64,000 nucleotides of DNA from Herbidospora daliensis (lineage in GTDB: Bacteria; Actinomycetota; Actinomycetes; Streptosporangiales; Streptosporangiaceae), in contig NZ_BBXF01000007.1 in the NCBI RefSeq assembly GCF_001570585.1, positions 1-64,000 on the forward strand, given 5' to 3'. This document shows, in pieces, positions 1 through 64,000 of the stretch; the stretch's first letter is position 1, and every line of letters begins with the position of its first letter. The notes beneath the pieces were generated by a model. It made no database searches. It saw only the letters and a program-made list of their open reading frames with translations, and had not been told where the DNA came from. The translations under genes and the position numbers were made by a program.

Positions 1-362
<362 letters not shown>

Positions 363-415
363 ATAAATGTTCGCGTCGACTATGCAACTCTCGAACCACA
401 AGCAGGTTCGCTAGA

Positions 416-533
416 GTTACGGCGGTTATGGCGGAGGGGAAACACCCGGTTACATTCCGAACCCGGAAGTTAAGCCCTCCAGCGCCGATGGTACTGCACC
501 GGGGACGGTGTGGGAGAGTAGGACACCGCCGGA
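416..533 (+). rRNA. rrf: 5S ribosomal RNA
   Basis: A complete 5S rRNA of about 118 nt. The ends pair (GGCGGT near 421 with ACCGCC near 524), and the universally conserved CCGAACCCGGAAGTTAAG and GATGGTACTG segments are present. It lies about 55 nt after the 23S gene, the usual actinobacterial 16S-23S-5S order. A strong terminator follows at 546-579. Confidence 0.97.
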
Positions 534-545
534 CAATCTTTATAC

Positions 546-579
546 CGAAGGCCCCAGCCAGTGATGGTTGGGGCCTTCG
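546..579 (+). terminator. rrn operon terminator
   Basis: A 14-bp stem (546-559 with 566-579, one G-T pair) closes over a 6-nt loop just after the 5S gene. The 3' flank lacks a long T-run, as is common for GC-rich actinobacterial terminators. Confidence 0.85.
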
Positions 580-601
580 ACGTTTCAGTGGTTGTCTATT
601 T

Positions 602-2115
602 AGCCCGGCCAGGATTGGCCGGGCTTTCTTCGTTCCGGGGGAGTGGGTTGAGCCCGGCTACTGCGGCCGGGCTTTCGCCGTTCCCTGGGTGGCGTTCTCG
701 GGCCGGTGCTGGTGGTGGTTCCGCGGGGGCGCATTGCCTGCCAGCTGTGCGGCTGGCCTCCGCCGTTTCGAGGGGTTGTGGGATGAGCTCGGCTGGCATG
801 GCTGGGCTTCTGCCGTCTCCGGGGTGTTCGCGGGCTTGCGCGAGTGGTAGGCGAGGTTCCGCCACGGCGCGTTCTTGGCTCGGCCATGTGGTCGGGCGTC
901 ACTACTTCACGGGTTGTGGAGCGAGTCCGGCCGCTGTGGCCGCGCACTCGATGTTTCCGGGCTGTTCTGCGAGTCTGCGCCAGTGGTGGCGCTTCCGCGT
1001 GAGCGTTGTCTGCCCAGCTTTGCGGCCGGCCTTCGCAGTTGTGGGGTGAGCCCGGCTGGCATGGCTGGGCTTTCGTTGTTTCCGAGCTGTTCTGCTGGCC
1101 TGCGTCGGTGACGGAAGCCGGGCTCTCCAGAGGTGTGTCCTACTCGCTGCGTGACCGGGCTTTCAAGCGCTTTGGGTTTCCGTGGACCTGGCGTTGGTGG
1201 GTGGTGGCGGGCTCCGCGCGCATGTGCTTGGCTGACCGGCCACGTGGCCAAACTTTATCGTTTCACGGGTTGTGGATTAGACCCAGCTACGGTGGTCGAG
1301 CTTTCGTCCTGTCCGGTGTGGTGTCTGCGGGGCTTGCACTGGTGGGTTCTGTGCAGGCGCTTTTTGCCCAGCCACTGCGGCCGGGCTTTCTACATGTCAT
1401 GAGTGATCACAGGCGGCGCAAGCGCGCTGGCAGTCCAGCCGGGGAGCAGGCGCAGACCCTCCGTCCAGGCAGGACGGCCTCGTGCGATCTGGGGCGATGC
1501 TGAGGCTTAGGCGCATGGCCGAGGGGCTGGCCTGCTGAGGGGAAGACATCGAGATCTCGGCCCATCCCTTGCGGTCGGGCTTGCGTCGTTGGCGGTGTGG
1601 AGCAGCGCTGGTGGTGGTGCCGGGGTTCGGGGTGTAGGTGTACTTCCTGCCCACCATGTGGCGAGGTTCGTCGTTCTGCGGAGGTGTCTGTGGCACTGAG
1701 CCGGTGGTAGTCGGGCTCCGCGGAGGTGCGCCTTGTCTGGCCACCGCGCCCAGGCTTTCGCCGTTTGAGGTGTCCGCCGGCCTGGATCTGGTGGTGGCGT
1801 CGGGTACCCATAGCGTGCTTGTCTGCCTGGCCATGAGGCTGAGCTTTCATCCTTTTCATGGGCCTTCGGACTGAAGTCGGCCACGGCAGCCGGGTTTTCT
1901 GGGGCGGTTCAGGCGAGGATCGGGCGCAGTCTTCCTGCCAAGGCGGGCCGGTCTCGGATGCGACTGTGTTCAGGGTCGGAGTCGCCAGGGCAGGCGGCGG
2001 TTCTTGGCCGCTGAGGTCAGGTTGCCGGCACGCCATCGGTGTGAGCTGAGCATCAGCTGTGAGGGTCGGCTTGCGGGATCGTGTGTTTCAGCCCGGCCAT
2101 ACAGCCGGGCTTTGT
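602..2115 (+). repeat. Degenerate tandem array of about 48-bp terminator-like hairpin units
   Basis: Between the rRNA terminator and the next gene lie many diverged copies of one unit. Each has a hairpin of the form AGCCCGGC-n-GCCGGGCT followed by a TTCGCCGTTTCCGGG-TTGTGG-like tail. Clear starts are near 602, 651, 697, 738, 784, 830, 874, 920, 968, 1010 and 1047, a spacing of about 36-49 bp. More decayed copies lie near 1095, 1155, 1240, 1280, 1370, 1570, 1750, 1835 and 2090-2111. The first copy (602-610/617-625) and the last (2090-2097/2104-2111) still form near-perfect hairpins followed by TTT. Open frames here are stop-poor, lack good ribosome sites and show no protein family, so the stretch is read as noncoding. 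Confidence 0.8.
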
Positions 2116-2369
2116 GCGTTCTGCGGCTGATCTCCGAGCTGGGGCGATCTGTTCAAGGAAACTCCGGCATACAGCCAGGAGTAGGCCCCTGCAGACTTCG
2201 ACTGTTGGTCCTGCCTGGGATCTTCTGAGGCCACACTCCCTCGCAGGCTGATCAGATGCTCACCCGTCCCGGGCCAGCTGCAGTAGTTGTTCGAGCGTGT
2301 CGCTTACCTTGCCTCCTGCGAGTCCAGCTACGGCCAGGTCTCCCGCTCGATGGCTCCCGGCTATCGACC

Positions 2370-3563
2370 TTAGACGCTCGCCTCCGCGGCCAGCTTCAGC
2401 ACATGGTTCGCCGCAGTCCTCGCCCCGTCGGTTCGGATCTCCTCCGCCAGCCCGGCAGCGTTGTTCGCGATGTCAGGCCACAACGCTTCGCTCAGCGCCA
2501 CCGTCAGAGACTCGGCCGTCGGGACACCAGGAGGATGCGCGATGCCCACGTTCAACCGGTGCACCCGCTGCGCCCAGTAGTACTGGTCATACACCTGCGG
2601 AACCACGACCTGCGGTGCCCCGGCCAGTGCGGCCGCCGTCGTCGTCCCGGCGCCGCCGTGGTGGACGACCGCCGCCACGCGGGGGAAGAGGGCCTGCTGG
2701 TTCACTTCGCTGATCGACAGCACATCTGGGCCGGGTGAGTCGGGCAGCAGGTCGGCCCAGCCTCGGGAGAGGATGGCTCGCCGTCCGGTCGCCCTGGCCG
2801 CTTCGAGCATCGCTTCGGCCACCCCGTGAGGGGCACGGATGCTGCCGAAGCCGAAGTACACCGGTGGGTCGCCGGCGTCCAGGAACGCCGACAGCTCGGC
2901 CGGCAGGGGGCGGTCGTCGCGCAGGATCCAGGCCCCGGTCTGCACTACCCCGACGGCAGGCTCGGGCCACGGGCCCAGGGTCGGGTCGGCGGCCAGTAGA
3001 GGGTGGTCGGCGAAGATGTGGGCGCGTACGTCCGTCACGGGGCTCAGGCCCAGGGTCGTGCGGTGGTGGTTGAGGGCGGCGCCGAAGGTCGACGTGAAGC
3101 GGGCGGCGTCTTCGGCCCACAACGTGCGGTTGTCGCCGTCGACCGGGGGTCGACCGGGCGGGGTGTGATGGGCGGAGGGCAGCACGATCGGGCAGAAGGC
3201 CGTGAAGACGTACGGGATCTTGAGGACCTCGGCGACCGAGCGGGCGGCCACCTGGATGGCGGTGGCGGCCACGATCAGGTCGCAGTCCTTCGCCGCCGTC
3301 ATGACCGTCTCGAACTGGGTCGTCACCGAGGCTTCGGTCAGGCGGCGGAGTTGCTCCGGGGTCGGTGGGGTGGTGCCGGCGGTCAGGGTGCGGAGTTCGG
3401 GGCCGATCGGGGTGACCGTCAGGCCGAGGCCTTCGAGCCAGTCGCGGAAGTCGGGTGGGACGCACAGGTGCACGTCCTGGCCGAGGGCGCGGAGTTCCGT
3501 GGCCAGTGCCGCCAGCGGCTGGACGTCGCCCCGTGAGCCGATGGTGGACAGCAGTACGCGCAT
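2370..3563 (-). CDS. rgt: GT1 macrolide-type glycosyltransferase, probable rifamycin glycosyltransferase
   Basis: A 397-aa cytosolic GT-B enzyme. The N-terminus MRVLLSTIGSRGDVQPLAAL is the hallmark of the UGT/Gtf family. The C-terminal half carries the nucleotide-sugar signature HHGGAGTTTAALAGAPQVVVP, where His and Gly contact the donor, and then the DQYYWAQRV segment. The family moves a sugar from an NDP donor to a hydroxyl on a natural product. ATG at 3561-3563 was chosen because AGGGGG precedes it; the frame stays open to 3977 but that part looks noncoding. The promoter contains a near-perfect RAE (3614-3632), an element known upstream of rifamycin-inactivating genes (rgt, rph, rox, arr, helR), so glycosylation of rifamycins is the best guess. 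The enzyme class is secure; the substrate is inferred. Confidence 0.82.
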   Translation of the reverse strand: MRVLLSTIGSRGDVQPLAALATELRALGQDVHLCVPPDFRDWLEGLGLTVTPIGPELRTLTAGTTPPTPEQLRRLTEASVTTQFETVMTAAKDCDLIVAATAIQVAARSVAEVLKIPYVFTAFCPIVLPSAHHTPPGRPPVDGDNRTLWAEDAARFTSTFGAALNHHRTTLGLSPVTDVRAHIFADHPLLAADPTLGPWPEPAVGVVQTGAWILRDDRPLPAELSAFLDAGDPPVYFGFGSIRAPHGVAEAMLEAARATGRRAILSRGWADLLPDSPGPDVLSISEVNQQALFPRVAAVVHHGGAGTTTAAALAGAPQVVVPQVYDQYYWAQRVHRLNVGIAHPPGVPTAESLTVALSEALWPDIANNAAGLAEEIRTDGARTAANHVLKLAAEASV

Positions 3564-3596
3564 GGGTTTTCCCCCTGGAAGTGGTTCGGGCCACCG

Positions 3597-3632
3597 ATTG
3601 TGCGGGGTCAGGGGGGTCTTGCGGCAAGCCCG
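3597..3632 (-). promoter_or_regulatory. RAE-type promoter of the glycosyltransferase gene
   Basis: Read on +, 3614-3632 is GGGTCTTGCGGCAAGCCCG. It differs at 2 of 19 positions from the rifamycin-associated element inverted repeat GGGGCTTGCGGCAAGCCCC, quoted from memory. On the coding (-) strand the element is followed after 11 nt by CACAAT (3597-3602), a plausible -10 box, so the RAE occupies the -35 region. The start codon lies about 34 nt further on. This is the expected architecture for a rifamycin-inducible promoter. Confidence 0.75.
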
Positions 3633-4099
3633 GGAGTCGGCTATAGGTTGAAAGTGGCGGGGAGTGTGAGGTGCCCCCGCAGTCTTCGCCTTCGGTGCCC
3701 GACGGGCATTCCCGCATATATGGCGCTCCGGTGGGCACGGGTAGTTCCCATGTTCTGTGCAATTCGTCCGGGGGATCCGGTTGGTCACGCTCTGTGGTCG
3801 GAGTTCGTTGTCCAGCGAATTGATTCGGCACTCGAATAATCTGTTTAGCGAATGCCGCATTTCCGCCACAATGGTGCTCATCGTCGATCTGGTTATCTGA
3901 CCTTCCAGCAGGCGGAAGCTCGTCGGGTTACCCTTGAATGGCTGGTCGGTAAACGAATCTACGGTGCAGGCGCGCATGTCACGGGGCTACTGACGACCCG
4001 CGACAAAGAGAATCCCATGTATAGGCGTGTCGAGTCGCCATAAGAGAATGGTCGGTTAGCGTCCCTTGTGTCGGGACAAACCCGGAAAGGACGAAGCCG
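3633..4099. other. Intergenic region without a recognisable gene
   Basis: About 470 bases between the divergent rgt and sepF-like genes. The part from 3690 to 4060 is less GC-rich than its surroundings, which suits promoter DNA. Open frames are short and lack ribosome sites. No convincing -35/-10 pair was found for the sepF-like gene beyond a TATAGG near 4020. Confidence 0.5.
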
Positions 4100-4483
4100 A
4101 TGGGGGCAGTGCGCAAGGTAGCGACCTACCTTGGCCTGGGCGGAGCCGAGCAATATTCGGAAGAGCCCTATGGGGAAGAGGAATACGACGACGATTGGAT
4201 GCCGGCCTCCGAAAGGGCGGCAAAACGCTGGCAGCCGGCGGGCGAACCGTCGCGAATCGTGATGGTACGTCCGAGGAAGTACGACGACGCGCTCACCGTG
4301 GGCCGTCACTTCCGCGAGGGCCACACGATCGTGATGGACGTCGCGACGATGTCGACCCTGGAGGCGACCAGAATGGTCGACTTCGCGGCCGGCCTCGCCT
4401 ATGGCTGTGAGGGTCGCATCGAGCGGATCGCCGACAAGGTGTTCCTGCTCACGCCGTCGAACGTCGAGGTGACCACCGCTTAA
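4100..4483 (+). CDS. SepF-like cell-division protein (paralogue)
   Basis: A 127-aa protein with the SepF layout: an N-terminal amphipathic segment (MGAVRKVATYLGL) that binds membrane, an acidic linker, and a C-terminal SepF core (about 49-127) with RIVMVRPRKYDDA, the FREGHTIVMDV strand and the DFAAGLAYGCEG helix. SepF tethers FtsZ filaments to the membrane. This copy stands alone rather than in the dcw cluster where the main sepF resides, so it is probably one of the SepF-like paralogues (compare SflA/SflB of Streptomyces). AAAGGA 9 nt upstream supports the ATG. Its neighbours are unrelated. Confidence 0.88.
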   Translation: MGAVRKVATYLGLGGAEQYSEEPYGEEEYDDDWMPASERAAKRWQPAGEPSRIVMVRPRKYDDALTVGRHFREGHTIVMDVATMSTLEATRMVDFAAGLAYGCEGRIERIADKVFLLTPSNVEVTTA

Positions 4484-4621
4484 CGGTCACTTCGCCGAGC
4501 GGGTGGAGAGGCGACGCCGAGGCCTCTCACCACCCACCCCTGCCGGCCCCTCCGCCGGCCGCACACGTGACACCGTCCGACACTCAGGGGAATGTTCCGA
4601 CCAGCCCCGACCGACCAATTC

Positions 4622-4656
4622 GACCCGGCTTGCGATGGGATTCCGCAGGCCGGGTC
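4622..4656. terminator. Bidirectional terminator between convergent genes
   Basis: A 13-bp stem (4622-4634 with 4644-4656) with a 9-nt loop lies between the stop codons of the + sepF-like gene and the - membrane hypothetical. On + it is followed by a pyrimidine-rich TCTCGTTTCTCC. Confidence 0.65.
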
Positions 4657-4674
4657 TCTCGTTTCTCCGGCCTT

Positions 4675-5991
4675 TCAGCCGGCGCGTGGCCCCCGCTTCA
4701 GCAGGCGTCCTACTTCTGCTACGTCGGCGATGGCCTGATCTCTCCGGGTTTTGGCTTCTCGTGCGTATTCGTGCAGGGCCCAGACCGCCGACGTGGCGAG
4801 TTCGTGGAGTTCGGCCACCTGTGCGTTGACCAGGGCGAGATCGGCTTTCTCGCGGGCGCGGAAACGCCACAACAACCACGCCCCGAAAGCACCCATTCCG
4901 ACTCCGACGACCGCCAGAATCATCGAGAAGACGAAACCGAGCGTGAAGACGACCAGGCCGCCGAGCGCCGCCAGATAACCGGGCATGGGCGACGGACGCC
5001 GCGGAATGTAGCCGGCCATGATGCGGCGTTCGGCGTCGGCCATCGCGTCGACGTCGGGGCCGTCGGGACGCAGCGTGATCGAGTGGCCGAGGATCGGCAG
5101 GACCAGCGTCTCGGGCTGCTCGGCGTCGGTGCGGTCGGACAGGTGGGCGGCGGCGGTGCTGATCGCGGGCGCGGCGACGTGGAGCGCGAGCGCGGCGAGG
5201 TAGGGGTCGGCGCCGGGCTTCAGGTCGTCGAGCAGGTGGCCGTGCAGGGAACTCAGCGGGCCCTCGGGCTCGGGGGAGCCGACGAGGGCCGACAACACCG
5301 CCATCGGTTCGGTGTCGGGCCACACCGCACGGCTCTGCGGCAGCGCGCCCGTGGGCGGCGGTACGGAGGTGATCTCCTCGCACCGGTGGCGGAGCTTGGC
5401 CAGCCGGGCGGCGGCCTGCACGGGGCCGCCCAGCGCCGGGATCTGGGCCAGCTCGGGGAAGTCGTTCAGCGACGGCGGGACCACCAGGCCGGGTTCGGCC
5501 GGGACGAGCGCCTTGAGCCACACGTCGTCGTCGCGGAGCACCTCGACCGCGTCGAGCTTGCGCAGCACGAAGATCTTGCCGGCCGGGCCGTAGGCCCCCC
5601 GGGCGGCGGCCAGCCACAGGGCGCGCTGGCCCGCGGTCACGGGGTGTTCGGCGGACAGGTCGCCGAAGGCGGTGCCGAGCCACGAGGCGTGGATGCGGTC
5701 GCCGTGGCCGCAGACGGCTAAGGCCAGGCACAGGAACAGCGCCGTCTTGGCGCCGTCGAGCTGGGCCGCCTCAGACAGCGGCTCCATCGCGTCGTCGCCG
5801 CTGAGGATCAGCGCCAGGGCGCGCACGGCCGGGGAGAGCCAGTAGCCCGGGACGTCGATCGCCCCGGGCGGTGACGGGGGCGGGCCGCCGTCGGCGGTGA
5901 GGTGGACGAGTAGCGCTTCGGCGTAGCGGTGCAGCTCAGTGGTGTCGGCGCTACCGGACGACCCCGGCCGGGCTGTTACATCCATGCTCAC
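4675..5991 (-). CDS. Hypothetical protein with C-terminal membrane hairpin
   Basis: A 438-aa protein of no family I recognise. Residues 1-300 are an Ala/Leu-rich, probably helical cytosolic domain (LSGDDAMEPLSEAAQLDGAK; FLCLALAVCGHGDRIHASWL) followed by a proline-rich stretch. Near residues 345-390 are two adjacent hydrophobic segments (LAALGGLVVFTLGFVFSMIL and GVGMGAFGAWLLWRF), then a charged helix rich in Ala, Glu and Arg that could be a coiled coil. The GTG at 5989-5991 is preferred because GGGGGAG stands 7 nt upstream; ATG at 5985 is the alternative. It is on the same strand as argS but 119 nt downstream, so a shared operon is uncertain. Confidence 0.7.
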   Translation of the reverse strand: MSMDVTARPGSSGSADTTELHRYAEALLVHLTADGGPPPSPPGAIDVPGYWLSPAVRALALILSGDDAMEPLSEAAQLDGAKTALFLCLALAVCGHGDRIHASWLGTAFGDLSAEHPVTAGQRALWLAAARGAYGPAGKIFVLRKLDAVEVLRDDDVWLKALVPAEPGLVVPPSLNDFPELAQIPALGGPVQAAARLAKLRHRCEEITSVPPPTGALPQSRAVWPDTEPMAVLSALVGSPEPEGPLSSLHGHLLDDLKPGADPYLAALALHVAAPAISTAAAHLSDRTDAEQPETLVLPILGHSITLRPDGPDVDAMADAERRIMAGYIPRRPSPMPGYLAALGGLVVFTLGFVFSMILAVVGVGMGAFGAWLLWRFRAREKADLALVNAQVAELHELATSAVWALHEYAREAKTRRDQAIADVAEVGRLLKRGPRAG

Positions 5992-6110
5992 GCGCTGACT
6001 CCCCCACGGCAGGTGGACGTCCGCTTTACGCACCGCAGACGCTCCCTTGACCGCGCCCACACTAGACGGCCGTGACCTGTTCGTGTTCTGAGGCGCGCCG
6101 ATCCGTGGAT

Positions 6111-7832
6111 TTACATCCGCTCGGGCGCCGTGATCCCCAGGAGGTCGAGGCCCTGGACGAGCACCCGCATGGTCAGCTGCGACAGCGCGAGCCGGGACTG
6201 GCGCGCCTCGTCGGAGTCGGCCTTGAGGACCGGGTTGTTGTCGTAGAAGGTGGTGAACGCGCTGGCCAGGTCGAACAGGTAGGCGCACAGGCGGTGGGGC
6301 TCGTTGCGCGCGCCCACCTCGGCGACGATCGGGCCGAAGCCGAGCAGTTCGAGGGCCAGGGCGCGTTCGGCCGGGTGGGTGATGACGATCGGCCCGTAGG
6401 AGCCTGCCGGGTCGAGATCGCCGCGCCGGAAGATGGAGCGGATGCGCGCGGCGGCGTACTGGAGGTAGGGGCCGGTGTTGCCGGTCAGGGCGAGCATGCG
6501 GTCGAAGTCGAAGACGTATTCGCTGTCGTGGCTGACCGACAGGTCGGCGTACTTGACCGCACCCATGGCGACGGCGTGGGCGATCTCGGTGCGGGTGGCG
6601 TCGTCGTAGTCGCGCTCGGCCAGGACGGCGGTGGCCCGGGTCTCGGCCTCGTCGAGGAGTTCGAGCAGCTTGATGGACTTGCCGGCCCTGGTCTTGAACA
6701 TCTTGCCGTCGCTGCCGAGCACGCTGCCGATCTGGATGTGCTCGGCCGAGACGTGCTCGGGCAACCAGCCGGCCAGCTTCGCCGAGGCGAACAGCATCTG
6801 CATGTGCAGCGACTGGGTGACGCCGATGACGTAGAGGATGCGGTCGGCCTTCAGGTCCTGGACCCGGTAGCGCATGGTGGCCAGGTCGGTGGTCGCGTAT
6901 CCGTACCCGCCATCGGATTTTCTGATCATGAACGGGAGCGGAGCGCCCTCGCGCCCGGTGAAGCCGGGCGGGAAGACGCACAACGCGCCGTCGCTGATCT
7001 CGGCGATGCCGCGCTCCTGCAGGTCGTCGCAGACCTGGGCGAGGGCGTGGTTGTACATGCTCTCGCCGGCGATGTCGTCGTCGGTCAGGGTGACGCCGAG
7101 CTGGACGTAGACCTTGTTGAAGTAGCGGACCGTGGCGTCCATGAAGATGCGCCACAGGCGCATCGTCTCGGGGTCTTCGGCCTGGAGGGTCACCACGCGG
7201 GCGCGGGCCCTGCGGTTGAACTCGGCGTCGCCGTCGAACTTGGCGCGGGCGGCCTGGTAGTAGTCGTTGCCGTTGCCCGCTTCGAGCTGGGCGACCGCCG
7301 CCTCCTCGCCCATGTCGAGGAGGTGCTCGATGAGCATGCCGAACGGGGTGCCCCAGTCGCCGAGGTGGTTCTGCCTGACGACGCGGTTCCCGAGATGCTC
7401 CTGTACGCGGACCAGCGCGTCGCCCACGACAGTGGTGCGCAGGTGGCCGACGTGCATCTCCTTGGCGGCGTTGGGCGCGGAGTAGTCGACCACGACCGTC
7501 TTCGACGGGAGTTCGCGGGCCACCCCGAGCCGGTCGTCGGCCAGCACGGCGGCGGCCTCGGCGGCGATCCAGGCGTCGTCGAAGCGCAGGTTGAGGAAGC
7601 CGGGGCCGCTCACCTCGACGGTGCCGGGCAGGTCGAGGTTGGCGGCGATCTCCTGGGCCACATCTCGCGGCGCGCGCCGGAGTCGCTTGGCCAGGCTCAT
7701 CGCGACGTTCGCCTGGTAGTCGGCGAACTGGGAGGGCCTGATCAGCGGATCCTCGGCGGCGTATTCCTGGCCGAACGCGGTGGCCAGCGCCTGCTGGACA
7801 CGCTCGGCGAGCACGAGTTGTGGGTCGGTCAT
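6111..7832 (-). CDS. argS: Arginyl-tRNA synthetase
   Basis: A 573-aa class I aminoacyl-tRNA synthetase that charges tRNA-Arg. The N-terminal Add1 domain (about 1-110) is followed by VVDYSAPNAAKEMHVGHLRT, in which HVGH (127-130) is the HIGH signature for ATP binding. The KMSKS counterpart is degenerate (LGSDGKMFKTR). The C-terminal DALR anticodon-binding domain ends in LGITAPERM, the typical ArgRS terminus. Length is normal. It follows plsX on the same strand with a 42-nt gap. Confidence 0.97.
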   Translation of the reverse strand: MTDPQLVLAERVQQALATAFGQEYAAEDPLIRPSQFADYQANVAMSLAKRLRRAPRDVAQEIAANLDLPGTVEVSGPGFLNLRFDDAWIAAEAAAVLADDRLGVARELPSKTVVVDYSAPNAAKEMHVGHLRTTVVGDALVRVQEHLGNRVVRQNHLGDWGTPFGMLIEHLLDMGEEAAVAQLEAGNGNDYYQAARAKFDGDAEFNRRARARVVTLQAEDPETMRLWRIFMDATVRYFNKVYVQLGVTLTDDDIAGESMYNHALAQVCDDLQERGIAEISDGALCVFPPGFTGREGAPLPFMIRKSDGGYGYATTDLATMRYRVQDLKADRILYVIGVTQSLHMQMLFASAKLAGWLPEHVSAEHIQIGSVLGSDGKMFKTRAGKSIKLLELLDEAETRATAVLAERDYDDATRTEIAHAVAMGAVKYADLSVSHDSEYVFDFDRMLALTGNTGPYLQYAAARIRSIFRRGDLDPAGSYGPIVITHPAERALALELLGFGPIVAEVGARNEPHRLCAYLFDLASAFTTFYDNNPVLKADSDEARQSRLALSQLTMRVLVQGLDLLGITAPERM

Positions 7833-7874
7833 ACACCAAAGCCTAGCGACGCGAAACCGTCGTCGTCGCCAGGG

Positions 7875-8909
7875 TTACCGCCGGTCGGAGAACCACAACC
7901 GGTGCGACCGGGGGATGGCCGCGATGCGCTCGCCGACCTTGCCGACGACGCTCTCGGCGGCCAGCCGGGAGGCCAGTTCGCAGGCCGCCGCGACGCCCTT
8001 GGCGCGGGAGGAACCGTGGGCGATCACGACGCAGCCGTTGAGGCCGAGCAGCACCGCCCCGCCGTGGGCCTCGGGGTCGAGACGCTCGTAGAGGCCGCGC
8101 AGGCGGGGCCGCTGGAGGAGGCCGCCGATCTTGGCGACCGCGCTGCCGTCGACGGCCTGGCGGATCTGGCCGAAGGCGTAGCGCACGCTGCCCTCCATGG
8201 TCTTGAGCGCCACGTTGCCGGTGAAGCCGTCGGCGACGATGACCTCGACGCGGCCCGTCAGCAGGTCGTGGCCCTCGACGTTGCCGGCGAAGCGGATGCC
8301 GGGGGCGGTCTCCAGCAGCTCGTGGGCGCGTTTGACGACCTTGTTGCCCTTCTCGGCCTCGGCGCCGATGGTGAGCAGGCCGACGCGGGGGTTGTCGTGG
8401 CCGAGGGCGGTCGCGACGTAGGCGACGCCCAGGTGGGCGAACTGGACCAGCATCTCGGGCTTGGCGTCGGCGTTGGCGCCCGCGTCGAGCAGGATCGTCG
8501 GGTTGGGCACGGTCGGCAGCGCGACCGCGATGGCGGGGCGCAGCACGCCGGGCTGGGTCTTGAGGCGCAGTTTGGCGGTGGCGACGACGCCGCCCGTCGA
8601 GCCCGCCGACACGACCGCCGACGCGTCGCCCCTGCGGACGAGGTGGCAGGCGACGGCGATGCTGGACCGGGGGCGGCGGAGGCTGGCGAGCGCCCCCTCG
8701 TCCATGGAGATCGCCTCTTCGGCGCGGACGATGGGGATCTCGGACGCGGCCCCGTAGCGGGACAGGAGGTCGTGGAGCGGCCGGGGCTGGCCGACCAGTA
8801 CGACCGGGATCCCGAGCTCCCTGACGGCCACGACGGCCCCCGCGACGATCTCTTCTGGCGCGTGGTCGCCGCCCATGGCGTCGAGCGCGACCGGCGACGA
8901 TACGGCCAC
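7875..8909 (-). CDS. plsX: Phosphate acyltransferase PlsX
   Basis: A 344-aa enzyme that converts acyl-ACP and phosphate into acyl phosphate, the first acyl donor step of phospholipid synthesis with PlsY. The N-terminus has the PlsX signature VALDAMGGDHAP. Later come AGSTGGVVATAKLRL, TILLDAGANADAKPEMLVQF and DGFTGNVALKTMEG. The GTG at 8907-8909 was chosen; an in-frame TTG at 8921 would add four residues. plsX usually sits with rpmF, rnc or fab genes; here it lies between a DUF1707 gene and argS. Confidence 0.95.
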   Translation of the reverse strand: MAVSSPVALDAMGGDHAPEEIVAGAVVAVRELGIPVVLVGQPRPLHDLLSRYGAASEIPIVRAEEAISMDEGALASLRRPRSSIAVACHLVRRGDASAVVSAGSTGGVVATAKLRLKTQPGVLRPAIAVALPTVPNPTILLDAGANADAKPEMLVQFAHLGVAYVATALGHDNPRVGLLTIGAEAEKGNKVVKRAHELLETAPGIRFAGNVEGHDLLTGRVEVIVADGFTGNVALKTMEGSVRYAFGQIRQAVDGSAVAKIGGLLQRPRLRGLYERLDPEAHGGAVLLGLNGCVVIAHGSSRAKGVAAACELASRLAAESVVGKVGERIAAIPRSHRLWFSDRR

Positions 8910-8984
8910 GGCGCCATCCAATCGATCCGGGAATCTCAGTGAATGGTAGGCGGGGCGGGTCGGTGCGCCGTCCGTCGGCTCGCG

Positions 8985-9545
8985 TTATCCGCGCAGATTC
9001 GGGTCCCACACTTTTCGGGACACGATGACCTTGGAGAACGCGGCGTTGCCGGTCACCCGGATCACCGGGCCGTCGTCCTTCTCGCCGCCCGAGACGATCC
9101 GTTTCGCGAAGACCGCGCTTCCGTCGTCGATGACGTTGGCGTTGTCGGGCACCCGGATGATCACCTTGCTGAACGCGGCGCTGATGTCGACGGTGATCTC
9201 GCGGCCGGGCAGTACGGCGTCGCTCAGGTCGATGATCAGCGCGCCGAACCGGGCCTGAAGGCGGAGGTGGCGGCCGGGCACCCAGCGGCCGTTCTTGATG
9301 ACCTTGCTGAACGCGGCGGTGATGTTCTTGCGGCCGACGTCGGGCGCGGCCGTGTGCGCGACGGTCGAGGGGAGGTCCTTGGTGATCGGGACCAGTTCGC
9401 CCATCGTGACCGCGCCGTAGGTGGCTTCGAGGCGGTCGGCGTGTTCGGCCGTGGTGAGGCGGCCGCTGGCGAGCCCTTCGGCGATGATCGCCGCCACCCG
9501 GTCGCGGTCGGCGTCGGAGGCGCGCTGACCTGGGTCTTCTGTCAT
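8985..9545 (-). CDS. DUF1707 and LiaF-like envelope-stress protein
   Basis: A 186-aa protein. The N-terminal DUF1707 (SHOCT-like) helical domain contains the RVAAIIAEGLASGRLTTAEHADRLEATY pattern (about residues 15-45). The C-terminal half is a beta-rich domain like that of LiaF/DUF2154 proteins, with three copies of an AAFSKVI motif in NITAAFSKVIKNG, DISAAFSKVIIRV and NAAFSKVIVSR. Such proteins are tied to cell-envelope stress sensing in Gram-positive bacteria, but no function is established for this architecture. No transmembrane segment is visible. ATG at 9545 is taken; a GTG directly precedes it. Confidence 0.82.
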   Translation of the reverse strand: MTEDPGQRASDADRDRVAAIIAEGLASGRLTTAEHADRLEATYGAVTMGELVPITKDLPSTVAHTAAPDVGRKNITAAFSKVIKNGRWVPGRHLRLQARFGALIIDLSDAVLPGREITVDISAAFSKVIIRVPDNANVIDDGSAVFAKRIVSGGEKDDGPVIRVTGNAAFSKVIVSRKVWDPNLRG

Positions 9546-9730
9546 CACATGTCCCAGATTACTCGCATTCGAGATATGTCGCGAGAGGCAAAAATCATGA
9601 CTACGGTCTTTACCAAATCCTGAATTCGGCTGTCGGGATGGGCCGATACCGGTATAGAGGATGCCCAGACGCCTGAAGGGCCTCCTTGGTTTACACGAGA
9701 TCGGAAAAACTACCGAGAAGGGAAGGCCGA

Positions 9731-11044
9731 GTGATCTTTAACGAGGGAACCCGCGGCTTCCGGGCATACACGACGAAACATCTCGACGACCTGCTTCGCG
9801 AGAAGGCCGGGTTCGGCGAGGAGGCGCGGCTACGGGTCCGCGCGGTGGCGACCGTGCTGCCGTTCCGCACCAACGCCTACGTCGTCGACGAGCTGATCGA
9901 CTGGTCCGCGGTCCCCGACGACCCGATCTACCGGCTCGTCTTTCCTCAAGAGGACATGCTGCCCGAAGCGGATGTCTCCCGTCTGGCGAACCTCATCAGG
10001 ACGAACGCCCCGGTCAAGCAGTTGACCGCGGCGGCCAACGAGGTGCGCATGGGGCTCAACCCCCATCCGGCCGGTCAGCTCGACCTGAACGTGCCCAAGA
10101 TCGGCGACGAGCCGGTGCCCGGCATGCAGCACAAATATCCTGAGACGGTGCTGTTCTTCCCCAAGCAGGGGCAGACCTGCCACGCCTACTGCACCTACTG
10201 CTTCCGCTGGGCGCAGTTCATCGGCGAGCCCGACCTGAAGTTCGCCTCCGGCGACGTCGACGCGCTCGTCGGCTACATCCGACGTCACCCCGAGGTGACG
10301 TCGGTGCTGTTCACCGGCGGCGACCCCATGATCATGGGGGAGCCGGTGCTGCGCCGCTACGTCGAGCCGCTGCTGGAGATCCCGCAGATCGACTCGATCC
10401 GCATCGGCACCAAGTCGCTGGCCTACTGGCCCGGCCGGTTCGTCACCGACCCCGACGCCGACGACACGCTCAAGCTGTTCGAGCAGGTGGTCAGGTCGGG
10501 CAAGAACCTCGCGTTCATGGCGCACTTCTCGCACCCTCGGGAGCTCGAACCCCAGGCGGTGGGTTCGGCGGTGCGGCGCATCCTCGACACCGGCGCCACG
10601 GTCCGGACCCAGGCGCCCCTCATCCGCACGATCAACGACGACGCGGCCACGTGGGCGCACATGTGGCGCCGGCAGAACGCGATGGGCATGGTGCCCTATT
10701 ACATGTTCGTCGAGCGGGACACCGGGCCGCAGGACTACTTCGCGGTGCCGCTGGCCGACGCGTACGAGACCTTCAGAGACGCCTATGCCCAGGTCTCCGG
10801 TCTCTGCCGGACGGTCAGGGGACCCTCGATGTCGGCCACCCCCGGAAAGGTCTGCGTCGACGGCGTGACCGAGATCAACGGGCAGCGCGTGTTCGTGCTC
10901 CACTTCATCCAGGCCCGTGACCCCGGCCTGGTCGGCCGGCCCTTCTTCGCGCGGTACGACCCCACGGCCGTCTGGCTGACCGACCTGCGGCCCGCGTTCG
11001 CCGACCGCTTCCCCTTCGAGCCGGCCGCTCCCGTCGCGGCCTGA
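9731..11044 (+). CDS. KamA-family radical SAM enzyme (lysine 2,3-aminomutase-like)
   Basis: A 437-aa PLP-plus-[4Fe-4S] radical SAM protein. The cluster motif CHAYCTYCF has cysteines at about 150, 154 and 157, followed by the SAM-binding TSVLFTGGDPMIM segment. The family catalyses 1,2-amino migration on lysine, glutamate or a protein lysine. The canonical PLP-lysine loop PGGGGK of KamA is not present; the matching place near the C-terminus reads SATPGKVCV, which keeps one lysine. The GTG at 9731 follows AGGGAAGG and is preferred over the TTG at 9686. The gene stands alone, with no beta-lysine acetyltransferase beside it, so the substrate is unknown. Confidence 0.85.
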   Translation: MIFNEGTRGFRAYTTKHLDDLLREKAGFGEEARLRVRAVATVLPFRTNAYVVDELIDWSAVPDDPIYRLVFPQEDMLPEADVSRLANLIRTNAPVKQLTAAANEVRMGLNPHPAGQLDLNVPKIGDEPVPGMQHKYPETVLFFPKQGQTCHAYCTYCFRWAQFIGEPDLKFASGDVDALVGYIRRHPEVTSVLFTGGDPMIMGEPVLRRYVEPLLEIPQIDSIRIGTKSLAYWPGRFVTDPDADDTLKLFEQVVRSGKNLAFMAHFSHPRELEPQAVGSAVRRILDTGATVRTQAPLIRTINDDAATWAHMWRRQNAMGMVPYYMFVERDTGPQDYFAVPLADAYETFRDAYAQVSGLCRTVRGPSMSATPGKVCVDGVTEINGQRVFVLHFIQARDPGLVGRPFFARYDPTAVWLTDLRPAFADRFPFEPAAPVAA

Positions 11045-11071
11045 CCCCAAGGAGACGGAAAACAATTGCCC

Positions 11072-11114
11072 CCGGCCCGGGAGCCGCGTTTACCGTGCCT
11101 TTCTCCCGGGCCGG
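11072..11114 (+). terminator. Stem-loop after the KamA-like gene
   Basis: A perfect 12-bp GC-rich stem (11072-11083 with 11103-11114) with a 19-nt loop, 28 nt after the stop codon. There is no T-run, so its activity is inferred. Confidence 0.55.
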
Positions 11115-11228
11115 ATGTGAATTCCCATCATGTGCCGCCAAGTCGGGCGCCCTCCGGCCTCTTGGCGTTGTGACTCCCGGTCATCGGGCCGTTTCCCATG
11201 GTGATAGAAATTCGGCCTAGCCAATCGG

Positions 11229-11248
11229 CCGGCGCGAACCCGCGCCGG
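11229..11248 (+). other. 5' leader hairpin before the secreted-protein gene
   Basis: A perfect 8-bp stem (11229-11236 with 11241-11248) with an AACC tetraloop lies 60 nt before the ATG at 11309. Further G- and C-runs follow (11251-11290) that could pair. The leader may be structured and regulatory, but it matched no riboswitch class I could recognise. Confidence 0.4.
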
Positions 11249-11308
11249 TTACGCGGGGGTTCTCGGTTCCCGTTCCCTGACCTGGGACGGGACTCAGGAG
11301 GCATAAAC

Positions 11309-11773
11309 ATGAAGCGAATGATCAAGGCAGCCATCGTCGTCGCGACCTTCGGCGTCGCAGCGATGTTCGCCGCGCCCGCTCAGGCCGCGGACGACCCGAT
11401 CTCCAGCCTGCTCAACGGCGCGGCCGCGGGCAACCCGGTCGCGGGCCTGCTCGCCGGCGGCGGCAACCCGCTCGCGGGGCTCACGAACGGTCTCCCGACC
11501 GGCGCGGTCACGGGCGCCCTCCCCGGCGCGCAGCTGGCCGGTGTCACCGGCGCGCTCCCGGTGGCGACCCCGATGTCCGCGCGCAGCAACGACGTCTCGA
11601 CCCAGCTCGCCCCCGCGCTGGACGCCCTCACCGGCGCCGCGGGGCAGATCGCCGGTGGCGCCGACCAGATCAGCGGCGCGAGCAAGGACCTGACCGGTTC
11701 GGCCACCCAGGTGAGCAAGGCCGCCCAGGGCCTGTCGGGTGCGGTCAAGAACATCGTCTCGGGCACCCGCTAA
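11309..11773 (+). CDS. Small secreted Gly/Ala-rich protein
   Basis: A 154-aa protein with a clear signal peptide (MKRMIKAAIVVATFGVAAMF, cleavage after APAQAA). The first half of the mature chain is low-complexity and rich in Gly, Leu and Ala, with repeated NPLAGL, TGALPG and VTGALP elements. The second half is a predicted amphipathic helix (GAAGQIAGGADQISGASKDL). There are no cysteines. AGGAGG at 11295-11301 fixes the start. It resembles in style the 108-aa protein at 20681-21007 (LLN, TNGLP, VTGxLP). No function is assigned. Confidence 0.8.
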   Translation: MKRMIKAAIVVATFGVAAMFAAPAQAADDPISSLLNGAAAGNPVAGLLAGGGNPLAGLTNGLPTGAVTGALPGAQLAGVTGALPVATPMSARSNDVSTQLAPALDALTGAAGQIAGGADQISGASKDLTGSATQVSKAAQGLSGAVKNIVSGTR

Positions 11774-11830
11774 GTGCCTCTCGGACACGTTGGCGTGGCC
11801 ACGTCAACGTTTCCGTACCTCTGACATGTG

Positions 11831-11867
11831 AAAACGGCCGGTGCCTTCGCGAGGCACCGGCCGTTTT
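11831..11867. terminator. Bidirectional intrinsic terminator
   Basis: A perfect 16-bp inverted repeat (11831-11846 with 11852-11867) with a 5-nt loop. The stem starts with AAAA and ends with TTTT, so it can work in both directions. It lies 58 nt after the secreted-protein gene on +. Its right edge touches the stop codon of the small - strand gene. Confidence 0.9.
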
Positions 11868-12028
11868 CAGTTTGCCCAGGGGCGCACCGAGGTGCGCCTG
11901 GCGATCTGTGCCTGCAGTCTGGCCATCTGCCAGTGCAGTTCGATGAGCTGCTCGGTCAGCAGGGCAGGTGAAAGTTCAGACGGGTCTTCGTCGGCCAGAT
12001 GATCGATGGCCGTAACCAGCTCACTCAT
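11867..12028 (-). CDS. Small helical protein of 53 aa
   Basis: A short gene reading MSELVTAIDHLADEDPSELS at its start and ending in RRTSVRPWAN. The middle (LLTEQLIELHWQMARLQAQI) is a strongly amphipathic helix with Leu/Ile spacing that suggests self-association. GGAGGG precedes the ATG at 12026-12028. An in-frame ATG at 12044-12046 with AAGGA upstream would give 59 aa (MNWEGG added). The TGA (11867-11869) abuts the bidirectional terminator, which supports a real gene. No family is recognised; the neighbours are unrelated. Confidence 0.6.
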   Translation of the reverse strand: MSELVTAIDHLADEDPSELSPALLTEQLIELHWQMARLQAQIARRTSVRPWAN

Positions 12029-12105
12029 CCCGCCCTCCCAGTTCATCGGCGTTCCTTAGATCGAATCCCCGTTCGAATCATAATGGAACACCGGGCGCAG
12101 CGGCA

Positions 12106-12642
12106 TCAGCTTTCGTACACCGGTGCGATGAATCCGCGCGCCAGGGTGTGGGCGGTGATGTTGAAGCCCACCACGGCCGGGTTGGAGTCGGGGTCGACGC
12201 CGAGTTTGTCGGTGTCGAGGGCGTGCACGGCGAACAGGTAGCGGTGCGGCAGGCCGGGGGGCGGCGCGGCGCCGCCGTACTCCTTGCGGCCGTAGTCGTT
12301 CTTGGTGTGGACGGCGCCCTCCGGCAGGCCCGCGAAGCCGGGGCCGTTGCCGGCGCCTTCGGGCAGTTCGGTGACCGAGGCCGGGATGTCGAACACCAGC
12401 CAGTGCCAGAAGCCGCTGCCGGTGGGGGCGTCGGGGTCGAAGCAGGTGACCGCGTAGCTCTGGGTGCCCTCGGGGGCGCCCGACCAGGTCAGGCGCGGGG
12501 AGACGTTCTCGCCGGAGAAGCCCCAGTCGTTGAAGACGTGGCGGTCGGGCAGCGTCGCGCCGTCGGACAACCCGGCGGACTCGACGGTGAGCGCCGGGAC
12601 CTCCGGCAGGTGGTCGTAGGGAATGGGTGCTGGCGTCGGCAT
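12106..12642 (-). CDS. YbhB/YbcL-family PEBP protein (Raf kinase inhibitor-like)
   Basis: A 178-aa cytosolic phosphatidylethanolamine-binding-protein fold. The motifs are NVSPRLTWSGAPEGTQSYAV, CFDPDAPTGSGFWHWLVFDIP (the ligand-pocket DPDAP and HW), NDYGRKEYGGAAPPPG and HRYLFAVHALD. Length and order match bacterial YbhB/YbcL members, whose ligand is generally unknown. It stands alone. The ATG is the first of the conserved frame. Confidence 0.93.
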   Translation of the reverse strand: MPTPAPIPYDHLPEVPALTVESAGLSDGATLPDRHVFNDWGFSGENVSPRLTWSGAPEGTQSYAVTCFDPDAPTGSGFWHWLVFDIPASVTELPEGAGNGPGFAGLPEGAVHTKNDYGRKEYGGAAPPPGLPHRYLFAVHALDTDKLGVDPDSNPAVVGFNITAHTLARGFIAPVYES

Positions 12643-12697
12643 GGCGCACTCCGCTCGGGATAGGTCGCGATCTTCCTGCGGGCCTATCCTCTACCAC

Positions 12698-13528
12698 TCA
12701 CGCCTTGTTGTAGGCGCCGATGACCTCGGCGGGGTCGCCGTCCATCTTGATCTTGCCCTTGTGCAGCCAGATGACCCGGTTGCAGGTCTCCTCGATGACG
12801 TCGAGGTTGTGGGCGACCAGGAAGACGGTGCCGGCCGACTCGCGCATCTGCATGATGCGCTTCTGCGACCGCTTGCGGAACTCGCGGTCGCCGGTCGCCA
12901 GCGCCTCGTCGATCAGCAGCACGTCGTGGACCTTCGCCGACGCGATGGCGAACCGCAGGCGGGCGCCCATGCCCGACGAGTAGGTCGACATGGGGAACTG
13001 GACGAACTCGCCGATGCCCGAGAAGTCGACGATCTCGTCGTACTTGGCCCTGACCTCGGAGGGGGTCATGCCCATCGCGTAGCAGCCGAGGGTGATGTTG
13101 CGCTCGCCCGTGAGCTCCTTCATCAGGGCGGCGTTGACGCCCAGGAGCGAGGGCTGGCCGTCGGTGTAGACGGCGCCGGAGTGGGGCGGCAGCAGGCCGG
13201 CGATGGCGCGCAGCAGGGTGGACTTGCCCGAGCCGTTGCGGCCGATGATGCCGATCGCGTCGCCGTGGCGGGCCACGAACGAGACGCCCTTCACCGCGTG
13301 GACCTCGCGCATCTGCGGGCGGCCCTGGCGCTTCACCAGCCGCAGCAGGGCGGTGGCGGCGTTGCCCTTCTCCTCGGCCGAGGTCGCGCCGTAGACCTTG
13401 TAGACGATGTGGAGGTCGTCGACGATGACGGTCGGAGTGCCGGCGGCCGACGGCTTCGTGGTCGCCTCCTGCTCTTCGGCGGTCAACGGCCACACCCTTT
13501 CCATCGCCATCGGCTTCGCCTCAGCCAC
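12698..13528 (-). CDS. ABC transporter ATP-binding protein, polysaccharide/teichoic-acid export type
   Basis: A 276-aa nucleotide-binding subunit of the Wzt/TagH type. Walker A is IGRNGSGKSTLL. The Q-loop region reads LLGVNAALMKELTGERNI, typical of export systems. The signature motif is degenerate (YSSGMGARL), and Walker B is DVLLIDEALATGD. The GTG at 13526-13528 with GAAAGG upstream is the start; it overlaps the permease stop by 8 nt, showing translational coupling. With the permease it should export a lipid-linked glycan or teichoic-acid-like polymer. No glycosyltransferase genes adjoin, so the cargo cannot be named. Confidence 0.9.
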   Translation of the reverse strand: MAEAKPMAMERVWPLTAEEQEATTKPSAAGTPTVIVDDLHIVYKVYGATSAEEKGNAATALLRLVKRQGRPQMREVHAVKGVSFVARHGDAIGIIGRNGSGKSTLLRAIAGLLPPHSGAVYTDGQPSLLGVNAALMKELTGERNITLGCYAMGMTPSEVRAKYDEIVDFSGIGEFVQFPMSTYSSGMGARLRFAIASAKVHDVLLIDEALATGDREFRKRSQKRIMQMRESAGTVFLVAHNLDVIEETCNRVIWLHKGKIKMDGDPAEVIGAYNKA

Positions 13529-14432
13529 GTCCGTACCTTTCTTCGGCGCGCCAGAAGTACCAGAATCCGATGACGAGGGCGAACACGGCCCAGAATATGG
13601 CAGTCGTCCAGGCCCACTGGGGCGGGGTGTGGCTTTGGATGAGCAGGTCACGCATGAGCTCGATGTAGGCCGCGGCCGGGTTGAGCTCCATGATGTACTG
13701 CACGAACGCCAGTGACTCGGGCAGGTCGGCGACCCGGTCGGGGATGCTGAAGAAGACGCCCGAGGCGTAGAGCCAGGTCCGCATGATGAACGGCAGCAGC
13801 TGGTTCATGTCGCGGGCGAAGGCGCCGACGCGGGCCATGAAGAGGCTGGCTCCGATGTTGAAGGTGAGCTGCAGCACCAGCGCGACCGGGATGAGCAGCC
13901 AGTAGAGGGTGATCGGCTCGCCGGTGAGGACCACGATCCCGATGAGCACCAGCATCGACCACAGCAGCTGCTGGAGTTCCTGCACCGCGTAGGCCAGGGG
14001 CAGCGCGGCCCGGGGGAAGTGCAGCGCGCGGATCAGCGACAGGTTGTTCGAGATCGACTTGGCGCCGCCGCTGACGGTCCGCTGGGTGAAGGTGAAGATG
14101 AAGACGCCGGTGATCAGGAAGGCCGTGTAGTTGGAGATGTCCTTCTTCTGATCGAGGATGACGCCGAACATCAGGTAGTAGACGCCGGCGTTCAGGAGCG
14201 GCGTGAGGAGCTGCCAGAGCTGGCCCAGCATCGACTGGCTGTATTTGGAGACGTTGCGCGACGTCGCGTACTTGAGCACGAAGTGCCGTCGGGCCCAGAG
14301 CTGCCCGACGTAGAAAGGCAGGCTCGGGCGCGCGATCGCGCGACGGAGGCCGTGACGCTTCGCGAGCGCGGCCAGCGATTCCGTCGCTGCGCCGCCCTGC
14401 GCGTCCGCGACGGCGGAATCCGGCTGGCTCAT
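13521..14432 (-). CDS. ABC-2 type polysaccharide exporter permease
   Basis: A 303-aa inner-membrane protein of the Wzm/TagG type with about six transmembrane segments. A cytosolic N-terminus (about 1-60) precedes LKYATSRNVSKYSQSMLGQL and LWQLLTPLLNAGVYYLMFGV, the conserved first segment. Later come GVFIFTFTQRTVSGGAKSI, LLWSMLVLIGIVVLTG and the hallmark ELNPAAAYIELMRDLL before the last helix. It is the upstream partner of the ATPase gene, which overlaps it. Confidence 0.92.
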   Translation of the reverse strand: MSQPDSAVADAQGGAATESLAALAKRHGLRRAIARPSLPFYVGQLWARRHFVLKYATSRNVSKYSQSMLGQLWQLLTPLLNAGVYYLMFGVILDQKKDISNYTAFLITGVFIFTFTQRTVSGGAKSISNNLSLIRALHFPRAALPLAYAVQELQQLLWSMLVLIGIVVLTGEPITLYWLLIPVALVLQLTFNIGASLFMARVGAFARDMNQLLPFIMRTWLYASGVFFSIPDRVADLPESLAFVQYIMELNPAAAYIELMRDLLIQSHTPPQWAWTTAIFWAVFALVIGFWYFWRAEERYGRG

Positions 14433-14909
14433 GGCAAGGACTCTATTGGATGCTGGTGAACGAGAAGCCTGCGATGGTCACCTGTTGGCTCCTCGTGGGG
14501 GTTGGGTGAAGCGGCCGGTGGCGGGGGTGCCACGGCTTGGTCAAAGGTAGCCCACCACGTCCTGATATGGGGACAACGCCACGATCGGTACGGCAAAGCA
14601 CGTACCGTGTCTTTACCAGTCTCGGGACATGTGTACCTTTATGGGAGTTTTGGAGCCAGTTAAGAGGTTTGAGGCGACCTTCTTGGTATGCGTGTGACGC
14701 CCGACTGACGCACGTGTGACCGAACTGCAACGCAGCAGAGACAACACTGCGGTGTGTGGTGAGGGATGCTCGCGGACGACTGGCAGGGCGTCAGCTCGTT
14801 TGACCGTGTCTGCAAATCCGAGGTCCTCACAAGGGGCCCAGGGGGTGCCGGCCTGGACATCTCGCAGCTCAGCGCCAACGCCCATCCTTTGAGGGAGGAT
14901 CTACTCACT
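14433..14909. other. Intergenic region between divergent transport operons
   Basis: About 477 bases hold the upstream regions of the exporter (-) and the peptide importer (+). The stretch 14575-14700 is relatively AT-rich and likely carries promoters. A repeated CGTGTGAC element occurs near 14692 and 14713. The frame open from 14766 to the real ATG at 14910 is not convincing coding sequence. Confidence 0.5.
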
Positions 14910-16577
14910 ATGCGCGTATTCAAGGGCGCACAGATCATCGCCGGCACTGCCGTGTTGGCGCTCGGCCTGGCCGCCTGTGGTGGCGGCGAAGAGGCCCCCA
15001 ACCCTGCCGCGGGTGGCGAGGGATCCGCCGCCGCGCCGATCGTGGTCGAGATCGCCGAGCCGCAGCACGAGCTCGTCCCCGGTAACACCGCGGAGACCAG
15101 CGGCGCCGAAGTGCTCAACGCCCTGTTCATCGGTCTGGTCAACTACGACGCTGACAAGAAGCCGATCAACCAGATCGCCGAGTCCATCACCTCTGACGAC
15201 CAGACCAACTGGACGATCAAGCTGAAGGACGGCTACAAGTTCCACGACGGCACCCCGGTCGACGCCCAGAGCTTCGTCGACTCCTGGAACTACACCGCCA
15301 ACGGCGCCAACGCGTACGAGGCCAACTACTTCATGGGCTCCATCGCCGGCTACGGCGAGATGAACCCGGTCGACCCCGACGGCGACGGCCCGAAGGCCGC
15401 CCCCGCGGCCACCGCGACCACCCTCTCCGGTCTGAAGGTCGTCGACCCGCTGACCTTCACGGTCCAGCTGGCCAACCCGTTCTCGGGTTTCCCGACGATG
15501 CTGGGCTACACCGCCTTCTACCCGATGCCCAAGGCCGCCTTCGGCCCTGACGGCAAGGTGACCGCCGCCTACGGCGAGTCGCCCATCGGCAACGGCCCCT
15601 TCAAGATGGCCAAGCCGTGGAAGCGCGGCGTCGAGACCCGCATCTCGCTGGTCCGCAACGACGACTACGCCGAGGCCAAGGCCAAGGTCGAGGCCGTCGA
15701 CTTCGCGATCTACACCGACCTGAACACCGCGTACCGCGACCTGCAGGCCGGCAACATCGACATCATGGACCAGCTGCCCGCCGAGGTCATCGCCTCCGCC
15801 AAGGCCGAGCTGGGCGACCGCTACATCGAGCAGCCCTCCTCGGGCATCGGCTACCTGGGCTTCCCGACCAAGGTCGGCGCCGACTACGCCAAGAGCGCCG
15901 AGCTGCGCAAGGCCATCTCGATGGCGATCGACCGCAAGACCATCACCGAGCAGGTCTTCTCCGGCACCCGTGTCCCGGCCGACGACTTCATCTCCCCGGT
16001 CGTGGCCGGCTACCGTCAGGGCGCCTGCGGCGAGGCCTGCACCTACGACCCGGTGAAGGCCAAGGAGCTGTGGGACGCCAACGGCGGCCCGCAGGCCGGC
16101 TCGATCGAGCTGGGCTACAACGCCGACGGCGGCCACAAGGAGTGGATCGAGGCCGTCGCGAACAACCTCCGCACCAACCTCGGCGCCACCGTTGAGCCGA
16201 AGCCGGTCGAGAAGTTCGCCACCATCCTCGACGACCTGGGCGCGGACAAGTGGAAGGGCCTCTTCCGGATGGCCTGGATCATGGACTACCCGTCGCCGGA
16301 GAACTACCTCAAGCCGATCTTCGCGGCCAACGCCGGCTCCAACTACTCGGGCTTCAACAACAAGGAGTTCGAGGAGCTGCTGAAGAAGGCCGACTCGGCT
16401 CCCACGGTCGAAGAGGGCATCGCGTCCTACCAGGCCGCTGACGACATCCTGCTGAAGGAACTGCCCTACATCCCGGTCTACTTCTACCAGACCAACGGCG
16501 CCTTCTCGTCGAACGTGAAGAACGTCAAGATCGACCCGTTCGAGCGCATCGAGATCGCGAACGTCGAAAGGGCCTAG
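14910..16577 (+). CDS. Peptide ABC transporter substrate-binding lipoprotein
   Basis: A 555-aa SBP_bac_5 (DppA/OppA) lipoprotein. The signal peptide ends in a lipobox, LGLAAC, with the lipidated Cys at about 23. The mature protein has the family's LNALFIGLVNYDADKKPINQ and LAESITSDDQTNWTIKLKDG-type region, the FHDGTPVDAQSFVDSWNYTA signature and an AISMAIDRKTITEQVFSGT block. It would bind di- or oligopeptides outside the membrane and deliver them to the two permeases downstream. GAGGGAGGA at 14891-14899 fixes the ATG. It is the first gene of a five-gene operon ending at the terminator at 20628-20660. Confidence 0.95.
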   Translation: MRVFKGAQIIAGTAVLALGLAACGGGEEAPNPAAGGEGSAAAPIVVEIAEPQHELVPGNTAETSGAEVLNALFIGLVNYDADKKPINQIAESITSDDQTNWTIKLKDGYKFHDGTPVDAQSFVDSWNYTANGANAYEANYFMGSIAGYGEMNPVDPDGDGPKAAPAATATTLSGLKVVDPLTFTVQLANPFSGFPTMLGYTAFYPMPKAAFGPDGKVTAAYGESPIGNGPFKMAKPWKRGVETRISLVRNDDYAEAKAKVEAVDFAIYTDLNTAYRDLQAGNIDIMDQLPAEVIASAKAELGDRYIEQPSSGIGYLGFPTKVGADYAKSAELRKAISMAIDRKTITEQVFSGTRVPADDFISPVVAGYRQGACGEACTYDPVKAKELWDANGGPQAGSIELGYNADGGHKEWIEAVANNLRTNLGATVEPKPVEKFATILDDLGADKWKGLFRMAWIMDYPSPENYLKPIFAANAGSNYSGFNNKEFEELLKKADSAPTVEEGIASYQAADDILLKELPYIPVYFYQTNGAFSSNVKNVKIDPFERIEIANVERA

Positions 16578-16589
16578 GACGGCATCCAA

Positions 16590-16674
16590 CCCGGGCGGCG
16601 GAACCCCTTGAGCCGCCCGGGATGGACCTTCACTCTTGGGGCAGCCCTACTAGTTGGTTGCGGTGGGGCTGCCC
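16590..16674 (+). other. Two intercistronic stem-loops after the binding-protein gene
   Basis: Stem 1 pairs 16590-16599 with 16612-16621 (10 bp). Stem 2 pairs 16639-16647 with 16666-16674 (9 bp). They sit between the binding-protein stop and the permease start. Such structures often stop part of the transcription or protect the upstream mRNA, so the binding protein is made in excess over the membrane parts. Confidence 0.65.
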
Positions 16675-16696
16675 TTCGTCATGATCGGGAGACCGA

Positions 16697-17638
16697 ATGG
16701 GCCGCTACGTTGTCAGGCGCCTGCTCCAGGCGATCCCTGTGCTGCTTGGCACCACGTTTCTCATCTTCACGCTCGTCTACTGGCTCCCCGGCGACCCCAT
16801 TCAGGCTCTCGCCGGAGACCGGGCCGTCGACCCGGTGTTCCGGGCCACGATGCGTGAGATGTTCCATCTGGACGATCCCCTGGTGGTCCAGTACGGCTAC
16901 TACATCCAGGGCATCTTCTCCGGCGACTTCGGAACGACCTTCCGCGGTCTGCCGGTTTCCACCATTTTCGAAGGCAAGTTCCAGATCACCTTGAACCTGG
17001 CCATGACGGCCCTGGTCATCGAGGCGATCGTCGGCATCGGCCTGGGTCTCGTCGCCGCCCTGCGCCGCGGCAAGGCCACCGACACCGCGATCCTGGCCTT
17101 CACCCTGCTGCTGGTGTCGATCCCGACGCTGGTCAGCGGCTTCGTGCTCCAGCTCGTGCTGGGCCTGCAGCTCAAGACGTCCACGGGCATCGACTTCTTC
17201 CCCGTGGCCGGCACCTCCGCGGGCTGGCGCAGCTATCTGCTGCCGGGCATCGTGCTGGCCGGGACGTCGATCGCGTACCTGACACGGCTGACGCGAACCA
17301 GCCTGATGGAGACGTTGCGGGCCGACTACGTGCGGACCGCGATCGCCAAGGGCATGCCCCGCCGCCGGGTGCTGGGCAGACACGCCCTGCGCAACTCGCT
17401 GATCCCGCTCGTCACCTATCTGGGCGCCGACCTCGGCGCGCTGATGAGCGGCGCGGTGATCACCGAGACCATCTTCAACCTGAACGGCATCGGCCGCCAG
17501 CTCGTCGACTCGGTCTACCTGTCGGAGAACTCGGTCGTCGTCGGCATCGTGACCGTCCTGGTGCTGATCTTCATCGCCGCCAACCTGATCGTCGACCTGC
17601 TGTACGCCGTCCTCGACCCCAGGATCCGCTATGAGTGA
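16697..17638 (+). CDS. Peptide ABC transporter permease (DppB-like)
   Basis: A 313-aa membrane protein with six transmembrane segments, starting MGRYVVRRLLQAIPVLLGTT as DppB/OppB proteins do. The cytosolic EAA loop reads ETLRADYVRTAIAKGMPRRR followed by HALRNSLIPLVTYLG, the contact to the ATPases. It overlaps the next permease gene by 8 nt. Length is typical for the family. Confidence 0.95.
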   Translation: MGRYVVRRLLQAIPVLLGTTFLIFTLVYWLPGDPIQALAGDRAVDPVFRATMREMFHLDDPLVVQYGYYIQGIFSGDFGTTFRGLPVSTIFEGKFQITLNLAMTALVIEAIVGIGLGLVAALRRGKATDTAILAFTLLLVSIPTLVSGFVLQLVLGLQLKTSTGIDFFPVAGTSAGWRSYLLPGIVLAGTSIAYLTRLTRTSLMETLRADYVRTAIAKGMPRRRVLGRHALRNSLIPLVTYLGADLGALMSGAVITETIFNLNGIGRQLVDSVYLSENSVVVGIVTVLVLIFIAANLIVDLLYAVLDPRIRYE

Positions 17639-18548
17639 CACGCTCACCGAGCAGAAGCCCAAATCGGTCAAGCCGCCGAAGCAGAAGAAGCCGGCGAGCC
17701 TGTGGTCGGACGCGTGGTACGACCTGCGGCGGAGCAAGGTCTTCATCATCGCCGCCGTCATGATCGCCGTCCTCGTGGTCATGTCGATCATTCCGGGTCT
17801 GTTCTCCTCGGTCAACGCATTTGATCCGAGCACGTGCGACCTGACCAAGGCGCGGCAGGGCGTGAGCGGGCTCCACTGGTTCGGCACCGACAACCAGGGG
17901 TGCGACACCTACTCACGGGTCATCTACGGCGCCCGGATCTCGATCATGGTCGGCGTGTTCTCCACGCTGGTGACCACGCTCATCGGCGGTCTGCTGGGCC
18001 TGCTGGCCGGGTTCTACGGCCGCTGGACCGACACGATCCTGTCGCGCGTCGCGGAGATCTTCTTCGCGATCCCCTCGACCCTGGGCGCGCTGCTGATCCT
18101 GGCCCTGGTGGGCCGCGACAACGCGGGCATCTGGACCGTGGTGCTGGCGCTGTCGGTGCTCGCCTGGCCGATGGTGCTGCGCATCATGCGGGCGGCGGTC
18201 ATGTCGGCCAAGAGCCAGGACTACGTCCTGGCGGCGCGGGCGCTGGGCGCGGGTCCGGGCCGGCTCATGAGCCGGCACATCCTGCCCAACGCGGTGGCCC
18301 CGGTGATCGTCGTGGCGACCATGAACATGGGCGTCTTCATCGCCGCCGAGGCCGCGCTGTCGTTCCTCGGCGTCGGCATCCAGTCGCCCGACATCTCGTG
18401 GGGTCTGATGATCGCCGACGCGCGCAACCGGTTCCTCCAGGCCCCGGAGGCGCTGCTGTTCCCGGCCCTGTTCCTGAGCCTCACGGTGCTGGCCTTCGTC
18501 ATGCTCGGCGACGCCGTCCGCGACGCTCTCGACCCGAAGCTTCGATAG
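17631..18548 (+). CDS. Peptide ABC transporter permease (DppC-like)
   Basis: A 305-aa partner permease. A Lys/Pro-rich cytosolic N-terminus (about 1-30) precedes the first transmembrane helix (FIIAAVMIAVLVVMSIIPGL). The DppC hallmark LHWFGTDNQGCDTYSRVIYG follows. The EAA loop is SQDYVLAARALGAGPGRLMS with HILPNAVAPVIV. The C-terminus LGDAVRDALDPKLR is the family standard. It is translationally coupled to the upstream permease by an 8-nt overlap. Confidence 0.95.
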   Translation: MSDTLTEQKPKSVKPPKQKKPASLWSDAWYDLRRSKVFIIAAVMIAVLVVMSIIPGLFSSVNAFDPSTCDLTKARQGVSGLHWFGTDNQGCDTYSRVIYGARISIMVGVFSTLVTTLIGGLLGLLAGFYGRWTDTILSRVAEIFFAIPSTLGALLILALVGRDNAGIWTVVLALSVLAWPMVLRIMRAAVMSAKSQDYVLAARALGAGPGRLMSRHILPNAVAPVIVVATMNMGVFIAAEAALSFLGVGIQSPDISWGLMIADARNRFLQAPEALLFPALFLSLTVLAFVMLGDAVRDALDPKLR

Positions 18549-18559
18549 GAGGGGCGTAC

Positions 18560-19589
18560 ATGAAGAACCCGTCCGTCGACACGCACCTGCTTCCGGCCGA
18601 CAGCGGCACGATCGGCACCGAGCCGCTGCTCGCGGTCGACAACCTGCACGTGGAGTTCACCACGCGGCAGGGCGTGGCCCGCGCGGTCAACGGCGTGTCC
18701 TACTCGCTCAACGCCGGGGAGACCCTCGCGGTGCTGGGCGAGTCGGGCTCCGGCAAGTCGGTGACGGCCCAGGCCATCATGGGCATCCTCGACATGCCGC
18801 CGGCGCGCATCCCCAAGGGTGAGATCCGCTTCCGGGGGACCGACCTCCTCCAGCTGTCGGAGGCCCAGCGCAGCCAGATCCGCGGCCAGCAGATCGCGAT
18901 GATCTTCCAGGACGCCCTCTCGGCGCTCAACCCGGTCTTCACCGTGGGCTGGCAGATCGCCGAGATGTTCCGCGTCCACAAGGGCATGTCGAAGAAGGCG
19001 GCCTACGCCAAGGCGATCGAGCTGATGGACCGGGTCCGCATCCCGGCCGCCAGGCAGCGCGTCAACGACTACCCGCACCAGTTCTCCGGCGGCATGCGCC
19101 AGCGCATCATGATCGCGATGTCGATCGCGCTGGACCCCGAGGTGCTGATCGCCGACGAGCCGACGACCGCCCTGGACGTCACCGTGCAGGCCCAGATCAT
19201 GGAGCTGCTGGCCGAGCTCCAGCGCGAGAGCAACATGGGCCTGATCCTGATCACCCACGACCTCGGCGTCGTCGCCGACGTCGCGGACAAGATCGCGGTC
19301 ATGTACGGCGGCCGCATCGTCGAGAACGCCCCGGTGCACGACATCTACGGCAACGCCGCGCACCCGTACACGAAGGGCCTGCTCGAGTCGATCCCCCGGG
19401 TCGACATGAAGGGCCAGGAGCTGTACGCCATCAAGGGCCTGCCGCCCAACCTGCTCGACATGCCGACGGGTTGTGCCTTCCACCCCCGCTGCCCGTTCCG
19501 CCAGGACAACTGCGTCACCGACGTCCCGGCGCTGCACGAGATCAGCGGTACGCGCAGCAGCGCGTGCCACTACTGGAGGGAGGTCCTCG

Positions 19590-19606
<17 letters not shown>
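18560..19606 (+). CDS. Peptide ABC transporter ATP-binding protein (DppD-like)
   Basis: A 348-aa ATPase: Walker A GESGSGKS, Q-loop IAMIFQDALSALNPVF, signature FSGGMRQRIMIA, Walker B VLIADEPTTALDV and switch His in LITHDLGVVADV. The C-terminal oligopeptide-transporter extension has the cysteine cluster GCAFHPRCPFRQDNC, which in some relatives binds an Fe-S cluster. AGGAGGGG 8-13 nt upstream marks the ATG, 11 nt after the permease stop. Confidence 0.96.
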
Positions 19607-20606
<1,000 letters not shown>

Positions 20607-20627
20607 TCGGTTACGCGCAGTAACGGG

Positions 20628-20660
20628 AAAGGCCCCCGCTGGATCCAGGCGGGGGCCTTT
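20628..20660 (+). terminator. Terminator of the peptide importer operon
   Basis: A perfect 12-bp stem (20628-20639 with 20649-20660) with a 9-nt loop, 22 nt after the last stop codon, flanked by AAA and TTTT. It can also serve the convergent secreted-protein gene. Confidence 0.9.
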
Positions 20661-20680
20661 TCGCATGTGGTGCTCGAGAA

Positions 20681-21007
20681 CTAGCGGACCGACACGGCGC
20701 TGACCGGCAGCAGGCCGGTGACGGAGCCGACGCCCGGGAGGCCCGGGACCGAGGGCAGCGACGGCAGCGGGAGGCCGTTGGTGGCGCCGCCGACGACCTG
20801 GCCGACCAGGCCGGGCAGGCTCTTGACCAGGCCACAGACCGGCGAGAGCAGGGTGGCCAGCACGGGGAGGCCAGTGAGGTGCTCGGGCGACGACACGCAC
20901 TGCGTGTTCAGCAGGTTGGTGACGGGCGTGTCGGCGTGCGCCATGCTGGCGGGGGCGACGACGACGAGACCAGCGGCGGCCGAGGTGACGACGATGCGGC
21001 GGATCAT
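20681..21007 (-). CDS. Small secreted Leu/Gly/Pro-rich protein with two cysteines
   Basis: A 108-aa protein with a signal peptide (MIRRIVVTSAAAGLVVVAPA, cleavage after AHA). The mature part begins DTPVTNLLNTQC and has a second Cys in LLSPVCGLV. It is then a Gly/Leu/Pro-rich chain with NGLPLPSLPSVPGLPG. GGGAG 10 nt upstream of the ATG at 21005-21007 sets the start. Parts echo the 154-aa protein at 11309-11773, so both may belong to one family of small exported surface proteins. Chaplin or rodlin identity was considered but the spacing of residues does not match. Confidence 0.75.
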   Translation of the reverse strand: MIRRIVVTSAAAGLVVVAPASMAHADTPVTNLLNTQCVSSPEHLTGLPVLATLLSPVCGLVKSLPGLVGQVVGGATNGLPLPSLPSVPGLPGVGSVTGLLPVSAVSVR

Positions 21008-21145
21008 ATGTGTTTCTCCCTGAGGTATGTCCGGGCGGCTGAGCACGCGGATGACTACTCTGTGTAGTCGTAGACATGTCTACCCGGTCTTTCGTAAGGG
21101 GAGGACCCCCCATCCGGTCAGGGAGCGGCAAGGAAGCCGCAATGG

Positions 21146-22279
21146 TCAGGCGCGAAGCGCCAGCCTCGCCACCAACGCGGCGACAAGGAGTAACAGGGCA
21201 GACCAGATCAACGGCCCCGAACCGGTAGATTCCGACGGGCCCGCGACGCTCGCCTGCCGCGGCCGCATCGCCATCGTCGCCCGCCGGGGCGCGCCGGCCA
21301 CCAGCAGCGCCCGCCGCGCGTTGGCCACCCGGTGCCCGAAGGCGTCGTCGCGCCGCCCCGTGTTGTGCCAGACCGCGCCCTGCAGGATCGCCCGCCGCAC
21401 GTCGCTCACGCCCAGGCCGGGATGGCGGGCCCGCACCAGTGCGGCGATGCCCGCCACGAACGCGGCGGCCGAACTGGTGCCGTCGCCGACCACGTAGGAG
21501 CCGCGTGCGTCGGCGCTGACGATGCCGGTGCCGGGGGCGGTCACCGAGACGTAGTTGCGCCGGTTGGAGAACGGGGCCGGGCCGAGCCGCTGGTCGACCG
21601 CGCCGACCGCGATCGCCCCCGGGTAGGCGGCCGGATAGGTGGGCCGGTTGGCGCCCGCGCCGTCGTTGCCGGCCGCCGCCACCAGGACCACGCCCTTCGA
21701 CAGGGCGTAGCGGACCGCCGCCGCCTCGTCGGGGCTGCCCTCGTAGCTGCCGCCGGCGCCGCCGAGCGACATGCTGACGACGTCGGCCCCGTGGTCGACG
21801 GCCCAGCGGATGCCCCGGGCGACCGCGCCCCGAACCTGCCGGGCGACGTGCGGGTCGGTGCGGGCCGGGTCGTGAGTCTCCAGGGTCACCCGGATCGACA
21901 ACACCGTCGCGCGGGGGGCCACCCCGACCACCCCGAGGTCGCGGCCCGGCCCGTGGCCGCGCCCGGCGATCAGGCTCGCCATCGACGTGCCGTGATGGCC
22001 GGCGTGGACGGTCCCGGCCCCCGTCAGGTCGGGACCCTCGACGACCGCGCCGGCGAGGTCGGGGTGGCGGGCGTCGACGCCGGTGTCGAGGACGGCCACC
22101 GTGACGCCCTCGCCCCGGCTGAGCTCCCACGCGGCCGGTACGCCCATGACCTCCAACGGCCACTGCCGCTCCCGGGCCGCCGCCCCCGGATCGTCGGCCA
22201 CCGCGGGCGGCGCGACGACGAATCCGGCGAGCAGGCAGACCACGGCAAGCAGCGGGAACGGCTTGGCCAGGAAGGTCAC
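21146..22279 (-). CDS. Secreted, membrane-anchored subtilisin-family (S8) protease
   Basis: A 377-aa protein with a signal peptide (1-28), an S8 catalytic domain and a C-terminal hydrophobic anchor (about 354-374, IWSALLLLVAALVARLAL). The catalytic triad is Asp65 (VAVLDTGVD), His96 (HHGTSMASL) and Ser269 (GDGTSSAAA); the oxyanion Asn lies in AAAGNDGAG. The single C-terminal anchor recalls mycosins, but no type VII secretion genes are near and the mycosin N-terminal extension is missing, so it is kept as a general S8 protease facing outward. It is monocistronic. Confidence 0.92.
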   Translation of the reverse strand: MTFLAKPFPLLAVVCLLAGFVVAPPAVADDPGAAARERQWPLEVMGVPAAWELSRGEGVTVAVLDTGVDARHPDLAGAVVEGPDLTGAGTVHAGHHGTSMASLIAGRGHGPGRDLGVVGVAPRATVLSIRVTLETHDPARTDPHVARQVRGAVARGIRWAVDHGADVVSMSLGGAGGSYEGSPDEAAAVRYALSKGVVLVAAAGNDGAGANRPTYPAAYPGAIAVGAVDQRLGPAPFSNRRNYVSVTAPGTGIVSADARGSYVVGDGTSSAAAFVAGIAALVRARHPGLGVSDVRRAILQGAVWHNTGRRDDAFGHRVANARRALLVAGAPRRATMAMRPRQASVAGPSESTGSGPLIWSALLLLVAALVARLALRA

Positions 22280-22346
22280 GGCGGCCTATTCTGGCACGCT
22301 CACGCCGCCGAATCTGACCTTTCCGTGAACATTCAAATACAGTGCG

Positions 22347-23171
22347 TTATGTCCGGGCGGGCGAGAGACGTACATGCGCACCCGGCGGCAGGCCCAGCCG
22401 CTGGGCGGCGTCACCGGCGTTGACGGCCACGGCCACCAGGCCGGCCGAGTCGGTGAAGGCCACCAGATCGCCCGGCGGCACCGCCGCGAACGTGTCGCGG
22501 TAGGGCATGGCCAGCTGCCGGCGGCCGAGCCAGACGGCCAGGGTGTCGCCGTCGCGCACCCCGAGGAAGCCGAGGTCGGCGGCGGTGATGGAGAGCTGGA
22601 CGTTGCCGTGGCGGTCGACCGAGAGCACCTCGCCCTCGCACGCGCCGTCGCGCAGCCGGGAGGTCGGCTCGGGCAGCGTCACCAGCTCGCGCGGCGGGAT
22701 CGGGGTGCCCAGCCCGGCCACCTCGCGGCCCGCCACCACGTGGGCGGCGACCGGGCAGAAGATGTCACGCCCGTGGAAGGTCCGGGACACGGGCTTCAGC
22801 CAGACGTCCTCGTTGGTCAGCTCGTAGGCCGCGGTCGCGCCGCCGACGGCGTGCACCGCCCACGAGAGCACCCCGTTGTCGGGCCCCACGAACACCCGCC
22901 CGCCCGCCTCGATCGCGACCGCCCGGCGGGTGCTCGACCCCACCGACGGGTCGACCACCGCGATGTGCACTCCGCGGGGCAGGTAGGGGATCGTCTGGGC
23001 GAGGATCGCGGCCCCGCGCCGGACGTCGCCCGCAGGGACGAGATGGCCGACGTCGATGATCCGGGCTTCGGGGGCGATGCCGGCGATAACGCCGTGACAC
23101 GCGGCCACGAACCCGTCTTCGAGACCGTAGTCGGTCAGGAGAGTGATAACAGGCGTCACACCTGGTGACAT
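22347..23171 (-). CDS. SAM hydroxide adenosyltransferase (DUF62 family)
   Basis: A 274-aa member of the DUF62/fluorinase-chlorinase superfamily. It would split S-adenosylmethionine with water into adenosine and methionine. The signature TLLTDYGLEDGFVAACHGVI is at the N-terminus. The catalytic Asp-Arg-His set is seen in AVVDPSVGSSTRRAV and FHGRDIFCPVAAH. The halide-binding loop of true halogenases is not evident. ATG at 23169-23171 follows GGAGG at 7 nt and is preferred over an upstream in-frame start at 23207. It is divergent from the DUF3263 gene, with only 19 nt between start codons. Confidence 0.9.
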   Translation of the reverse strand: MSPGVTPVITLLTDYGLEDGFVAACHGVIAGIAPEARIIDVGHLVPAGDVRRGAAILAQTIPYLPRGVHIAVVDPSVGSSTRRAVAIEAGGRVFVGPDNGVLSWAVHAVGGATAAYELTNEDVWLKPVSRTFHGRDIFCPVAAHVVAGREVAGLGTPIPPRELVTLPEPTSRLRDGACEGEVLSVDRHGNVQLSITAADLGFLGVRDGDTLAVWLGRRQLAMPYRDTFAAVPPGDLVAFTDSAGLVAVAVNAGDAAQRLGLPPGAHVRLSPART

Positions 23172-23190
23172 TACGTCGCCTCCCCGGAAA

Positions 23191-23454
23191 ATGGCGACAG
23201 TTAGCATTGCCCGTGTGGACGGTCTCTCCCCTCAAGACAGGGACATCCTCGCGTTCGAGGGCGGCTGGTGGCGTCATCCGGGCGCGAAGGAGCAGGCGAT
23301 CAAGGACACCTTCGGCATGTCCACCACCCGCTACTACCAGGTGCTCGCCGGGCTGATCGACCGCCCCGAGGCGCTCGCCGCCGATCCGGCGCTGGTCAAC
23401 CGCCTGCGCGAGCGTCGCGACGCCCGGCGCCGGGGACGCGGCCGGTCAGCCTGA
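23191..23454 (+). CDS. DUF3263 family protein
   Basis: An 87-aa protein with the conserved core LSPQDRDILAFEGGWWRHPG followed by AKEQAIKDTFGMSTTRYYQVL, which looks like a helix-turn-helix. DUF3263 proteins are small, widespread in actinobacteria and of unknown role; DNA binding is inferred from the helical pattern. The tail is very Arg-rich (RLRERRDARRRGRGR). ATG at 23191 or GTG at 23215 could be the start; neither has a good ribosome site, so a leaderless mRNA is possible. Confidence 0.82.
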   Translation: MATVSIARVDGLSPQDRDILAFEGGWWRHPGAKEQAIKDTFGMSTTRYYQVLAGLIDRPEALAADPALVNRLRERRDARRRGRGRSA

Positions 23455-23515
23455 GTTCAGATCGCGTTAACCTGCGATTGACAGAGTGACCGTCGCACGA
23501 CGAAAGGGGCGAAAC

Positions 23516-24346
23516 GTGGGGGACATGCCGGACGTCCGGACCGAAAGCGGCCGGGCCGGTCTTGAGGCGATGGTGACCGACCCGGGCGGCGCCGTCATCG
23601 GCCTCGACTTCGACGGCACCCTGTCCCCGATCGTGGCCGACCCCTCCGCCGCCTGGATCCACCCCGCCGCGCCCTCGGCCCTGATCCGCCTGGCCGAGGT
23701 GGTGCGCCGCATCGCCGTGGTCACCGGCCGCCCGCCCGGCACCGCCCTGGCCCTGGGCGACACCCCCGACGGCCCCGACCTGGTCGAGGTCCCGGGCCTG
23801 GTCATCCTTGGGCAGTACGGCATCGAGCGCTGGGAGGGCGGGGAGATCACCTCGCCGCCCCCGCCCGCCGGGCTGACGACGATCCGCGCCGCGCTGCCCG
23901 GCCTGCTGGCGGGCCACGAGGGCGTAACGATCGAGGACAAGGGACGCGCGCTGGCCGTCCACACCCGCGGTTGCCCCGACCCCGACGCGGTGCTGGAGGC
24001 GCTGCGGACGCCGCTCGTCGCGCTGGCGGCCGAGAACGGGCTGGTCGTCGAGCCCGGCCGCAAGGTGCTGGAGCTGCGCGGGCCCGGCGTCGACAAGGGC
24101 AAGGCGCTCAAGGAGCTGCTGATCGCCGAGCGGGCCCGCTCGGTCATGTTCGTCGGCGACGACCTGGGCGACCTGGCCGCCTTCGAGGCCGTCGCCTCGG
24201 TGAACATCCCCGGCCTGCGGGTCTGCTCCGGTTCGGCCGAGGTGACCGCGCTGGCCGAACAGGCCGACGTCGTGGTCGACGGCCCCGACGGCGTCGTCGC
24301 GTTCCTCGAACAGCTCCTCAAGTCGATTGCAAGCCGCGAGCAGTAG
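23516..24346 (+). CDS. otsB: Trehalose-6-phosphate phosphatase
   Basis: A 276-aa HAD-superfamily phosphatase. It releases trehalose from trehalose-6-phosphate, the step after OtsA. Motif I is GLDFDGTLSPIV (nucleophile Asp of DxD). Motif II is VVTGRPPG, the motif III lysine is in GVDKGKALKEL, and motif IV is FVGDDLGDLAAF. GTG at 23516 with AAAGGGG 6 nt upstream is the start. otsA lies 2 kb away on the opposite strand (26133-27557), so the two genes form one locus but not one operon. Confidence 0.92.
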   Translation: MGDMPDVRTESGRAGLEAMVTDPGGAVIGLDFDGTLSPIVADPSAAWIHPAAPSALIRLAEVVRRIAVVTGRPPGTALALGDTPDGPDLVEVPGLVILGQYGIERWEGGEITSPPPPAGLTTIRAALPGLLAGHEGVTIEDKGRALAVHTRGCPDPDAVLEALRTPLVALAAENGLVVEPGRKVLELRGPGVDKGKALKELLIAERARSVMFVGDDLGDLAAFEAVASVNIPGLRVCSGSAEVTALAEQADVVVDGPDGVVAFLEQLLKSIASREQ

Positions 24347-24356
24347 CGTCGGCGCC

Positions 24357-24953
24357 ATGATCTCCAGAACCCTGGCGGCGGCCGCCGCCGGCCTGGCCCT
24401 GGCTGCGCTCGTCTCCTCCCCGGCCGCCGCCGCTCCCGGCGTCAAGCAGGTCCACCTGCGCAACGGCCTGACCATCAAGATCCCGTCGACCTGGAAGGTC
24501 TACAAGGTCGCCAAGGACTACACGCGCGTGGTCACCGGGGCGTGCGCCACTGCCGGGACCCGCGACTTCGGCTACCGCGACTCGGGCTGCCGCAGCTTCT
24601 GGGTGTTCGGCCCGGCCGCGATCAGAGTCGGGCACGAGACCTTCAACCCCTACGACCCGAGCCGCCCCTACAGCCCCGCGACCGACGTCGGCCCCTGCGT
24701 CTACAACAAGAAGTTGTGGATGAGCTCGTTCCGGACCAAGCCCGTGGTCAAGGGCTACAAGCTCGTCGGCGCCGGCCACAACGCCCACTACCGAGAGTGG
24801 ACGGGCAACTGCGTCTACGGGCCGCCCAAGTACAACTACGCGGGCAGCTTCACCCAGCGCGAGTGGTACCTGCCGAAGTCGAAGATCCTGGTCGTCGACC
24901 AGTGGAAGACGCCCGGCCTGGCGACCATTCTCAGAACTGCGACCTGGAACTGA
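24357..24953 (+). CDS. Secreted protein of unknown function
   Basis: A 198-aa exported protein (signal peptide MISRTLAAAAAGLALAALVS, cleavage after AAAA). The mature part is rich in Tyr, Lys and Trp, with four spaced cysteines (VTGACATAG, DSGCRSFW, VGPCVYNKK, TGNCVYGPP) that could form two disulfides. No family is recognised. It starts 10 nt after otsB, so it may be co-transcribed. Its 3' end overlaps the convergent MFS gene by 23 nt. Confidence 0.8.
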   Translation: MISRTLAAAAAGLALAALVSSPAAAAPGVKQVHLRNGLTIKIPSTWKVYKVAKDYTRVVTGACATAGTRDFGYRDSGCRSFWVFGPAAIRVGHETFNPYDPSRPYSPATDVGPCVYNKKLWMSSFRTKPVVKGYKLVGAGHNAHYREWTGNCVYGPPKYNYAGSFTQREWYLPKSKILVVDQWKTPGLATILRTATWN

Positions 24954-26091
24954 GCAGGCCGCCGGCCGCGAGGCCGAGCAGCGCGGGGGCCAGCAGGAAC
25001 GCCGCGTGGGTGCCGAAGGCGTCGCCGAGCGCGCCGAGCACGAACGGCCCGGTGCCCGAGCCGACCCCCGCCCACACCGAGGCGATCCCGCTGGCCTGGT
25101 CGGGCCGCCCGCCCGAGGTCTCGATCATCCGGGCCAGGCCCAGCGGGAACAGCATGCCGATCCCGGCGCCGCTGATCGCCAGCCCGGCGTAGCCGACCGC
25201 CACGGAGGTGGTGGACCAGAACACCGCCCAGCCGGCGACCGTGACGGCCATCGTGCCGAGGAACACCTGCCAGACCGGGTAGCGCAGGGTGAGCGCGGCC
25301 CCGGCGAAGCGTCCGGCGGCGATGCCGCAGAGCATGGCGGTCAGGCCGGTGGCCGCCTCGGCCAGGCTCAGGCCGGTGCGCTGGGAGAACAACTCGGCGG
25401 CGAACAGGTTGAAGGTGAACTCGGTGGCGACGCAGCACAGCAGCACCGCGCCGGCGAAGTGGAACCGCCAGCTGAACGGCTGCTTCGACCGCTGGGCGGC
25501 GTGCTCGGCCGGGATCTCGGGGAACCAGACCCGGCCCATCGCGAGCGCGAGCACGGCGGTGAGCACGACCGGGATGAACATGGCCGCCCGCCAGCCCAGC
25601 ACCGACTCGGCCAGCAGGCTGAACGCGTAGGTGGCCGAGATGCCCGCGAGCACGCCGACGGCGTTGGCCTCGCTGATCGACGCCGGTCCGGCGGGGCCGT
25701 GGTGGTCGCTGAGGGCGGCCATGGAGACGTACAGGGCGATGGCGGCGAAGCCGCCCGCGATCGTGTAGCCAGCCAGCGTGAACGGCAGGGTCGGGCCGAG
25801 GCCCACGAGCAGCACGCCGGCGTTCATGCCGCCGATGCCGACCCAGACGGCGAACCGGCGGCCGTAACGGCGGGTCAGCCAGGGGAGCGACAGGCCGGTC
25901 AGGATGCTGCCGACGGCCATGCCGGTGCCGTGGAGCCCGGCGACCGCCTGGGTGACCTCGAGTTCGGCGCGCAGCGTGGGGAGCGCCGACGACAGGCCGT
26001 AGAGGTAGGTGGCGAAGGTCGCCAGCATCAGGTAGACGAACCAGGTGGGCCGGTCCCTCGTGAACGTGATCGCAGGCGTGGACACCGGCAT
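24931..26091 (-). CDS. MFS transporter, YbfB/CynX-like
   Basis: A 386-aa protein with about 12 transmembrane segments. The loop between segments 2 and 3 has the MFS motif A form GLSLPWLTRRYGRRFAVWVG. The central cytosolic loop lies around HAAQRSKQPFSWRFHFAGAV. The cargo cannot be told from sequence. An inverted stretch, GATATAGATCGTTATATC (26099-26116), just upstream of the ATG may be an operator or promoter. Confidence 0.88.
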   Translation of the reverse strand: MPVSTPAITFTRDRPTWFVYLMLATFATYLYGLSSALPTLRAELEVTQAVAGLHGTGMAVGSILTGLSLPWLTRRYGRRFAVWVGIGGMNAGVLLVGLGPTLPFTLAGYTIAGGFAAIALYVSMAALSDHHGPAGPASISEANAVGVLAGISATYAFSLLAESVLGWRAAMFIPVVLTAVLALAMGRVWFPEIPAEHAAQRSKQPFSWRFHFAGAVLLCCVATEFTFNLFAAELFSQRTGLSLAEAATGLTAMLCGIAAGRFAGAALTLRYPVWQVFLGTMAVTVAGWAVFWSTTSVAVGYAGLAISGAGIGMLFPLGLARMIETSGGRPDQASGIASVWAGVGSGTGPFVLGALGDAFGTHAAFLLAPALLGLAAGGLLSSRSQF

Positions 26092-26132
26092 TTCCCCCGA
26101 TATAGATCGTTATATCGGGAAACGGTACAACG

Positions 26133-27557
26133 TCACGTCAGGGCGGCCAACTGGTCGGCGAACCACCTTTCCGGGGGCATCGCGGTGGCCGCCCGGCGCA
26201 GCCGCGTGCAGCGTTCGGCCCGTTCCTTGTCGGGCATGACCAGGCCCTCGTGCAGGGCGGCGGCGGTGCCCGAGACGTCGTAGGGGTTGACCAGGAGCGA
26301 GTCGGGGCCGAGTTCGGCCGCCGCGCCCGCCTCGCGCGAGAGCACCAGCACGCAGCGCGGCGACAGGATCGGCCCCTCTTTGGCGACCAGGTTCATGCCG
26401 TCGCGGATCGGGTTCACCAGCAGCACGTCGGCCATGCGGTAGGCGGCCAGCGAGCGCGGATAGTCGTCCTGCATGTTGAGGATCAGCGGGTCCCAGTCGT
26501 CGGTGGCGTACTCGTCTTCGATCTCCTTGGCGCAGCGCTGCACGGCCGCGGTGTATTCGCGGTATTCGGGCAGGTCGTGGCGCGAGGGATAAGCGAAGGC
26601 CAGATGGACGACCTTGCCGTGCCACTCGGGATGCTCGGCCAGGAACTCGCGGTAGGCGAGCATGCCGCGCACGATGTTCTTCGACAACTCGGTCCGGTCG
26701 ATGCGCACGATCAGCCGCCGGTCGCCCACCTGCTCCTTGATGGCCAGCATGTGCGACTCGACGTCGGGCTCGAACGCGCGGGCCACCAGCGCGTCGCCGT
26801 CGACGCCGAGCGCGTGCACGCCGATCCGGGTGAGGCGGCCGTCGAACTCCACCGTCTTCGCCGCGCGGTCGACCCGGGCGTCGAGCACCGCCTCGCAGCA
26901 GTCCATGAACGCCGCCGCCCACCGGTCGGTCAGGAACCCCGCGTGGTCGGCCCCCAGCACGCCCTGCAGGATCTCGGCCGCGATGCCGTCGGGCAGCAGC
27001 GAGAAGTATTCGGGCGGCGCCCACGGCGTGTGGGAGAAGTGGGCCACCCGCAGGTCGGGCCGGTCGACGCGGAGCATCGCCGGGGCCAGCGTCAGGTGGT
27101 AGTCCTGGATCATCACCTTCGCGCCGTGGGCCGCCTCTTCTGCCAGGGCCAGCGCGAACGCGCCGTTGTACTCGCGGTAGGACTCCCACTCGCGGTGGAA
27201 CCGGGTGTCGAAGGTGGGCGCGAACGGGGTGTTGTAGAGCAGGTGGCTGACGAACCACAGGGTGGAGTTGGCGACCGCGTTGTAGGCCCGGTGGAAGACG
27301 GCCGGGGGGATGTCGAGCATGCGTACCGGGCCGGTGTCGTAGCCCGCGCGGTCGATGCGGCCCTCGGGGGCGAGCCTGACCGCGCTGCGGTCGCCGTCGG
27401 AGAGCGCGGCGCAGATCCACAGGTGGTCGTCGCCCCGGGCGACGTCTGACAATCCGGACACCAGCCCGCCGCCGCCTCTCCGCATCGTCAGCGCGCCGTC
27501 ATCCGAGAGGATGAACGAGACGGGCCCGCGGTTGGAGGCGATCAGCGTTGAACTCAC
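26133..27557 (-). CDS. otsA: Trehalose-6-phosphate synthase (GT20)
   Basis: A 474-aa GT-B enzyme making trehalose-6-phosphate from an NDP-glucose and glucose-6-phosphate. The N-terminus STLIASNRGPVSF followed by RRGGGGLVSGL is the N-terminal donor/acceptor loop. VMIQDYHLTLAPAMLR and FSHTPWAPPEYF line the acceptor site. RIDRTELSKNI carries the Arg/Lys phosphate contacts, and NPIRDGMNLVAKE the donor-site residues. The GTG at 27555-27557 gives the usual N-terminus; in-frame upstream codons lack a better ribosome site. Divergent from the ECF sigma gene by 96 nt. Confidence 0.93.
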   Translation of the reverse strand: MSSTLIASNRGPVSFILSDDGALTMRRGGGGLVSGLSDVARGDDHLWICAALSDGDRSAVRLAPEGRIDRAGYDTGPVRMLDIPPAVFHRAYNAVANSTLWFVSHLLYNTPFAPTFDTRFHREWESYREYNGAFALALAEEAAHGAKVMIQDYHLTLAPAMLRVDRPDLRVAHFSHTPWAPPEYFSLLPDGIAAEILQGVLGADHAGFLTDRWAAAFMDCCEAVLDARVDRAAKTVEFDGRLTRIGVHALGVDGDALVARAFEPDVESHMLAIKEQVGDRRLIVRIDRTELSKNIVRGMLAYREFLAEHPEWHGKVVHLAFAYPSRHDLPEYREYTAAVQRCAKEIEDEYATDDWDPLILNMQDDYPRSLAAYRMADVLLVNPIRDGMNLVAKEGPILSPRCVLVLSREAGAAAELGPDSLLVNPYDVSGTAAALHEGLVMPDKERAERCTRLRRAATAMPPERWFADQLAALT

Positions 27558-27653
27558 GGTGGGCACACCCCAGATGGCCGGAGGACTAAGAAAAGATGTC
27601 GTCGGCAATAGGATGTCAGGAAACCCCCGGCCGCCGAAGAATCGGGGCAGTCA

Positions 27654-28214
27654 ATGCCGCTTGACGAGACCACCGAGGAACTGGCCCGCACCGCGGCCAC
27701 CGGCGACCACGTCGCCCTCGGCGAACTGCTGCGCCGCGTCGAACCCGACGTGCTGCGTCACTGCGAACGCCTGCTTCCCTACCGCCAAGACGCCGAAGAG
27801 GCCTGTCAGGACACCCTGCTCGCGGTGGCCCGCAACATCGGCCGCTTCGAGGGGCGCTCCCGGTTCTCCACCTGGCTCCACATCGTGACCGCCAACTGCG
27901 CCCGCACCACCTACCGCACGCTCAAGCGGCGTGCGGCCGAGCAGTCGAGCGACGACCTGGCCGAGCAGCGGCCCGATCCCCACCGGGTCAGCGTGATCGC
28001 CGGCGCCCGCCTCGACCTGCTCGACGCGATCGAGGCGCTGGAGGCCGAGAAGCCCGACCTGGCCCGCGCGCTGGTGTTGTGCGACATCGTCCAGCTCGAC
28101 TACTCCGACATCGCCGCGCAGCTCGGCATCCCCCTCGGCACCGCCAAGAGCCGCATCCACCAGGCCAGGAAGCACATCCAGGCGTCGCTCGGCGACGGCT
28201 ATCTCGGTAGGTGA
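27654..28214 (+). CDS. ECF RNA polymerase sigma factor
   Basis: A 186-aa sigma-70 family protein of the extracytoplasmic-function type. Region 2 (about 18-85) includes the core-binding and -10 helix RQDAEEACQDTLLAVARNIG and RFEGRSRFSTWLHIVTANCA. A linker of about 30 residues follows. Region 4 (about 120-180) has the helix-turn-helix LDYSDIAAQLGIPLGTAKSR for the -35 element. No anti-sigma gene with transmembrane or zinc motifs follows; the SAM riboswitch-thrC unit comes next. It may instead be controlled by its own promoter facing otsA. Confidence 0.93.
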   Translation: MPLDETTEELARTAATGDHVALGELLRRVEPDVLRHCERLLPYRQDAEEACQDTLLAVARNIGRFEGRSRFSTWLHIVTANCARTTYRTLKRRAAEQSSDDLAEQRPDPHRVSVIAGARLDLLDAIEALEAEKPDLARALVLCDIVQLDYSDIAAQLGIPLGTAKSRIHQARKHIQASLGDGYLGR

Positions 28215-28271
28215 GATGCCGATTCGGACTCTGAGGAGCCCGGGGTACAGTTTTCAGGACAACTGAATATT

Positions 28272-28410
28272 TGCTCATCCAGAGGGGTGGAGGGACCGGC
28301 CCTGCGAAGCCCCGGCAACCATTCCGACTCAACTCGCTACGTGGCGGGGCCGGTCGGAACAGGTGCCAATTCCGGTCTGTGATCAAGGCGGTCGCAGGCG
28401 AAGATGAGGG
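28272..28410 (+). ncRNA. SAM riboswitch (S-box, SAM-I type) upstream of thrC
   Basis: The leader shows the S-box core: GAGGGACCGGCCC near 28299, GAAGCCCCGGCAACC near 28307, and GGTGCCAATTCCGG near 28363. P1 forms from CTCATC (28274-28279) and GATGAG (28403-28408). The P1 3' strand runs straight into GAGGGAAAGG, the Shine-Dalgarno region of thrC, so SAM binding should hide the ribosome site; control is therefore likely translational. There is no intrinsic terminator between the aptamer and the ATG. Confidence 0.9.
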
Positions 28411-28424
28411 AAAGGCCTCGCTTC

Positions 28425-29669
28425 ATGGCGCTTCAGCACGATTTCGGACCCGCCGTCGCCCTCTCCTGCCGCGAGTGTGGCGCCCGTTACGACCTCGGTC
28501 CGATCTTCGCCTGTCAGGACTGTTTCGGGCCACTTGAGGTGGCGTACGACTTCGGAACCGTGACCCGCGAGGACATCGCCGCCGGTCCGGCCAACATCTG
28601 GCGTTACAAGGCCCTGCTGCCCGTCCCGGCGAACGTCGCCGACAAGCCCAACCTCCAGCCCGGCTGGACCAAGCTCCACCACGCCGGCAACCTCGGCGCC
28701 GAGCTCGGGCTGCGCGACCTCTACGTGAAGGACGACTCGGGCAACCCGACCCACTCGTTCAAGGACCGCGTCGTGTCGATCGCGGTCGAGGCGGCCCGCA
28801 ACTTCGGGTTCACCACGCTTTCCTGCTCCTCGACCGGCAACCTGGCCGGCGCCGTCGGCGCCGCCGCCGCGCGGGCCGGGCTCGACTCGTGCGTGTTCAT
28901 CCCGTCGAACCTCGAAGAGGCCAAGATCGTCGTCGCCAGCGTCTACGGCGGCAAGCTTGTGGGCATCGAGGGCTCCTACGACGAGGTCAACCGCTTCTGC
29001 TCCGAGCTCATCGGCGACCCGCTGGGCGAGAAGTGGGGCTTCGTCAACGTGAACCTGCGGCCCTACTACGCCGAGGGCTCCAAGACGCTGGCGTACGAGA
29101 TCGCCGAGCAGCTCGGGTGGCGCATCCCCGAGCAGATCGTCATCCCGATCGCCTCGGGCTCCCAGCTCACCAAGATCGACAAGGGCTTCAAGGAGCTCAT
29201 CGCGCTCGGGCTGGTGGAGGACACCCCCTACAAGATCTTCGGGGCGCAGGCCGAGGGCTGCTCGCCGGTGTCGGCGGCGTACAAGGCCGGGCACGACGTC
29301 GTGCGCCCGGTGAAGCCCGACACGATCGCCAAGTCGCTGGCCATCGGCAACCCGGCCGACGGGCCCTACGTGCTCGACATCGCCCGGCGGACCGGCGGGG
29401 CCGTCGAAGACGTCACCGACCCCGAGATCGTCGCCGCGATCCGCCTGCTGGCCCGGACCGAGGGCGTGTTCGCCGAGACCGCGGGCGGCGTGACGGTCGG
29501 CGTGCTGCGCAAGCTGACGGAGGCCGGGGTGATCGACCCCGACGCGACCACGGTGGTCCTCAACACCGGCGAGGGGCTCAAGACCCTCGACGCCGTCCAG
29601 TCGGAGGCCCGTCCGACGGCCGTCATCCGGCCGTCTCTCGACGCGTTCCGCACGGCTTTCGCCAACTAA
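28425..29669 (+). CDS. thrC: Threonine synthase with N-terminal zinc ribbon
   Basis: A 414-aa PLP enzyme of fold type II. Threonine synthase turns O-phosphohomoserine into threonine and phosphate. Cys15, Cys18, Cys30 and Cys33 form a CxxC-x11-CxxC zinc ribbon seen in some ThrC proteins. The PLP lysine is in NPTHSFKDRVVS. The phosphate-binding SSTGNLAGAVGAAAA loop and NTGEGLKTLDAV C-terminal motif are present. ATG at 28425 lies 9 nt after GGGAAAGG. SAM riboswitch control and the sulfur-carrier gene 28 nt downstream link it to the threonine/methionine branch at O-phosphohomoserine; a sulfhydrylase activity is a speculative alternative. Confidence 0.9.
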   Translation: MALQHDFGPAVALSCRECGARYDLGPIFACQDCFGPLEVAYDFGTVTREDIAAGPANIWRYKALLPVPANVADKPNLQPGWTKLHHAGNLGAELGLRDLYVKDDSGNPTHSFKDRVVSIAVEAARNFGFTTLSCSSTGNLAGAVGAAAARAGLDSCVFIPSNLEEAKIVVASVYGGKLVGIEGSYDEVNRFCSELIGDPLGEKWGFVNVNLRPYYAEGSKTLAYEIAEQLGWRIPEQIVIPIASGSQLTKIDKGFKELIALGLVEDTPYKIFGAQAEGCSPVSAAYKAGHDVVRPVKPDTIAKSLAIGNPADGPYVLDIARRTGGAVEDVTDPEIVAAIRLLARTEGVFAETAGGVTVGVLRKLTEAGVIDPDATTVVLNTGEGLKTLDAVQSEARPTAVIRPSLDAFRTAFAN

Positions 29670-29697
29670 TCTAACTGTTCGTCAAGGAGGGCCAACA

Positions 29698-29973
29698 ATG
29701 AGTGTTTCCGTGCGGATTCCGACGATTCTGCGGACGTACACCGGAGGCGCGGCCGAGGTGGCCGGCGAAGGGGCGACGCTGCGCGAGGTGTTCGAGAAAC
29801 TCGACGCCGACTACCCCGGCATCGGGGCCAGGATCCTCGACGAATCGGGCAAGGTGCGACGTTTTGTCAACGTCTACGTCGGAGAAGAGGACGTCCGATT
29901 CTCCGAAGGTTTGGACACTCCAACCCCGGCGGGCGTACAGATTTCGGTGATCCCGGCCGTAGCCGGAGGGTGA
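29698..29973 (+). CDS. MoaD/ThiS-family sulfur carrier protein (CysO-like)
   Basis: A 91-aa beta-grasp protein ending in the diglycine VAGG, the site that is adenylated and turned into a thiocarboxylate. The core has ATLREVFEKLDADYPGIGAR, RRFVNVYVGEEDVRF and ISVIPAVAGG. Family members donate sulfur for cysteine (CysO), homocysteine (HcyS), thiamine or molybdopterin. AAGGAGGG precedes the ATG, and the 28-nt gap after thrC suggests one mRNA under the SAM riboswitch. A role in methionine or cysteine sulfur supply is inferred; no activating MoeB/ThiF enzyme is in view. Confidence 0.9.
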   Translation: MSVSVRIPTILRTYTGGAAEVAGEGATLREVFEKLDADYPGIGARILDESGKVRRFVNVYVGEEDVRFSEGLDTPTPAGVQISVIPAVAGG

Positions 29974-29992
29974 CCTTCCGCAGCCTTTCCCG

Positions 29993-30024
29993 CACCCACG
30001 TACTCCTACAGTGCGTGGGTGTTT
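29993..30024 (+). terminator. Terminator of the thrC-sulfur carrier unit
   Basis: An 8-bp stem (29993-30000 with 30014-30021) with a 13-nt loop followed by TTTCT, 20 nt after the stop codon. Confidence 0.65.
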
Positions 30025-30297
30025 CTATGTTTACCTGCACTTCTATCGTTATCGAAGCTTAATGAGTGCCATGGCATATGGTGCAATTCTCAACCAACCA
30101 ATCACTAACCGAAAAAGAAGCCCTCTCGCTTTGGGCGAACGACAACAAGTCAGGGGCCGATTGACTCTGTTGTCCCACGCCTTGGCATGTGTATGGTCGA
30201 GAACGATCGACGTAGCCGGGGAGAACGGCACGAAAGGTCACGGACCAGCGGTGGAATGGGCGGGTCCGTTGCCAGGCCCAGCAAGAGGAGTCGGAAA
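30025..30297 (+). other. Long leader/promoter region of the cold-shock gene
   Basis: About 270 bases with markedly lower GC than the surroundings (for example 30040-30120). No protein gene is convincing. Long structured 5' leaders are usual for cold-shock genes, but I cannot draw a specific fold. A TTGACT at 30161-30166 is a possible -35 box; no -10 at the right spacing is clear. Confidence 0.45.
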
Positions 30298-30498
30298 GTG
30301 GCGCAGGGCACCGTCAAATGGTTTAACGCGGACAAGGGCTACGGCTTCATCGCGGTAGACGGTGGTAAGGACGTTTTCGTCCATTACTCGGCAATCATGA
30401 TGGACGGCTACAAGGCCCTCGAGCAGGGCCAGCGTGTGGAGTTCGACATCACGCAGGGACAGAAGGGCCCGCAGGCGGAGGCTGTCCGGACCGTCTGA
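30298..30498 (+). CDS. cspA: Cold-shock protein (CspA family)
   Basis: A 66-aa single cold-shock domain. It starts with GTG giving [20 protein letters not shown] (RNP1 is KGYGFI) and goes on to [12 protein letters not shown] (RNP2 is VFVHY). These bind single-stranded RNA and DNA and melt mRNA structure. AGAGGAG 8 nt upstream supports the GTG at 30298; a longer in-frame ORF from 30187 is noncoding leader. Length is standard for the family. Confidence 0.93.
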
Positions 30499-30590
30499 TC
30501 CCCTCAGACCGCGAACCTTTTCGGCCCCATCCGCGTGAGCGGCCGCGAACGGTTCGGCTGTAACCAACCCCACCACCCCAGCGACCTGGA

Positions 30591-30617
30591 ACCCGGCCCG
30601 CAGCCTGCGGGCCGGGT
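30591..30617 (+). terminator. Terminator of the cold-shock gene
   Basis: Complementary arms 30591-30603 and 30605-30617 form a GC-rich hairpin (about 11 bp with a 5-nt loop) followed by TTCTGCTG, about 90 nt after the stop codon. Confidence 0.75.
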
Positions 30618-30659
30618 TTCTGCTGCCGCCCCGCCTGACCTGCCCCTCTCGCTCTCCGG

Positions 30660-32466
<1,807 letters not shown>

Positions 32467-32488
32467 GTCCATCCCGTTCAACAGATGA

Positions 32489-32510
32489 GGCGGTCCCTTC
32501 CGGGGCCGCC
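32489..32510 (+). terminator. groEL terminator
   Basis: A 9-bp stem (32489-32497 with 32502-32510, one G-T pair) with a TTCC loop, followed by TTCTTCTGTT, 22 nt after the stop codon. Confidence 0.85.
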
Positions 32511-32530
32511 TTCTTCTGTTCTCCGGTACG

Positions 32531-32938
32531 TCAGAAGTGCCGCACCCAGCGGCCCCACTGTTCCTGCATGACGTATCCCGTCGCCGCCCACGCGGGGTGG
32601 GCGTCGGTGTTGTCGTGCAGGACCATCGCGTCGACGCGGAACGCGCCGAACGCCTTGAATCGCTCCTCGGCGGCGGCGATGAGCTTTCTCGCGATGCCCG
32701 TGCGGCGGTGCTCGGGTGCGACGGCGAGCCGGTAGAGGTGGGCGCGCCAGCCGTCCCAGCCCGCGATGACCGTGCCCGCGACGGCGCCGTCGACTTCGTA
32801 CACGAGCAGGGCCTCGGGGTCGCGTTCGATGAGCGCGACCACCTTCGCGGGGTCGTCGTGGCGGTCGGTGCCCTCGGCGGCGGCGACCCAGAACTTCAGG
32901 ATCGTGTCGACGTCGGCCAGGGTGGCGGGGCGGATCAC
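32531..32938 (-). CDS. GNAT-family N-acetyltransferase
   Basis: A 135-aa acetyl-CoA-dependent acyltransferase, smaller than average for the family. The N-terminus VIRPATLADVDTILKFW is typical. Motif A, the CoA pyrophosphate loop, is LYRLAVAPEHRRTGIARKLI. Motif B ends in VLHDNTDAHPAWAATGYV. The GTG at 32936-32938 overlaps the HelD-like stop codon (GTGA), so the gene is translationally coupled to it. The substrate is unknown; coupling hints at a shared function with the RNA polymerase recycling factor. Confidence 0.88.
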   Translation of the reverse strand: MIRPATLADVDTILKFWVAAAEGTDRHDDPAKVVALIERDPEALLVYEVDGAVAGTVIAGWDGWRAHLYRLAVAPEHRRTGIARKLIAAAEERFKAFGAFRVDAMVLHDNTDAHPAWAATGYVMQEQWGRWVRHF

Positions 32939-34926
32939 AGGGCCTCCGGGAGCGGCTTGGCATGCACCACGGTCAGGGTGGTGACGGCTCGGGTCAGGAC
33001 GACGTAGAGGCGGGCGGTGCCCCGCGGTTCGGCCTCGACGATGTCGGCGGGTTCCACCACGACGACGTGGTCGTACTCCAGGCCCTTGGCGAGGCCGGCC
33101 GGGACGACGAGCACCTTCGCGCCGTCGCCGTCGGGGCCCAGCACGGGCGCGCCGAGCGCGGTCGCGAACGTCTCCGCGTCGGCGTCGCGGACGATGACGC
33201 CCACCGAACCCTCGCCCGCGGCGCTCACGGCGTCTCTCACGCCTCCGATGACATCGGAGGTCTCCACCAGCCTCAGGGATCCCGCACCCGGGCGCAGCGA
33301 GCGCGGCGCGGCCAGTTCGGGGGCGATGCCGGGCAGCAGGCGGGCGGCGAAGTCGAGCACCTCGCGCGGGACGCGGAAGCCGAGGGTCAGTTCCGTCACC
33401 AGACCCTCGGCGAAGCCGAGATGCCGCAGCACGGTGGTCCACGAGCGGGCCGACCACGGCGTGGTGCCCTGCGCGAGGTCGCCCAGGATGGTCGCCGAAC
33501 CGGTGCGGCAGCGGCGGCCGAGGGCGCGCAACTGCATCTCCGACAGGTCCTGCGCCTCGTCGACCACGAGGTGGCCGTGGGAGGGGGTGCGGTCCATCAG
33601 GTCGGCGAGCTCGTCGAGCAGCGCTCCGTCGGCGCCGCTCCACTTCGCGCTCCGGTGGGACTTGTAGGGCTTCGTCCAGAGAAGAGCGGCCTGTTCCTCA
33701 GGGGTCAGGTCGTCTTTGGCGGCCCTGGCCAGGAACGCCGCGTCGGAGAGCAGCCGGAAGAGCACCTGCTCGGGCGTCAGCTTCGGCCAGACCTGGTCGA
33801 CCACGGCCTTGACCGGCTTCGAGCGCGCCACGGCGTCCTGCACGCGGTCGTCGGGGGACTCCCCGCGCCGTTCCATCTGGACGAGCACCTGGTGCGCCAG
33901 CCGCTGCGCCAGCGTCGCCCGGCCGGGGTTGTAGCGGGTGGTGCCGCGCAGCGACGCCACGGTCTCGCGCACCTCGTGGTCGGCCACGCGGTAGCGGTTG
34001 GCCCCCTTGGTGACCAGCACCCCTTCGACCGGCTTCACCACGTGGAGCCACAGGGCGCGCGTCAGCACCCGGGCCATCCGCGCGTCGCCCTTGACCGCCG
34101 AGACGGCCGGTTCCTCGGGGTGGGCGTGGTCGCCCAGGATGCCCGCCACGGTCGTCTGGTCGACCTTCACCTCGCCGAGCGCGGGCAGCACCGAGGAGAT
34201 GTACGACAGGAAGGCGCGGTTAGGGCCCACGATCATCACGCCGGCGCGAGACAATTTCTCGCGATGGGTGAACAGCAGATAAGCCGCGCGGTGCAGGCCC
34301 ACCGCGGTCTTCCCCGTGCCCGGCGCCCCCTGCACGCACACGGTGACGCCGAGGTCGGCGCGCACGATCTCGTCCTGGTCGGGCTGGATCGTCGCCACGA
34401 TGTCGCGCATGGGGCCGGTGCGCGGGCGCTCGATCTCGTCGGTCAGGATGCGCGAGGGGCCGAGGTCGCCGCCGTGGGCCAGGTCCTCGTCTTCGAACGC
34501 GGTGAGCTCGCCGCCCTGGTAGCCGAACCGCCGGCGCCGGTCGACGCCCATCGGCTCGGCCGGGCTGGCCTGGTAGAACGCCCGCGAGACGGGGGCACGC
34601 CAGTCGATGACGAGCGCCCGGCCGCCGCCGTCGTGCACGTGCCGGCGGCCGACGTACAGGAGCGGCGGGAGGTCGTCGTCGGCGTCGCGGTCGAGGCGGC
34701 CGAAGAACAGCGGGGTGTCGGGGTGGTCGGCGAGCGCCGCGACCCGCTGGTCGAGCAGCCCCTGGAGCACCTGCTGCGAGACCCAGTCTCCGGCCATGTC
34801 CGACGACAACGACTGCGCGTGCTCCCGCATGGCGCGCAGGGCCGCCCGCGACTCGTCGAGGTGCCGCCGTTCCTCCGCGAGGTCGTCGGCCGGGGGTATG
34901 TCGGGGGCGAGGGTGTGCTGGGGCAT
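32935..34926 (-). CDS. HelD/HelR-family RNA polymerase recycling ATPase (UvrD-like)
   Basis: A 663-aa SF1 helicase-like ATPase. The N-terminal helical arm (about 10-65) starts EERRHLDESRAALRAMREH, matching the coiled HelD arm that enters the RNA polymerase channel. Walker A is QGAPGTGKTAVG (about 199-210). Walker B is VVDEAQDLSEMQL. The later motifs GFRVPREVLDFAARLL and GLEYDHVVVVEPADI are UvrD-like, and VVLTRAVTTLTVVH is motif VI. HelD frees stalled polymerase from DNA; its relative HelR also gives rifamycin tolerance. GGAGG 9 nt before the ATG supports the start. No RAE was found upstream, unlike the glycosyltransferase gene. Confidence 0.88.
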   Translation of the reverse strand: MPQHTLAPDIPPADDLAEERRHLDESRAALRAMREHAQSLSSDMAGDWVSQQVLQGLLDQRVAALADHPDTPLFFGRLDRDADDDLPPLLYVGRRHVHDGGGRALVIDWRAPVSRAFYQASPAEPMGVDRRRRFGYQGGELTAFEDEDLAHGGDLGPSRILTDEIERPRTGPMRDIVATIQPDQDEIVRADLGVTVCVQGAPGTGKTAVGLHRAAYLLFTHREKLSRAGVMIVGPNRAFLSYISSVLPALGEVKVDQTTVAGILGDHAHPEEPAVSAVKGDARMARVLTRALWLHVVKPVEGVLVTKGANRYRVADHEVRETVASLRGTTRYNPGRATLAQRLAHQVLVQMERRGESPDDRVQDAVARSKPVKAVVDQVWPKLTPEQVLFRLLSDAAFLARAAKDDLTPEEQAALLWTKPYKSHRSAKWSGADGALLDELADLMDRTPSHGHLVVDEAQDLSEMQLRALGRRCRTGSATILGDLAQGTTPWSARSWTTVLRHLGFAEGLVTELTLGFRVPREVLDFAARLLPGIAPELAAPRSLRPGAGSLRLVETSDVIGGVRDAVSAAGEGSVGVIVRDADAETFATALGAPVLGPDGDGAKVLVVPAGLAKGLEYDHVVVVEPADIVEAEPRGTARLYVVLTRAVTTLTVVHAKPLPEAL

Positions 34927-35050
34927 GACGGAGTGCCTCCTGCCGGAGTGGTTCGGGTGGGCGAACCGGCCAGCTTAGTCGTCCGCCGAGGCCAGGCCAA
35001 AAGGTTTATGGGCCGACTGACTCACGTCGTGGCTGGGTAGGAGGGCAGAG

Positions 35051-35362
35051 GTGTTCCGTGGCCCGATCCCGCTCCCGCCCGCGCTGCCCGCCGCCGTCAT
35101 GCTGCTGCTCGCCGCATTGTGGGGGCTTTCCGTGTACGCGGGCTGGGGTCTGGAGGCGTTCTGCGCCAGCGGCGAACCGGCCGACGACTGCGGCGGCCGC
35201 ATGGCCCTCGTGACGGCCGTCTCGTCGCTTTTCGCGGTCGTCGCGACGGCGCTCACGATCGGCGCGTGGCTGACGTGGCGCGCCCGTCTTCTCGTGTACG
35301 CAATCGCCGCCTGGATGGCGGCGGAAGGCGTACTATTCGTCGGAGGTCTGGTCGCGCAGTAA
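35051..35362 (+). CDS. Small membrane protein
   Basis: A 103-aa hypothetical with about three transmembrane segments (LPAAVMLLLAALWGLSVYAG; LVTAVSSLFAVVATALTIGA; LLVYAIAAWMAAEGVLFVGG). A small loop holds two cysteines (EAFCASGEPADDCGG) and probably faces outward. The GTG at 35051 follows AGGAGGG at 6 nt. It is divergent from the HelD-like gene. No family is recognised. Confidence 0.75.
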   Translation: MFRGPIPLPPALPAAVMLLLAALWGLSVYAGWGLEAFCASGEPADDCGGRMALVTAVSSLFAVVATALTIGAWLTWRARLLVYAIAAWMAAEGVLFVGGLVAQ

Positions 35363-35572
35363 TCTCGCGAATACCCTCCGAAGTCTTAATCAATCGGTAT
35401 GGGAAAAGCCCTAGAAAAGCGCGGCAAATTAGGTGATTGCCCAGGACAATGGGGGTATGCCCGAACCTGGGCGTTGATGCCATCTTTGGCTGTGGGGGCC
35501 AAGGGCACGAGGGGGTGATGAGGTTGTCTCGGGCCTACGGAATTTCGTGGACTTAAGTATGTTTTCTAAGTA

Positions 35573-35604
35573 GACCCGGCGGGAGTTGTCCCGCCGGGTC
35601 TTTT
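35573..35604 (+). terminator. Intrinsic terminator with T-run on +
   Basis: A perfect 11-bp stem (35573-35583 with 35590-35600) with a 6-nt loop followed by TTTTATTT. The T-run is on the + side, so it ends + transcripts best. The nearest + stop codon is 210 nt upstream, and the xpb gene converges from the right. Confidence 0.85.
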
Positions 35605-35606
35605 AT

Positions 35607-37247
35607 TTACGTCAGGACGTCGTCGGCGTCGATGATCTGGTAGGCGTAGCCCTGCTCGGCCAGGAAGCGCTGCCGGTGGGCCGCGAAGTCCTGGTCGACG
35701 GTGTCGCGGCTGACGATCGAGTAGAACCGCGCGCCCCCGCCGTCGGCCTTCGGCCGGAGCACCCGGCCGAGGCGCTGCGCCTCCTCCTGGCGCGAGCCGA
35801 AGGTGCCCGACACCTGGATGGCGACCGCCGCCTCGGGCAGGTCGATCGAGAAGTTCGCCACCTTCGACACGACGAGGACCTGCAGCTCCTTGTCGCGGAA
35901 CGCCTGGAACAGCCGCTCGCGCTCCTTCACCTTGGTCTCGCCCTTGATGACCGGCGCGTTCAGGTGCTCGCCGAGTTCGTCGAGCTGGTCGATGTACTGC
36001 CCGATGACCAGGACCTGCTCGCCGGCGTGCTTCTTCACCAGCGCCTCGGTGACGCGCAGCTTCGACGGGGTCGTGGCGGCGAAGCGGTAGCGCTCGTCGG
36101 TGTCGGCCATCGCGTAGGCGAGCCGTTCGTCGTCGCGGAGCGTCACGCGTACCTCGACGCAGTCGGCCGGGGCGATGTAGCCCTGGTTCTCCATCTCCTT
36201 CCAGGGCGCGTCGTAGCGCTTCGGGCCGATGAGGGAGAACACGTCGCCCTCGCGGCCGTCTTCGCGCACCAGCGTGGCCGTCAGGCCCACCCGGCGGCGT
36301 GCCTGGAGGTCGGCCGTCATCCGGAAGATGGGGGCGGGCAGGAGGTGGACCTCGTCGTACACGACCAGACCCCAGTCGCGCGCGTCGAACAGCTCCAGAT
36401 GCCGGTAGACGCCGCCGCGCTTGGCGGTCATCACCTGGTAGGTGGCGATGGTGACCGGGCGGATCTCCTTCTTGGTCCCGGTGTACTCGCCGATCTCGTC
36501 TTCGGTCAGGCTGGTGCGCTTGATCAGCTCGGTCTTCCACTGGTGGACGCTCACCGTGTTCGTGACCAGGATCAGCGTCGTCGCCTGGGCGTGGGCCATC
36601 GCCGCCGCGCCGACGATCGTCTTGCCCGCGCCGCAGGGCAGCACGACCACGCCCGAGCCGCCGTGCCAGAACGCGTCGGCGGCCTCCTTCTGGTAGGGCC
36701 GCAGCGACCAGCCCTCCTCGGTCAGGGCGATCGGGTGGGCCTCGCCGTCGACGTAGCCGGCCAGGTCTTCGGCCGGCCAGCCGAGCTTCAGCAGCATCTG
36801 CTTGATGTTGCCGCGCTCGCTCGGGTGGACGGCCACCGAGTCGCCGCCGAGCCGCTCGCCGATCATCGGCTGCACCTTCTTGGCGCGCAGCACCTCTTCG
36901 AGCACCGCCCGGTCGGTGCTGGTCAGCACGAGCCCGTGGACGGGATGCTTCTCCAGCCGCAGCCGCCCGTAACGCGCCATCGTCTCGGCGACGTCGACCA
37001 GCAGCGCGTGGGGGACGGGGTAGCGGCTGAACCCGATCAGGGCGTCGATCACCTGCTCGGCGTCGTGCCCGGCGGCCCGCGCGTTCCAGAGGGCGAGCGG
37101 GGTGATGCGGTAGGTGTGGACGTGCTCCGGCGCGCGCTCGAGCTCGGCGAACGGCGCGATGGCCCGTCGGCACTCGTCGGCGCGCTCGTGGTCGACTTCC
37201 AGCAGCAGGGTCTTGTCGGACTGGACGATGAGCGGCCCGTCGTTCAC
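35607..37247 (-). CDS. DNA repair helicase XPB
   Basis: A 546-aa SF2 3'-5' helicase. An N-terminal region (1-180) precedes the damage-recognition-like part. Walker A is VVLPCGAGKT (201-210). The DEVH box is in VVYDEVHLLP, and the XPB-specific RED motif is in TLVREDGREGD. Motif VI is QEEAQRLGRVLRPK. Bacterial XPB unwinds DNA in repair-type settings, though its in vivo role in actinobacteria is poorly known. It follows, 16 nt downstream on the same strand, the gene for an XPB-N/WYL protein, the usual actinobacterial pair. Confidence 0.95.
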   Translation of the reverse strand: MNDGPLIVQSDKTLLLEVDHERADECRRAIAPFAELERAPEHVHTYRITPLALWNARAAGHDAEQVIDALIGFSRYPVPHALLVDVAETMARYGRLRLEKHPVHGLVLTSTDRAVLEEVLRAKKVQPMIGERLGGDSVAVHPSERGNIKQMLLKLGWPAEDLAGYVDGEAHPIALTEEGWSLRPYQKEAADAFWHGGSGVVVLPCGAGKTIVGAAAMAHAQATTLILVTNTVSVHQWKTELIKRTSLTEDEIGEYTGTKKEIRPVTIATYQVMTAKRGGVYRHLELFDARDWGLVVYDEVHLLPAPIFRMTADLQARRRVGLTATLVREDGREGDVFSLIGPKRYDAPWKEMENQGYIAPADCVEVRVTLRDDERLAYAMADTDERYRFAATTPSKLRVTEALVKKHAGEQVLVIGQYIDQLDELGEHLNAPVIKGETKVKERERLFQAFRDKELQVLVVSKVANFSIDLPEAAVAIQVSGTFGSRQEEAQRLGRVLRPKADGGGARFYSIVSRDTVDQDFAAHRQRFLAEQGYAYQIIDADDVLT

Positions 37248-37263
37248 GGGTGGAGCCCCCTAA

Positions 37264-39522
37264 TCAGTTGACGTCGGCGACGCCGGTGATCCGGTGGAGT
37301 ACGAAGCGGTGGATGGCCGCCCTCGTCTCGTCGTACGCCGTCAGGTAGCCACCCTCTATTCTCGCGGGTTCGAGGATCCGGCTCGTGGCCTGACCTTGTG
37401 AGTCTAGGTAACCGATCCAAACCCGGGAGCCCTGCTTGATGGCCTCCTGGAGCGCCGAGATCGTCGCCGTCGCCGGGGTTCGGGGCACCGCCCCGCCCGG
37501 CTCGCCCACCGGGTCGGGCCGGGACAACAACGCGCGGTCGCCGGCCCGCAGCGCCCGGATCGCCGCCGTGACCACCTCGGCCTCGGGCGCGGCCAGCCCG
37601 TTGACCTGCCTGACCGGCTGCGCCTCGGTCCGCCGGGCGTCGGCCCGGGTGATCAGCACGTCGCCTTCGAGCGACTCGGCCACCGGGGCGTAGCCCATCG
37701 CGCGCAGCGAGTCGAGCATGGTCGCCCGCGACGCCTTCGACACCAGCACGGTCGGGGCCAGCCGCCGCATCCGCAGCACCCCGGCCCGCCGGTCGGCCAG
37801 CAGTTCGTCGAGCACCGCCGGGTCGTCGCAGCGCAGATAGGACGACGCCGACCCGACCCGCAGCCGGCCGTGGCGCCGGGCGACGTCGGTCACCAGGTAG
37901 GACAGCGGCTGCGGCACCGGCGTGGTCGAGTGGCGGGCCAGCGTCGCCAGCACCTCTTCGGCGCTCTGCCCGGCGTCGAGCACCCGCCTGATCGAACCCT
38001 CGGCGAACCGGTAGACGGTCGCGCCGCCCTTCGACTCGACGTCGGCCGCCAGCCCCAGCCACCGGTCGAGCTCCCCGGTCAGCGGGCCGGGGGCGACGGC
38101 GGTCAGGTCGGCCTGCAGCACCACGTGGTCGACCGGCTCGGGCAGCAGCGGGGCCAGCAGGTCGGCCGCCTTGACGCCGGTGAGCACCGCCCGGCCGTGG
38201 GGCGACATCACCCCGAGCCCGGTCAGGCCCATGACCTCGGCCTCGCGCAGCACGAACTCGGTCAGCCGCGCCAGATGGGCGCCCCTGCGGCGGGGGCGCT
38301 CCCAGGTCAGCCGGGCCAGCACCGACTCCTGCGACGGCGCGAGCTCGGTCGCCGCGACGACCGTCAGGACCCGGCGGCGGATCTCGGCGGCGGCCCCCCG
38401 GCGCAGGTCGGGATGGAGCACGTTGAGCAGCCGGTCGCGGTCGTCGCGGCTCCCGGCCAGGCCCGGCACCCGGTCGAGCGACAACCAGGCCCGCGCGACG
38501 GCCTCCCAGCGGTCTTCGGTCTGGCGGGCCCGCCACAGGTCGTAGGAGAGGGTCGGCAACCACTCGGCGTCGGCCGGGCCGCCGGCCGCGATCAGCCCGG
38601 CCGCGTGGGCGACCTCGATGATCAGAGCGGCCGTCCATTCGGGCACGTCGAGCTGCTGGGCCGCGCGCCGCAGGTCGCGGATCGCCAGGCCGCCCGTGCG
38701 CAGCACCCCCGGCGGGTCGACGCTCCAGAGCTCGCAGAGCTCCTCGACCGACCGCACGAAGCTGAACGCCTGACCGGCGGCGGTGCGCGAGGCGAGGTCG
38801 GCGCGGCGGGTGACGCCCTCGAGCGGCGGCGGGACCGGCGACAGGTCGCGGTGCAAGCGGTCGTCGCGCAGCACCAGCCCGACCTCGCGCGGCAGCGTCA
38901 CGGTCTCGTCGCCGATCGCGCCCAGCAGGCCCCGGGCCAGCAGCTGCTCGATGGGCGACTGGGCGGTCTCGACCGACACCTCACGCCGCGCGTTGGGCAC
39001 CCGCCCCGACGGCGGCCCCCAGGCCAGCTCGTCGAGCGCCGCTCTGGCCTGCGGTCCGACCTGCGCGATCAGTTTCCTGACGGCACGGGGATCGGCCAGC
39101 GTGATCGCGCGCTCGTCGTGGCGGAAGACCCGGTCGGCCGGCTGGCCGAGCCCGGCGGGCGGGTCGAGAGCGTCCTGGACGCCGGGGGCGAGCCTGCGCT
39201 CGTCGTCGACCAGGGCCATCTCGGTCAGCGTGGCCAGCGCCCGGCCGATCGCCTCGTCGGTGCCGGGGGCGTCGCAGGTGGCCCGGCGGATCGCCGGTGA
39301 AAGCTGGTCGGGCGGGAAGACGACGAGGGTCTCGGCCACCGCGAGGGTGAAGCCGTCGAGCCGGTCGAGGGCCCGGCCGACGGCCGACGGGGTGCCCGCT
39401 CGGGCCGCCAAACCCGGCACATTCGCCGGAACCGGGGTGATCAGCTCAGGTCGGGACATGGCGAGGACGCGCAGTTGCTCGTCGCTCCGGCTGCGCAGCC
39501 ACTCGGTGAACCCCTCGCTCAT
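37264..39522 (-). CDS. XPB/Ssl2 N-terminal-domain and WYL-like protein
   Basis: A 752-aa protein regularly found next to bacterial XPB. The N-terminal part begins MSEGFTEWLRSRSDEQLRVL and is a helical bundle of winged-helix-like repeats (FTLAVAETLVVFPPDQLSPA). The middle part has VLQADLTAVAPGPLTGELDR, the XPB/Ssl2 helical-bundle signature. The last about 70 residues (ISALQEAIKQGSRVWIGYLD to AIHRFVLHRITGV) look like a WYL ligand-sensing domain. It lacks Walker motifs, so it is a partner or regulator rather than a helicase. ATG at 39522 is the best homology-based start; other in-frame ATGs stand at 39531 and 39546. Confidence 0.85.
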   Translation of the reverse strand: MSEGFTEWLRSRSDEQLRVLAMSRPELITPVPANVPGLAARAGTPSAVGRALDRLDGFTLAVAETLVVFPPDQLSPAIRRATCDAPGTDEAIGRALATLTEMALVDDERRLAPGVQDALDPPAGLGQPADRVFRHDERAITLADPRAVRKLIAQVGPQARAALDELAWGPPSGRVPNARREVSVETAQSPIEQLLARGLLGAIGDETVTLPREVGLVLRDDRLHRDLSPVPPPLEGVTRRADLASRTAAGQAFSFVRSVEELCELWSVDPPGVLRTGGLAIRDLRRAAQQLDVPEWTAALIIEVAHAAGLIAAGGPADAEWLPTLSYDLWRARQTEDRWEAVARAWLSLDRVPGLAGSRDDRDRLLNVLHPDLRRGAAAEIRRRVLTVVAATELAPSQESVLARLTWERPRRRGAHLARLTEFVLREAEVMGLTGLGVMSPHGRAVLTGVKAADLLAPLLPEPVDHVVLQADLTAVAPGPLTGELDRWLGLAADVESKGGATVYRFAEGSIRRVLDAGQSAEEVLATLARHSTTPVPQPLSYLVTDVARRHGRLRVGSASSYLRCDDPAVLDELLADRRAGVLRMRRLAPTVLVSKASRATMLDSLRAMGYAPVAESLEGDVLITRADARRTEAQPVRQVNGLAAPEAEVVTAAIRALRAGDRALLSRPDPVGEPGGAVPRTPATATISALQEAIKQGSRVWIGYLDSQGQATSRILEPARIEGGYLTAYDETRAAIHRFVLHRITGVADVN

Positions 39523-39575
39523 CCTTTCCATCGTAGGAGCTCGCATGGACTGCGACGCTGGGGCACTATGACGGA

Positions 39576-40496
39576 GTGATCGAGCGAGCCGACCAGCTCG
39601 TGCTGGAATTCGTGAGCCGGGTGGCCGACGCCGCCCACGGCCGGATGCGCCCCGAGGAACGCCTCGATTACGTCCGGCGGGTCCGCGAACGGGTCGACCA
39701 GGAGCGCAAAGGCGACGAGAACCCCAAATCGGTCGCCCGCCTCCTGGCCCGTTTCGGCACCCCAGAGGACATGGTCGACCGCGAGGTCCGCCGCTTACGC
39801 GGCGACCTCCCCCCGGAACCCCCGGCCCAGCAGACCCGCCCGATGAGCGCCCTCCGCCGCACCTTCCCCCCGAACCCCGACTTCCGCCGCGGACGGCCCG
39901 GCCCAGCCGGCGGCCCGCAATCGGGTTCGTCGCGTTCGGGCGGATCCGGAGCGAGCCTGTCGGGTTCGAGTCAGCCCGGTTCGGGTCGCTCTGAGCGGAA
40001 CGAGTTGCCGCAGCCGATTGTGATCAGTCCCACTCGGCGGGTCTGGAGGGCCGGGGCGCCCGGGGGGCGGTTGGTGCCGCGGTGGAAGCGGCGGCCGACG
40101 CCCGACGCCTGGTCGATCCTGCACGGGCATCGGCGGGAGGTCGTGGCGCTGGCGTTGCTGGCGCTGGCCGCGTTGCTGGTGCCGATCAGGTTCCCGACCG
40201 TGGCGATCTTCCCGGTGCCGGGGATCGTGTGGGCCGTCGGGGCGGTCGTGACGTTGTCGTGTCAGGGGTGGAACATGCCCGACCGGCTGGCCGGGCTGGG
40301 GGCGCCCGTGCTGGCGTGGGTCTTCGGGGGCGGGATCCTCGCGCTGACCGGGCCCGAGCGGACCTCCGTCGAAGGGTTGCTAACGCGCTTCAACGAGGTC
40401 GCCGGCATCGCGTTCATCATCGGCACCGCCGTGGGGCTGACGTGGTTGCTCTACCGGCTCTTCGACCCACCCGTCTCCACACACGCCCGGCGGTAG
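39576..40496 (+). CDS. Membrane protein with helical cytosolic N-terminus
   Basis: A 306-aa protein. Residues 1-75 are a helical, charged domain with RMRPEERLDYVRRVRERVDQ and ENPKSVARLLARFGTPEDMV, resembling HAAS-type signalling domains. A Pro/Ser/Gly-rich linker (80-165) follows. The C-terminal third has about four transmembrane helices (VVALALLALAALLVPIRF; FPVPGIVWAVGAVVTLSC; APVLAWVFGGGILALTG; GIAFIIGTAVGLTWLLYRLF). The GTG at 39576 has a weak GGAG nearby. Its last 117 bases overlap the convergent tetR gene. Function is unknown. Confidence 0.72.
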   Translation: MIERADQLVLEFVSRVADAAHGRMRPEERLDYVRRVRERVDQERKGDENPKSVARLLARFGTPEDMVDREVRRLRGDLPPEPPAQQTRPMSALRRTFPPNPDFRRGRPGPAGGPQSGSSRSGGSGASLSGSSQPGSGRSERNELPQPIVISPTRRVWRAGAPGGRLVPRWKRRPTPDAWSILHGHRREVVALALLALAALLVPIRFPTVAIFPVPGIVWAVGAVVTLSCQGWNMPDRLAGLGAPVLAWVFGGGILALTGPERTSVEGLLTRFNEVAGIAFIIGTAVGLTWLLYRLFDPPVSTHARR

Positions 40497-41057
40497 CAGG
40501 CCGAGCGCCAGCCTGATCCAGGCCGACACGAAACGTTCGGTGGCGACCCGGCCGGGCGCCTCCCCGGTCGTGTACTCGATCAGCCGGAAGTTGATGATCG
40601 AGCCGCCCAGCACCGAGCCGACCCCGGCCCAGTCGACCTGGGCGTCGAGGTATTCGGGCTGGCAGGCGAACCATTCGGTGAGCGCGTCGAACATGGGCTG
40701 GAGCAGGCCCTCGGTGACCACGGCGACCAGGTCGGGGAACTGCGACAGGTCGCGGAAGAAGATCTGGGCGAGCCGGCGCTCCTCGTCCATCTTGCCGAGG
40801 CCCGCGTGGCACATCGCGGCCAGCCGGACCTCGATCGGCTCGGTCTGGGCGACGTCGAGCGTGATCTCGTTGCGGGCCGCGCGGTCGGCGACGGCGGCCG
40901 CGAGGACCTCGTACTTGGACTTGAAGTGCCGGTAGAGCCCGCCGGCGCCGGGGGACAGGCCGGCGGCGGCCTCTATCTCGGCCACCGAGGTCGCGTTGTA
41001 GCCGCGCTCGGCGAACAGCCGTAGCGCTTCCTCGATGATGCGACCCCGTGTGCTCAT
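40380..41057 (-). CDS. TetR-family transcriptional regulator
   Basis: A 225-aa repressor-type protein. The N-terminal helix-turn-helix (about 3-50) reads RGRIIEEALRLFAERGYNAT, SVAEIEAAAGLSPGAGGLYR and HFKSKYEVLAAAV. The rest is the variable ligand and dimer domain. GGGAGG 6 nt before the ATG at 41055-41057 fixes the start; the longer frame upstream is noncoding. The C-terminal tail of about 35 residues is hydrophilic and unusual (EEPVEQPRQPHGGADDERDA), produced because the gene reads into the convergent membrane-protein gene. Confidence 0.87.
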   Translation of the reverse strand: MSTRGRIIEEALRLFAERGYNATSVAEIEAAAGLSPGAGGLYRHFKSKYEVLAAAVADRAARNEITLDVAQTEPIEVRLAAMCHAGLGKMDEERRLAQIFFRDLSQFPDLVAVVTEGLLQPMFDALTEWFACQPEYLDAQVDWAGVGSVLGGSIINFRLIEYTTGEAPGRVATERFVSAWIRLALGLLPPGVCGDGWVEEPVEQPRQPHGGADDERDAGDLVEAR

Positions 41058-41148
41058 CTGTACCTCCCGCGAGGGACAGCGTAGACCGCCCAGCTTTAAA
41101 AGGAAGATCCACTTCGCGGCGGATCGCGCACTTTGGCATCCTTGATCC

Positions 41149-41772
41149 GTGCACAGCATGGGGATCAACGTCGGTTTCGACCTCGACCTGACGCTCGCCG
41201 ACACACGCGCGGCCATCGCCGCCGTCTACGAGGCGATGCTGCCGTCGCTCCAGACCCCCATCGACGTCGCCGTCGCGGTGTCGCGGATCGGCCGGCCGCT
41301 GGAGGTCGAGCTGGCCGAATGGTTGCCGGCCGACGAGATCCCGGCCGCGGTGACGCTCTACCGCTCCCTCTACCCGGGCATCGCGCTGCCCGCCACCGTC
41401 GCCATGCCGGGCGCCCACGAGGCGCTGGCGGCCATCCGCGCCGCCGGGGGCCGCATCATCGTGGTCACCGGGAAAAACCCGCTCGACGCCCGGCGCACGG
41501 TCGACGCGCTCGGCCTCGACGTCGACGAGATCGCCGGATCGGTCTTCGGCGCCGACAAGGGCGCCGCCATCGCCGCCTTCGGGGCGGCGGTCTACGTGGG
41601 CGACCACGTGGCCGACGTCGAGGCGGCCCGCGCGGGCGGGGCGATCAGCGTGGCCGTGGCGACGGGCGGCTGCACCGCCGCGCAACTGGCCGAGCAGGGC
41701 GCCGACGTGGTCATGGCCGACCTCACCGAGTTCGTGTCCTGGTACACCACCCGGACGTCGATTCCCGCGTAA
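41149..41772 (+). CDS. HAD-family hydrolase (Gph-like)
   Basis: A 207-aa haloacid-dehalogenase phosphatase. Motif I GFDLDLTLADT holds the nucleophile Asp and the general acid two residues on. Motif II is IVVTGKNPLDA, motif III the lysine in GADKGAAI, and motif IV YVGDHVADVEAA. A helical C1-type cap (about 25-85) sits between motifs I and II, as in phosphoglycolate phosphatases. The substrate is unknown. Start is GTG 41149 or ATG 41158; neither has a strong ribosome site, so a leaderless mRNA is possible. Confidence 0.87.
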   Translation: MHSMGINVGFDLDLTLADTRAAIAAVYEAMLPSLQTPIDVAVAVSRIGRPLEVELAEWLPADEIPAAVTLYRSLYPGIALPATVAMPGAHEALAAIRAAGGRIIVVTGKNPLDARRTVDALGLDVDEIAGSVFGADKGAAIAAFGAAVYVGDHVADVEAARAGGAISVAVATGGCTAAQLAEQGADVVMADLTEFVSWYTTRTSIPA

Positions 41773-41862
41773 TTTGACGGCCTTTCGGCGGTCACCTGGT
41801 AGCCCTAGTGGGCATAACCTACATCCATTCCCTTCCACGACAGTTTGAACGAGGTCACTCCT

Positions 41863-42264
41863 GTGCCCAGCGGCAAGGTCAAGTGGTACGACGAAACCAA
41901 GGGTTTCGGTTTCCTCACCCGCGACGACGGCGGTGAGGTCTTCGTGCATTCATCCGCGCTGCCCAAAGGCGTGGAAGCCCTCAAGCCCGGCCAGAAAGTC
42001 GAGTTCGGGGTCGCCGAGGGGCGGCGCGGCCAGCAGGCGCTGTCGGTCAGGGTGCTGGAGCAGCCCCCGACCCTGGCGAAGGCGCCGCGTCCGAAGGGGA
42101 AGCGCAAAAAGCCCGACGAAATGGTCGTCATCGTCGAAGACCTGATCAAACTGCTCGACGAACTGTCGACCTCGTCCTACCAGAAGGGCAAACTCCCCGA
42201 ACCCGTCCACGCGAAGAAGGTCGCGACCGTGATTCGCGCAATTGCGGACGACATTGACGCCTAA
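41863..42264 (+). CDS. Cold-shock-domain protein with C-terminal extension
   Basis: A 133-aa protein. Residues 1-65 are a cold-shock domain starting with GTG (MPSGKVKWYDETKGFGFLTR, RNP1 KGFGFL) and then GGEVFVHSSALPKG (RNP2). Residues 66-90 are a basic Pro/Lys-rich linker (KAPRPKGKRKKPDE). The last 45 residues form a helical domain (VIVEDLIKLLDELSTSSYQK; AKKVATVIRAIADDID) of unknown role. It is about twice the length of classical Csp proteins, an architecture common in actinobacteria. The stop overlaps the convergent MFS stop by 4 nt. Confidence 0.9.
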   Translation: MPSGKVKWYDETKGFGFLTRDDGGEVFVHSSALPKGVEALKPGQKVEFGVAEGRRGQQALSVRVLEQPPTLAKAPRPKGKRKKPDEMVVIVEDLIKLLDELSTSSYQKGKLPEPVHAKKVATVIRAIADDIDA

Positions 42265-43700
42265 AAAGGATTGGTCAAAGGTTTCGTGTCCCCCGCCGCG
42301 GCCGGTGGCTGAGCCACCGGCCGCAACGGCACGGTGACGGCGGTCGACGTCGAGGCCACCTTGCGCCTGCGCCGCATGACCAGCAACCAGCCCAGCGAGA
42401 GCACCAGCACCGCCGCCATCACCGACAACCCCGCGGTGCCCTGCGCGAACAGCGACAACATCAGGCCGATCAGGCCGCCGAACACCCAGGCGATCTGGAG
42501 CAGCGCCTCGACCACCCCGAAGGTCGACGACCTGACCTCCTCGCCGATCTCCCGCTGCACGATCGCGTCGAGCGCCAGCTTGCCCAGCCCCTGCGCGAAC
42601 GCGCCGATGAGGGCGACCGCGACGGCCGTCCACAGACTGAAGAAGAAGGCCGTCACGAGCGTGGTGAGCGTGGTCAGCGCCAGCGTCGACAACACGATCA
42701 GCTGCGGCGGGTAGGACTTCACCCACGACGCCACGGCCGCGCCGAACAGGCCGCCGCCCCCGGCGGCCGCCGCGAGCAGGCCGAGCGTGATCTCGGGGGC
42801 CAGGCCCGGCAGGTGCTTGTCCTGGACGAGGAACAGCAGGAAGAACACCAGGAACCCGGCCTGGATGCGGATCGCCGCGTTGGCCCGCATCGACTCGGCC
42901 ACGATCGGCCCGACGTTCAGCAGCGCCCGCACGCCCGGCGGCTTCGCGGCCTCCTCCTCGTCGGGGGAGTCGACGTGGCGGGGCAGCCGTACCGCCACCA
43001 CCCCGGCCGTCAGGAACAGCACCATCGCGATCCGGAGCACCCACTCGGCGCCCAGCCAGGCCACCAGGCCCGCCCCGAGCCCGGCCGCGCCGCCCGCCGC
43101 GACCAGCGCGAACAGGGCCACCCGGGCGTTGGCGGTGACCAGCCCTATGTCGGCCGGCAACACGCTCGGCATGATCGCCGCCCGGGACACGTTGTAGGCC
43201 TTCGACAACACCAGCACCGCCAGGGCGGCCGGGAAGAGCGAGAGCGTGTCGCCGTAGACGACGCTGGAGGCCATGCCCCAGCAGAGCAGGCCGCGGGCGA
43301 ACAGGGTGCCCGCGATGACGTAGCGGCGGCCCGACCGGAAGCGGTCGAGCACCGGGCCCACGAAAGGGGCGACGACGGTGAACGGCACCATCGTGACCAG
43401 CAGATAGAGGGCGACCTGGCCGCGCGCCTGCCCGACGGGCATGCCGAAGAACAGCGCCCCCGCCAGCGCGACCGTGATGAACGCGTCGCCCGCGCTGTGG
43501 ACGGCGGTGACCTCGATGAGACGGCCGAGGCCGGTCCGGTCGGCGCCCTTGGAATGGGTCAGCCGCCGGCTGGCCCGCCCGACGCTGCCCGCGGCCCGTC
43601 CGACGCTGCCCGCCCCGCGGCCGATCGAGCGGCCGGTCCGGGCGCTCGCGGACATGATCGCGCGGCCCGCGTCACGGACCTTGCCCCAGGCACCCGCCAC
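42261..43700 (-). CDS. MFS transporter with Ser/Gly/Arg-rich N-terminus
   Basis: A 479-aa protein with about 12 transmembrane segments. Residues 1-60 form a basic cytosolic tail with a twice-repeated GSVGRA element. Motif A-like residues are in FVGPVLDRFRSGRRYVIAGT. The central loop (about 245-270) carries RLPRHVDSPDEEEAAKPPGV. A second tail after about 445 is Pro/Ala-rich. Cargo is unknown; a drug or lipid efflux role is possible. Its neighbourhood with the cold-shock and DUF3027 genes looks like a conserved actinobacterial block. Confidence 0.87.
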   Translation of the reverse strand: MAGAWGKVRDAGRAIMSASARTGRSIGRGAGSVGRAAGSVGRASRRLTHSKGADRTGLGRLIEVTAVHSAGDAFITVALAGALFFGMPVGQARGQVALYLLVTMVPFTVVAPFVGPVLDRFRSGRRYVIAGTLFARGLLCWGMASSVVYGDTLSLFPAALAVLVLSKAYNVSRAAIMPSVLPADIGLVTANARVALFALVAAGGAAGLGAGLVAWLGAEWVLRIAMVLFLTAGVVAVRLPRHVDSPDEEEAAKPPGVRALLNVGPIVAESMRANAAIRIQAGFLVFFLLFLVQDKHLPGLAPEITLGLLAAAAGGGGLFGAAVASWVKSYPPQLIVLSTLALTTLTTLVTAFFFSLWTAVAVALIGAFAQGLGKLALDAIVQREIGEEVRSSTFGVVEALLQIAWVFGGLIGLMLSLFAQGTAGLSVMAAVLVLSLGWLLVMRRRRKVASTSTAVTVPLRPVAQPPAAAGDTKPLTNPF

Positions 43701-43806
43701 CCCATCCGCTCCTCTCGTGTCGAATTTCCAGTCTTACCGACGTACTCGGGTGCTGTCCGCTCCCGAGGAGGGTGAAAATCGCTCCTCAGGTAGGTGAAAA
43801 TGGAGT

Positions 43807-44574
43807 GTGAGCCGTACCCGCGTGAGAACCCCCGCCGCCGACCAGGCCTGCGCCGCCGCCGTCGAGATGGCTCGTTCGGCGGCCGAGGAGATCGCCAGGC
43901 CCGGCGAGGTCGGCGAACACCTGGGTTTCGACGCGGAGGGCGACCGGGTGGTCACCCACTATTTCGCCTGCCTCGATCGAGCATACGAGGGCTGGCGCTG
44001 GGCGATCACAGTGGCCCGTGCTTCGCGTGCCAAGGCCGTCACCGTCAGTGAGACCGTGCTGCTGCCCGGCAAGGGCGCCCTGCTGGCGCCGACCTGGGTG
44101 CCGTGGAGCCGCCGTCTGCGCCCCGGCGACCTGGGCCCCGGCGACCTGCTGCCGGCCGAGGCCGACGACGACCGGCTCGCGCCCGGCTTCACCGCCGAGG
44201 CCGAGGCCGACGACGAGACCGACCACCAGATGCTCTTCGAATACGGCCTGGGGCGGGCCCGGGTGTTGTCGGCCATCGGCCGCGACCTGGCCGTCAACCG
44301 CTGGCACAGCGGCGAATCGGGCCCCGATTCCCCGCTCGCCACGGCGGCCCCCGCCCAGTGCTCCACCTGCGGTTTCTACTGGCCCCTCGCCGGCGCGCTG
44401 CGCCTGGGCTTCGGGGTGTGCGCCAACGAGTTCGCCCCCGACGACGGTAAGGTCGTCGCCGCCGATCATGGTTGCGGCGCCCACTCCGAGGCGGCTCCGG
44501 CGCCGTCGGCGGCCGTCGAGGCTCCGCAGCCGATCCTCGACGACCTGGGTTACGACCCCATGCCGGAAGGCTGA
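43807..44574 (+). CDS. DUF3027 family protein
   Basis: A 255-aa protein matching the actinobacterial DUF3027 family. The N-terminal part has VGEHLGFDAEGDRVVTHYFA and the central GWRWAITVARASRAKAVTVS and WVPWSRRLRPGDLGPGDLLP stretches. Cysteines in AQCSTCGFYWPL, GVCANEF and HGCGAHS could bind a metal. The function of the family is unknown. The GTG at 43807 opens the frame. It is 26 nt before the sacsin-like ATPase gene and likely co-transcribed with it. Confidence 0.88.
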   Translation: MSRTRVRTPAADQACAAAVEMARSAAEEIARPGEVGEHLGFDAEGDRVVTHYFACLDRAYEGWRWAITVARASRAKAVTVSETVLLPGKGALLAPTWVPWSRRLRPGDLGPGDLLPAEADDDRLAPGFTAEAEADDETDHQMLFEYGLGRARVLSAIGRDLAVNRWHSGESGPDSPLATAAPAQCSTCGFYWPLAGALRLGFGVCANEFAPDDGKVVAADHGCGAHSEAAPAPSAAVEAPQPILDDLGYDPMPEG

Positions 44575-44600
44575 CCTCCCTTAACTCCCGGAAGCGTGTG

Positions 44601-47600
44601 ATGAACGACTTCTTCGGCACCACCCGCATGCGTGAAAACGTCCTCGCCGCCTGGACGGCCTCGCCCGCCCGGTTCCGCGAGGACGCCAATGCCGAGGAGG
44701 ACTTCGCCCTCGGCGGTTACCGCGACCGCCTGATCGTCGAACTGGCCCAGAACGCCGCCGACGCCGCGTTGCGCGCCGGGGTGCCCGGCCGGTTGCGGCT
44801 GACCCTGCGCGAGGGCGTGCTCGAGGCCGCCAACACCGGCGGGCCGCTCGACGCCGCCGGGGTCGAGGGCCTGTCGACGCTCCGGGTCTCCGGCAAGCGC
44901 GACGAGGCCGGTGCGGCCGGGCGTTTCGGCGTCGGCTTCGCGGCCGTCGTGTCGGTCAGCGACGAGCCCGCCGTCGCCTCGCGGGCGACCGGCGGGGTGC
45001 GCTGGTCGCGTTCCCTGACGACCGAGCTGGTCGCGGCGGTCCCCGAGCTGGAGCGCGAACTGGCCGGGCGCGAGGGCCACGTGCCACTGCTGCGGTTGCC
45101 GTTCCCGGCCGAGCTGACGGTGCCCGAGGGCTTCGACTCGGTCGTCCGGCTGCCGCTGCGCAACGCCGCGGCCGAAGACGCCGTCCGGCGCATGCTCGAG
45201 GAGACCAGCCCGGCGCTGCCGCTGGTCATGCCCGCCCTGTCGGCGATCGACATCGAGGTCGACGGCGTCTGGCGCAGCGTCACCGCCGCCGGGTGGCACG
45301 TCGTCGAGGCGTCGGGCGAGTTCACGCCCGAGCAGGTGGGCGACCTGTTCGCCGACCGGCCGACCGAGGAGCGGGCGCGTCCGTTCTGGCAGGTGCGGTG
45401 GGCGGTGCCGATCGCCGGGGCGGTGGCCCACGGTCAGGCGCGGGCGTGGGGCGACCAGGCCCGGCGCGACGGCGAGGCGCTGCCGCTGCCGAAAGACGTG
45501 CCGTCGTCGGTCCATGCGCCGACGCCCTCCGACGAGCCGCTCGACCTGCCCGCCCTGCTGATCGCCACGTTCCCGCTGGCCACCGACCGGCGTCACGTCG
45601 CGACGGGGCCGCTGACCGACTTCCTGGTACGCCGCTCGGCCGAGGTCTACTGCGACCTCCTGCGGTCGCTGCCGCGTACGCCCCGGCTGCTCGACCTGGT
45701 GCCGCAGGTGCTGGCGAAGGGCGAGCTCGACGCGGCGATCCGGGGCGAGATCCTCGCCCTGCTGCCCGACCTGCCGCTGCTGCCCGCGATCTCGGCCCCC
45801 GAGGAGCCCGCCGAACGCTACGCCGAGGTCGTCAACGCCCGGCGCGCGGCCGACGGGCTGGCGCCGCTCTCCTTCGCCGACGACGAGGAACTGGTCATCG
45901 CCGGGCGCGACGCCCGGGTGGTGGCCGGGCCCGGCGAGTTCCTGACGATGATCGCCGACATGGTGCCCGGCCTGCTCCCGGCCGGGTGGCCGGTGCGCCA
46001 CCACGCGCTGCCGGGCCTGGCCATCCGCCGGGTCGAGCTGGCCGACGTGATCGACATGCTCACCGGCGACGCGGTGAAAGACCGCGACCCGGCCTGGTGG
46101 CGGGCGCTCTACCAGGTGCTCCCGGCCGACGACCTCGAAGCGGTCGGGGCCGTGGCGGTGCCGCTGGCCGACGGCCGGCTGGTCCGGGGCGCGCGCGGCA
46201 CGCTGATCCTGACCGACGGCGAGAAGGCGCTCGACGCGGCGCTGCTCGCCCCGCTGGGCCTGCGGATCGTCCACCACGACGCCGCCCACCCGCTGCTGCT
46301 GCGGCTGGGGGCGGCCGAGGCGACGCCGCGGACCGTCCTCGACGACCCGCTCACCCACGCCGCCGTCACCGAGTCGGCCGGGTCGGCCGACCCCGAGCCG
46401 GTCGCCCAGGCCGTGCTGGCCCTGGTCGACGCCGCCGGGCTGACCGCCGGTGAGGCGCCCTGGCTGGCCGCGCTGGCCCTGCGCGGGGCCGACGGCGAGG
46501 TCTACGCCGCCGGCGACCTGCTGCTCGAAGGCGGCGACCTGGCCAAGCTGATCGACCAGGAGGCCCCCTTCGCGGCGCCCGACCTGGTCGAGAAGTTCGG
46601 CTCGCGGGTGCTGGCCGCCGCGGGCGTGCTCGACGGGTTCGCCGTGGTCAACGACGCCGACGTGGTGCTCGACCCCGACGACTGCGACCACGACCTCGAC
46701 CGCGAAGACGAGTGGCTCGACGCGATCCTCGACCTGCTGCCCGAGCTCGACGTGCCGCCCGTGGCGCGCGAGTTCACCGCGATCCGCGACCTCGAATACG
46801 TCGCCGACTGGGCCGCCGCGCTGCCGCTGCTGGCCCGGCCGCCGCTGCGCGCCGCCCTGCAGCCCATGCGGGTCTTCGCCGGCGGCGAGGTCCACGAGGT
46901 GCCCTCCTACACCGGCTGGTGGCTGGCGCACCACCCGGTGATCGACGGGAAGCCGCCGACCTCCCTGCGGTTGCCGTCGGCCGACCCCCTGCTCTTCGGC
47001 CTGTACGCCGACGCGCCCCCCGTCGCCGACGAGTCGGCCCTCACGATGATCGGGGTGCGGTCGACCCTGGCCGACCTGCTCGCCTCCCACGGCGGCCCCG
47101 AGGAGCTCCTCGACCTGATGGCCGACGCCGCGCGGCCCGTCGACCGGGCCCAGCTGCGGGCCCTGTGGAAGGCGCTGGCCGAGGTCGGCCCCGAACGGGT
47201 GAGCCCCCCGGCGGCGATCAGGGCGGTGCAGAACGGCGAGATCGTGGTCGCCGACGTCGACGGCGAGCTCGAACCGGTCGTCGTCGAGGCGCCCGACCTG
47301 CTCGCCCTGGTGGCCGACCGGCCGCTGGTGCTGGTCGGGTTCGACCAGGCCGAGGCGCTGTCGGAGGTGCTCGACCTGCCGCTCGTCGGCGAGGTCGTCA
47401 CGGGCGACGTCACCTCGTCGGGTGAGGAGACCCCGGTTCCCCCGCAGGTGCGCAGGCTGCTGCCGGGGGCGCCCGGGTCGTACATGAAGCATGAGGAGCT
47501 GCTCGTCGACGGCAGGCCGGTGCCGTGGCGGTTCTTCGAGGGCCGGGTGCACGCGTCCGGCGTCGAGGGGCTGGCGCGGGGGCTGGCGTGGGCGGCGGGG

Positions 47601-47690
47601 CAGTGGGGCGACCGGCTCGCGGTCGAGGCGCTGCTGCGCGATCCCGATCGGGTGCCGCTGCTGCTGGCCGAGGCCGACCTCGACGGCTGA
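44601..47690 (+). CDS. Sacsin-like GHKL ATPase-domain protein
   Basis: A large cytosolic protein of 1029 aa. The N-terminal domain (about 20-200) is of the Hsp90/sacsin GHKL type. The N-box is RLIVELAQNAADAALRAG (Asn binds Mg-ATP), the G1-type motif LEAANTGGPLD, and the G2-type motif GRFGVGFAAVVSVSDEP. The remaining 800 residues are helical, very acidic and rich in Leu, Asp and Pro, without a recognised domain. Comparable proteins in actinobacteria carry only the name sacsin N-terminal ATPase-like. ATG at 44601 follows GGAAG. It is followed 12 nt later by a methyltransferase gene. Confidence 0.87.
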   Translation: MNDFFGTTRMRENVLAAWTASPARFREDANAEEDFALGGYRDRLIVELAQNAADAALRAGVPGRLRLTLREGVLEAANTGGPLDAAGVEGLSTLRVSGKRDEAGAAGRFGVGFAAVVSVSDEPAVASRATGGVRWSRSLTTELVAAVPELERELAGREGHVPLLRLPFPAELTVPEGFDSVVRLPLRNAAAEDAVRRMLEETSPALPLVMPALSAIDIEVDGVWRSVTAAGWHVVEASGEFTPEQVGDLFADRPTEERARPFWQVRWAVPIAGAVAHGQARAWGDQARRDGEALPLPKDVPSSVHAPTPSDEPLDLPALLIATFPLATDRRHVATGPLTDFLVRRSAEVYCDLLRSLPRTPRLLDLVPQVLAKGELDAAIRGEILALLPDLPLLPAISAPEEPAERYAEVVNARRAADGLAPLSFADDEELVIAGRDARVVAGPGEFLTMIADMVPGLLPAGWPVRHHALPGLAIRRVELADVIDMLTGDAVKDRDPAWWRALYQVLPADDLEAVGAVAVPLADGRLVRGARGTLILTDGEKALDAALLAPLGLRIVHHDAAHPLLLRLGAAEATPRTVLDDPLTHAAVTESAGSADPEPVAQAVLALVDAAGLTAGEAPWLAALALRGADGEVYAAGDLLLEGGDLAKLIDQEAPFAAPDLVEKFGSRVLAAAGVLDGFAVVNDADVVLDPDDCDHDLDREDEWLDAILDLLPELDVPPVAREFTAIRDLEYVADWAAALPLLARPPLRAALQPMRVFAGGEVHEVPSYTGWWLAHHPVIDGKPPTSLRLPSADPLLFGLYADAPPVADESALTMIGVRSTLADLLASHGGPEELLDLMADAARPVDRAQLRALWKALAEVGPERVSPPAAIRAVQNGEIVVADVDGELEPVVVEAPDLLALVADRPLVLVGFDQAEALSEVLDLPLVGEVVTGDVTSSGEETPVPPQVRRLLPGAPGSYMKHEELLVDGRPVPWRFFEGRVHASGVEGLARGLAWAAGQWGDRLAVEALLRDPDRVPLLLAEADLDG

Positions 47691-47702
47691 AACACTGAAA
47701 AG

Positions 47703-48443
47703 GTGGAACGTCACCTGATCAGTCACATCGCGCACACCGACCACCCGATCGCCGCCCCGGTGAGCGGCCAGACGATCACGCGGATCCTGCGCCGGGCCAA
47801 GCTCGGCGCCCAGCCGCGTGTGCTCGACCTCGGCTGCGGCCACGGCGTCTGGACGCTCCGCGCGCTCGCCATGCACGAAGACGCCACCGCCGACGCGGTC
47901 GACCTGCACCGCGAGGGCCTGGAGTCGTGCCGGATCATGGCCGAGCGGCAGGGCCTCGACCACCAGCTCACCCTGCACCACACGTCGGCGACCGACTACA
48001 AGAACGGCCTCTACGACCTGGTCATGTGCGTCGGCGCGACGCACGCCTACGGCGGCCTGGTCGAGACCGCCAATGCGCTCAAGGAGCACCTGAAGCCGCG
48101 CGGCCTGGCGCTGATCGGCGAGGGCTTCTGGGAGGTGCCGCCGAACGCCGAGACGCTGATCACGCTGGGCGCCGAACCAGGGGAGTACGCCGACCTGGCC
48201 GGCACGGTCGAGCGCGCCGAGAGCGCGGGCTACGCGACGGTCTACGCCTACACCAGCGAACTGTCGGAGTGGGACGACTACGAGTGGTCGTGGACCGGCA
48301 GCCTGCTGCGGTGGGCGGCCGACCACCCGGGCCCCGACGGCGACACGGCGCGGGCGGCGGCGCTGGCCCACCGCGACATGTGGCTCAAGGGCTACCGGGG
48401 GGTGCTGGGTTTCGTGACGCTTCTGCTGAAGCGGACGTCCTGA
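47703..48443 (+). CDS. SAM-dependent methyltransferase (class I)
   Basis: A 246-aa Rossmann-fold methyltransferase. Motif I is RVLDLGCGHGVWTLRAL. The acidic residue of motif II is in ADAVDLHREGLE, and the motif IV region is YDLVMCVGATHAYGG. GLALIGEGFWEVPPN replaces the usual post-motif. The substrate is unknown. The GTG at 47703 is preceded only by AAAAG, and the gene is 12 nt after the sacsin-like gene. Its 3' end overlaps the convergent DUF2530 gene by 59 nt. Confidence 0.88.
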   Translation: MERHLISHIAHTDHPIAAPVSGQTITRILRRAKLGAQPRVLDLGCGHGVWTLRALAMHEDATADAVDLHREGLESCRIMAERQGLDHQLTLHHTSATDYKNGLYDLVMCVGATHAYGGLVETANALKEHLKPRGLALIGEGFWEVPPNAETLITLGAEPGEYADLAGTVERAESAGYATVYAYTSELSEWDDYEWSWTGSLLRWAADHPGPDGDTARAAALAHRDMWLKGYRGVLGFVTLLLKRTS

Positions 48444-48648
48444 CCTTCCGGTCGCGCCGCCGGACGAACCAGAGCCCGAAGAAGCCCATGCCGATCCCGG
48501 CCACGCAGGTCCACGAATACCAGCTCTGGTCGGGCCGGACGATCAGCAAGACGATGAGGGCGATCGCCCACAGGACGATGCCGACCGTGATCGTGGCGGA
48601 GTCGTTGGTCTTGAGGGGCTCTGGATCGGGCCGCCGCTGCTGGGTCAC
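48385..48648 (-). CDS. DUF2530 small membrane protein
   Basis: An 87-aa protein with two transmembrane segments (ATITVGIVLWAIALIVLLIV and WTCVAGIGMGFFGLWFVRRR), matching actinobacterial DUF2530. These genes commonly lie next to NCS2 purine permeases, as here, on the opposite strand; the role is unknown. The C-terminus is basic and Pro-rich. ATG at 48648 has no strong ribosome site. Confidence 0.82.
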   Translation of the reverse strand: MTQQRRPDPEPLKTNDSATITVGIVLWAIALIVLLIVRPDQSWYSWTCVAGIGMGFFGLWFVRRRDRKVRTSASAEASRNPAPPGSP

Positions 48649-48784
48649 CCTGTCACCCTAAATCCGGCAGGTCACAGATGGCCCACGTGAGGTTCGACGC
48701 GGGTCGCGTACGAAAGCGCAACGAAAAAGTCACGTCGGCGACCTGGGTCTTTTCCCTGGTGGTAAGGGGTGTCACTCTGCGCGG

Positions 48785-50257
48785 GTGAGTGACGTCAAAA
48801 CCCCCCAAAGCAGTAGTTTCCTCGACACCTACTTCAAGATTTCGGCTCGGGGCTCGTCGGTCGGCGCGGAGGTCCGTGGTGGTCTGGCCACGTTCTTCAC
48901 GATGGCCTACATCGTCGTGCTCAACCCGATCATCCTGGGCTTCGTCCAGGACGCCGACGGCCAGTTCCTCGGTGACGGATCGGCTCCGAACCTGTCGCTG
49001 ATCGCCGTCGCGACGGCGCTGGTGGCCGGCCTGCTGACCATTCTGATGGGCGTGGTGGCGAACGTGCCCTTCGCCCTGGCGGCGGGTTTGGGCCTCAACG
49101 CGTTCGTCGCCTACGGCATCGCCTCCCAGGTCTCCTGGGAGGACGCCATGGGCCTGGTGGTCCTGGAGGGCCTGGTCATCCTGGTCCTGGTGCTGACCGG
49201 GTTCCGGACGGCCGTCTTCCACGCCATCCCGGCCAGCCTGAAGACCGCGATCTCGGTGGGCATCGGCCTGTTCATCGCGCTCATCGGCTTCGTGGACGCC
49301 GGATTCGTGCGCAAGACGGCCGCCCCCGCGCCGCCCCTGGAGCTCGGCATCGGCGGCGGCCTGACCTCGTGGCCGATCCTGGTCTTCGTGGTCGGCCTGC
49401 TCGGCACCGTCCTGCTGGTGGCCCGCAAGGTGAAGGGCGCGATCCTGATCGGCATCGTCGGCGCGACGATCTTCGCGATCGTCGTCCAGGCGATCGGGAA
49501 CATCGGCCCGGCCGTCGACGGTGACAAGACCAACCCGCAGGGCTTCGGCCTCAACGTGCCCGCGCTGCCGGGGCTCGACCAGATCTTCGCGCTGCCCGAC
49601 TTCTCGCTGATCGGCCAGTTCAGCCTGTTCGGGGCGTTCACCAAGCTGTCGGTCGTGCTGGCCGTGCTGCTGGTGTTCACGCTGCTGATCACCGACTTCT
49701 TCGACACGATGGGCACCATCGTGGGCGTCGGCAAGCAGGCGAACCTGGTGCAGGCCGACGGCACGCTGCCGAAGACCAAGGAGATCCTGCTGGTCGACTC
49801 GATCGCGGCCGCCGCCGGCGGCGCGGCGTCTGTGTCGTCGAACACGACCTACATCGAGTCGGCCTCGGGCGTCGGCGAGGGCGCGCGGACCGGGCTCGCC
49901 TCGGTGGTGACCGGTCTGCTGTTCCTCGCGTCGATGTTCCTCGCGCCGCTGGTCAACATCATCCCGTACGAGGCCGCGGCGCCCGCGCTGGTGGTCGTCG
50001 GCTTCCTGATGATGACCTCGATCCGGGAGATCGACTTCACCGACCTGGAGATCGCGATCCCGGCGTTCTTCACGATCGTGCTGATGCCGTTCACCTACTC
50101 GATCGCCAACGGCATCGGGGCGGGCTTCATCACGTTCGTGCTGATCAAGGCGGTGAAGGGCAAGACGTCCGAGGTGCACCCGCTCATGTGGCTGGTGGCC
50201 GTGCTGTTCACGATCTACTTCGCGCTCGGCCCGATCAAGATCCTCTTCGGCTTCTGA
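48785..50257 (+). CDS. NCS2-family purine permease (AzgA type)
   Basis: A 490-aa membrane transporter for adenine, guanine or hypoxanthine with proton symport. About 12-14 transmembrane segments. The AzgA-type signatures GGLATFFTMAYIVVLNPIIL, GLGLNAFVAYGIA and TDFFDTMGTIVGVGKQANLV followed by SSNTTYIESASGVGEGARTG are clear. The substrate site is inferred from the family. The GTG at 48785 has no strong ribosome site. Its stop codon lies inside the TGAAACTTTCA palindrome at 50255. Confidence 0.93.
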   Translation: MSDVKTPQSSSFLDTYFKISARGSSVGAEVRGGLATFFTMAYIVVLNPIILGFVQDADGQFLGDGSAPNLSLIAVATALVAGLLTILMGVVANVPFALAAGLGLNAFVAYGIASQVSWEDAMGLVVLEGLVILVLVLTGFRTAVFHAIPASLKTAISVGIGLFIALIGFVDAGFVRKTAAPAPPLELGIGGGLTSWPILVFVVGLLGTVLLVARKVKGAILIGIVGATIFAIVVQAIGNIGPAVDGDKTNPQGFGLNVPALPGLDQIFALPDFSLIGQFSLFGAFTKLSVVLAVLLVFTLLITDFFDTMGTIVGVGKQANLVQADGTLPKTKEILLVDSIAAAAGGAASVSSNTTYIESASGVGEGARTGLASVVTGLLFLASMFLAPLVNIIPYEAAAPALVVVGFLMMTSIREIDFTDLEIAIPAFFTIVLMPFTYSIANGIGAGFITFVLIKAVKGKTSEVHPLMWLVAVLFTIYFALGPIKILFGF

Positions 50258-50265
50258 AACTTTCA
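50255..50265. promoter_or_regulatory. GAAAC/TTTC palindrome (candidate operator)
   Basis: TGAAACTTTCA is a perfect 5-1-5 palindrome that includes the permease stop codon, 138 nt upstream of the xylanase start. GAAA-N-TTTC palindromes are described as regulator sites of actinobacterial xylan-utilisation genes. The same core reappears before the CBM2 sugar dehydrogenase at 54606. Confidence 0.45.
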
Positions 50266-50325
50266 ACTATTTGCCGATAGATTGCCGGATCTCCGCAGGA
50301 CCACCCGTGTCGCGCGGCTGGTGCA

Positions 50326-50355
50326 TTGACCGTATTTTGCGGCCAATTCTAGCCT
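50326..50355 (+). promoter_or_regulatory. Probable xylanase promoter
   Basis: TTGACC (50326-50331), 18-nt spacer, TAGCCT (50350-50355). It is flanked by a 10-bp inverted repeat (50304-50313 with 50361-50370). The expected start point near 50362 leaves a 40-nt leader containing the next palindrome and the ribosome site. Confidence 0.6.
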
Positions 50356-50375
50356 TCCGTGCGACACGGGAGTTA

Positions 50376-50389
50376 CCGAAAGGTTTCGG
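50376..50389. promoter_or_regulatory. CCGAAA-N2-TTTCGG palindrome (candidate repressor site)
   Basis: A perfect 6-2-6 palindrome in the xylanase leader, between the likely transcription start and the AGGAG at 50393. Its place suggests a repressor block to transcription. It resembles CGAA-N-TTCG operators of xylan genes in streptomycetes. Confidence 0.6.
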
Positions 50390-50402
50390 AACAGGAGATC
50401 CA

Positions 50403-52343
50403 GTGCGTACCTCTAAATGGCGATCTCTGATGGCGGCGGCCTGCGCCCTCGCCACGGCCGCCGCGACAGTGCTCGTCGCCACGCCGGCTTCGGCCAGCGC
50501 GGCGCTGCGGGTGCACGCCCAGGCGCGCGGCAAGTTCATCGGCACCGCGCTGGCGACCTCGCCGCTGGCCAACGAGACGGCCTACCGGAACATCGCCGGG
50601 AGCGAGTTCAACCAGATCACGGCCGAGAACGCGATGAAGTGGAGTGACACCGAGCCGAACGACAACCAGTACACGTTCTCCGGCGCCGACCAGATCGTCA
50701 ACTTCGCCACCGCGAACAACCAGCAGGTGCACGGCCACACCCTCGTCTGGCACAACCAGACGCCGGGCTGGGTCCAGGGCCTGTCGGCCACCAACATGCG
50801 CAACGCGATGAACGAGCACATCGCGACGGTCGTCGGCCGCTACGCCAACAACCCCGCGGTCGTCTCGTGGGACGTGGTGAACGAGGTCTTCGAGGAGAAC
50901 GGCAGCTTCCGCTCCTCGTTCTGGTACAACACGCTGGGCTCCAGCTTCATCGCCGACGCCTTCCGCGCCGCCCGCGCCGCCGACAGCGACGCGCGCCTGT
51001 GCATCAACGACTACAACGTCGAGGGCATCAACGCCAAGAGCACCGCGATGTACAACCTGGTCTCGCAGCTGCGGTCGCAGGGCGTGCCGGTCGACTGCGT
51101 GGGCTTCCAGTCCCACCTGTCCACCCAGTACGGCTTCCCGAACGACCTCCAGCAGAACCTCCAGCGGTTCGCGAACCTCGGCGTCCAGGTCAGGATCACC
51201 GAGCTCGACGTCCGCATCCAGGGCTCGCGCACCTCGGCCAAGGACACCCAGCAGGCGACCTACTACACCAACGTGGTGAACGCCTGTCTGGCCGTCACGG
51301 CCTGCGCCGGCGTGACCATCTGGGGCTTCACGGACAAGTACTCGTGGGTCCCGGACACCTTCCCGGGTGAGGGCTCCGCGCTGATCTACGACAACAACTA
51401 CTCGCAGAAGCCGTCGTACACGGCGGTCCACAACGCCCTCGACAACGGCACTCCGAGCGACACCACCGCACCTTCGACACCGGGCGCCCCGACCGCGTCC
51501 AGCGTCACCTCGTCGGGCGCCTCGTTGTCGTGGACGGCCTCGACCGACTCGGGCGGCTCCGGTCTGGCCGGATACAACGTGTACAACTCCTCCGGTACGC
51601 AGATCGCGACGTCCACCACCAACTCGGTGACCCTGACGGGGCTGTCGGCCAACACGGCCTACACGGTCTACGTCCGGGCGCGTGACGGCGCGGGCAACCT
51701 CTCGGGGAACTCGACCTCGGTCACCTTCACCACCACGGGCGGCAGCAGCGACACCACCGCCCCCACCACCCCCGGCACCCCCACCGCTTCCAGCATCACC
51801 TCGTCGGGCGCCAGCCTGTCGTGGACCGCGTCGACCGACTCGGGCGGCTCGGGCCTGGCCGGGTACAACGTCTACAACTCCTCCGGTACGCAGATCGCGA
51901 CGTCCACGACGAACTCGGTGACCCTGACCGGGTTGTCGGCCTCGACGGCGTACACGGTCTACGTCCGGGCGCGTGACGGCGCGGGCAACCTGTCGTCGAA
52001 CTCGACGTCGGTGACCTTCACCACCACGGGCGGCACCTCGGGCGGCTGCTCGGCCACGGCCACCATCCAGACCCAGTGGGGCGGCGGCTACGTCGTCCAG
52101 CCGGTGACCGTGACCAACGGCAGCTCCGCCCGCACCTCGTGGACGGTGACCTTCACGCTGCCCTCCGGCCACACCCTCGTCGGCTCCTGGAACGCCACCC
52201 TCACGGTGTCCGGGAACACGGTGACGGCCCGCAACGCCAACTACAACGGCAACCTCGGCTCCGGCGCGAGCACGACGTTCGGCTTCCAGGTGGCGCGTCC
52301 CAGCAGCGACACCTCGACGGCGTCGGGTTACACCTGCGCCTGA
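50403..52343 (+). CDS. Secreted endo-1,4-beta-xylanase GH10-FN3-FN3-CBM2
   Basis: A 646-aa exported enzyme. Signal peptide 1-34 (MRTSKWRSLMAAACALATAA). GH10 TIM barrel about 35-350: acid/base Glu161 in WDVVNEVFEE, nucleophile Glu267 in ITELDVRIQG, with NAMKWSDTEP, HGHTLVWHNQTPGW and TIWGFTDKYSW lining the site. Two FN3 modules (354-447, 448-542) are near-identical tandem copies. CBM2 at about 545-646 (GGCSATATIQTQWGGGYVVQ to SGYTCA) binds cellulose or xylan through surface tryptophans and is closed by a disulfide. The GTG follows AGGAG at 5 nt. It cuts beta-1,4-xylan outside the cell. Regulation is by the palindromes above. Confidence 0.96.
   Translation: MRTSKWRSLMAAACALATAAATVLVATPASASAALRVHAQARGKFIGTALATSPLANETAYRNIAGSEFNQITAENAMKWSDTEPNDNQYTFSGADQIVNFATANNQQVHGHTLVWHNQTPGWVQGLSATNMRNAMNEHIATVVGRYANNPAVVSWDVVNEVFEENGSFRSSFWYNTLGSSFIADAFRAARAADSDARLCINDYNVEGINAKSTAMYNLVSQLRSQGVPVDCVGFQSHLSTQYGFPNDLQQNLQRFANLGVQVRITELDVRIQGSRTSAKDTQQATYYTNVVNACLAVTACAGVTIWGFTDKYSWVPDTFPGEGSALIYDNNYSQKPSYTAVHNALDNGTPSDTTAPSTPGAPTASSVTSSGASLSWTASTDSGGSGLAGYNVYNSSGTQIATSTTNSVTLTGLSANTAYTVYVRARDGAGNLSGNSTSVTFTTTGGSSDTTAPTTPGTPTASSITSSGASLSWTASTDSGGSGLAGYNVYNSSGTQIATSTTNSVTLTGLSASTAYTVYVRARDGAGNLSSNSTSVTFTTTGGTSGGCSATATIQTQWGGGYVVQPVTVTNGSSARTSWTVTFTLPSGHTLVGSWNATLTVSGNTVTARNANYNGNLGSGASTTFGFQVARPSSDTSTASGYTCA
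51459..52036 (+). repeat. Tandem duplication encoding two FN3 modules
   Basis: Two direct copies, each about 291 bp (97 codons), start at GACACCACC at 51459 and 51750. The encoded modules differ by only a few residues (for example SSV/SSI, SAN/SAS, LSG/LSS), pointing to a recent in-frame duplication or gene conversion. Confidence 0.9.
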
Positions 52344-52351
52344 TTCTTGAC

Positions 52352-52390
52352 CCGGGCACGGCCTCCATCGGGGGCCGTGCCCGGCCTTTT
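52352..52390 (+). terminator. Xylanase terminator
   Basis: A perfect 12-bp stem (52352-52363 with 52373-52384) followed by CCTTTT, 8 nt after the stop codon. Confidence 0.9.
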
Positions 52391-52454
52391 CGGGGAAGGT
52401 ATCCCTGAGCAGGAATGCCATGGTGTGCCATATAGTTAGCAAAGGTAATGACTC

Positions 52455-52916
52455 ATGCTAACGAATCCTCAGAACACGGATCCGGCTGCGAACCTGCGCA
52501 GCGACGCCGGTCTGGCGTCCGCGCTGCGCGTGTCGCTGGCCCGGCTGACCCGTCGCCTGCGCAAGCAGGCCGTGGGTCACATCCTGACGCCCACGCAGCT
52601 CGCGGCCCTGGCCGCCGTCGAGCGGCACACCACGATGACCCCCGGCGAACTGGCCGAGCACGAGAAGGTGCAGCCGCCTTCGATGACCAGGGTGGTCACC
52701 CATCTGGAGGAACGCGGCCTGCTGGCCCGCTCCCCGCACCCCACCGACCGTCGTCAGGTGACCCTGTCGGTCACCCCGGAGGGCGCCTCGCTGCTGAAGG
52801 AGGAACGCCGCCGCAAGGAGGCCTGGCTGGCCCAGCGCCTCGGCGAGCTGACACCCGAGGAGAAGGCGATCCTGCGCAGGGCCGCCCCCATCCTGGAAAA
52901 GCTCTCCCAAATGTGA
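52455..52916 (+). CDS. MarR-family transcriptional regulator
   Basis: A 153-aa winged helix-turn-helix regulator. LTPTQLAALAAVERHTTMTP precedes GELAEHEKVQPPSMTRVVTH (recognition helix). The wing LARSPHPTDRRQVTLSVTPE carries the DxRQ signature. It overlaps the next gene, an MFS transporter, by 4 nt (ATGTGA), the standard layout in which MarR represses its own efflux operon. ATG at 52455 is 7 nt after AAAGG. Confidence 0.93.
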   Translation: MLTNPQNTDPAANLRSDAGLASALRVSLARLTRRLRKQAVGHILTPTQLAALAAVERHTTMTPGELAEHEKVQPPSMTRVVTHLEERGLLARSPHPTDRRQVTLSVTPEGASLLKEERRRKEAWLAQRLGELTPEEKAILRRAAPILEKLSQM

Positions 52917-54247
52917 GAAGGCTGCGCACCGCGGCCGATCTGGCGAAGTGGACGGGCGCTGGGGCGGTTCGGGAGCCCGGCCCAGCACCGGCCGACGACG
53001 CCTCCGGCATGTTCCGGTCGTTGCGGAACTTCAACTACCGGCTCTTCCTCTCCGGCAGCGTCGTCTCCAACGTCGGCACATGGATGCAGCGCACCGCCCA
53101 GGACTGGCTCGTGCTGAGCCTGACCGGAGGGTCGGGCACCGCGCTCGGCATCACCGTGGCGCTCCAGTTCCTGCCGGTCATGCTGTTCGGCATGTGGGGC
53201 GGCGTGCTCGCCGACCGGTTCCCCAAGCGGCGGCTGCTGATGACCGCCCAGTCCCTCATGGCGGCGCTCGCGCTGGCCATGGGCGTGCTGACCGTCACCG
53301 GCCACGCCGAGGTCTGGCACGTCTACGTGATGGCCTTCACCCTCGGGCTGCTGGCCTGCGTCGAGGTGCCCACCCGGCAGTCGTTCGTGGTCGAGATGGT
53401 CGGCCGCGACGACCTGTCGAACGCCATCGCCCTCAACAGCTCCTCGTTCAACCTGGCCCGCGTGGTCGGCCCGGCCGTCGCCGGGCTCCTGATCAACTGG
53501 CTGGGCGGCACCGGCCCGCTGTTCCTGGTCAACGCCCTCACCTTCGCCTTCACCATCGGCGGCCTGCTGCTGATGCGCACGGCCGAACTGCGCACCCCCG
53601 AGCCGGTCAAACGCGGCAAGGGCCAGGCCAGAGAAGGTCTCCGTTACGTGCTGGGCAACCCCGACCTGCTGCTGCCCGTCCTGATGGTCGGCTTCGTCGC
53701 GGTCTTCGCGCAGAGCTTCTCCACGTCGATCGCGCTCATGGCGACCGAGGTGTTCGACGCGGGGGCGTCGGCGTTCGGGATCGGCAGCAGCGCCTTCGCC
53801 ATCGGAGCCGTCGTCGGAGCCCTCCTGGCCGCCCGGCGGGTCACCCCATCGCGGCGGATCATGGTCGGGGCCGGGGTCGCCTTCGGGGCCGCCCAGATCC
53901 TGGCGGCGGTCACGCCGGCGTACTGGGCCTTCCTGATCGCGCTCGTCCCCGCCGGGCTCGCCATGATCACCGTGCAGACGATGGCGAACTCGACGCTCCA
54001 GCTCGGGGCGTCCAACGAGATGCGCGGACGGGTGATGGGGATCTACGTTCTGGTCTTCACCGCCGGCGCCCCGATCGGCGCCCCGCTGATCGGCTGGATC
54101 GCCGAACTGGCCGGTCCCCGGGTCGGGATCATGGTCTCCGGCCTGCTCAGCCTGACCGGGGTGGCGCTGGCGGTACTCATCACGAGGCTGGTCGCGGCCC
54201 GCAAGGCCATGACCCTGAACCCGGCCGCGGCGACGATCGCGGTCTGA
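52913..54247 (+). CDS. MFS transporter (Bmr/TetA-like efflux)
   Basis: A 444-aa transporter. The GTG at 52913 overlaps the marR stop (GTGA); ATG at 53008 (MFRSLRNFNYRLFLSGSVVS) is an alternative start. About 12 transmembrane segments. Motif A is GMWGGVLADRFPKRRLLMTA. FVVEMVGRDDLSNAIALNSS and VVGPAVAGLLINWLGGTGPL are typical of the enterobactin/macrolide-exporter-like branch. Substrate is unknown; the marR partner suggests export of a small toxic compound. Confidence 0.9.
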   Translation: MRRLRTAADLAKWTGAGAVREPGPAPADDASGMFRSLRNFNYRLFLSGSVVSNVGTWMQRTAQDWLVLSLTGGSGTALGITVALQFLPVMLFGMWGGVLADRFPKRRLLMTAQSLMAALALAMGVLTVTGHAEVWHVYVMAFTLGLLACVEVPTRQSFVVEMVGRDDLSNAIALNSSSFNLARVVGPAVAGLLINWLGGTGPLFLVNALTFAFTIGGLLLMRTAELRTPEPVKRGKGQAREGLRYVLGNPDLLLPVLMVGFVAVFAQSFSTSIALMATEVFDAGASAFGIGSSAFAIGAVVGALLAARRVTPSRRIMVGAGVAFGAAQILAAVTPAYWAFLIALVPAGLAMITVQTMANSTLQLGASNEMRGRVMGIYVLVFTAGAPIGAPLIGWIAELAGPRVGIMVSGLLSLTGVALAVLITRLVAARKAMTLNPAAATIAV

Positions 54248-54266
54248 GGATGGTCAGCGGCACCCC

Positions 54267-54374
54267 ATGGGCTTGGCTAGGCTCGACGCCGTGGAACGTC
54301 CCCGCCGCTGGCTGCTGCCGACCGTACTCGGCCTGCTGATGCTGCTCGTCGTCGTGGGCGCACTGGTCGGATGA
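54267..54374 (+). CDS. Candidate 35-aa (or 27-aa) single-span membrane peptide
   Basis: The frame reads MGLARLDAVERPRRWLLPTV and ends in a hydrophobic run LLMLLVVVGALVG, a basic N-terminus with one transmembrane helix. Starting at the GTG at 54291 gives 27 aa. TAGGCT at 54278-54283 lies 7 nt before that GTG, so a leaderless mRNA is possible. No ribosome site precedes the ATG at 54267. No homologue can be named. Confidence 0.35.
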   Translation: MGLARLDAVERPRRWLLPTVLGLLMLLVVVGALVG

Positions 54375-54744
54375 GTGGGCCTGCTTGACGGCCGCGGGCC
54401 GGGACCGCTCTTGACGCTTGAGCCGCAGGGACTGTGGGGTGCCGACCCGGATCGAGCGTCCATGATCGTGTGTTGTCATCGGGGGCGGCTGGAGCTCCGC
54501 CTGGAAGGGTCAAGTGTGACCCTCCGCACCGCGCCCGGCTTGCGCTGAAGGACGCCTGCACCGGTTGACCGGCGAGGCGCCGTTGACGGCCCGCGCCCGG
54601 GTTGTGAAAGTTTCGCGTCCCAGGGCGAGGACGGGGGTGTAGGCGCAGATCGGCGAGCGGGTGATCCCTCGGTGATTGATCCCGGCGCGATCGGCGCTTT
54701 CGATGGGGACGAGCCGGTAGTCCCGTCCCACCCGGGAGCGTGCG
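54375..54744 (+). other. Upstream region of the CBM2 sugar dehydrogenase
   Basis: No protein gene is convincing here. TGAAAGTTTCG at 54605-54615 contains the GAAA-N-TTTC core seen upstream of the xylanase. TTGACG at 54583-54588 may be a -35 box; the -10 is unclear. The ribosome site GGGAG is at 54734-54738. Confidence 0.5.
54605..54615. promoter_or_regulatory. GAAAG/TTTC palindrome (candidate shared operator)
   Basis: TGAAAGTTTCG has the same GAAA-N-TTTC core as the xylanase palindromes at 50255-50265 and (with two central bases) 50376-50389. It lies 130 nt before the sugar dehydrogenase start. Confidence 0.45.
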
Positions 54745-56619
54745 ATGCCCAAGCAGCTGTCCTCGGCACTGTCCATCGTGCTCTGCGCCGTCATCGCCGC
54801 CACGGCGCTCGTCGTGACCCAGCCGGCAGCTGCGGGGGCGGGCGGGTTCGACTTCAGCCGGCCACAGGTCGTCGCCACGGGGCTGCGGGTGCCCTGGGGC
54901 ATGGCCTTCCTCCCCGACGGCAGCGCCCTCGTCACCGAACGCGACGCGACGACCCTCGTGCGGGTCCGTCCCGGCGCCTCGCCCGTGCAGGTGGCCATCG
55001 TCCCGAACGTGTACCCCGGAGGTGACGGGGGCCTGCTCGGCATCGCGGTCTCTCCCACGTTCACGCAGGACCAGTATGTGTACACGTACATCAGCTCCGC
55101 CGCCGACAACCGGGTGGTGCGCTTCCGGCTCGGAGCACCCTCGATCCAGCAGGTGATCATCGCCGGGATCCCCCGGGGACAGTCCCGCAACGGCGGGCGC
55201 ATCGCGTTCGGCCCCGACGGCATGCTGTACGTGGCCACGGGCGACGCGGGCTACCCCCCGAACGCCCAGAGTTCGACCCTCGGCGGCAAGATCCTGCGCA
55301 TCACCCGCGACGGCGGGGTCCCCGCGGACAACCCGTTCGCCGGCTCACCGGTCTACAGCTACGGCCACAGCAACGTCCAGGGGCTCGCCTGGGACGAGGC
55401 CGGCCGCCTGTACGCCACGGAGTTCGGCCAGAACCACACAGACGAGATCAACCACATCCGGCCGGGTCACAACTACGGCTGGCCCGCCTGCGAGGGCCCG
55501 TGCAGCAGCCCGAGCTTCACCAACCCCCTGGTGACCTGGAGCCAAACCGAGGCGTCCCCCAGCGGCCTGGCGTACGCCAACAACACGCTCTTCGCCGCAG
55601 CCCTCGCGGGCAAACGCCTGTGGACGGTCCCGGTCAGCGGCGGCAACGTGGCGGGCACTCCGGTGGCCGAACTGCCAGGACCGGGCCGGCTGCGCACGGT
55701 GGCGCTCGGTCCGGACGGCTGGCTCTGGGTGTCGACGAGCAACCGCGACGGCAGGGGCACGGTACGTTCCGGCGACGACCTGATCATCCGAATCCCACCG
55801 GTCATTCCCTCCGGTCCGTCGCCATCGGGCCCGGGGGTATCCCCGTCGGCCAGCGCTTCACCGTCGCCGGGCGGGCCCAGCCCTTCACCATCGCCGGGCG
55901 GGCCCTCACCATGCCCCTCTCCTGGGTCCACCCCTTCACCGTCGCCGACACCCAGCCCGTCGCCGTCGCCGAGCGCATCGCCCTCGCCCAGCCCATCGCC
56001 CTCGCCCAGCCCCTCGCCCTCGCCCAGCCCATCGCCGTCAGCTAGCCCGTCGCCCTCGCCTAGCCCGTCGTCGAGCCCTTCGCCCTCACCCAGCCCATCG
56101 CCGTCCCCGAGCCCTTCGCCGTCGCCGAGCGCATCACCCTCACCTAGCCCGTCGCCCTCGCCTACTGCATCGCCGTCGCCCAGCCCATCGCCGTGCCCCT
56201 CGCCAACGCCCAGCCCATCTCCCTCGCCCAGCCCCTCGCCGTCACCTAGCCCATCGCCGTCGCCCAGCCCTTCTCCCTCGCCCAGCCCGTCACCTTCGCC
56301 CAGTCCTTCGCCGTCCGCGAGTGCGCCCTCGTGTGAAGCGACGATCCGGTTCGTTCTGCAGTGGACGACCGCCTCCTGGGGCGAGCTGACGGTGCGCAAC
56401 ACGGGAACGTTGCCCATCACCTCGTGGACCGTCACCTTCAAGGTGCCCACCGGGCTGACCTACGTGCAGTTGAACGGCTACCACCCGACAGGAGCCACGG
56501 TGACCGTCACTCAGAACGGCTTACTGCCGCCGGGCAATCTGGTGACGGTGCCGTTCGGGATCGGCTGGCAAGGCGGCACCGTCGGGAGTCCGGCACCCGT
56601 CACCTGCACGGCGAGATAA
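54745..56619 (+). CDS. Secreted PQQ-type sugar dehydrogenase with Ser-Pro linker and CBM2
   Basis: A 624-aa exported protein. Signal peptide 1-29 (MPKQLSSALSIVLCAVIAAT, cleavage near PAAAG). Residues 32-350 are a six-bladed GSDH/sorbosone-dehydrogenase propeller: VPWGMAFLPDGSALVTERDA, GGDGGLLGIAVSPTF, GRIAFGPDGMLYVATGDAG, YSYGHSNVQGLAWDEAGRLY and ATEFGQNHTDEINHIRPGHN hold the Ca/PQQ-site residues. Residues 355-527 are an almost pure Ser-Pro linker. CBM2 (528-624, SCEATIRFVLQWTTASWGEL to PVTCTAR) ends the chain. CBM-linked PQQ dehydrogenases (compare AA12) oxidise sugars and can feed electrons to oxidative polysaccharide enzymes; that role is inferred. Confidence 0.9.
   Translation: MPKQLSSALSIVLCAVIAATALVVTQPAAAGAGGFDFSRPQVVATGLRVPWGMAFLPDGSALVTERDATTLVRVRPGASPVQVAIVPNVYPGGDGGLLGIAVSPTFTQDQYVYTYISSAADNRVVRFRLGAPSIQQVIIAGIPRGQSRNGGRIAFGPDGMLYVATGDAGYPPNAQSSTLGGKILRITRDGGVPADNPFAGSPVYSYGHSNVQGLAWDEAGRLYATEFGQNHTDEINHIRPGHNYGWPACEGPCSSPSFTNPLVTWSQTEASPSGLAYANNTLFAAALAGKRLWTVPVSGGNVAGTPVAELPGPGRLRTVALGPDGWLWVSTSNRDGRGTVRSGDDLIIRIPPVIPSGPSPSGPGVSPSASASPSPGGPSPSPSPGGPSPCPSPGSTPSPSPTPSPSPSPSASPSPSPSPSPSPSPSPSPSPSASPSPSPSPSSSPSPSPSPSPSPSPSPSPSASPSPSPSPSPTASPSPSPSPCPSPTPSPSPSPSPSPSPSPSPSPSPSPSPSPSPSPSPSPSASAPSCEATIRFVLQWTTASWGELTVRNTGTLPITSWTVTFKVPTGLTYVQLNGYHPTGATVTVTQNGLLPPGNLVTVPFGIGWQGGTVGSPAPVTCTAR
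55805..56330 (+). repeat. Ser-Pro low-complexity coding repeat
   Basis: About 525 bp encode roughly 172 residues of SPSP with occasional Ala, Gly, Cys, Thr and Gly-Gly. The DNA is built from 6- to 12-bp pieces of CCC-AGC/TCG-CCG type with many synonymous changes, so the repeat is old rather than newly expanded. The antisense frames are open as a by-product. Confidence 0.9.
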
Positions 56620-56635
56620 CGCGTCAGTTGTGGGA

Positions 56636-56812
56636 TCAAGGTGGAGGTTGTTCATCCGCCGCGTTTGCGAGTTCCTTCCATGGGGTCCAGCCGTCGGGAC
56701 GCCGCGTCGGCTGCCCCGGCGTGAGGGCTGTCCCCAGTCCACCTGCCACCACCTCCTCGGTCGACGGGTCGGCCCGTGCCAGAGAGTCGGCCAGTTTCCT
56801 CGACCTAGTCAT
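56636..56812 (-). CDS. Possible small hypothetical protein
   Basis: A 58-codon frame on the minus strand between two + genes. It begins MTRSRKLADSLARADPSTEE and ends in WTPWKELANAADEQPPP. The composition is protein-like and helical at the N-terminus, but there is no ribosome site and no family match. It could be a decayed fragment. The rest of the 56620-56940 interval shows nothing else. Confidence 0.25.
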   Translation of the reverse strand: MTRSRKLADSLARADPSTEEVVAGGLGTALTPGQPTRRPDGWTPWKELANAADEQPPP

Positions 56813-56940
56813 CGGCGCGCGCCGCCGGGAGAGGGGCTGGCCTGCGACTACACCTTCTTGCACCTCATCGTCCACGAGTCGGAACACGTCCAGGTGAGAG
56901 GGCTGGCCTGGAGTCCACTCCAGGTTCCTATGGTGGAAGC

Positions 56941-57912
56941 ATGGACTACGCGCAGCTCGGTCGTACCGGCCTCAAGGTCAGCAAGCTCTGCCTGGGCACG
57001 ATGAACTTCGGTCCGCAGACGTCGGAGGAGGACTCCTTCGCGATCATGGATCGTGCCCATGAGCTGGGCATCAACTTCTTCGACACCGCCAACGTCTACG
57101 GATGGGTGAAGGGCGAGGGCGTCACCGAGCAGATCATCGGCCGGTGGTTCGCCCAGGGTGGCGGCCGCCGGGAGAAGACCGTCATCGCCACCAAGCTCTA
57201 CGGCTCGATGGGCGACTGGCCCAACGACACCTTCCTTTCGGCGCTGAACATCCGCCGCGCCTGCGACGCCTCGCTGAAGCGCCTGCAGACCGACTACATC
57301 GACGTCTACCAGGCCCACCACGTCGACCGGAACACCCCGTTCGAGGAGTTCTGGGAGGCCATGGAGGTCCTGCGCCAGCAGGGCAAGATCCTGTACGTCG
57401 GCTCGTCGAACTTCGCCGGCTGGCACATCGCCAAGGCCCAGGAGACCGCCCGCCGCCGCAACTTCCTCGGCCTGGTGAGCGAGCAGTCGAAGTACCACCT
57501 GCTGGAGCGCTCGGTCGAACTGGAGGTCCTCCCGGCGTGTGAGGACTACGGTCTGGGCGTCATCCCGTGGAGCCCTCTGGCCGGCGGCCTGCTCGGCGGC
57601 GTCCTGCGGAAGATCGACAAGGGCCGCAGCGCCACCGAGGACATGCTCCAGAACCTCGAGAAGGTCCGCCCCCAGATCGAGCAGTGGGAGGCTTTCTGCG
57701 ACGACCTGGGCGAAGACCCCGCCAACGCGGGTCTCGCCTGGCTCCTCCACCAGAAGGCCGTCACGGCCCCGATCATCGGCCCCCGCACCGCCGACCAGCT
57801 CAACGGCTCCCTGCGCGCCTTGGAGATCAAGTTCGACGACAAGGCCCTGGCCCGCATCGACGAGATCTTCCCCGGCCCCGGCGGCACCGCCCCCGAGGCT
57901 TACGCCTGGTAG
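56941..57912 (+). CDS. Aldo/keto reductase
   Basis: A 323-aa NADPH-dependent TIM-barrel oxidoreductase. N-terminal LGRTGLKVSKLCLGTMNFGP. Catalytic Asp/Tyr are in FFDTANVYG, Lys in VIATKLYGSMG, His in YQAHHVDRNTPFEE. NADPH contacts include YVGSSNFAGWHIAKA, GVIPWSPLAGGLLG and IIGPRTADQLNGSL. Family members reduce aldehydes and ketones; the natural substrate is not evident. GGTGGAAGC just upstream of the ATG is a weak ribosome site. A 27-bp repeat array follows the stop codon. Confidence 0.94.
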   Translation: MDYAQLGRTGLKVSKLCLGTMNFGPQTSEEDSFAIMDRAHELGINFFDTANVYGWVKGEGVTEQIIGRWFAQGGGRREKTVIATKLYGSMGDWPNDTFLSALNIRRACDASLKRLQTDYIDVYQAHHVDRNTPFEEFWEAMEVLRQQGKILYVGSSNFAGWHIAKAQETARRRNFLGLVSEQSKYHLLERSVELEVLPACEDYGLGVIPWSPLAGGLLGGVLRKIDKGRSATEDMLQNLEKVRPQIEQWEAFCDDLGEDPANAGLAWLLHQKAVTAPIIGPRTADQLNGSLRALEIKFDDKALARIDEIFPGPGGTAPEAYAW

Positions 57913-57918
57913 CAACAG

Positions 57919-58150
57919 AGTCCGGTGCGGCATCCCGCCGCACCGAACTCCGTGCGGGGCATCTGCCGCATGGACTCCGTGCGGGGCATCTGCCGCATGG
58001 ACTCCGCGGGGGGCATCTGCCGCATGGACTCCGTGCGGGGCATCTGCCGCATGGACTCCGCGGGGGGCATCTGCCACATGGACTCCGCGGGGGCGCCTGC
58101 CACATGGACTCCGAATGGGCACCTGCCACACGGACTCAAAGTGGGGATTT
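57919..58150 (+). repeat. Tandem array of a 27-bp unit
   Basis: Seven clear copies start at GACTCC (or AACTCC) at 57946, 57973, 58000, 58027, 58054, 58081 and 58107. There is a degenerate one at 57919 and a partial one at 58133. The period is 27 bp for the first copies and 26 for the last. Each unit contains GTGCGGGGCATCTGCCGCAT or a close variant, in which TGCGG and CCGCA can pair. In one frame it reads RGICRMDSV repeated. It lies in the gap between the aldo/keto reductase and a secreted protein and ends just before a GGATTTG at 58145. Confidence 0.92.
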
Positions 58151-58206
58151 GAGCGCCCGGCCCGCCGTGCCCGAGGGGTGGGCTCCAGACAGGGCAGGAT
58201 GGTCCC

Positions 58207-59208
58207 ATGGGGTGGACATATCGGGGGATCGGGCTCGCGTTGCTGGTCGTGGTCCTGTGGGCGGTGCCGGCGCAGGCCGACGACGATGAGCTCTTCGAGT
58301 TCGCCGATCCCCGGATCACCGAGTCGAGCGGGCTGGCCGTCTCTCCGACCCATCCCGGCATCGTCTACACCCACAACGACAGTGACGCGGGAGCCGTCTT
58401 CTACGCCGTCGACTCCAAGACGGGGAAGACCAAGGCCGCGTACACAGTCACGAATGCCGAGGCCCGCGACTGGGAGGGTATGGCGGCCTACCGCGATTCG
58501 TCGGGGCGCGGGGTGTTGTTCTTCGGTGACATCGGCGACAACCTCGACGGAGCCTGGCCCGACATCTCCGTCTACAAGGTCACCGAACCTGCCCGGCTGC
58601 GCAGTGGCAGCGTCTCGGCGGTGAGGTATCGGTTCCGGTACGCCGACCAGGCGCGGAACGCCGAAGGTCTCATGGTCGACCCCCGGAACGGCCGTCTCTA
58701 CGTCGTGACCAAGGAGTTCGACGGGCTCGTCTACGCCGCGCCCAAGCAGCTGCGGACCGATCGGGTGAACGTGCTGAAGCGGGTGGGGTCGGCTCCGACC
58801 ATGGCGACCGACGCCGCCTTCGCGCCGGACGGGTCGAGTTTCGTGATCCGGACCTACTTCTCGGCGACCCTCTACCGGAAGATCGATGAGGAGATCTCGG
58901 GGGTGGCGATGCCCATGTTGCGGCAGGCGGAGTCGATCACCTACGCGGCTGACGGGAAGTCGTTGCTGACGGGGTCGGAGGGTGGGCGCAGTCCGGTCGT
59001 GCGGGTGCCGTTGCCGGAGAGTGCGGTGCCCAGTCCGTCGCCTTCGCCGACGTTGTCCGAGGCGCCCGAGGCCAGTCCGGCGGCGGCGCGGCCGGTGTCG
59101 GCGGAGTCGCAGGGGGCGAACACCGGGCTCATGATCGCGTTGTGGCTCGGGGTGGCCGTGGGGGCGGTCGGGATCATCGTCGGGATCGCGCGCTGGGCTG
59201 GGCGATGA
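58207..59208 (+). CDS. Secreted propeller-like protein with C-terminal anchor
   Basis: A 333-aa protein. The signal peptide (MGWTYRGIGLALLVVVLWAV) is cleaved near PAQA. Residues 25-280 are beta-rich with recurring propeller-like strands: ITESSGLAVSPTHPGIVYTH, ARDWEGMAAYRDSSGRGVLF, GDIGDNLDGAWPDISVYKV, NAEGLMVDPRNGRLYVVTKE and DAAFAPDGSSFVIRTYFSAT. A Ser/Pro/Ala stretch (285-305) leads to a C-terminal transmembrane helix (GLMIALWLGVAVGAVGIIVG) and a short basic tail, so the domain should face outside, held by the membrane. No enzyme motif is recognised. Confidence 0.8.
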   Translation: MGWTYRGIGLALLVVVLWAVPAQADDDELFEFADPRITESSGLAVSPTHPGIVYTHNDSDAGAVFYAVDSKTGKTKAAYTVTNAEARDWEGMAAYRDSSGRGVLFFGDIGDNLDGAWPDISVYKVTEPARLRSGSVSAVRYRFRYADQARNAEGLMVDPRNGRLYVVTKEFDGLVYAAPKQLRTDRVNVLKRVGSAPTMATDAAFAPDGSSFVIRTYFSATLYRKIDEEISGVAMPMLRQAESITYAADGKSLLTGSEGGRSPVVRVPLPESAVPSPSPSPTLSEAPEASPAAARPVSAESQGANTGLMIALWLGVAVGAVGIIVGIARWAGR

Positions 59209-59312
59209 GCTTGGGATTTGAGTGCTTTTGTCAGCCACATACCGGGATACTCACCGCGAATTGAGTAGGTGCTCCATAGCGCCCGCGTGGGGTTGAGCGG
59301 GATGGTTCCCGT

Positions 59313-61934
59313 ATGCACTCCGCCGGCTCTCCTGCCTGCCCCGACTGCGGCGCCCCACTCGACGGGTCGCCCCGCCGCTGCCCGGCCTGCGAGCTTCCGC
59401 TCCACGGTCCGATCGCGGCGGAGTTGTGGCAGCTCGACCTCGCTCTGAACGATCTACGGGGGCGCGAGGCCCGGTTGCTGGGCAGGAGGGCGGAGCTGCT
59501 CACCGCACTCCGCGCCGCCGGAGAGCACCAGCCCACCGGCGCCTGGGCCGAGGGAGCCCAAGCGCCGGTGATCGGCCCTACGGACGCACAAGAAGGCTTC
59601 GCGCGTGGCTCCTCCGACCAGGAGGCGGCGGGGCGGCAGATGGGCGTCCAGGGGCACCCGGGTTCGGAAGCGGCGGCCCCGGGGCAGCTCGCGGCCTCAC
59701 AAGATCAGGAAGGTCAGCAGCTGGGGGCTGCTCAAGGGCGAGCCGGTCAGCAGCCGGAGGCCGTGCAAGGCCAGGCCGGGTGGCAGGCCGGTGCCCATGG
59801 TCAGGGCTGGCAGTCGGGCGGCCCTGGTTTCCAGGGGCCCGTTTCGGCCAAGCGGGAGATGTCGCCCTCTGCCGTTCGGAATCTGCTGCTCGGGCTCGGG
59901 GGCCTGTTGCTCGTCGTGGCGGCGTTCGTGTTCACGATCGTCAGCTGGGGTTCCGTGGGGATCGGGGGGCGGGCGGCGATTCTCGTCGGGTTCACCGCGG
60001 TGACCTTCGCGTCGCCGTTCCTGCTGGTCAGGCGCAACCTCAAGGCCACCGCCGAGACCGTCGCCCTTCTCGGGCTCGCGTTGTTCCTGCTCGACGGCTA
60101 CGCCGCCTTCCAGGTCTGGTTCGAGCCGGACGTCGACGCGCTGGCCTACACCGCCGTGCTGATCGCGCTGGCCGCCGGAGTGTTCGCCCTCTACGGCGGC
60201 TACGCCCGGTTGTCGCTTCCCGTCCCGGTCGCCATCGGGCTCGCGCAGTTCCCGCTGATCATCCTCGTCGCCGACGAGACCGTGGCGCACGCCGCTGGGG
60301 CGCTGATCCTCACGGCCGCGTTCGACGTCGCCGTCTGGGCGCGGACCCGGCGGAAGGTCGCCCTGGCCGGGCTGCTCGTCACCTGGGTCGTGGGCGTCTA
60401 CATCGCGTACTTCCAGTCGACGGTCTCCCTGTCTGGGCCGGCCGAGGGGGCACTCTACGGCGCGATCCTCGCCGTGGCGGCCGCCGAGGCGGGGTTCCTG
60501 GCTCCCAGGTCGAAGAGGTTCCCGCTGGTTCCGATCGTCGGCGGTGTCGTGGCGGGGGTCTTCGCGGTGCGGGCGCCGATCGCGGCGGTGGTGCCGTTGA
60601 CGTGGGCCGTCCTGGTCGCTCCGGTGGCGGCGGGGGTGTTCGCGCTGGTGTTGCGGGGGCGGGCCCGGACGACCGCGCTGGTCGTGGGGGCGCTGGCGTC
60701 CATCGGCGTGCTGGCGCCGGTGCTCGTCGTGGTGCGGGGGCCGCTCGGCTGGGGGCACGGCGTCTGGTCGGCCGGTTGGAGTGCGGGGGCGGGCGAGTAT
60801 CTGAGCCGGTCGCCGTGGGTGCCGGGGGTGCCCGATCTGCTGCTGCTCGGGTTGATCGCCGTCGCGCTGGCGCTGGCGGTGAAGCAGAAGGTCGTCGCGA
60901 CTCTCGCGGGCGCGCTGGCGGTGGGGTTCGTGCCGCCGGTGTTCGACCTGCCCTATCCGGTCATGATCGCAGTGCTGCTGGTGCTGACCGCCGGGATCGC
61001 GGCGGTGCGGCAGCCGGCGTTCGGGCGGCTCGCCCTGGGCGTCAGTGTGATCGCCGTGGGGTGGGGGCTGGTCAGCGAGGCGGCGACGCTCGTGGTGCTG
61101 GCCGCGCTCGCTTCGATCGCCGCGGGGGTGGCGATCTGGGGCACAAAGGTCCGGGATTCGAAGGTGCGGACGTGGGCGGCGAACGTCGCGGTCGTCTACG
61201 CCGGTGGGTTCACGGCGGCTGCCTGGCTGGCGGCCGATCTCCAGCCTCGGTTCCTGCCGTTCGTGCTGCTCGCGGTGGCCGCCGTGGCGGCGCCCTGGCG
61301 GCGGACCGAGATCGGGGCCGGGATCGCCGGGCTGGCGGGGCTGGCCCTCGTACAGGACCTGAGGATGTTCAGTCTCGCCGCCGCGGCGGCGGGGGTGATC
61401 GCGGCCGGGGTGGCGCTGCGGAAGGACCGCGGGAAGGTCGGATACCTGGCCACCGCGCTGTTGCTGACGGCCTCGTGGGCTCGGCTGGTCGCCGAGGACG
61501 TCACCCTCGTCGAGGCCTACACCGCTCCCTTCTCGGCCGTTTTGCTGGTGTTCGGGTGGTGGAAGGCGCGGACCGGGTCGTCGTGGCGGGCCTACGGCGC
61601 GGGGCTGACGTTCACGCTGCTGCCCAGCCTGTTCGTGCTCTACGACCAGCCCGAGGGGTGGGTCAGGCCGCTGGCGCTCGGGGTCGTCGCGCTGGCCGTG
61701 CTGGTGGTGGGGGCGCTGCGGCGGTTGCAGGCGCCCGCCGTGCTCGGCGGGTTCACGCTGGCGGCGGTGACCGTGCACGGGATCGCGCCCTGGGTGGCCG
61801 ATCTGGTGCTTTTGGTGCCCCGGTGGGTGCCGATGGCCCTGGGCGGGCTGCTGTTGCTGCTGGTCGGGGCGACGTACGAGAGCCGGATCCGGGACGTCAA
61901 GCGGGTCGGCGCGGCGATCCGGGGTCTGCGGTGA
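59313..61934 (+). CDS. Large polytopic membrane protein with N-terminal zinc ribbon
   Basis: An 873-aa protein. Residues 9-26 form a zinc ribbon (C9PDC12 and C23PAC26). A helix (35-65) and a Gln/Gly/Ala-rich disordered linker (about 70-190) follow. The rest is about 20 hydrophobic segments such as LLLGLGGLLLVVAAFVFTIV and VGIGGRAAILVGFTAVTFAS. The layout matches actinobacterial membrane proteins named after the SCO7613 C-terminal domain; their function is unknown. The ATG at 59313 has no clear ribosome site. The 3' end overlaps the convergent 131-aa gene by 38 nt. Confidence 0.82.
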   Translation: MHSAGSPACPDCGAPLDGSPRRCPACELPLHGPIAAELWQLDLALNDLRGREARLLGRRAELLTALRAAGEHQPTGAWAEGAQAPVIGPTDAQEGFARGSSDQEAAGRQMGVQGHPGSEAAAPGQLAASQDQEGQQLGAAQGRAGQQPEAVQGQAGWQAGAHGQGWQSGGPGFQGPVSAKREMSPSAVRNLLLGLGGLLLVVAAFVFTIVSWGSVGIGGRAAILVGFTAVTFASPFLLVRRNLKATAETVALLGLALFLLDGYAAFQVWFEPDVDALAYTAVLIALAAGVFALYGGYARLSLPVPVAIGLAQFPLIILVADETVAHAAGALILTAAFDVAVWARTRRKVALAGLLVTWVVGVYIAYFQSTVSLSGPAEGALYGAILAVAAAEAGFLAPRSKRFPLVPIVGGVVAGVFAVRAPIAAVVPLTWAVLVAPVAAGVFALVLRGRARTTALVVGALASIGVLAPVLVVVRGPLGWGHGVWSAGWSAGAGEYLSRSPWVPGVPDLLLLGLIAVALALAVKQKVVATLAGALAVGFVPPVFDLPYPVMIAVLLVLTAGIAAVRQPAFGRLALGVSVIAVGWGLVSEAATLVVLAALASIAAGVAIWGTKVRDSKVRTWAANVAVVYAGGFTAAAWLAADLQPRFLPFVLLAVAAVAAPWRRTEIGAGIAGLAGLALVQDLRMFSLAAAAAGVIAAGVALRKDRGKVGYLATALLLTASWARLVAEDVTLVEAYTAPFSAVLLVFGWWKARTGSSWRAYGAGLTFTLLPSLFVLYDQPEGWVRPLALGVVALAVLVVGALRRLQAPAVLGGFTLAAVTVHGIAPWVADLVLLVPRWVPMALGGLLLLLVGATYESRIRDVKRVGAAIRGLR

Positions 61935-62292
61935 AGCGTGCGACAAACTCCTCGCCCCGCAGGGCGCGTTCGACCAGGGCGATCGACTCGGCCAGCGCCA
62001 CAAGGCGAGGGCCCTCCCGGCGGTAGACCTCCAGGACCGCTTCGACCACGTGGGGCGGCAGGTGCTCCTTGAGGTCGACGGCGGCGTCGCGGTAGCCCGC
62101 CCGCGCGCCCTCGACCTGGGCGCGCACGGTGTGGCCGGCCATGCGGGCCAGCGCCAGCGGATGGCGGCGCAGCACCCCGTAGGCGCGGTAGTCGGGCGGC
62201 ACCGCGTCGAGCAGCCAGTTGACGGCCGACGTCTGCCAGTCGGGGCTGCCCGGCGGGCGTACTTCGGGTGGCCATCCCGGTGGAACGTACAC
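61897..62292 (-). CDS. Hypothetical protein, divergent partner of lhgO
   Basis: A 131-aa soluble, helical protein. It starts with GTG (MYVPPGWPPEVRPPGSPDWQ) and has VNWLLDAVPPDYRAYGVLRR, HPLALARMAGHTVRAQVEGA and PRLVALAESIALVERALRGE. No cofactor motif is visible. It looks like a conserved actinobacterial protein of unknown role. No ribosome site exists; the GTG is 7 nt from a TAATAT -10 box, so the mRNA is probably leaderless. It shares a symmetric promoter with the L-2-hydroxyglutarate oxidase gene. Confidence 0.78.
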   Translation of the reverse strand: MYVPPGWPPEVRPPGSPDWQTSAVNWLLDAVPPDYRAYGVLRRHPLALARMAGHTVRAQVEGARAGYRDAAVDLKEHLPPHVVEAVLEVYRREGPRLVALAESIALVERALRGEEFVARFTADPGSPRRPA

Positions 62293-62313
62293 GTGTTCGA
62301 TATTATCGAAGGC
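62293..62313. promoter_or_regulatory. Symmetric bidirectional promoter for two leaderless genes
   Basis: The 21 bp between the GTG of the - gene (62290-62292) and the ATG of the + gene (62314) hold TTCGATATTATCGAA (62296-62310), a perfect 7-1-7 palindrome. On + TATTAT (62301-62306) stands 7 nt before the ATG. On - TAATAT (62300-62305) stands 7 nt before the GTG. The two -10 boxes overlap, and each would start transcription at its start codon. Confidence 0.75.
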
Positions 62314-63468
62314 ATGAAGATCGGGGTGGTCGGCGCCGGCATCCTCGGGCTCGCGGTGGCGCGTGAGCTGACCTCCCGGGGCGCCGAGGTGACCGTGCTC
62401 GAGAAGGAAGACCGCGTCGCCGCCCACCAGACCGGGCACAACAGCGGGGTCGTGCACGCCGGGATCTACTACCGGCCGGGGTCGCTCAAGGCGCGGTTGT
62501 GCCGCGAGGGGGTCGGGCTGCTGCGCGACTACTGCCGGGAGCACCGGCTGCCCTACGACGAGATCGGCAAGCTCGTGATCGCCTCGACGAGGGCCGAGCG
62601 GGCGGGGCTGCGGGAGATCGCGGCCAGGGCGCGGGCGAACGGCGTACCGGACATCACCGAGCTCGACGCCCTCGGCCTGCGCGAGATCGAACCCCATGCG
62701 GTCGGCGTCGGCGCCGTTCATTCGCCCCGGACCGCCGTCGCGGACTTTCCCGCCGTCGCCCGGCATCTCGCCGCATCTTTGGATGTACGGCTCTCGCACC
62801 CCGTCCCGGCCATCCACGAGTCGGCCACGGGTGTGGCGGCGGGCGGCCTGCGCTTCGACCGCCTGGTGGTCTGCGCGGGCCTGGGCACCGACGCCCTGGC
62901 GGGCCGGGGAGAGGTGCGCATCGTGCCGTTCCGCGGCGAGTACTTCCGGCTGACCGATCAAGCGAAAGACCTGGTCAAGGGCCTGATCTATCCCGTGCCC
63001 GACCCGCGTTACCCCTTCCTCGGCGTCCACCTCACCAGGCGGGTCGACGGCGAGGTGCTGGTCGGACCCAACGCGATCATGGCCCTGGCGCTCGAAGGCT
63101 ACTCGTGGCGCGACGTGCGGTTCGGCGAGCTGGCCCGCATCCTCGCCTGGCCCGGCACCCGCAAGATGGCCCGCCGCCACTGGCTGACCGGCCTGCGCGA
63201 GCTCAACGGCTCGCTGCGGCCCTCGGCCTTCCTCCAGGCGGCCCGCCGCTACGTGCCCGAGCTCTCGCCGGGCGACCTGGTCAGGGCGGGCAGCGGGGTG
63301 CGGGCCCAGGCGGTCGGCCGCGACGGCGCGCTGATCGACGACTTCGCGATCGACCGCCACGGCCGGGTCCTGATCGTGCGCAACGCGCCCTCTCCGGCGG
63401 CCACGTCGAGCTTCGCCATCGCCCGGCATGTGGCTGATTTGACGGCAACCTTAAGCGATTCTTCATAA
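62314..63468 (+). CDS. lhgO: L-2-hydroxyglutarate oxidase-like FAD enzyme
   Basis: A 384-aa member of the LhgO/DAO family. The FAD-binding motif VVGAGILGLAVARELTSRGA opens the chain. QTGHNSGVVHAGIYYRPGSL is the LhgO signature around the flavin. FRGEYFRLTD, YPVPDPRYPFLGVHLTRRVD and GEVLVGPNAIMAL are further family blocks, and APSPAATSSFAIARHV closes it. The family oxidises L-2-hydroxyglutarate to 2-oxoglutarate with oxygen or a quinone. The ATG at 62314 is 7 nt from the TATTAT box, with no ribosome site, so translation is leaderless. Confidence 0.9.
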   Translation: MKIGVVGAGILGLAVARELTSRGAEVTVLEKEDRVAAHQTGHNSGVVHAGIYYRPGSLKARLCREGVGLLRDYCREHRLPYDEIGKLVIASTRAERAGLREIAARARANGVPDITELDALGLREIEPHAVGVGAVHSPRTAVADFPAVARHLAASLDVRLSHPVPAIHESATGVAAGGLRFDRLVVCAGLGTDALAGRGEVRIVPFRGEYFRLTDQAKDLVKGLIYPVPDPRYPFLGVHLTRRVDGEVLVGPNAIMALALEGYSWRDVRFGELARILAWPGTRKMARRHWLTGLRELNGSLRPSAFLQAARRYVPELSPGDLVRAGSGVRAQAVGRDGALIDDFAIDRHGRVLIVRNAPSPAATSSFAIARHVADLTATLSDSS

Positions 63469-63507
63469 AGTGCTCAGGTACGCCCCCCATCGTCCGAGAA
63501 GATGCTC

Positions 63508-64000
63508 ATGGTGACTCCCGAAGCCCGACTGCTGATCGTCGAAGACGAGCCGAACATCCTCGAACTGCTGGCCGCGAGCCTGCGGTACGCCGGCTTCGAC
63601 GTCAGCACCGCGTCCAGCGGCACCGAGGGAGTCGCCGCGGCCACCCGTCACCGGCCCGACCTGATCGTGCTCGACGTGATGCTGCCCGACATGGACGGCT
63701 TCGACGTCGTCCGCCGGTTGCGCGGCGGCGGCACCTTCACCCCCGTCGTCTTCCTGACCGCCCGCGACGCCACCGAAGACAAGATCCGGGGCCTGACGCT
63801 GGGCGGCGACGACTACGTCACCAAGCCGTTCTCCCTCGAAGAGGTCATCGCCCGCATCCGGGCCGTGCTGCGCCGCACCGCCGGCGACCCGACCGCCCCG
63901 CCGCCCCGGCTGACCTTCGCCGACATCGAGCTCGACGAGGAGTCCCACGAGGTCTGGCGGTCGGGCCACCCGGTGCCGCTGTCGCCGACCGAGTTCAAGC
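63508..64000 (+). CDS. OmpR/PhoB-type response regulator (partial, cut by window end)
   Basis: The start of a two-component response regulator. The receiver domain has the acidic pair in LLIVEDEPN, the phosphorylated Asp in IVLDVMLPDMDGFD, the switch Thr in VFLTARDA and the conserved Lys in VTKPFSLEEV. About residues 130-164 begin a winged-helix DNA-binding domain (LTFADIELDEESHEV and LSPTEFK). GAGAAG 6 nt upstream favours ATG 63508 over ATG 63502. The frame stays open at base 64000. A sensor kinase gene probably follows outside the window. Confidence 0.92.
   Translation, partial: MVTPEARLLIVEDEPNILELLAASLRYAGFDVSTASSGTEGVAAATRHRPDLIVLDVMLPDMDGFDVVRRLRGGGTFTPVVFLTARDATEDKIRGLTLGGDDYVTKPFSLEEVIARIRAVLRRTAGDPTAPPPRLTFADIELDEESHEVWRSGHPVPLSPTEFK

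Follow-up and report, generated by a model that had tools for sequence, protein, structure and literature searches.

The window, by which we mean the whole 64,000 nt stretch of DNA that was analysed, comes from Herbidospora daliensis (assembly GCF_001570585.1, contig NZ_BBXF01000007.1, positions 1-64,000 of the forward strand). It contains a SAM-I riboswitch, a gene annotated as thrC and a gene for a small sulfur carrier; the two genes are referred to here as metM-type and metO-type. The features are as follows.

28272..28410, forward strand: SAM-I riboswitch aptamer, 5' of the metM-type gene (Rfam RF00162, SAM)
28403..28415, forward strand: 3' strand of P1 (28403-28410) merging into the ribosome site GAGGGAAAGG (28406-28415), from the Rfam alignment and the sequence
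28425..29669, forward strand: metM-type gene, annotated thrC, 414 aa (TIGR00260, 269 bits, and PALP; orthologues in 131 of 197 genomes of the class)
28467-28523, forward strand: zinc ribbon, a CxxC...CxxC signature at the N-terminus (pattern match in the sequence)
28761-28763, forward strand: codon of the PLP lysine, read off the SFKDR motif
29684..29691, forward strand: ribosome site AAGGAGGG of the carrier gene (from the sequence)
29698..29973, forward strand: metO-type sulfur carrier, 91 aa, with a Gly-Gly end (Pfam ThiS)

The riboswitch scores 72.1 bits (E 6.3e-15; gathering score 44.4) and matches the model over its full length (1-108 of 108), P1 included; in a search with stricter filters it is the sole RF00162 match in the H. 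daliensis genome at E<=0.001. The Rfam alignment pairs 28274-28279 with 28403-28408 to form P1, with one non-standard pair flagged, and GAGGGAAAGG, which precedes the metM-type start codon, is continuous with this helix. When the leader is folded alone, with no ligand, the 5' strand of P1 is unpaired in the minimum-energy structure, a ligand-free result that counts neither for nor against the switch. The open reading frame as listed (28404-29669) begins at an ATG within P1; the in-frame ATG at 28425, which lies 14 nt beyond P1 and has AAGG 9 nt upstream, is the likelier start. A gene for a SAM hydroxide adenosyltransferase (PF01887, PF20257) is found some 5 kb from the riboswitch, at 22347-23207 on the reverse strand.

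The metM-type product exceeds the 167.1-bit cut-off of the TIGR00260 thrC model and also matches Pfam PALP, but reaches only 147-169 bits against the solved threonine synthase chains 2d1f, 2zsj, 1uim and 6cgq. The carrier, whose gene has a ribosome site of its own, scores 54.4 bits against Pfam ThiS (cut-off 22.5), ends in IPAVAGG and matches chain 3dwg_C, which we take to be mycobacterial CysO, at 87 bits. These matches confirm the observation from which the analysis started, namely an earlier note's reading of a SAM riboswitch ahead of a ThrC-like gene and a ThiS/MoaD-type carrier. Downstream of metO lie a cold-shock gene and then groEL (30298-32466, forward strand). In S. coelicolor the gene order may be SCO4293-4296.

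Elsewhere in the H. daliensis genome (8.5 Mb, 18 contigs) a search located a canonical thrC on contig 6, directly followed by thrB. Its product is 38% identical to the window enzyme and scores 410-464 bits against the same four solved chains; an Rfam scan of the 10 kb around it gave no match. Two further ThrC-like paralogues of the PALP family lie on contigs 7 and 2 (L009, 4473-5564, and L008, 4491-5663, both on the reverse strand), L009 with a zinc-ribbon pattern. The genome also has a metY gene adjoining metX, a locus in which the Rfam scan found no match, and a separate carrier, 58% identical to that of the window, beside a cysteine synthase gene of the CysM type.

A sample of 197 genomes of the class, which are related among themselves, was searched with the window enzyme at E<=1e-60. 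Matches were obtained in 132: in 131 the enzyme is present as one copy at 59-100% identity, and the orthologues at 59-86% form one clear group; the next match, at 40% identity, was left out of the count, leaving 131 genomes with metM and 66 without. RF00162 occurs on the same strand directly upstream of metM in 131 of 131 (scan with stricter filters), an association beyond chance. Seven further RF00162 matches, one of them under the gathering score, lie away from metM, one each in G002, G019, G025, G043, G050, G089 and G119. Canonical ThrC was found in 192 of the 197 genomes at E<=1e-60, among them all 131 with metM; the five in which it was not found are all without metM. With a canonical thrC standing by thrB in H. 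daliensis, and ThrC in every metM genome, the possibility that the window gene is the cell's own threonine synthase was rejected.

The arrangement of aptamer and start codon is shared by nearly all orthologues. In 127 of the 131 the first in-frame start lies 6-18 nt past the 3' strand of P1 (median 13). An SD-like tetramer falls within that strand or no more than 2 nt beyond it in 112 orthologues; if the limit is set at 10 nt, the number rises to 127. SAM stabilises P1 in S-box riboswitches. Since the tetramer and the start sit at or just past P1, the helix would cover or crowd the ribosome site, and to judge from this layout SAM should block translation of metM in these 127 genomes; a terminator-type switch was set aside because the start codon is so near P1 (at most 18 nt in 127 of 131). 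The earlier note had placed the end of P1 in the ribosome site and SAM control at that site: in the window the 3' strand of P1 does run into GAGGGAAAGG, and comparison across the orthologues supports the proposed control. In four genomes of family f14 (G075, G102, G138 and G191) the aptamer instead stands 164-205 nt ahead of the first start. Their RF00162 matches are weak (44.7-49.1 bits; loci L174, L176, L177 and L179), and the riboswitch may work differently there.

Sequence motifs separate the two kinds of enzyme. A set of 234 MetM-type sequences (232 distinct) was compared with 12 canonical copies: GNAGN is absent from all 234 and present in 12 of 12 canonical copies, whereas SFKDR occurs in 234 of 234 MetM-type sequences. 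NSVNPxR was found in none of the 234, and its presence in 12 of 12 canonical copies is by construction, the motif having been used to pick them. On the MetM side the zinc ribbon (221 of 234), an R-P-Y-Y-type pattern (207) and an A-S-G-S-type pattern (180) are frequent; none is universal.

If the enzyme serves methionine rather than threonine supply, as the earlier note proposed, the distribution of other homocysteine routes is informative. MetX was called at >=300 bits; no genome attained the model's own 500-bit cut-off, and the scores are bimodal, the lowest counted being 313.6 bits and the next 168.6. On this basis MetX is present in 64 of 131 genomes with metM compared to 62 of 66 without, or absent in 67 and 4, respectively (Fisher p 3e-11, with no correction for phylogeny among related sampled genomes). 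The 67 MetX-less metM genomes are distributed over 17 of the 24 families that have metM, six of them possess a weaker MetX relative (90-164 bits), and over a FastTree phylogeny of the 131 enzymes, which is an enzyme tree and not a species tree, the state of MetX changes at least 31 times. MetA as an explanation of the MetX gaps was rejected: it occurs in 4 of the 197 genomes and in 0 of the 67. Among the MetX-less genomes without metM, G062 has MetA, G167 was scored as MetX-absent but has a metX fragment where a contig ends, and MetX and MetA are both absent from G007 and G009. The opposition of MetM and MetX is weaker outside the class: a phylum sample of 181 genomes gave 52 with MetM only, 47 with MetX only, 13 with both and 69 with neither. 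Among the metM genomes of the class, the frequent absence of MetX, the lack of MetA in the 67 without MetX and the presence of ThrC throughout support a role in methionine rather than threonine synthesis. The expectation that the pair would be found in genomes lacking metX and metY holds for about half of the genomes with metM; it fails for H. daliensis, which has both genes.

Hasebe and colleagues, in 2024, are said to have found that thiocarboxylated MetO is the sulfur donor. The enzyme itself, MetM of Streptomyces albulus, converts O-phosphohomoserine to homocysteine (Hasebe et al. 2024, per PMC12172450; the original paper on MetM–MetO is Hasebe, Adachi, Maruyama and Hamano 2024, Appl Environ Microbiol 90:e01247-24, cited here via PMC12172450). 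A SAM riboswitch is described upstream of metM in S. albulus, and metO is likened to a sulfur-carrier gene beside cyanobacterial thrC (PMC12172450). According to the same account, a Microcystis homologue with 51.6% identity to MetM and no riboswitch in vitro showed mainly threonine synthase activity, and no increase in methionine was seen in the cells concerned (PMC12172450), a result that urges caution for distant relatives. Among the openly licensed literature, in so far as its text was available, we found no other paper on the pair.

Taken together, what was computed here (the riboswitch, the gene pair, the layout of P1 and ribosome site, the separate canonical thrC–thrB and the complementarity with MetX) leads us to conclude, with a probability of about 0.9, that the locus is a MetM–MetO operon for homocysteine synthesis, controlled by a SAM-I riboswitch. 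It is very probably the same system as that published from Streptomyces: a ThrC-like enzyme, an adjacent carrier gene and an upstream SAM riboswitch in an actinomycete are shared, and comparison by description revealed no difference, save that H. daliensis also keeps metY–metX. The system is thus already known, and the interpretation in the earlier note is supported in part. The conversion of O-phosphohomoserine to homocysteine, with a carrier gene alongside, agrees with what is reported for Streptomyces metM and metO; the suggestion that this is an undescribed sulfur-assimilation route falls, because MetM–MetO is in print (PMC12172450). To that account, as far as its available text goes, we add that metM is strictly linked to the riboswitch, that its distribution complements that of MetX and MetA, how the ribosome site is placed relative to P1, and that some lineages have no carrier gene beside metM.

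MetM, a relative of threonine synthase, would draw O-phosphohomoserine from the threonine pathway and swap its phosphate for sulfur delivered by the C-terminal thiocarboxylate of MetO, yielding the homocysteine from which methionine is made. Abundant SAM would cause P1 to form, the metM ribosome site would be covered or crowded, and translation would stop. The H. daliensis copy of MetM is presumed to be active, and a MoeZ-type enzyme would charge the carrier. Given that metY and metX are present, the route is presumably not essential in H. daliensis, where the MetM–MetO pair is probably redundant. Several facts stand against the MetM–MetO reading: H. daliensis has metY and metX, 64 of the 131 metM genomes have MetX, six of the other 67 have a weaker MetX relative, G007 and G009 do without MetM, MetX and MetA alike, the contrast is looser in the 181 genomes outside the class, the TIGR00260 score is above its cut-off, and the cyanobacterial homologue is reported to be mainly a threonine synthase in vitro, with no gain in methionine (PMC12172450).

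A different possibility is that the enzyme makes homocysteine from free sulfide and that the adjacent carrier is a mere neighbor serving CysM or MoaE. The carrier is closely related to CysO, as its match to 3dwg_C and its identity to the CysM-linked protein attest, and in 27 of the 129 class genomes scored the enzyme occurs without an adjacent carrier. Yet the carrier is adjacent in the other 102, a carrier-like ORF accompanies 72 of the 80 top-ranking relatives (at least 590 were detected), and H. daliensis has a separate carrier–CysM pair; we consider this explanation improbable. Less probable still is a second, ordinary threonine synthase that SAM controls so as to keep the threonine and methionine branches balanced in their use of O-phosphohomoserine: the TIGR00260 score, the SFKDR motif in 234 of 234 relatives and the threonine synthase activity of the cyanobacterial homologue (PMC12172450) speak for it, but canonical ThrC is already there in all 131 genomes, the sign of the control is wrong (high SAM would turn off the synthesis of threonine, not of methionine), GNAGN is missing from all 234 relatives but from none of the 12 canonical copies, and neither the association with MetX absence nor the neighboring sulfur carrier is explained.

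The MetM–MetO pair may be set beside three other systems. Canonical threonine synthase (ThrC1) belongs to the same fold family and has the same PLP lysine motif; the window enzyme differs in that it has no GNAGN but does have a zinc ribbon, and its gene is preceded by a riboswitch and adjoins that of a carrier. In the CysO–CysM system of mycobacteria a homologous carrier likewise supplies a PLP enzyme, but there CysM makes cysteine, from O-phosphoserine, and H. daliensis has a carrier–CysM-type pair at another locus. The protein-thiocarboxylate methionine synthesis of Wolinella succinogenes also yields homocysteine with sulfur from a carrier protein. Its enzyme, in the work of Krishnamoorthy and Begley from 2011, is reportedly of the MetY type and uses O-acetylhomoserine; at the window a ThrC-type enzyme and O-phosphohomoserine would take their place.

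Adjacency of the carrier was scored in 129 of the 131 genomes, G147 and G156 having been dropped because the sequence ends too soon after metM. The 102 carrier genes lie at most 500 nt downstream of metM, and their products end in -AGG (70), -AGGC (29) or other short extensions (3); the carrier of the window ends in -GG. Residues after the Gly-Gly are also seen in MetO proteins beyond the class (GGSR, GGAF, GGR and others). A MetO with such a C-terminal extension would presumably need trimming by a protease before use.

The 27 genomes without an adjacent carrier belong to families f7, f9, f12, f14, f28 and f30. When G147 and G156 are added, the best-matching carrier of the whole genome adjoins a CysM-type gene in 29 of 29. 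Of twelve carrier-less loci that were displayed, three have the cold-shock gene immediately after metM, an arrangement that points to metO having dropped out of a conserved block. Eight of the 27 (G008, G052, G041, G014, G191, G138, G073 and G162; loci L096, L099, L110, L151, L174, L179, L181 and L182) also have neither strong MetX nor MetA but keep a riboswitch-linked MetM; G041, one of these eight, has a MetX relative at 159 bits. At E<=0.001 G008, G014, G041, G052 and G073 gave no carrier match besides the CysM-linked one, and a second carrier is present in G138 and G191. These lineages, which lie outside the window, are possibly new. For them, though not for the window, the odds seem to us about even that, where MetO is gone, CysO feeds both CysM, for cysteine, and MetM, for homocysteine; free sulfide is a possible donor to MetM in the same genomes.

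MetM relatives extend well beyond the class. A scan of named contigs with an alignment of nine sequences gave at least 590, of which the best 80 were kept; these 80 come, going by their record titles, from Actinomycetota, Cyanobacteria, Chloroflexi, Nitrospirota, Aquificota, archaea and others. Of the 80, 72 have a carrier-like ORF downstream at a distance of at most 1,200 nt, in several phyla, a count that includes one misread locus (L263, 4 residues) and one carrier match of odd length (L303). RF00162 precedes the gene in 32 of the 80, all from Actinomycetota or Chloroflexi. The set includes relatives in Acidithrix ferrooxidans and Aquificota-type records (L227, L250, L261, L264, L275 and L282); L227, L250 and L261 have an adjacent carrier, and none was found next to the gene in L264, L275 and L282. 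Aquifex aeolicus, Pyrolobus fumarii and Acidimicrobium ferrooxidans are listed as being without any known route to homocysteine (PMC5764234, in the text available).

The consequences are in part practical. The threonine synthase model scores MetM above its cut-off, so that MetM is readily mistaken for ThrC and methionine synthesis can seem incomplete in the 67 of 131 metM genomes without strong MetX; within the class, an upstream riboswitch together with the absence of GNAGN provides a simple means of telling MetM from ThrC. The relatives in Acidithrix and Aquificota are candidates for the missing homocysteine route in the groups of Acidimicrobium ferrooxidans and Aquifex aeolicus, the match being at group level. 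Should CysO indeed stand in for MetO, a single thiocarboxylate carrier would serve both sulfur amino acids in several actinomycete families, and MetM would be the only detected route to homocysteine in the eight genomes that have neither strong MetX nor MetA.
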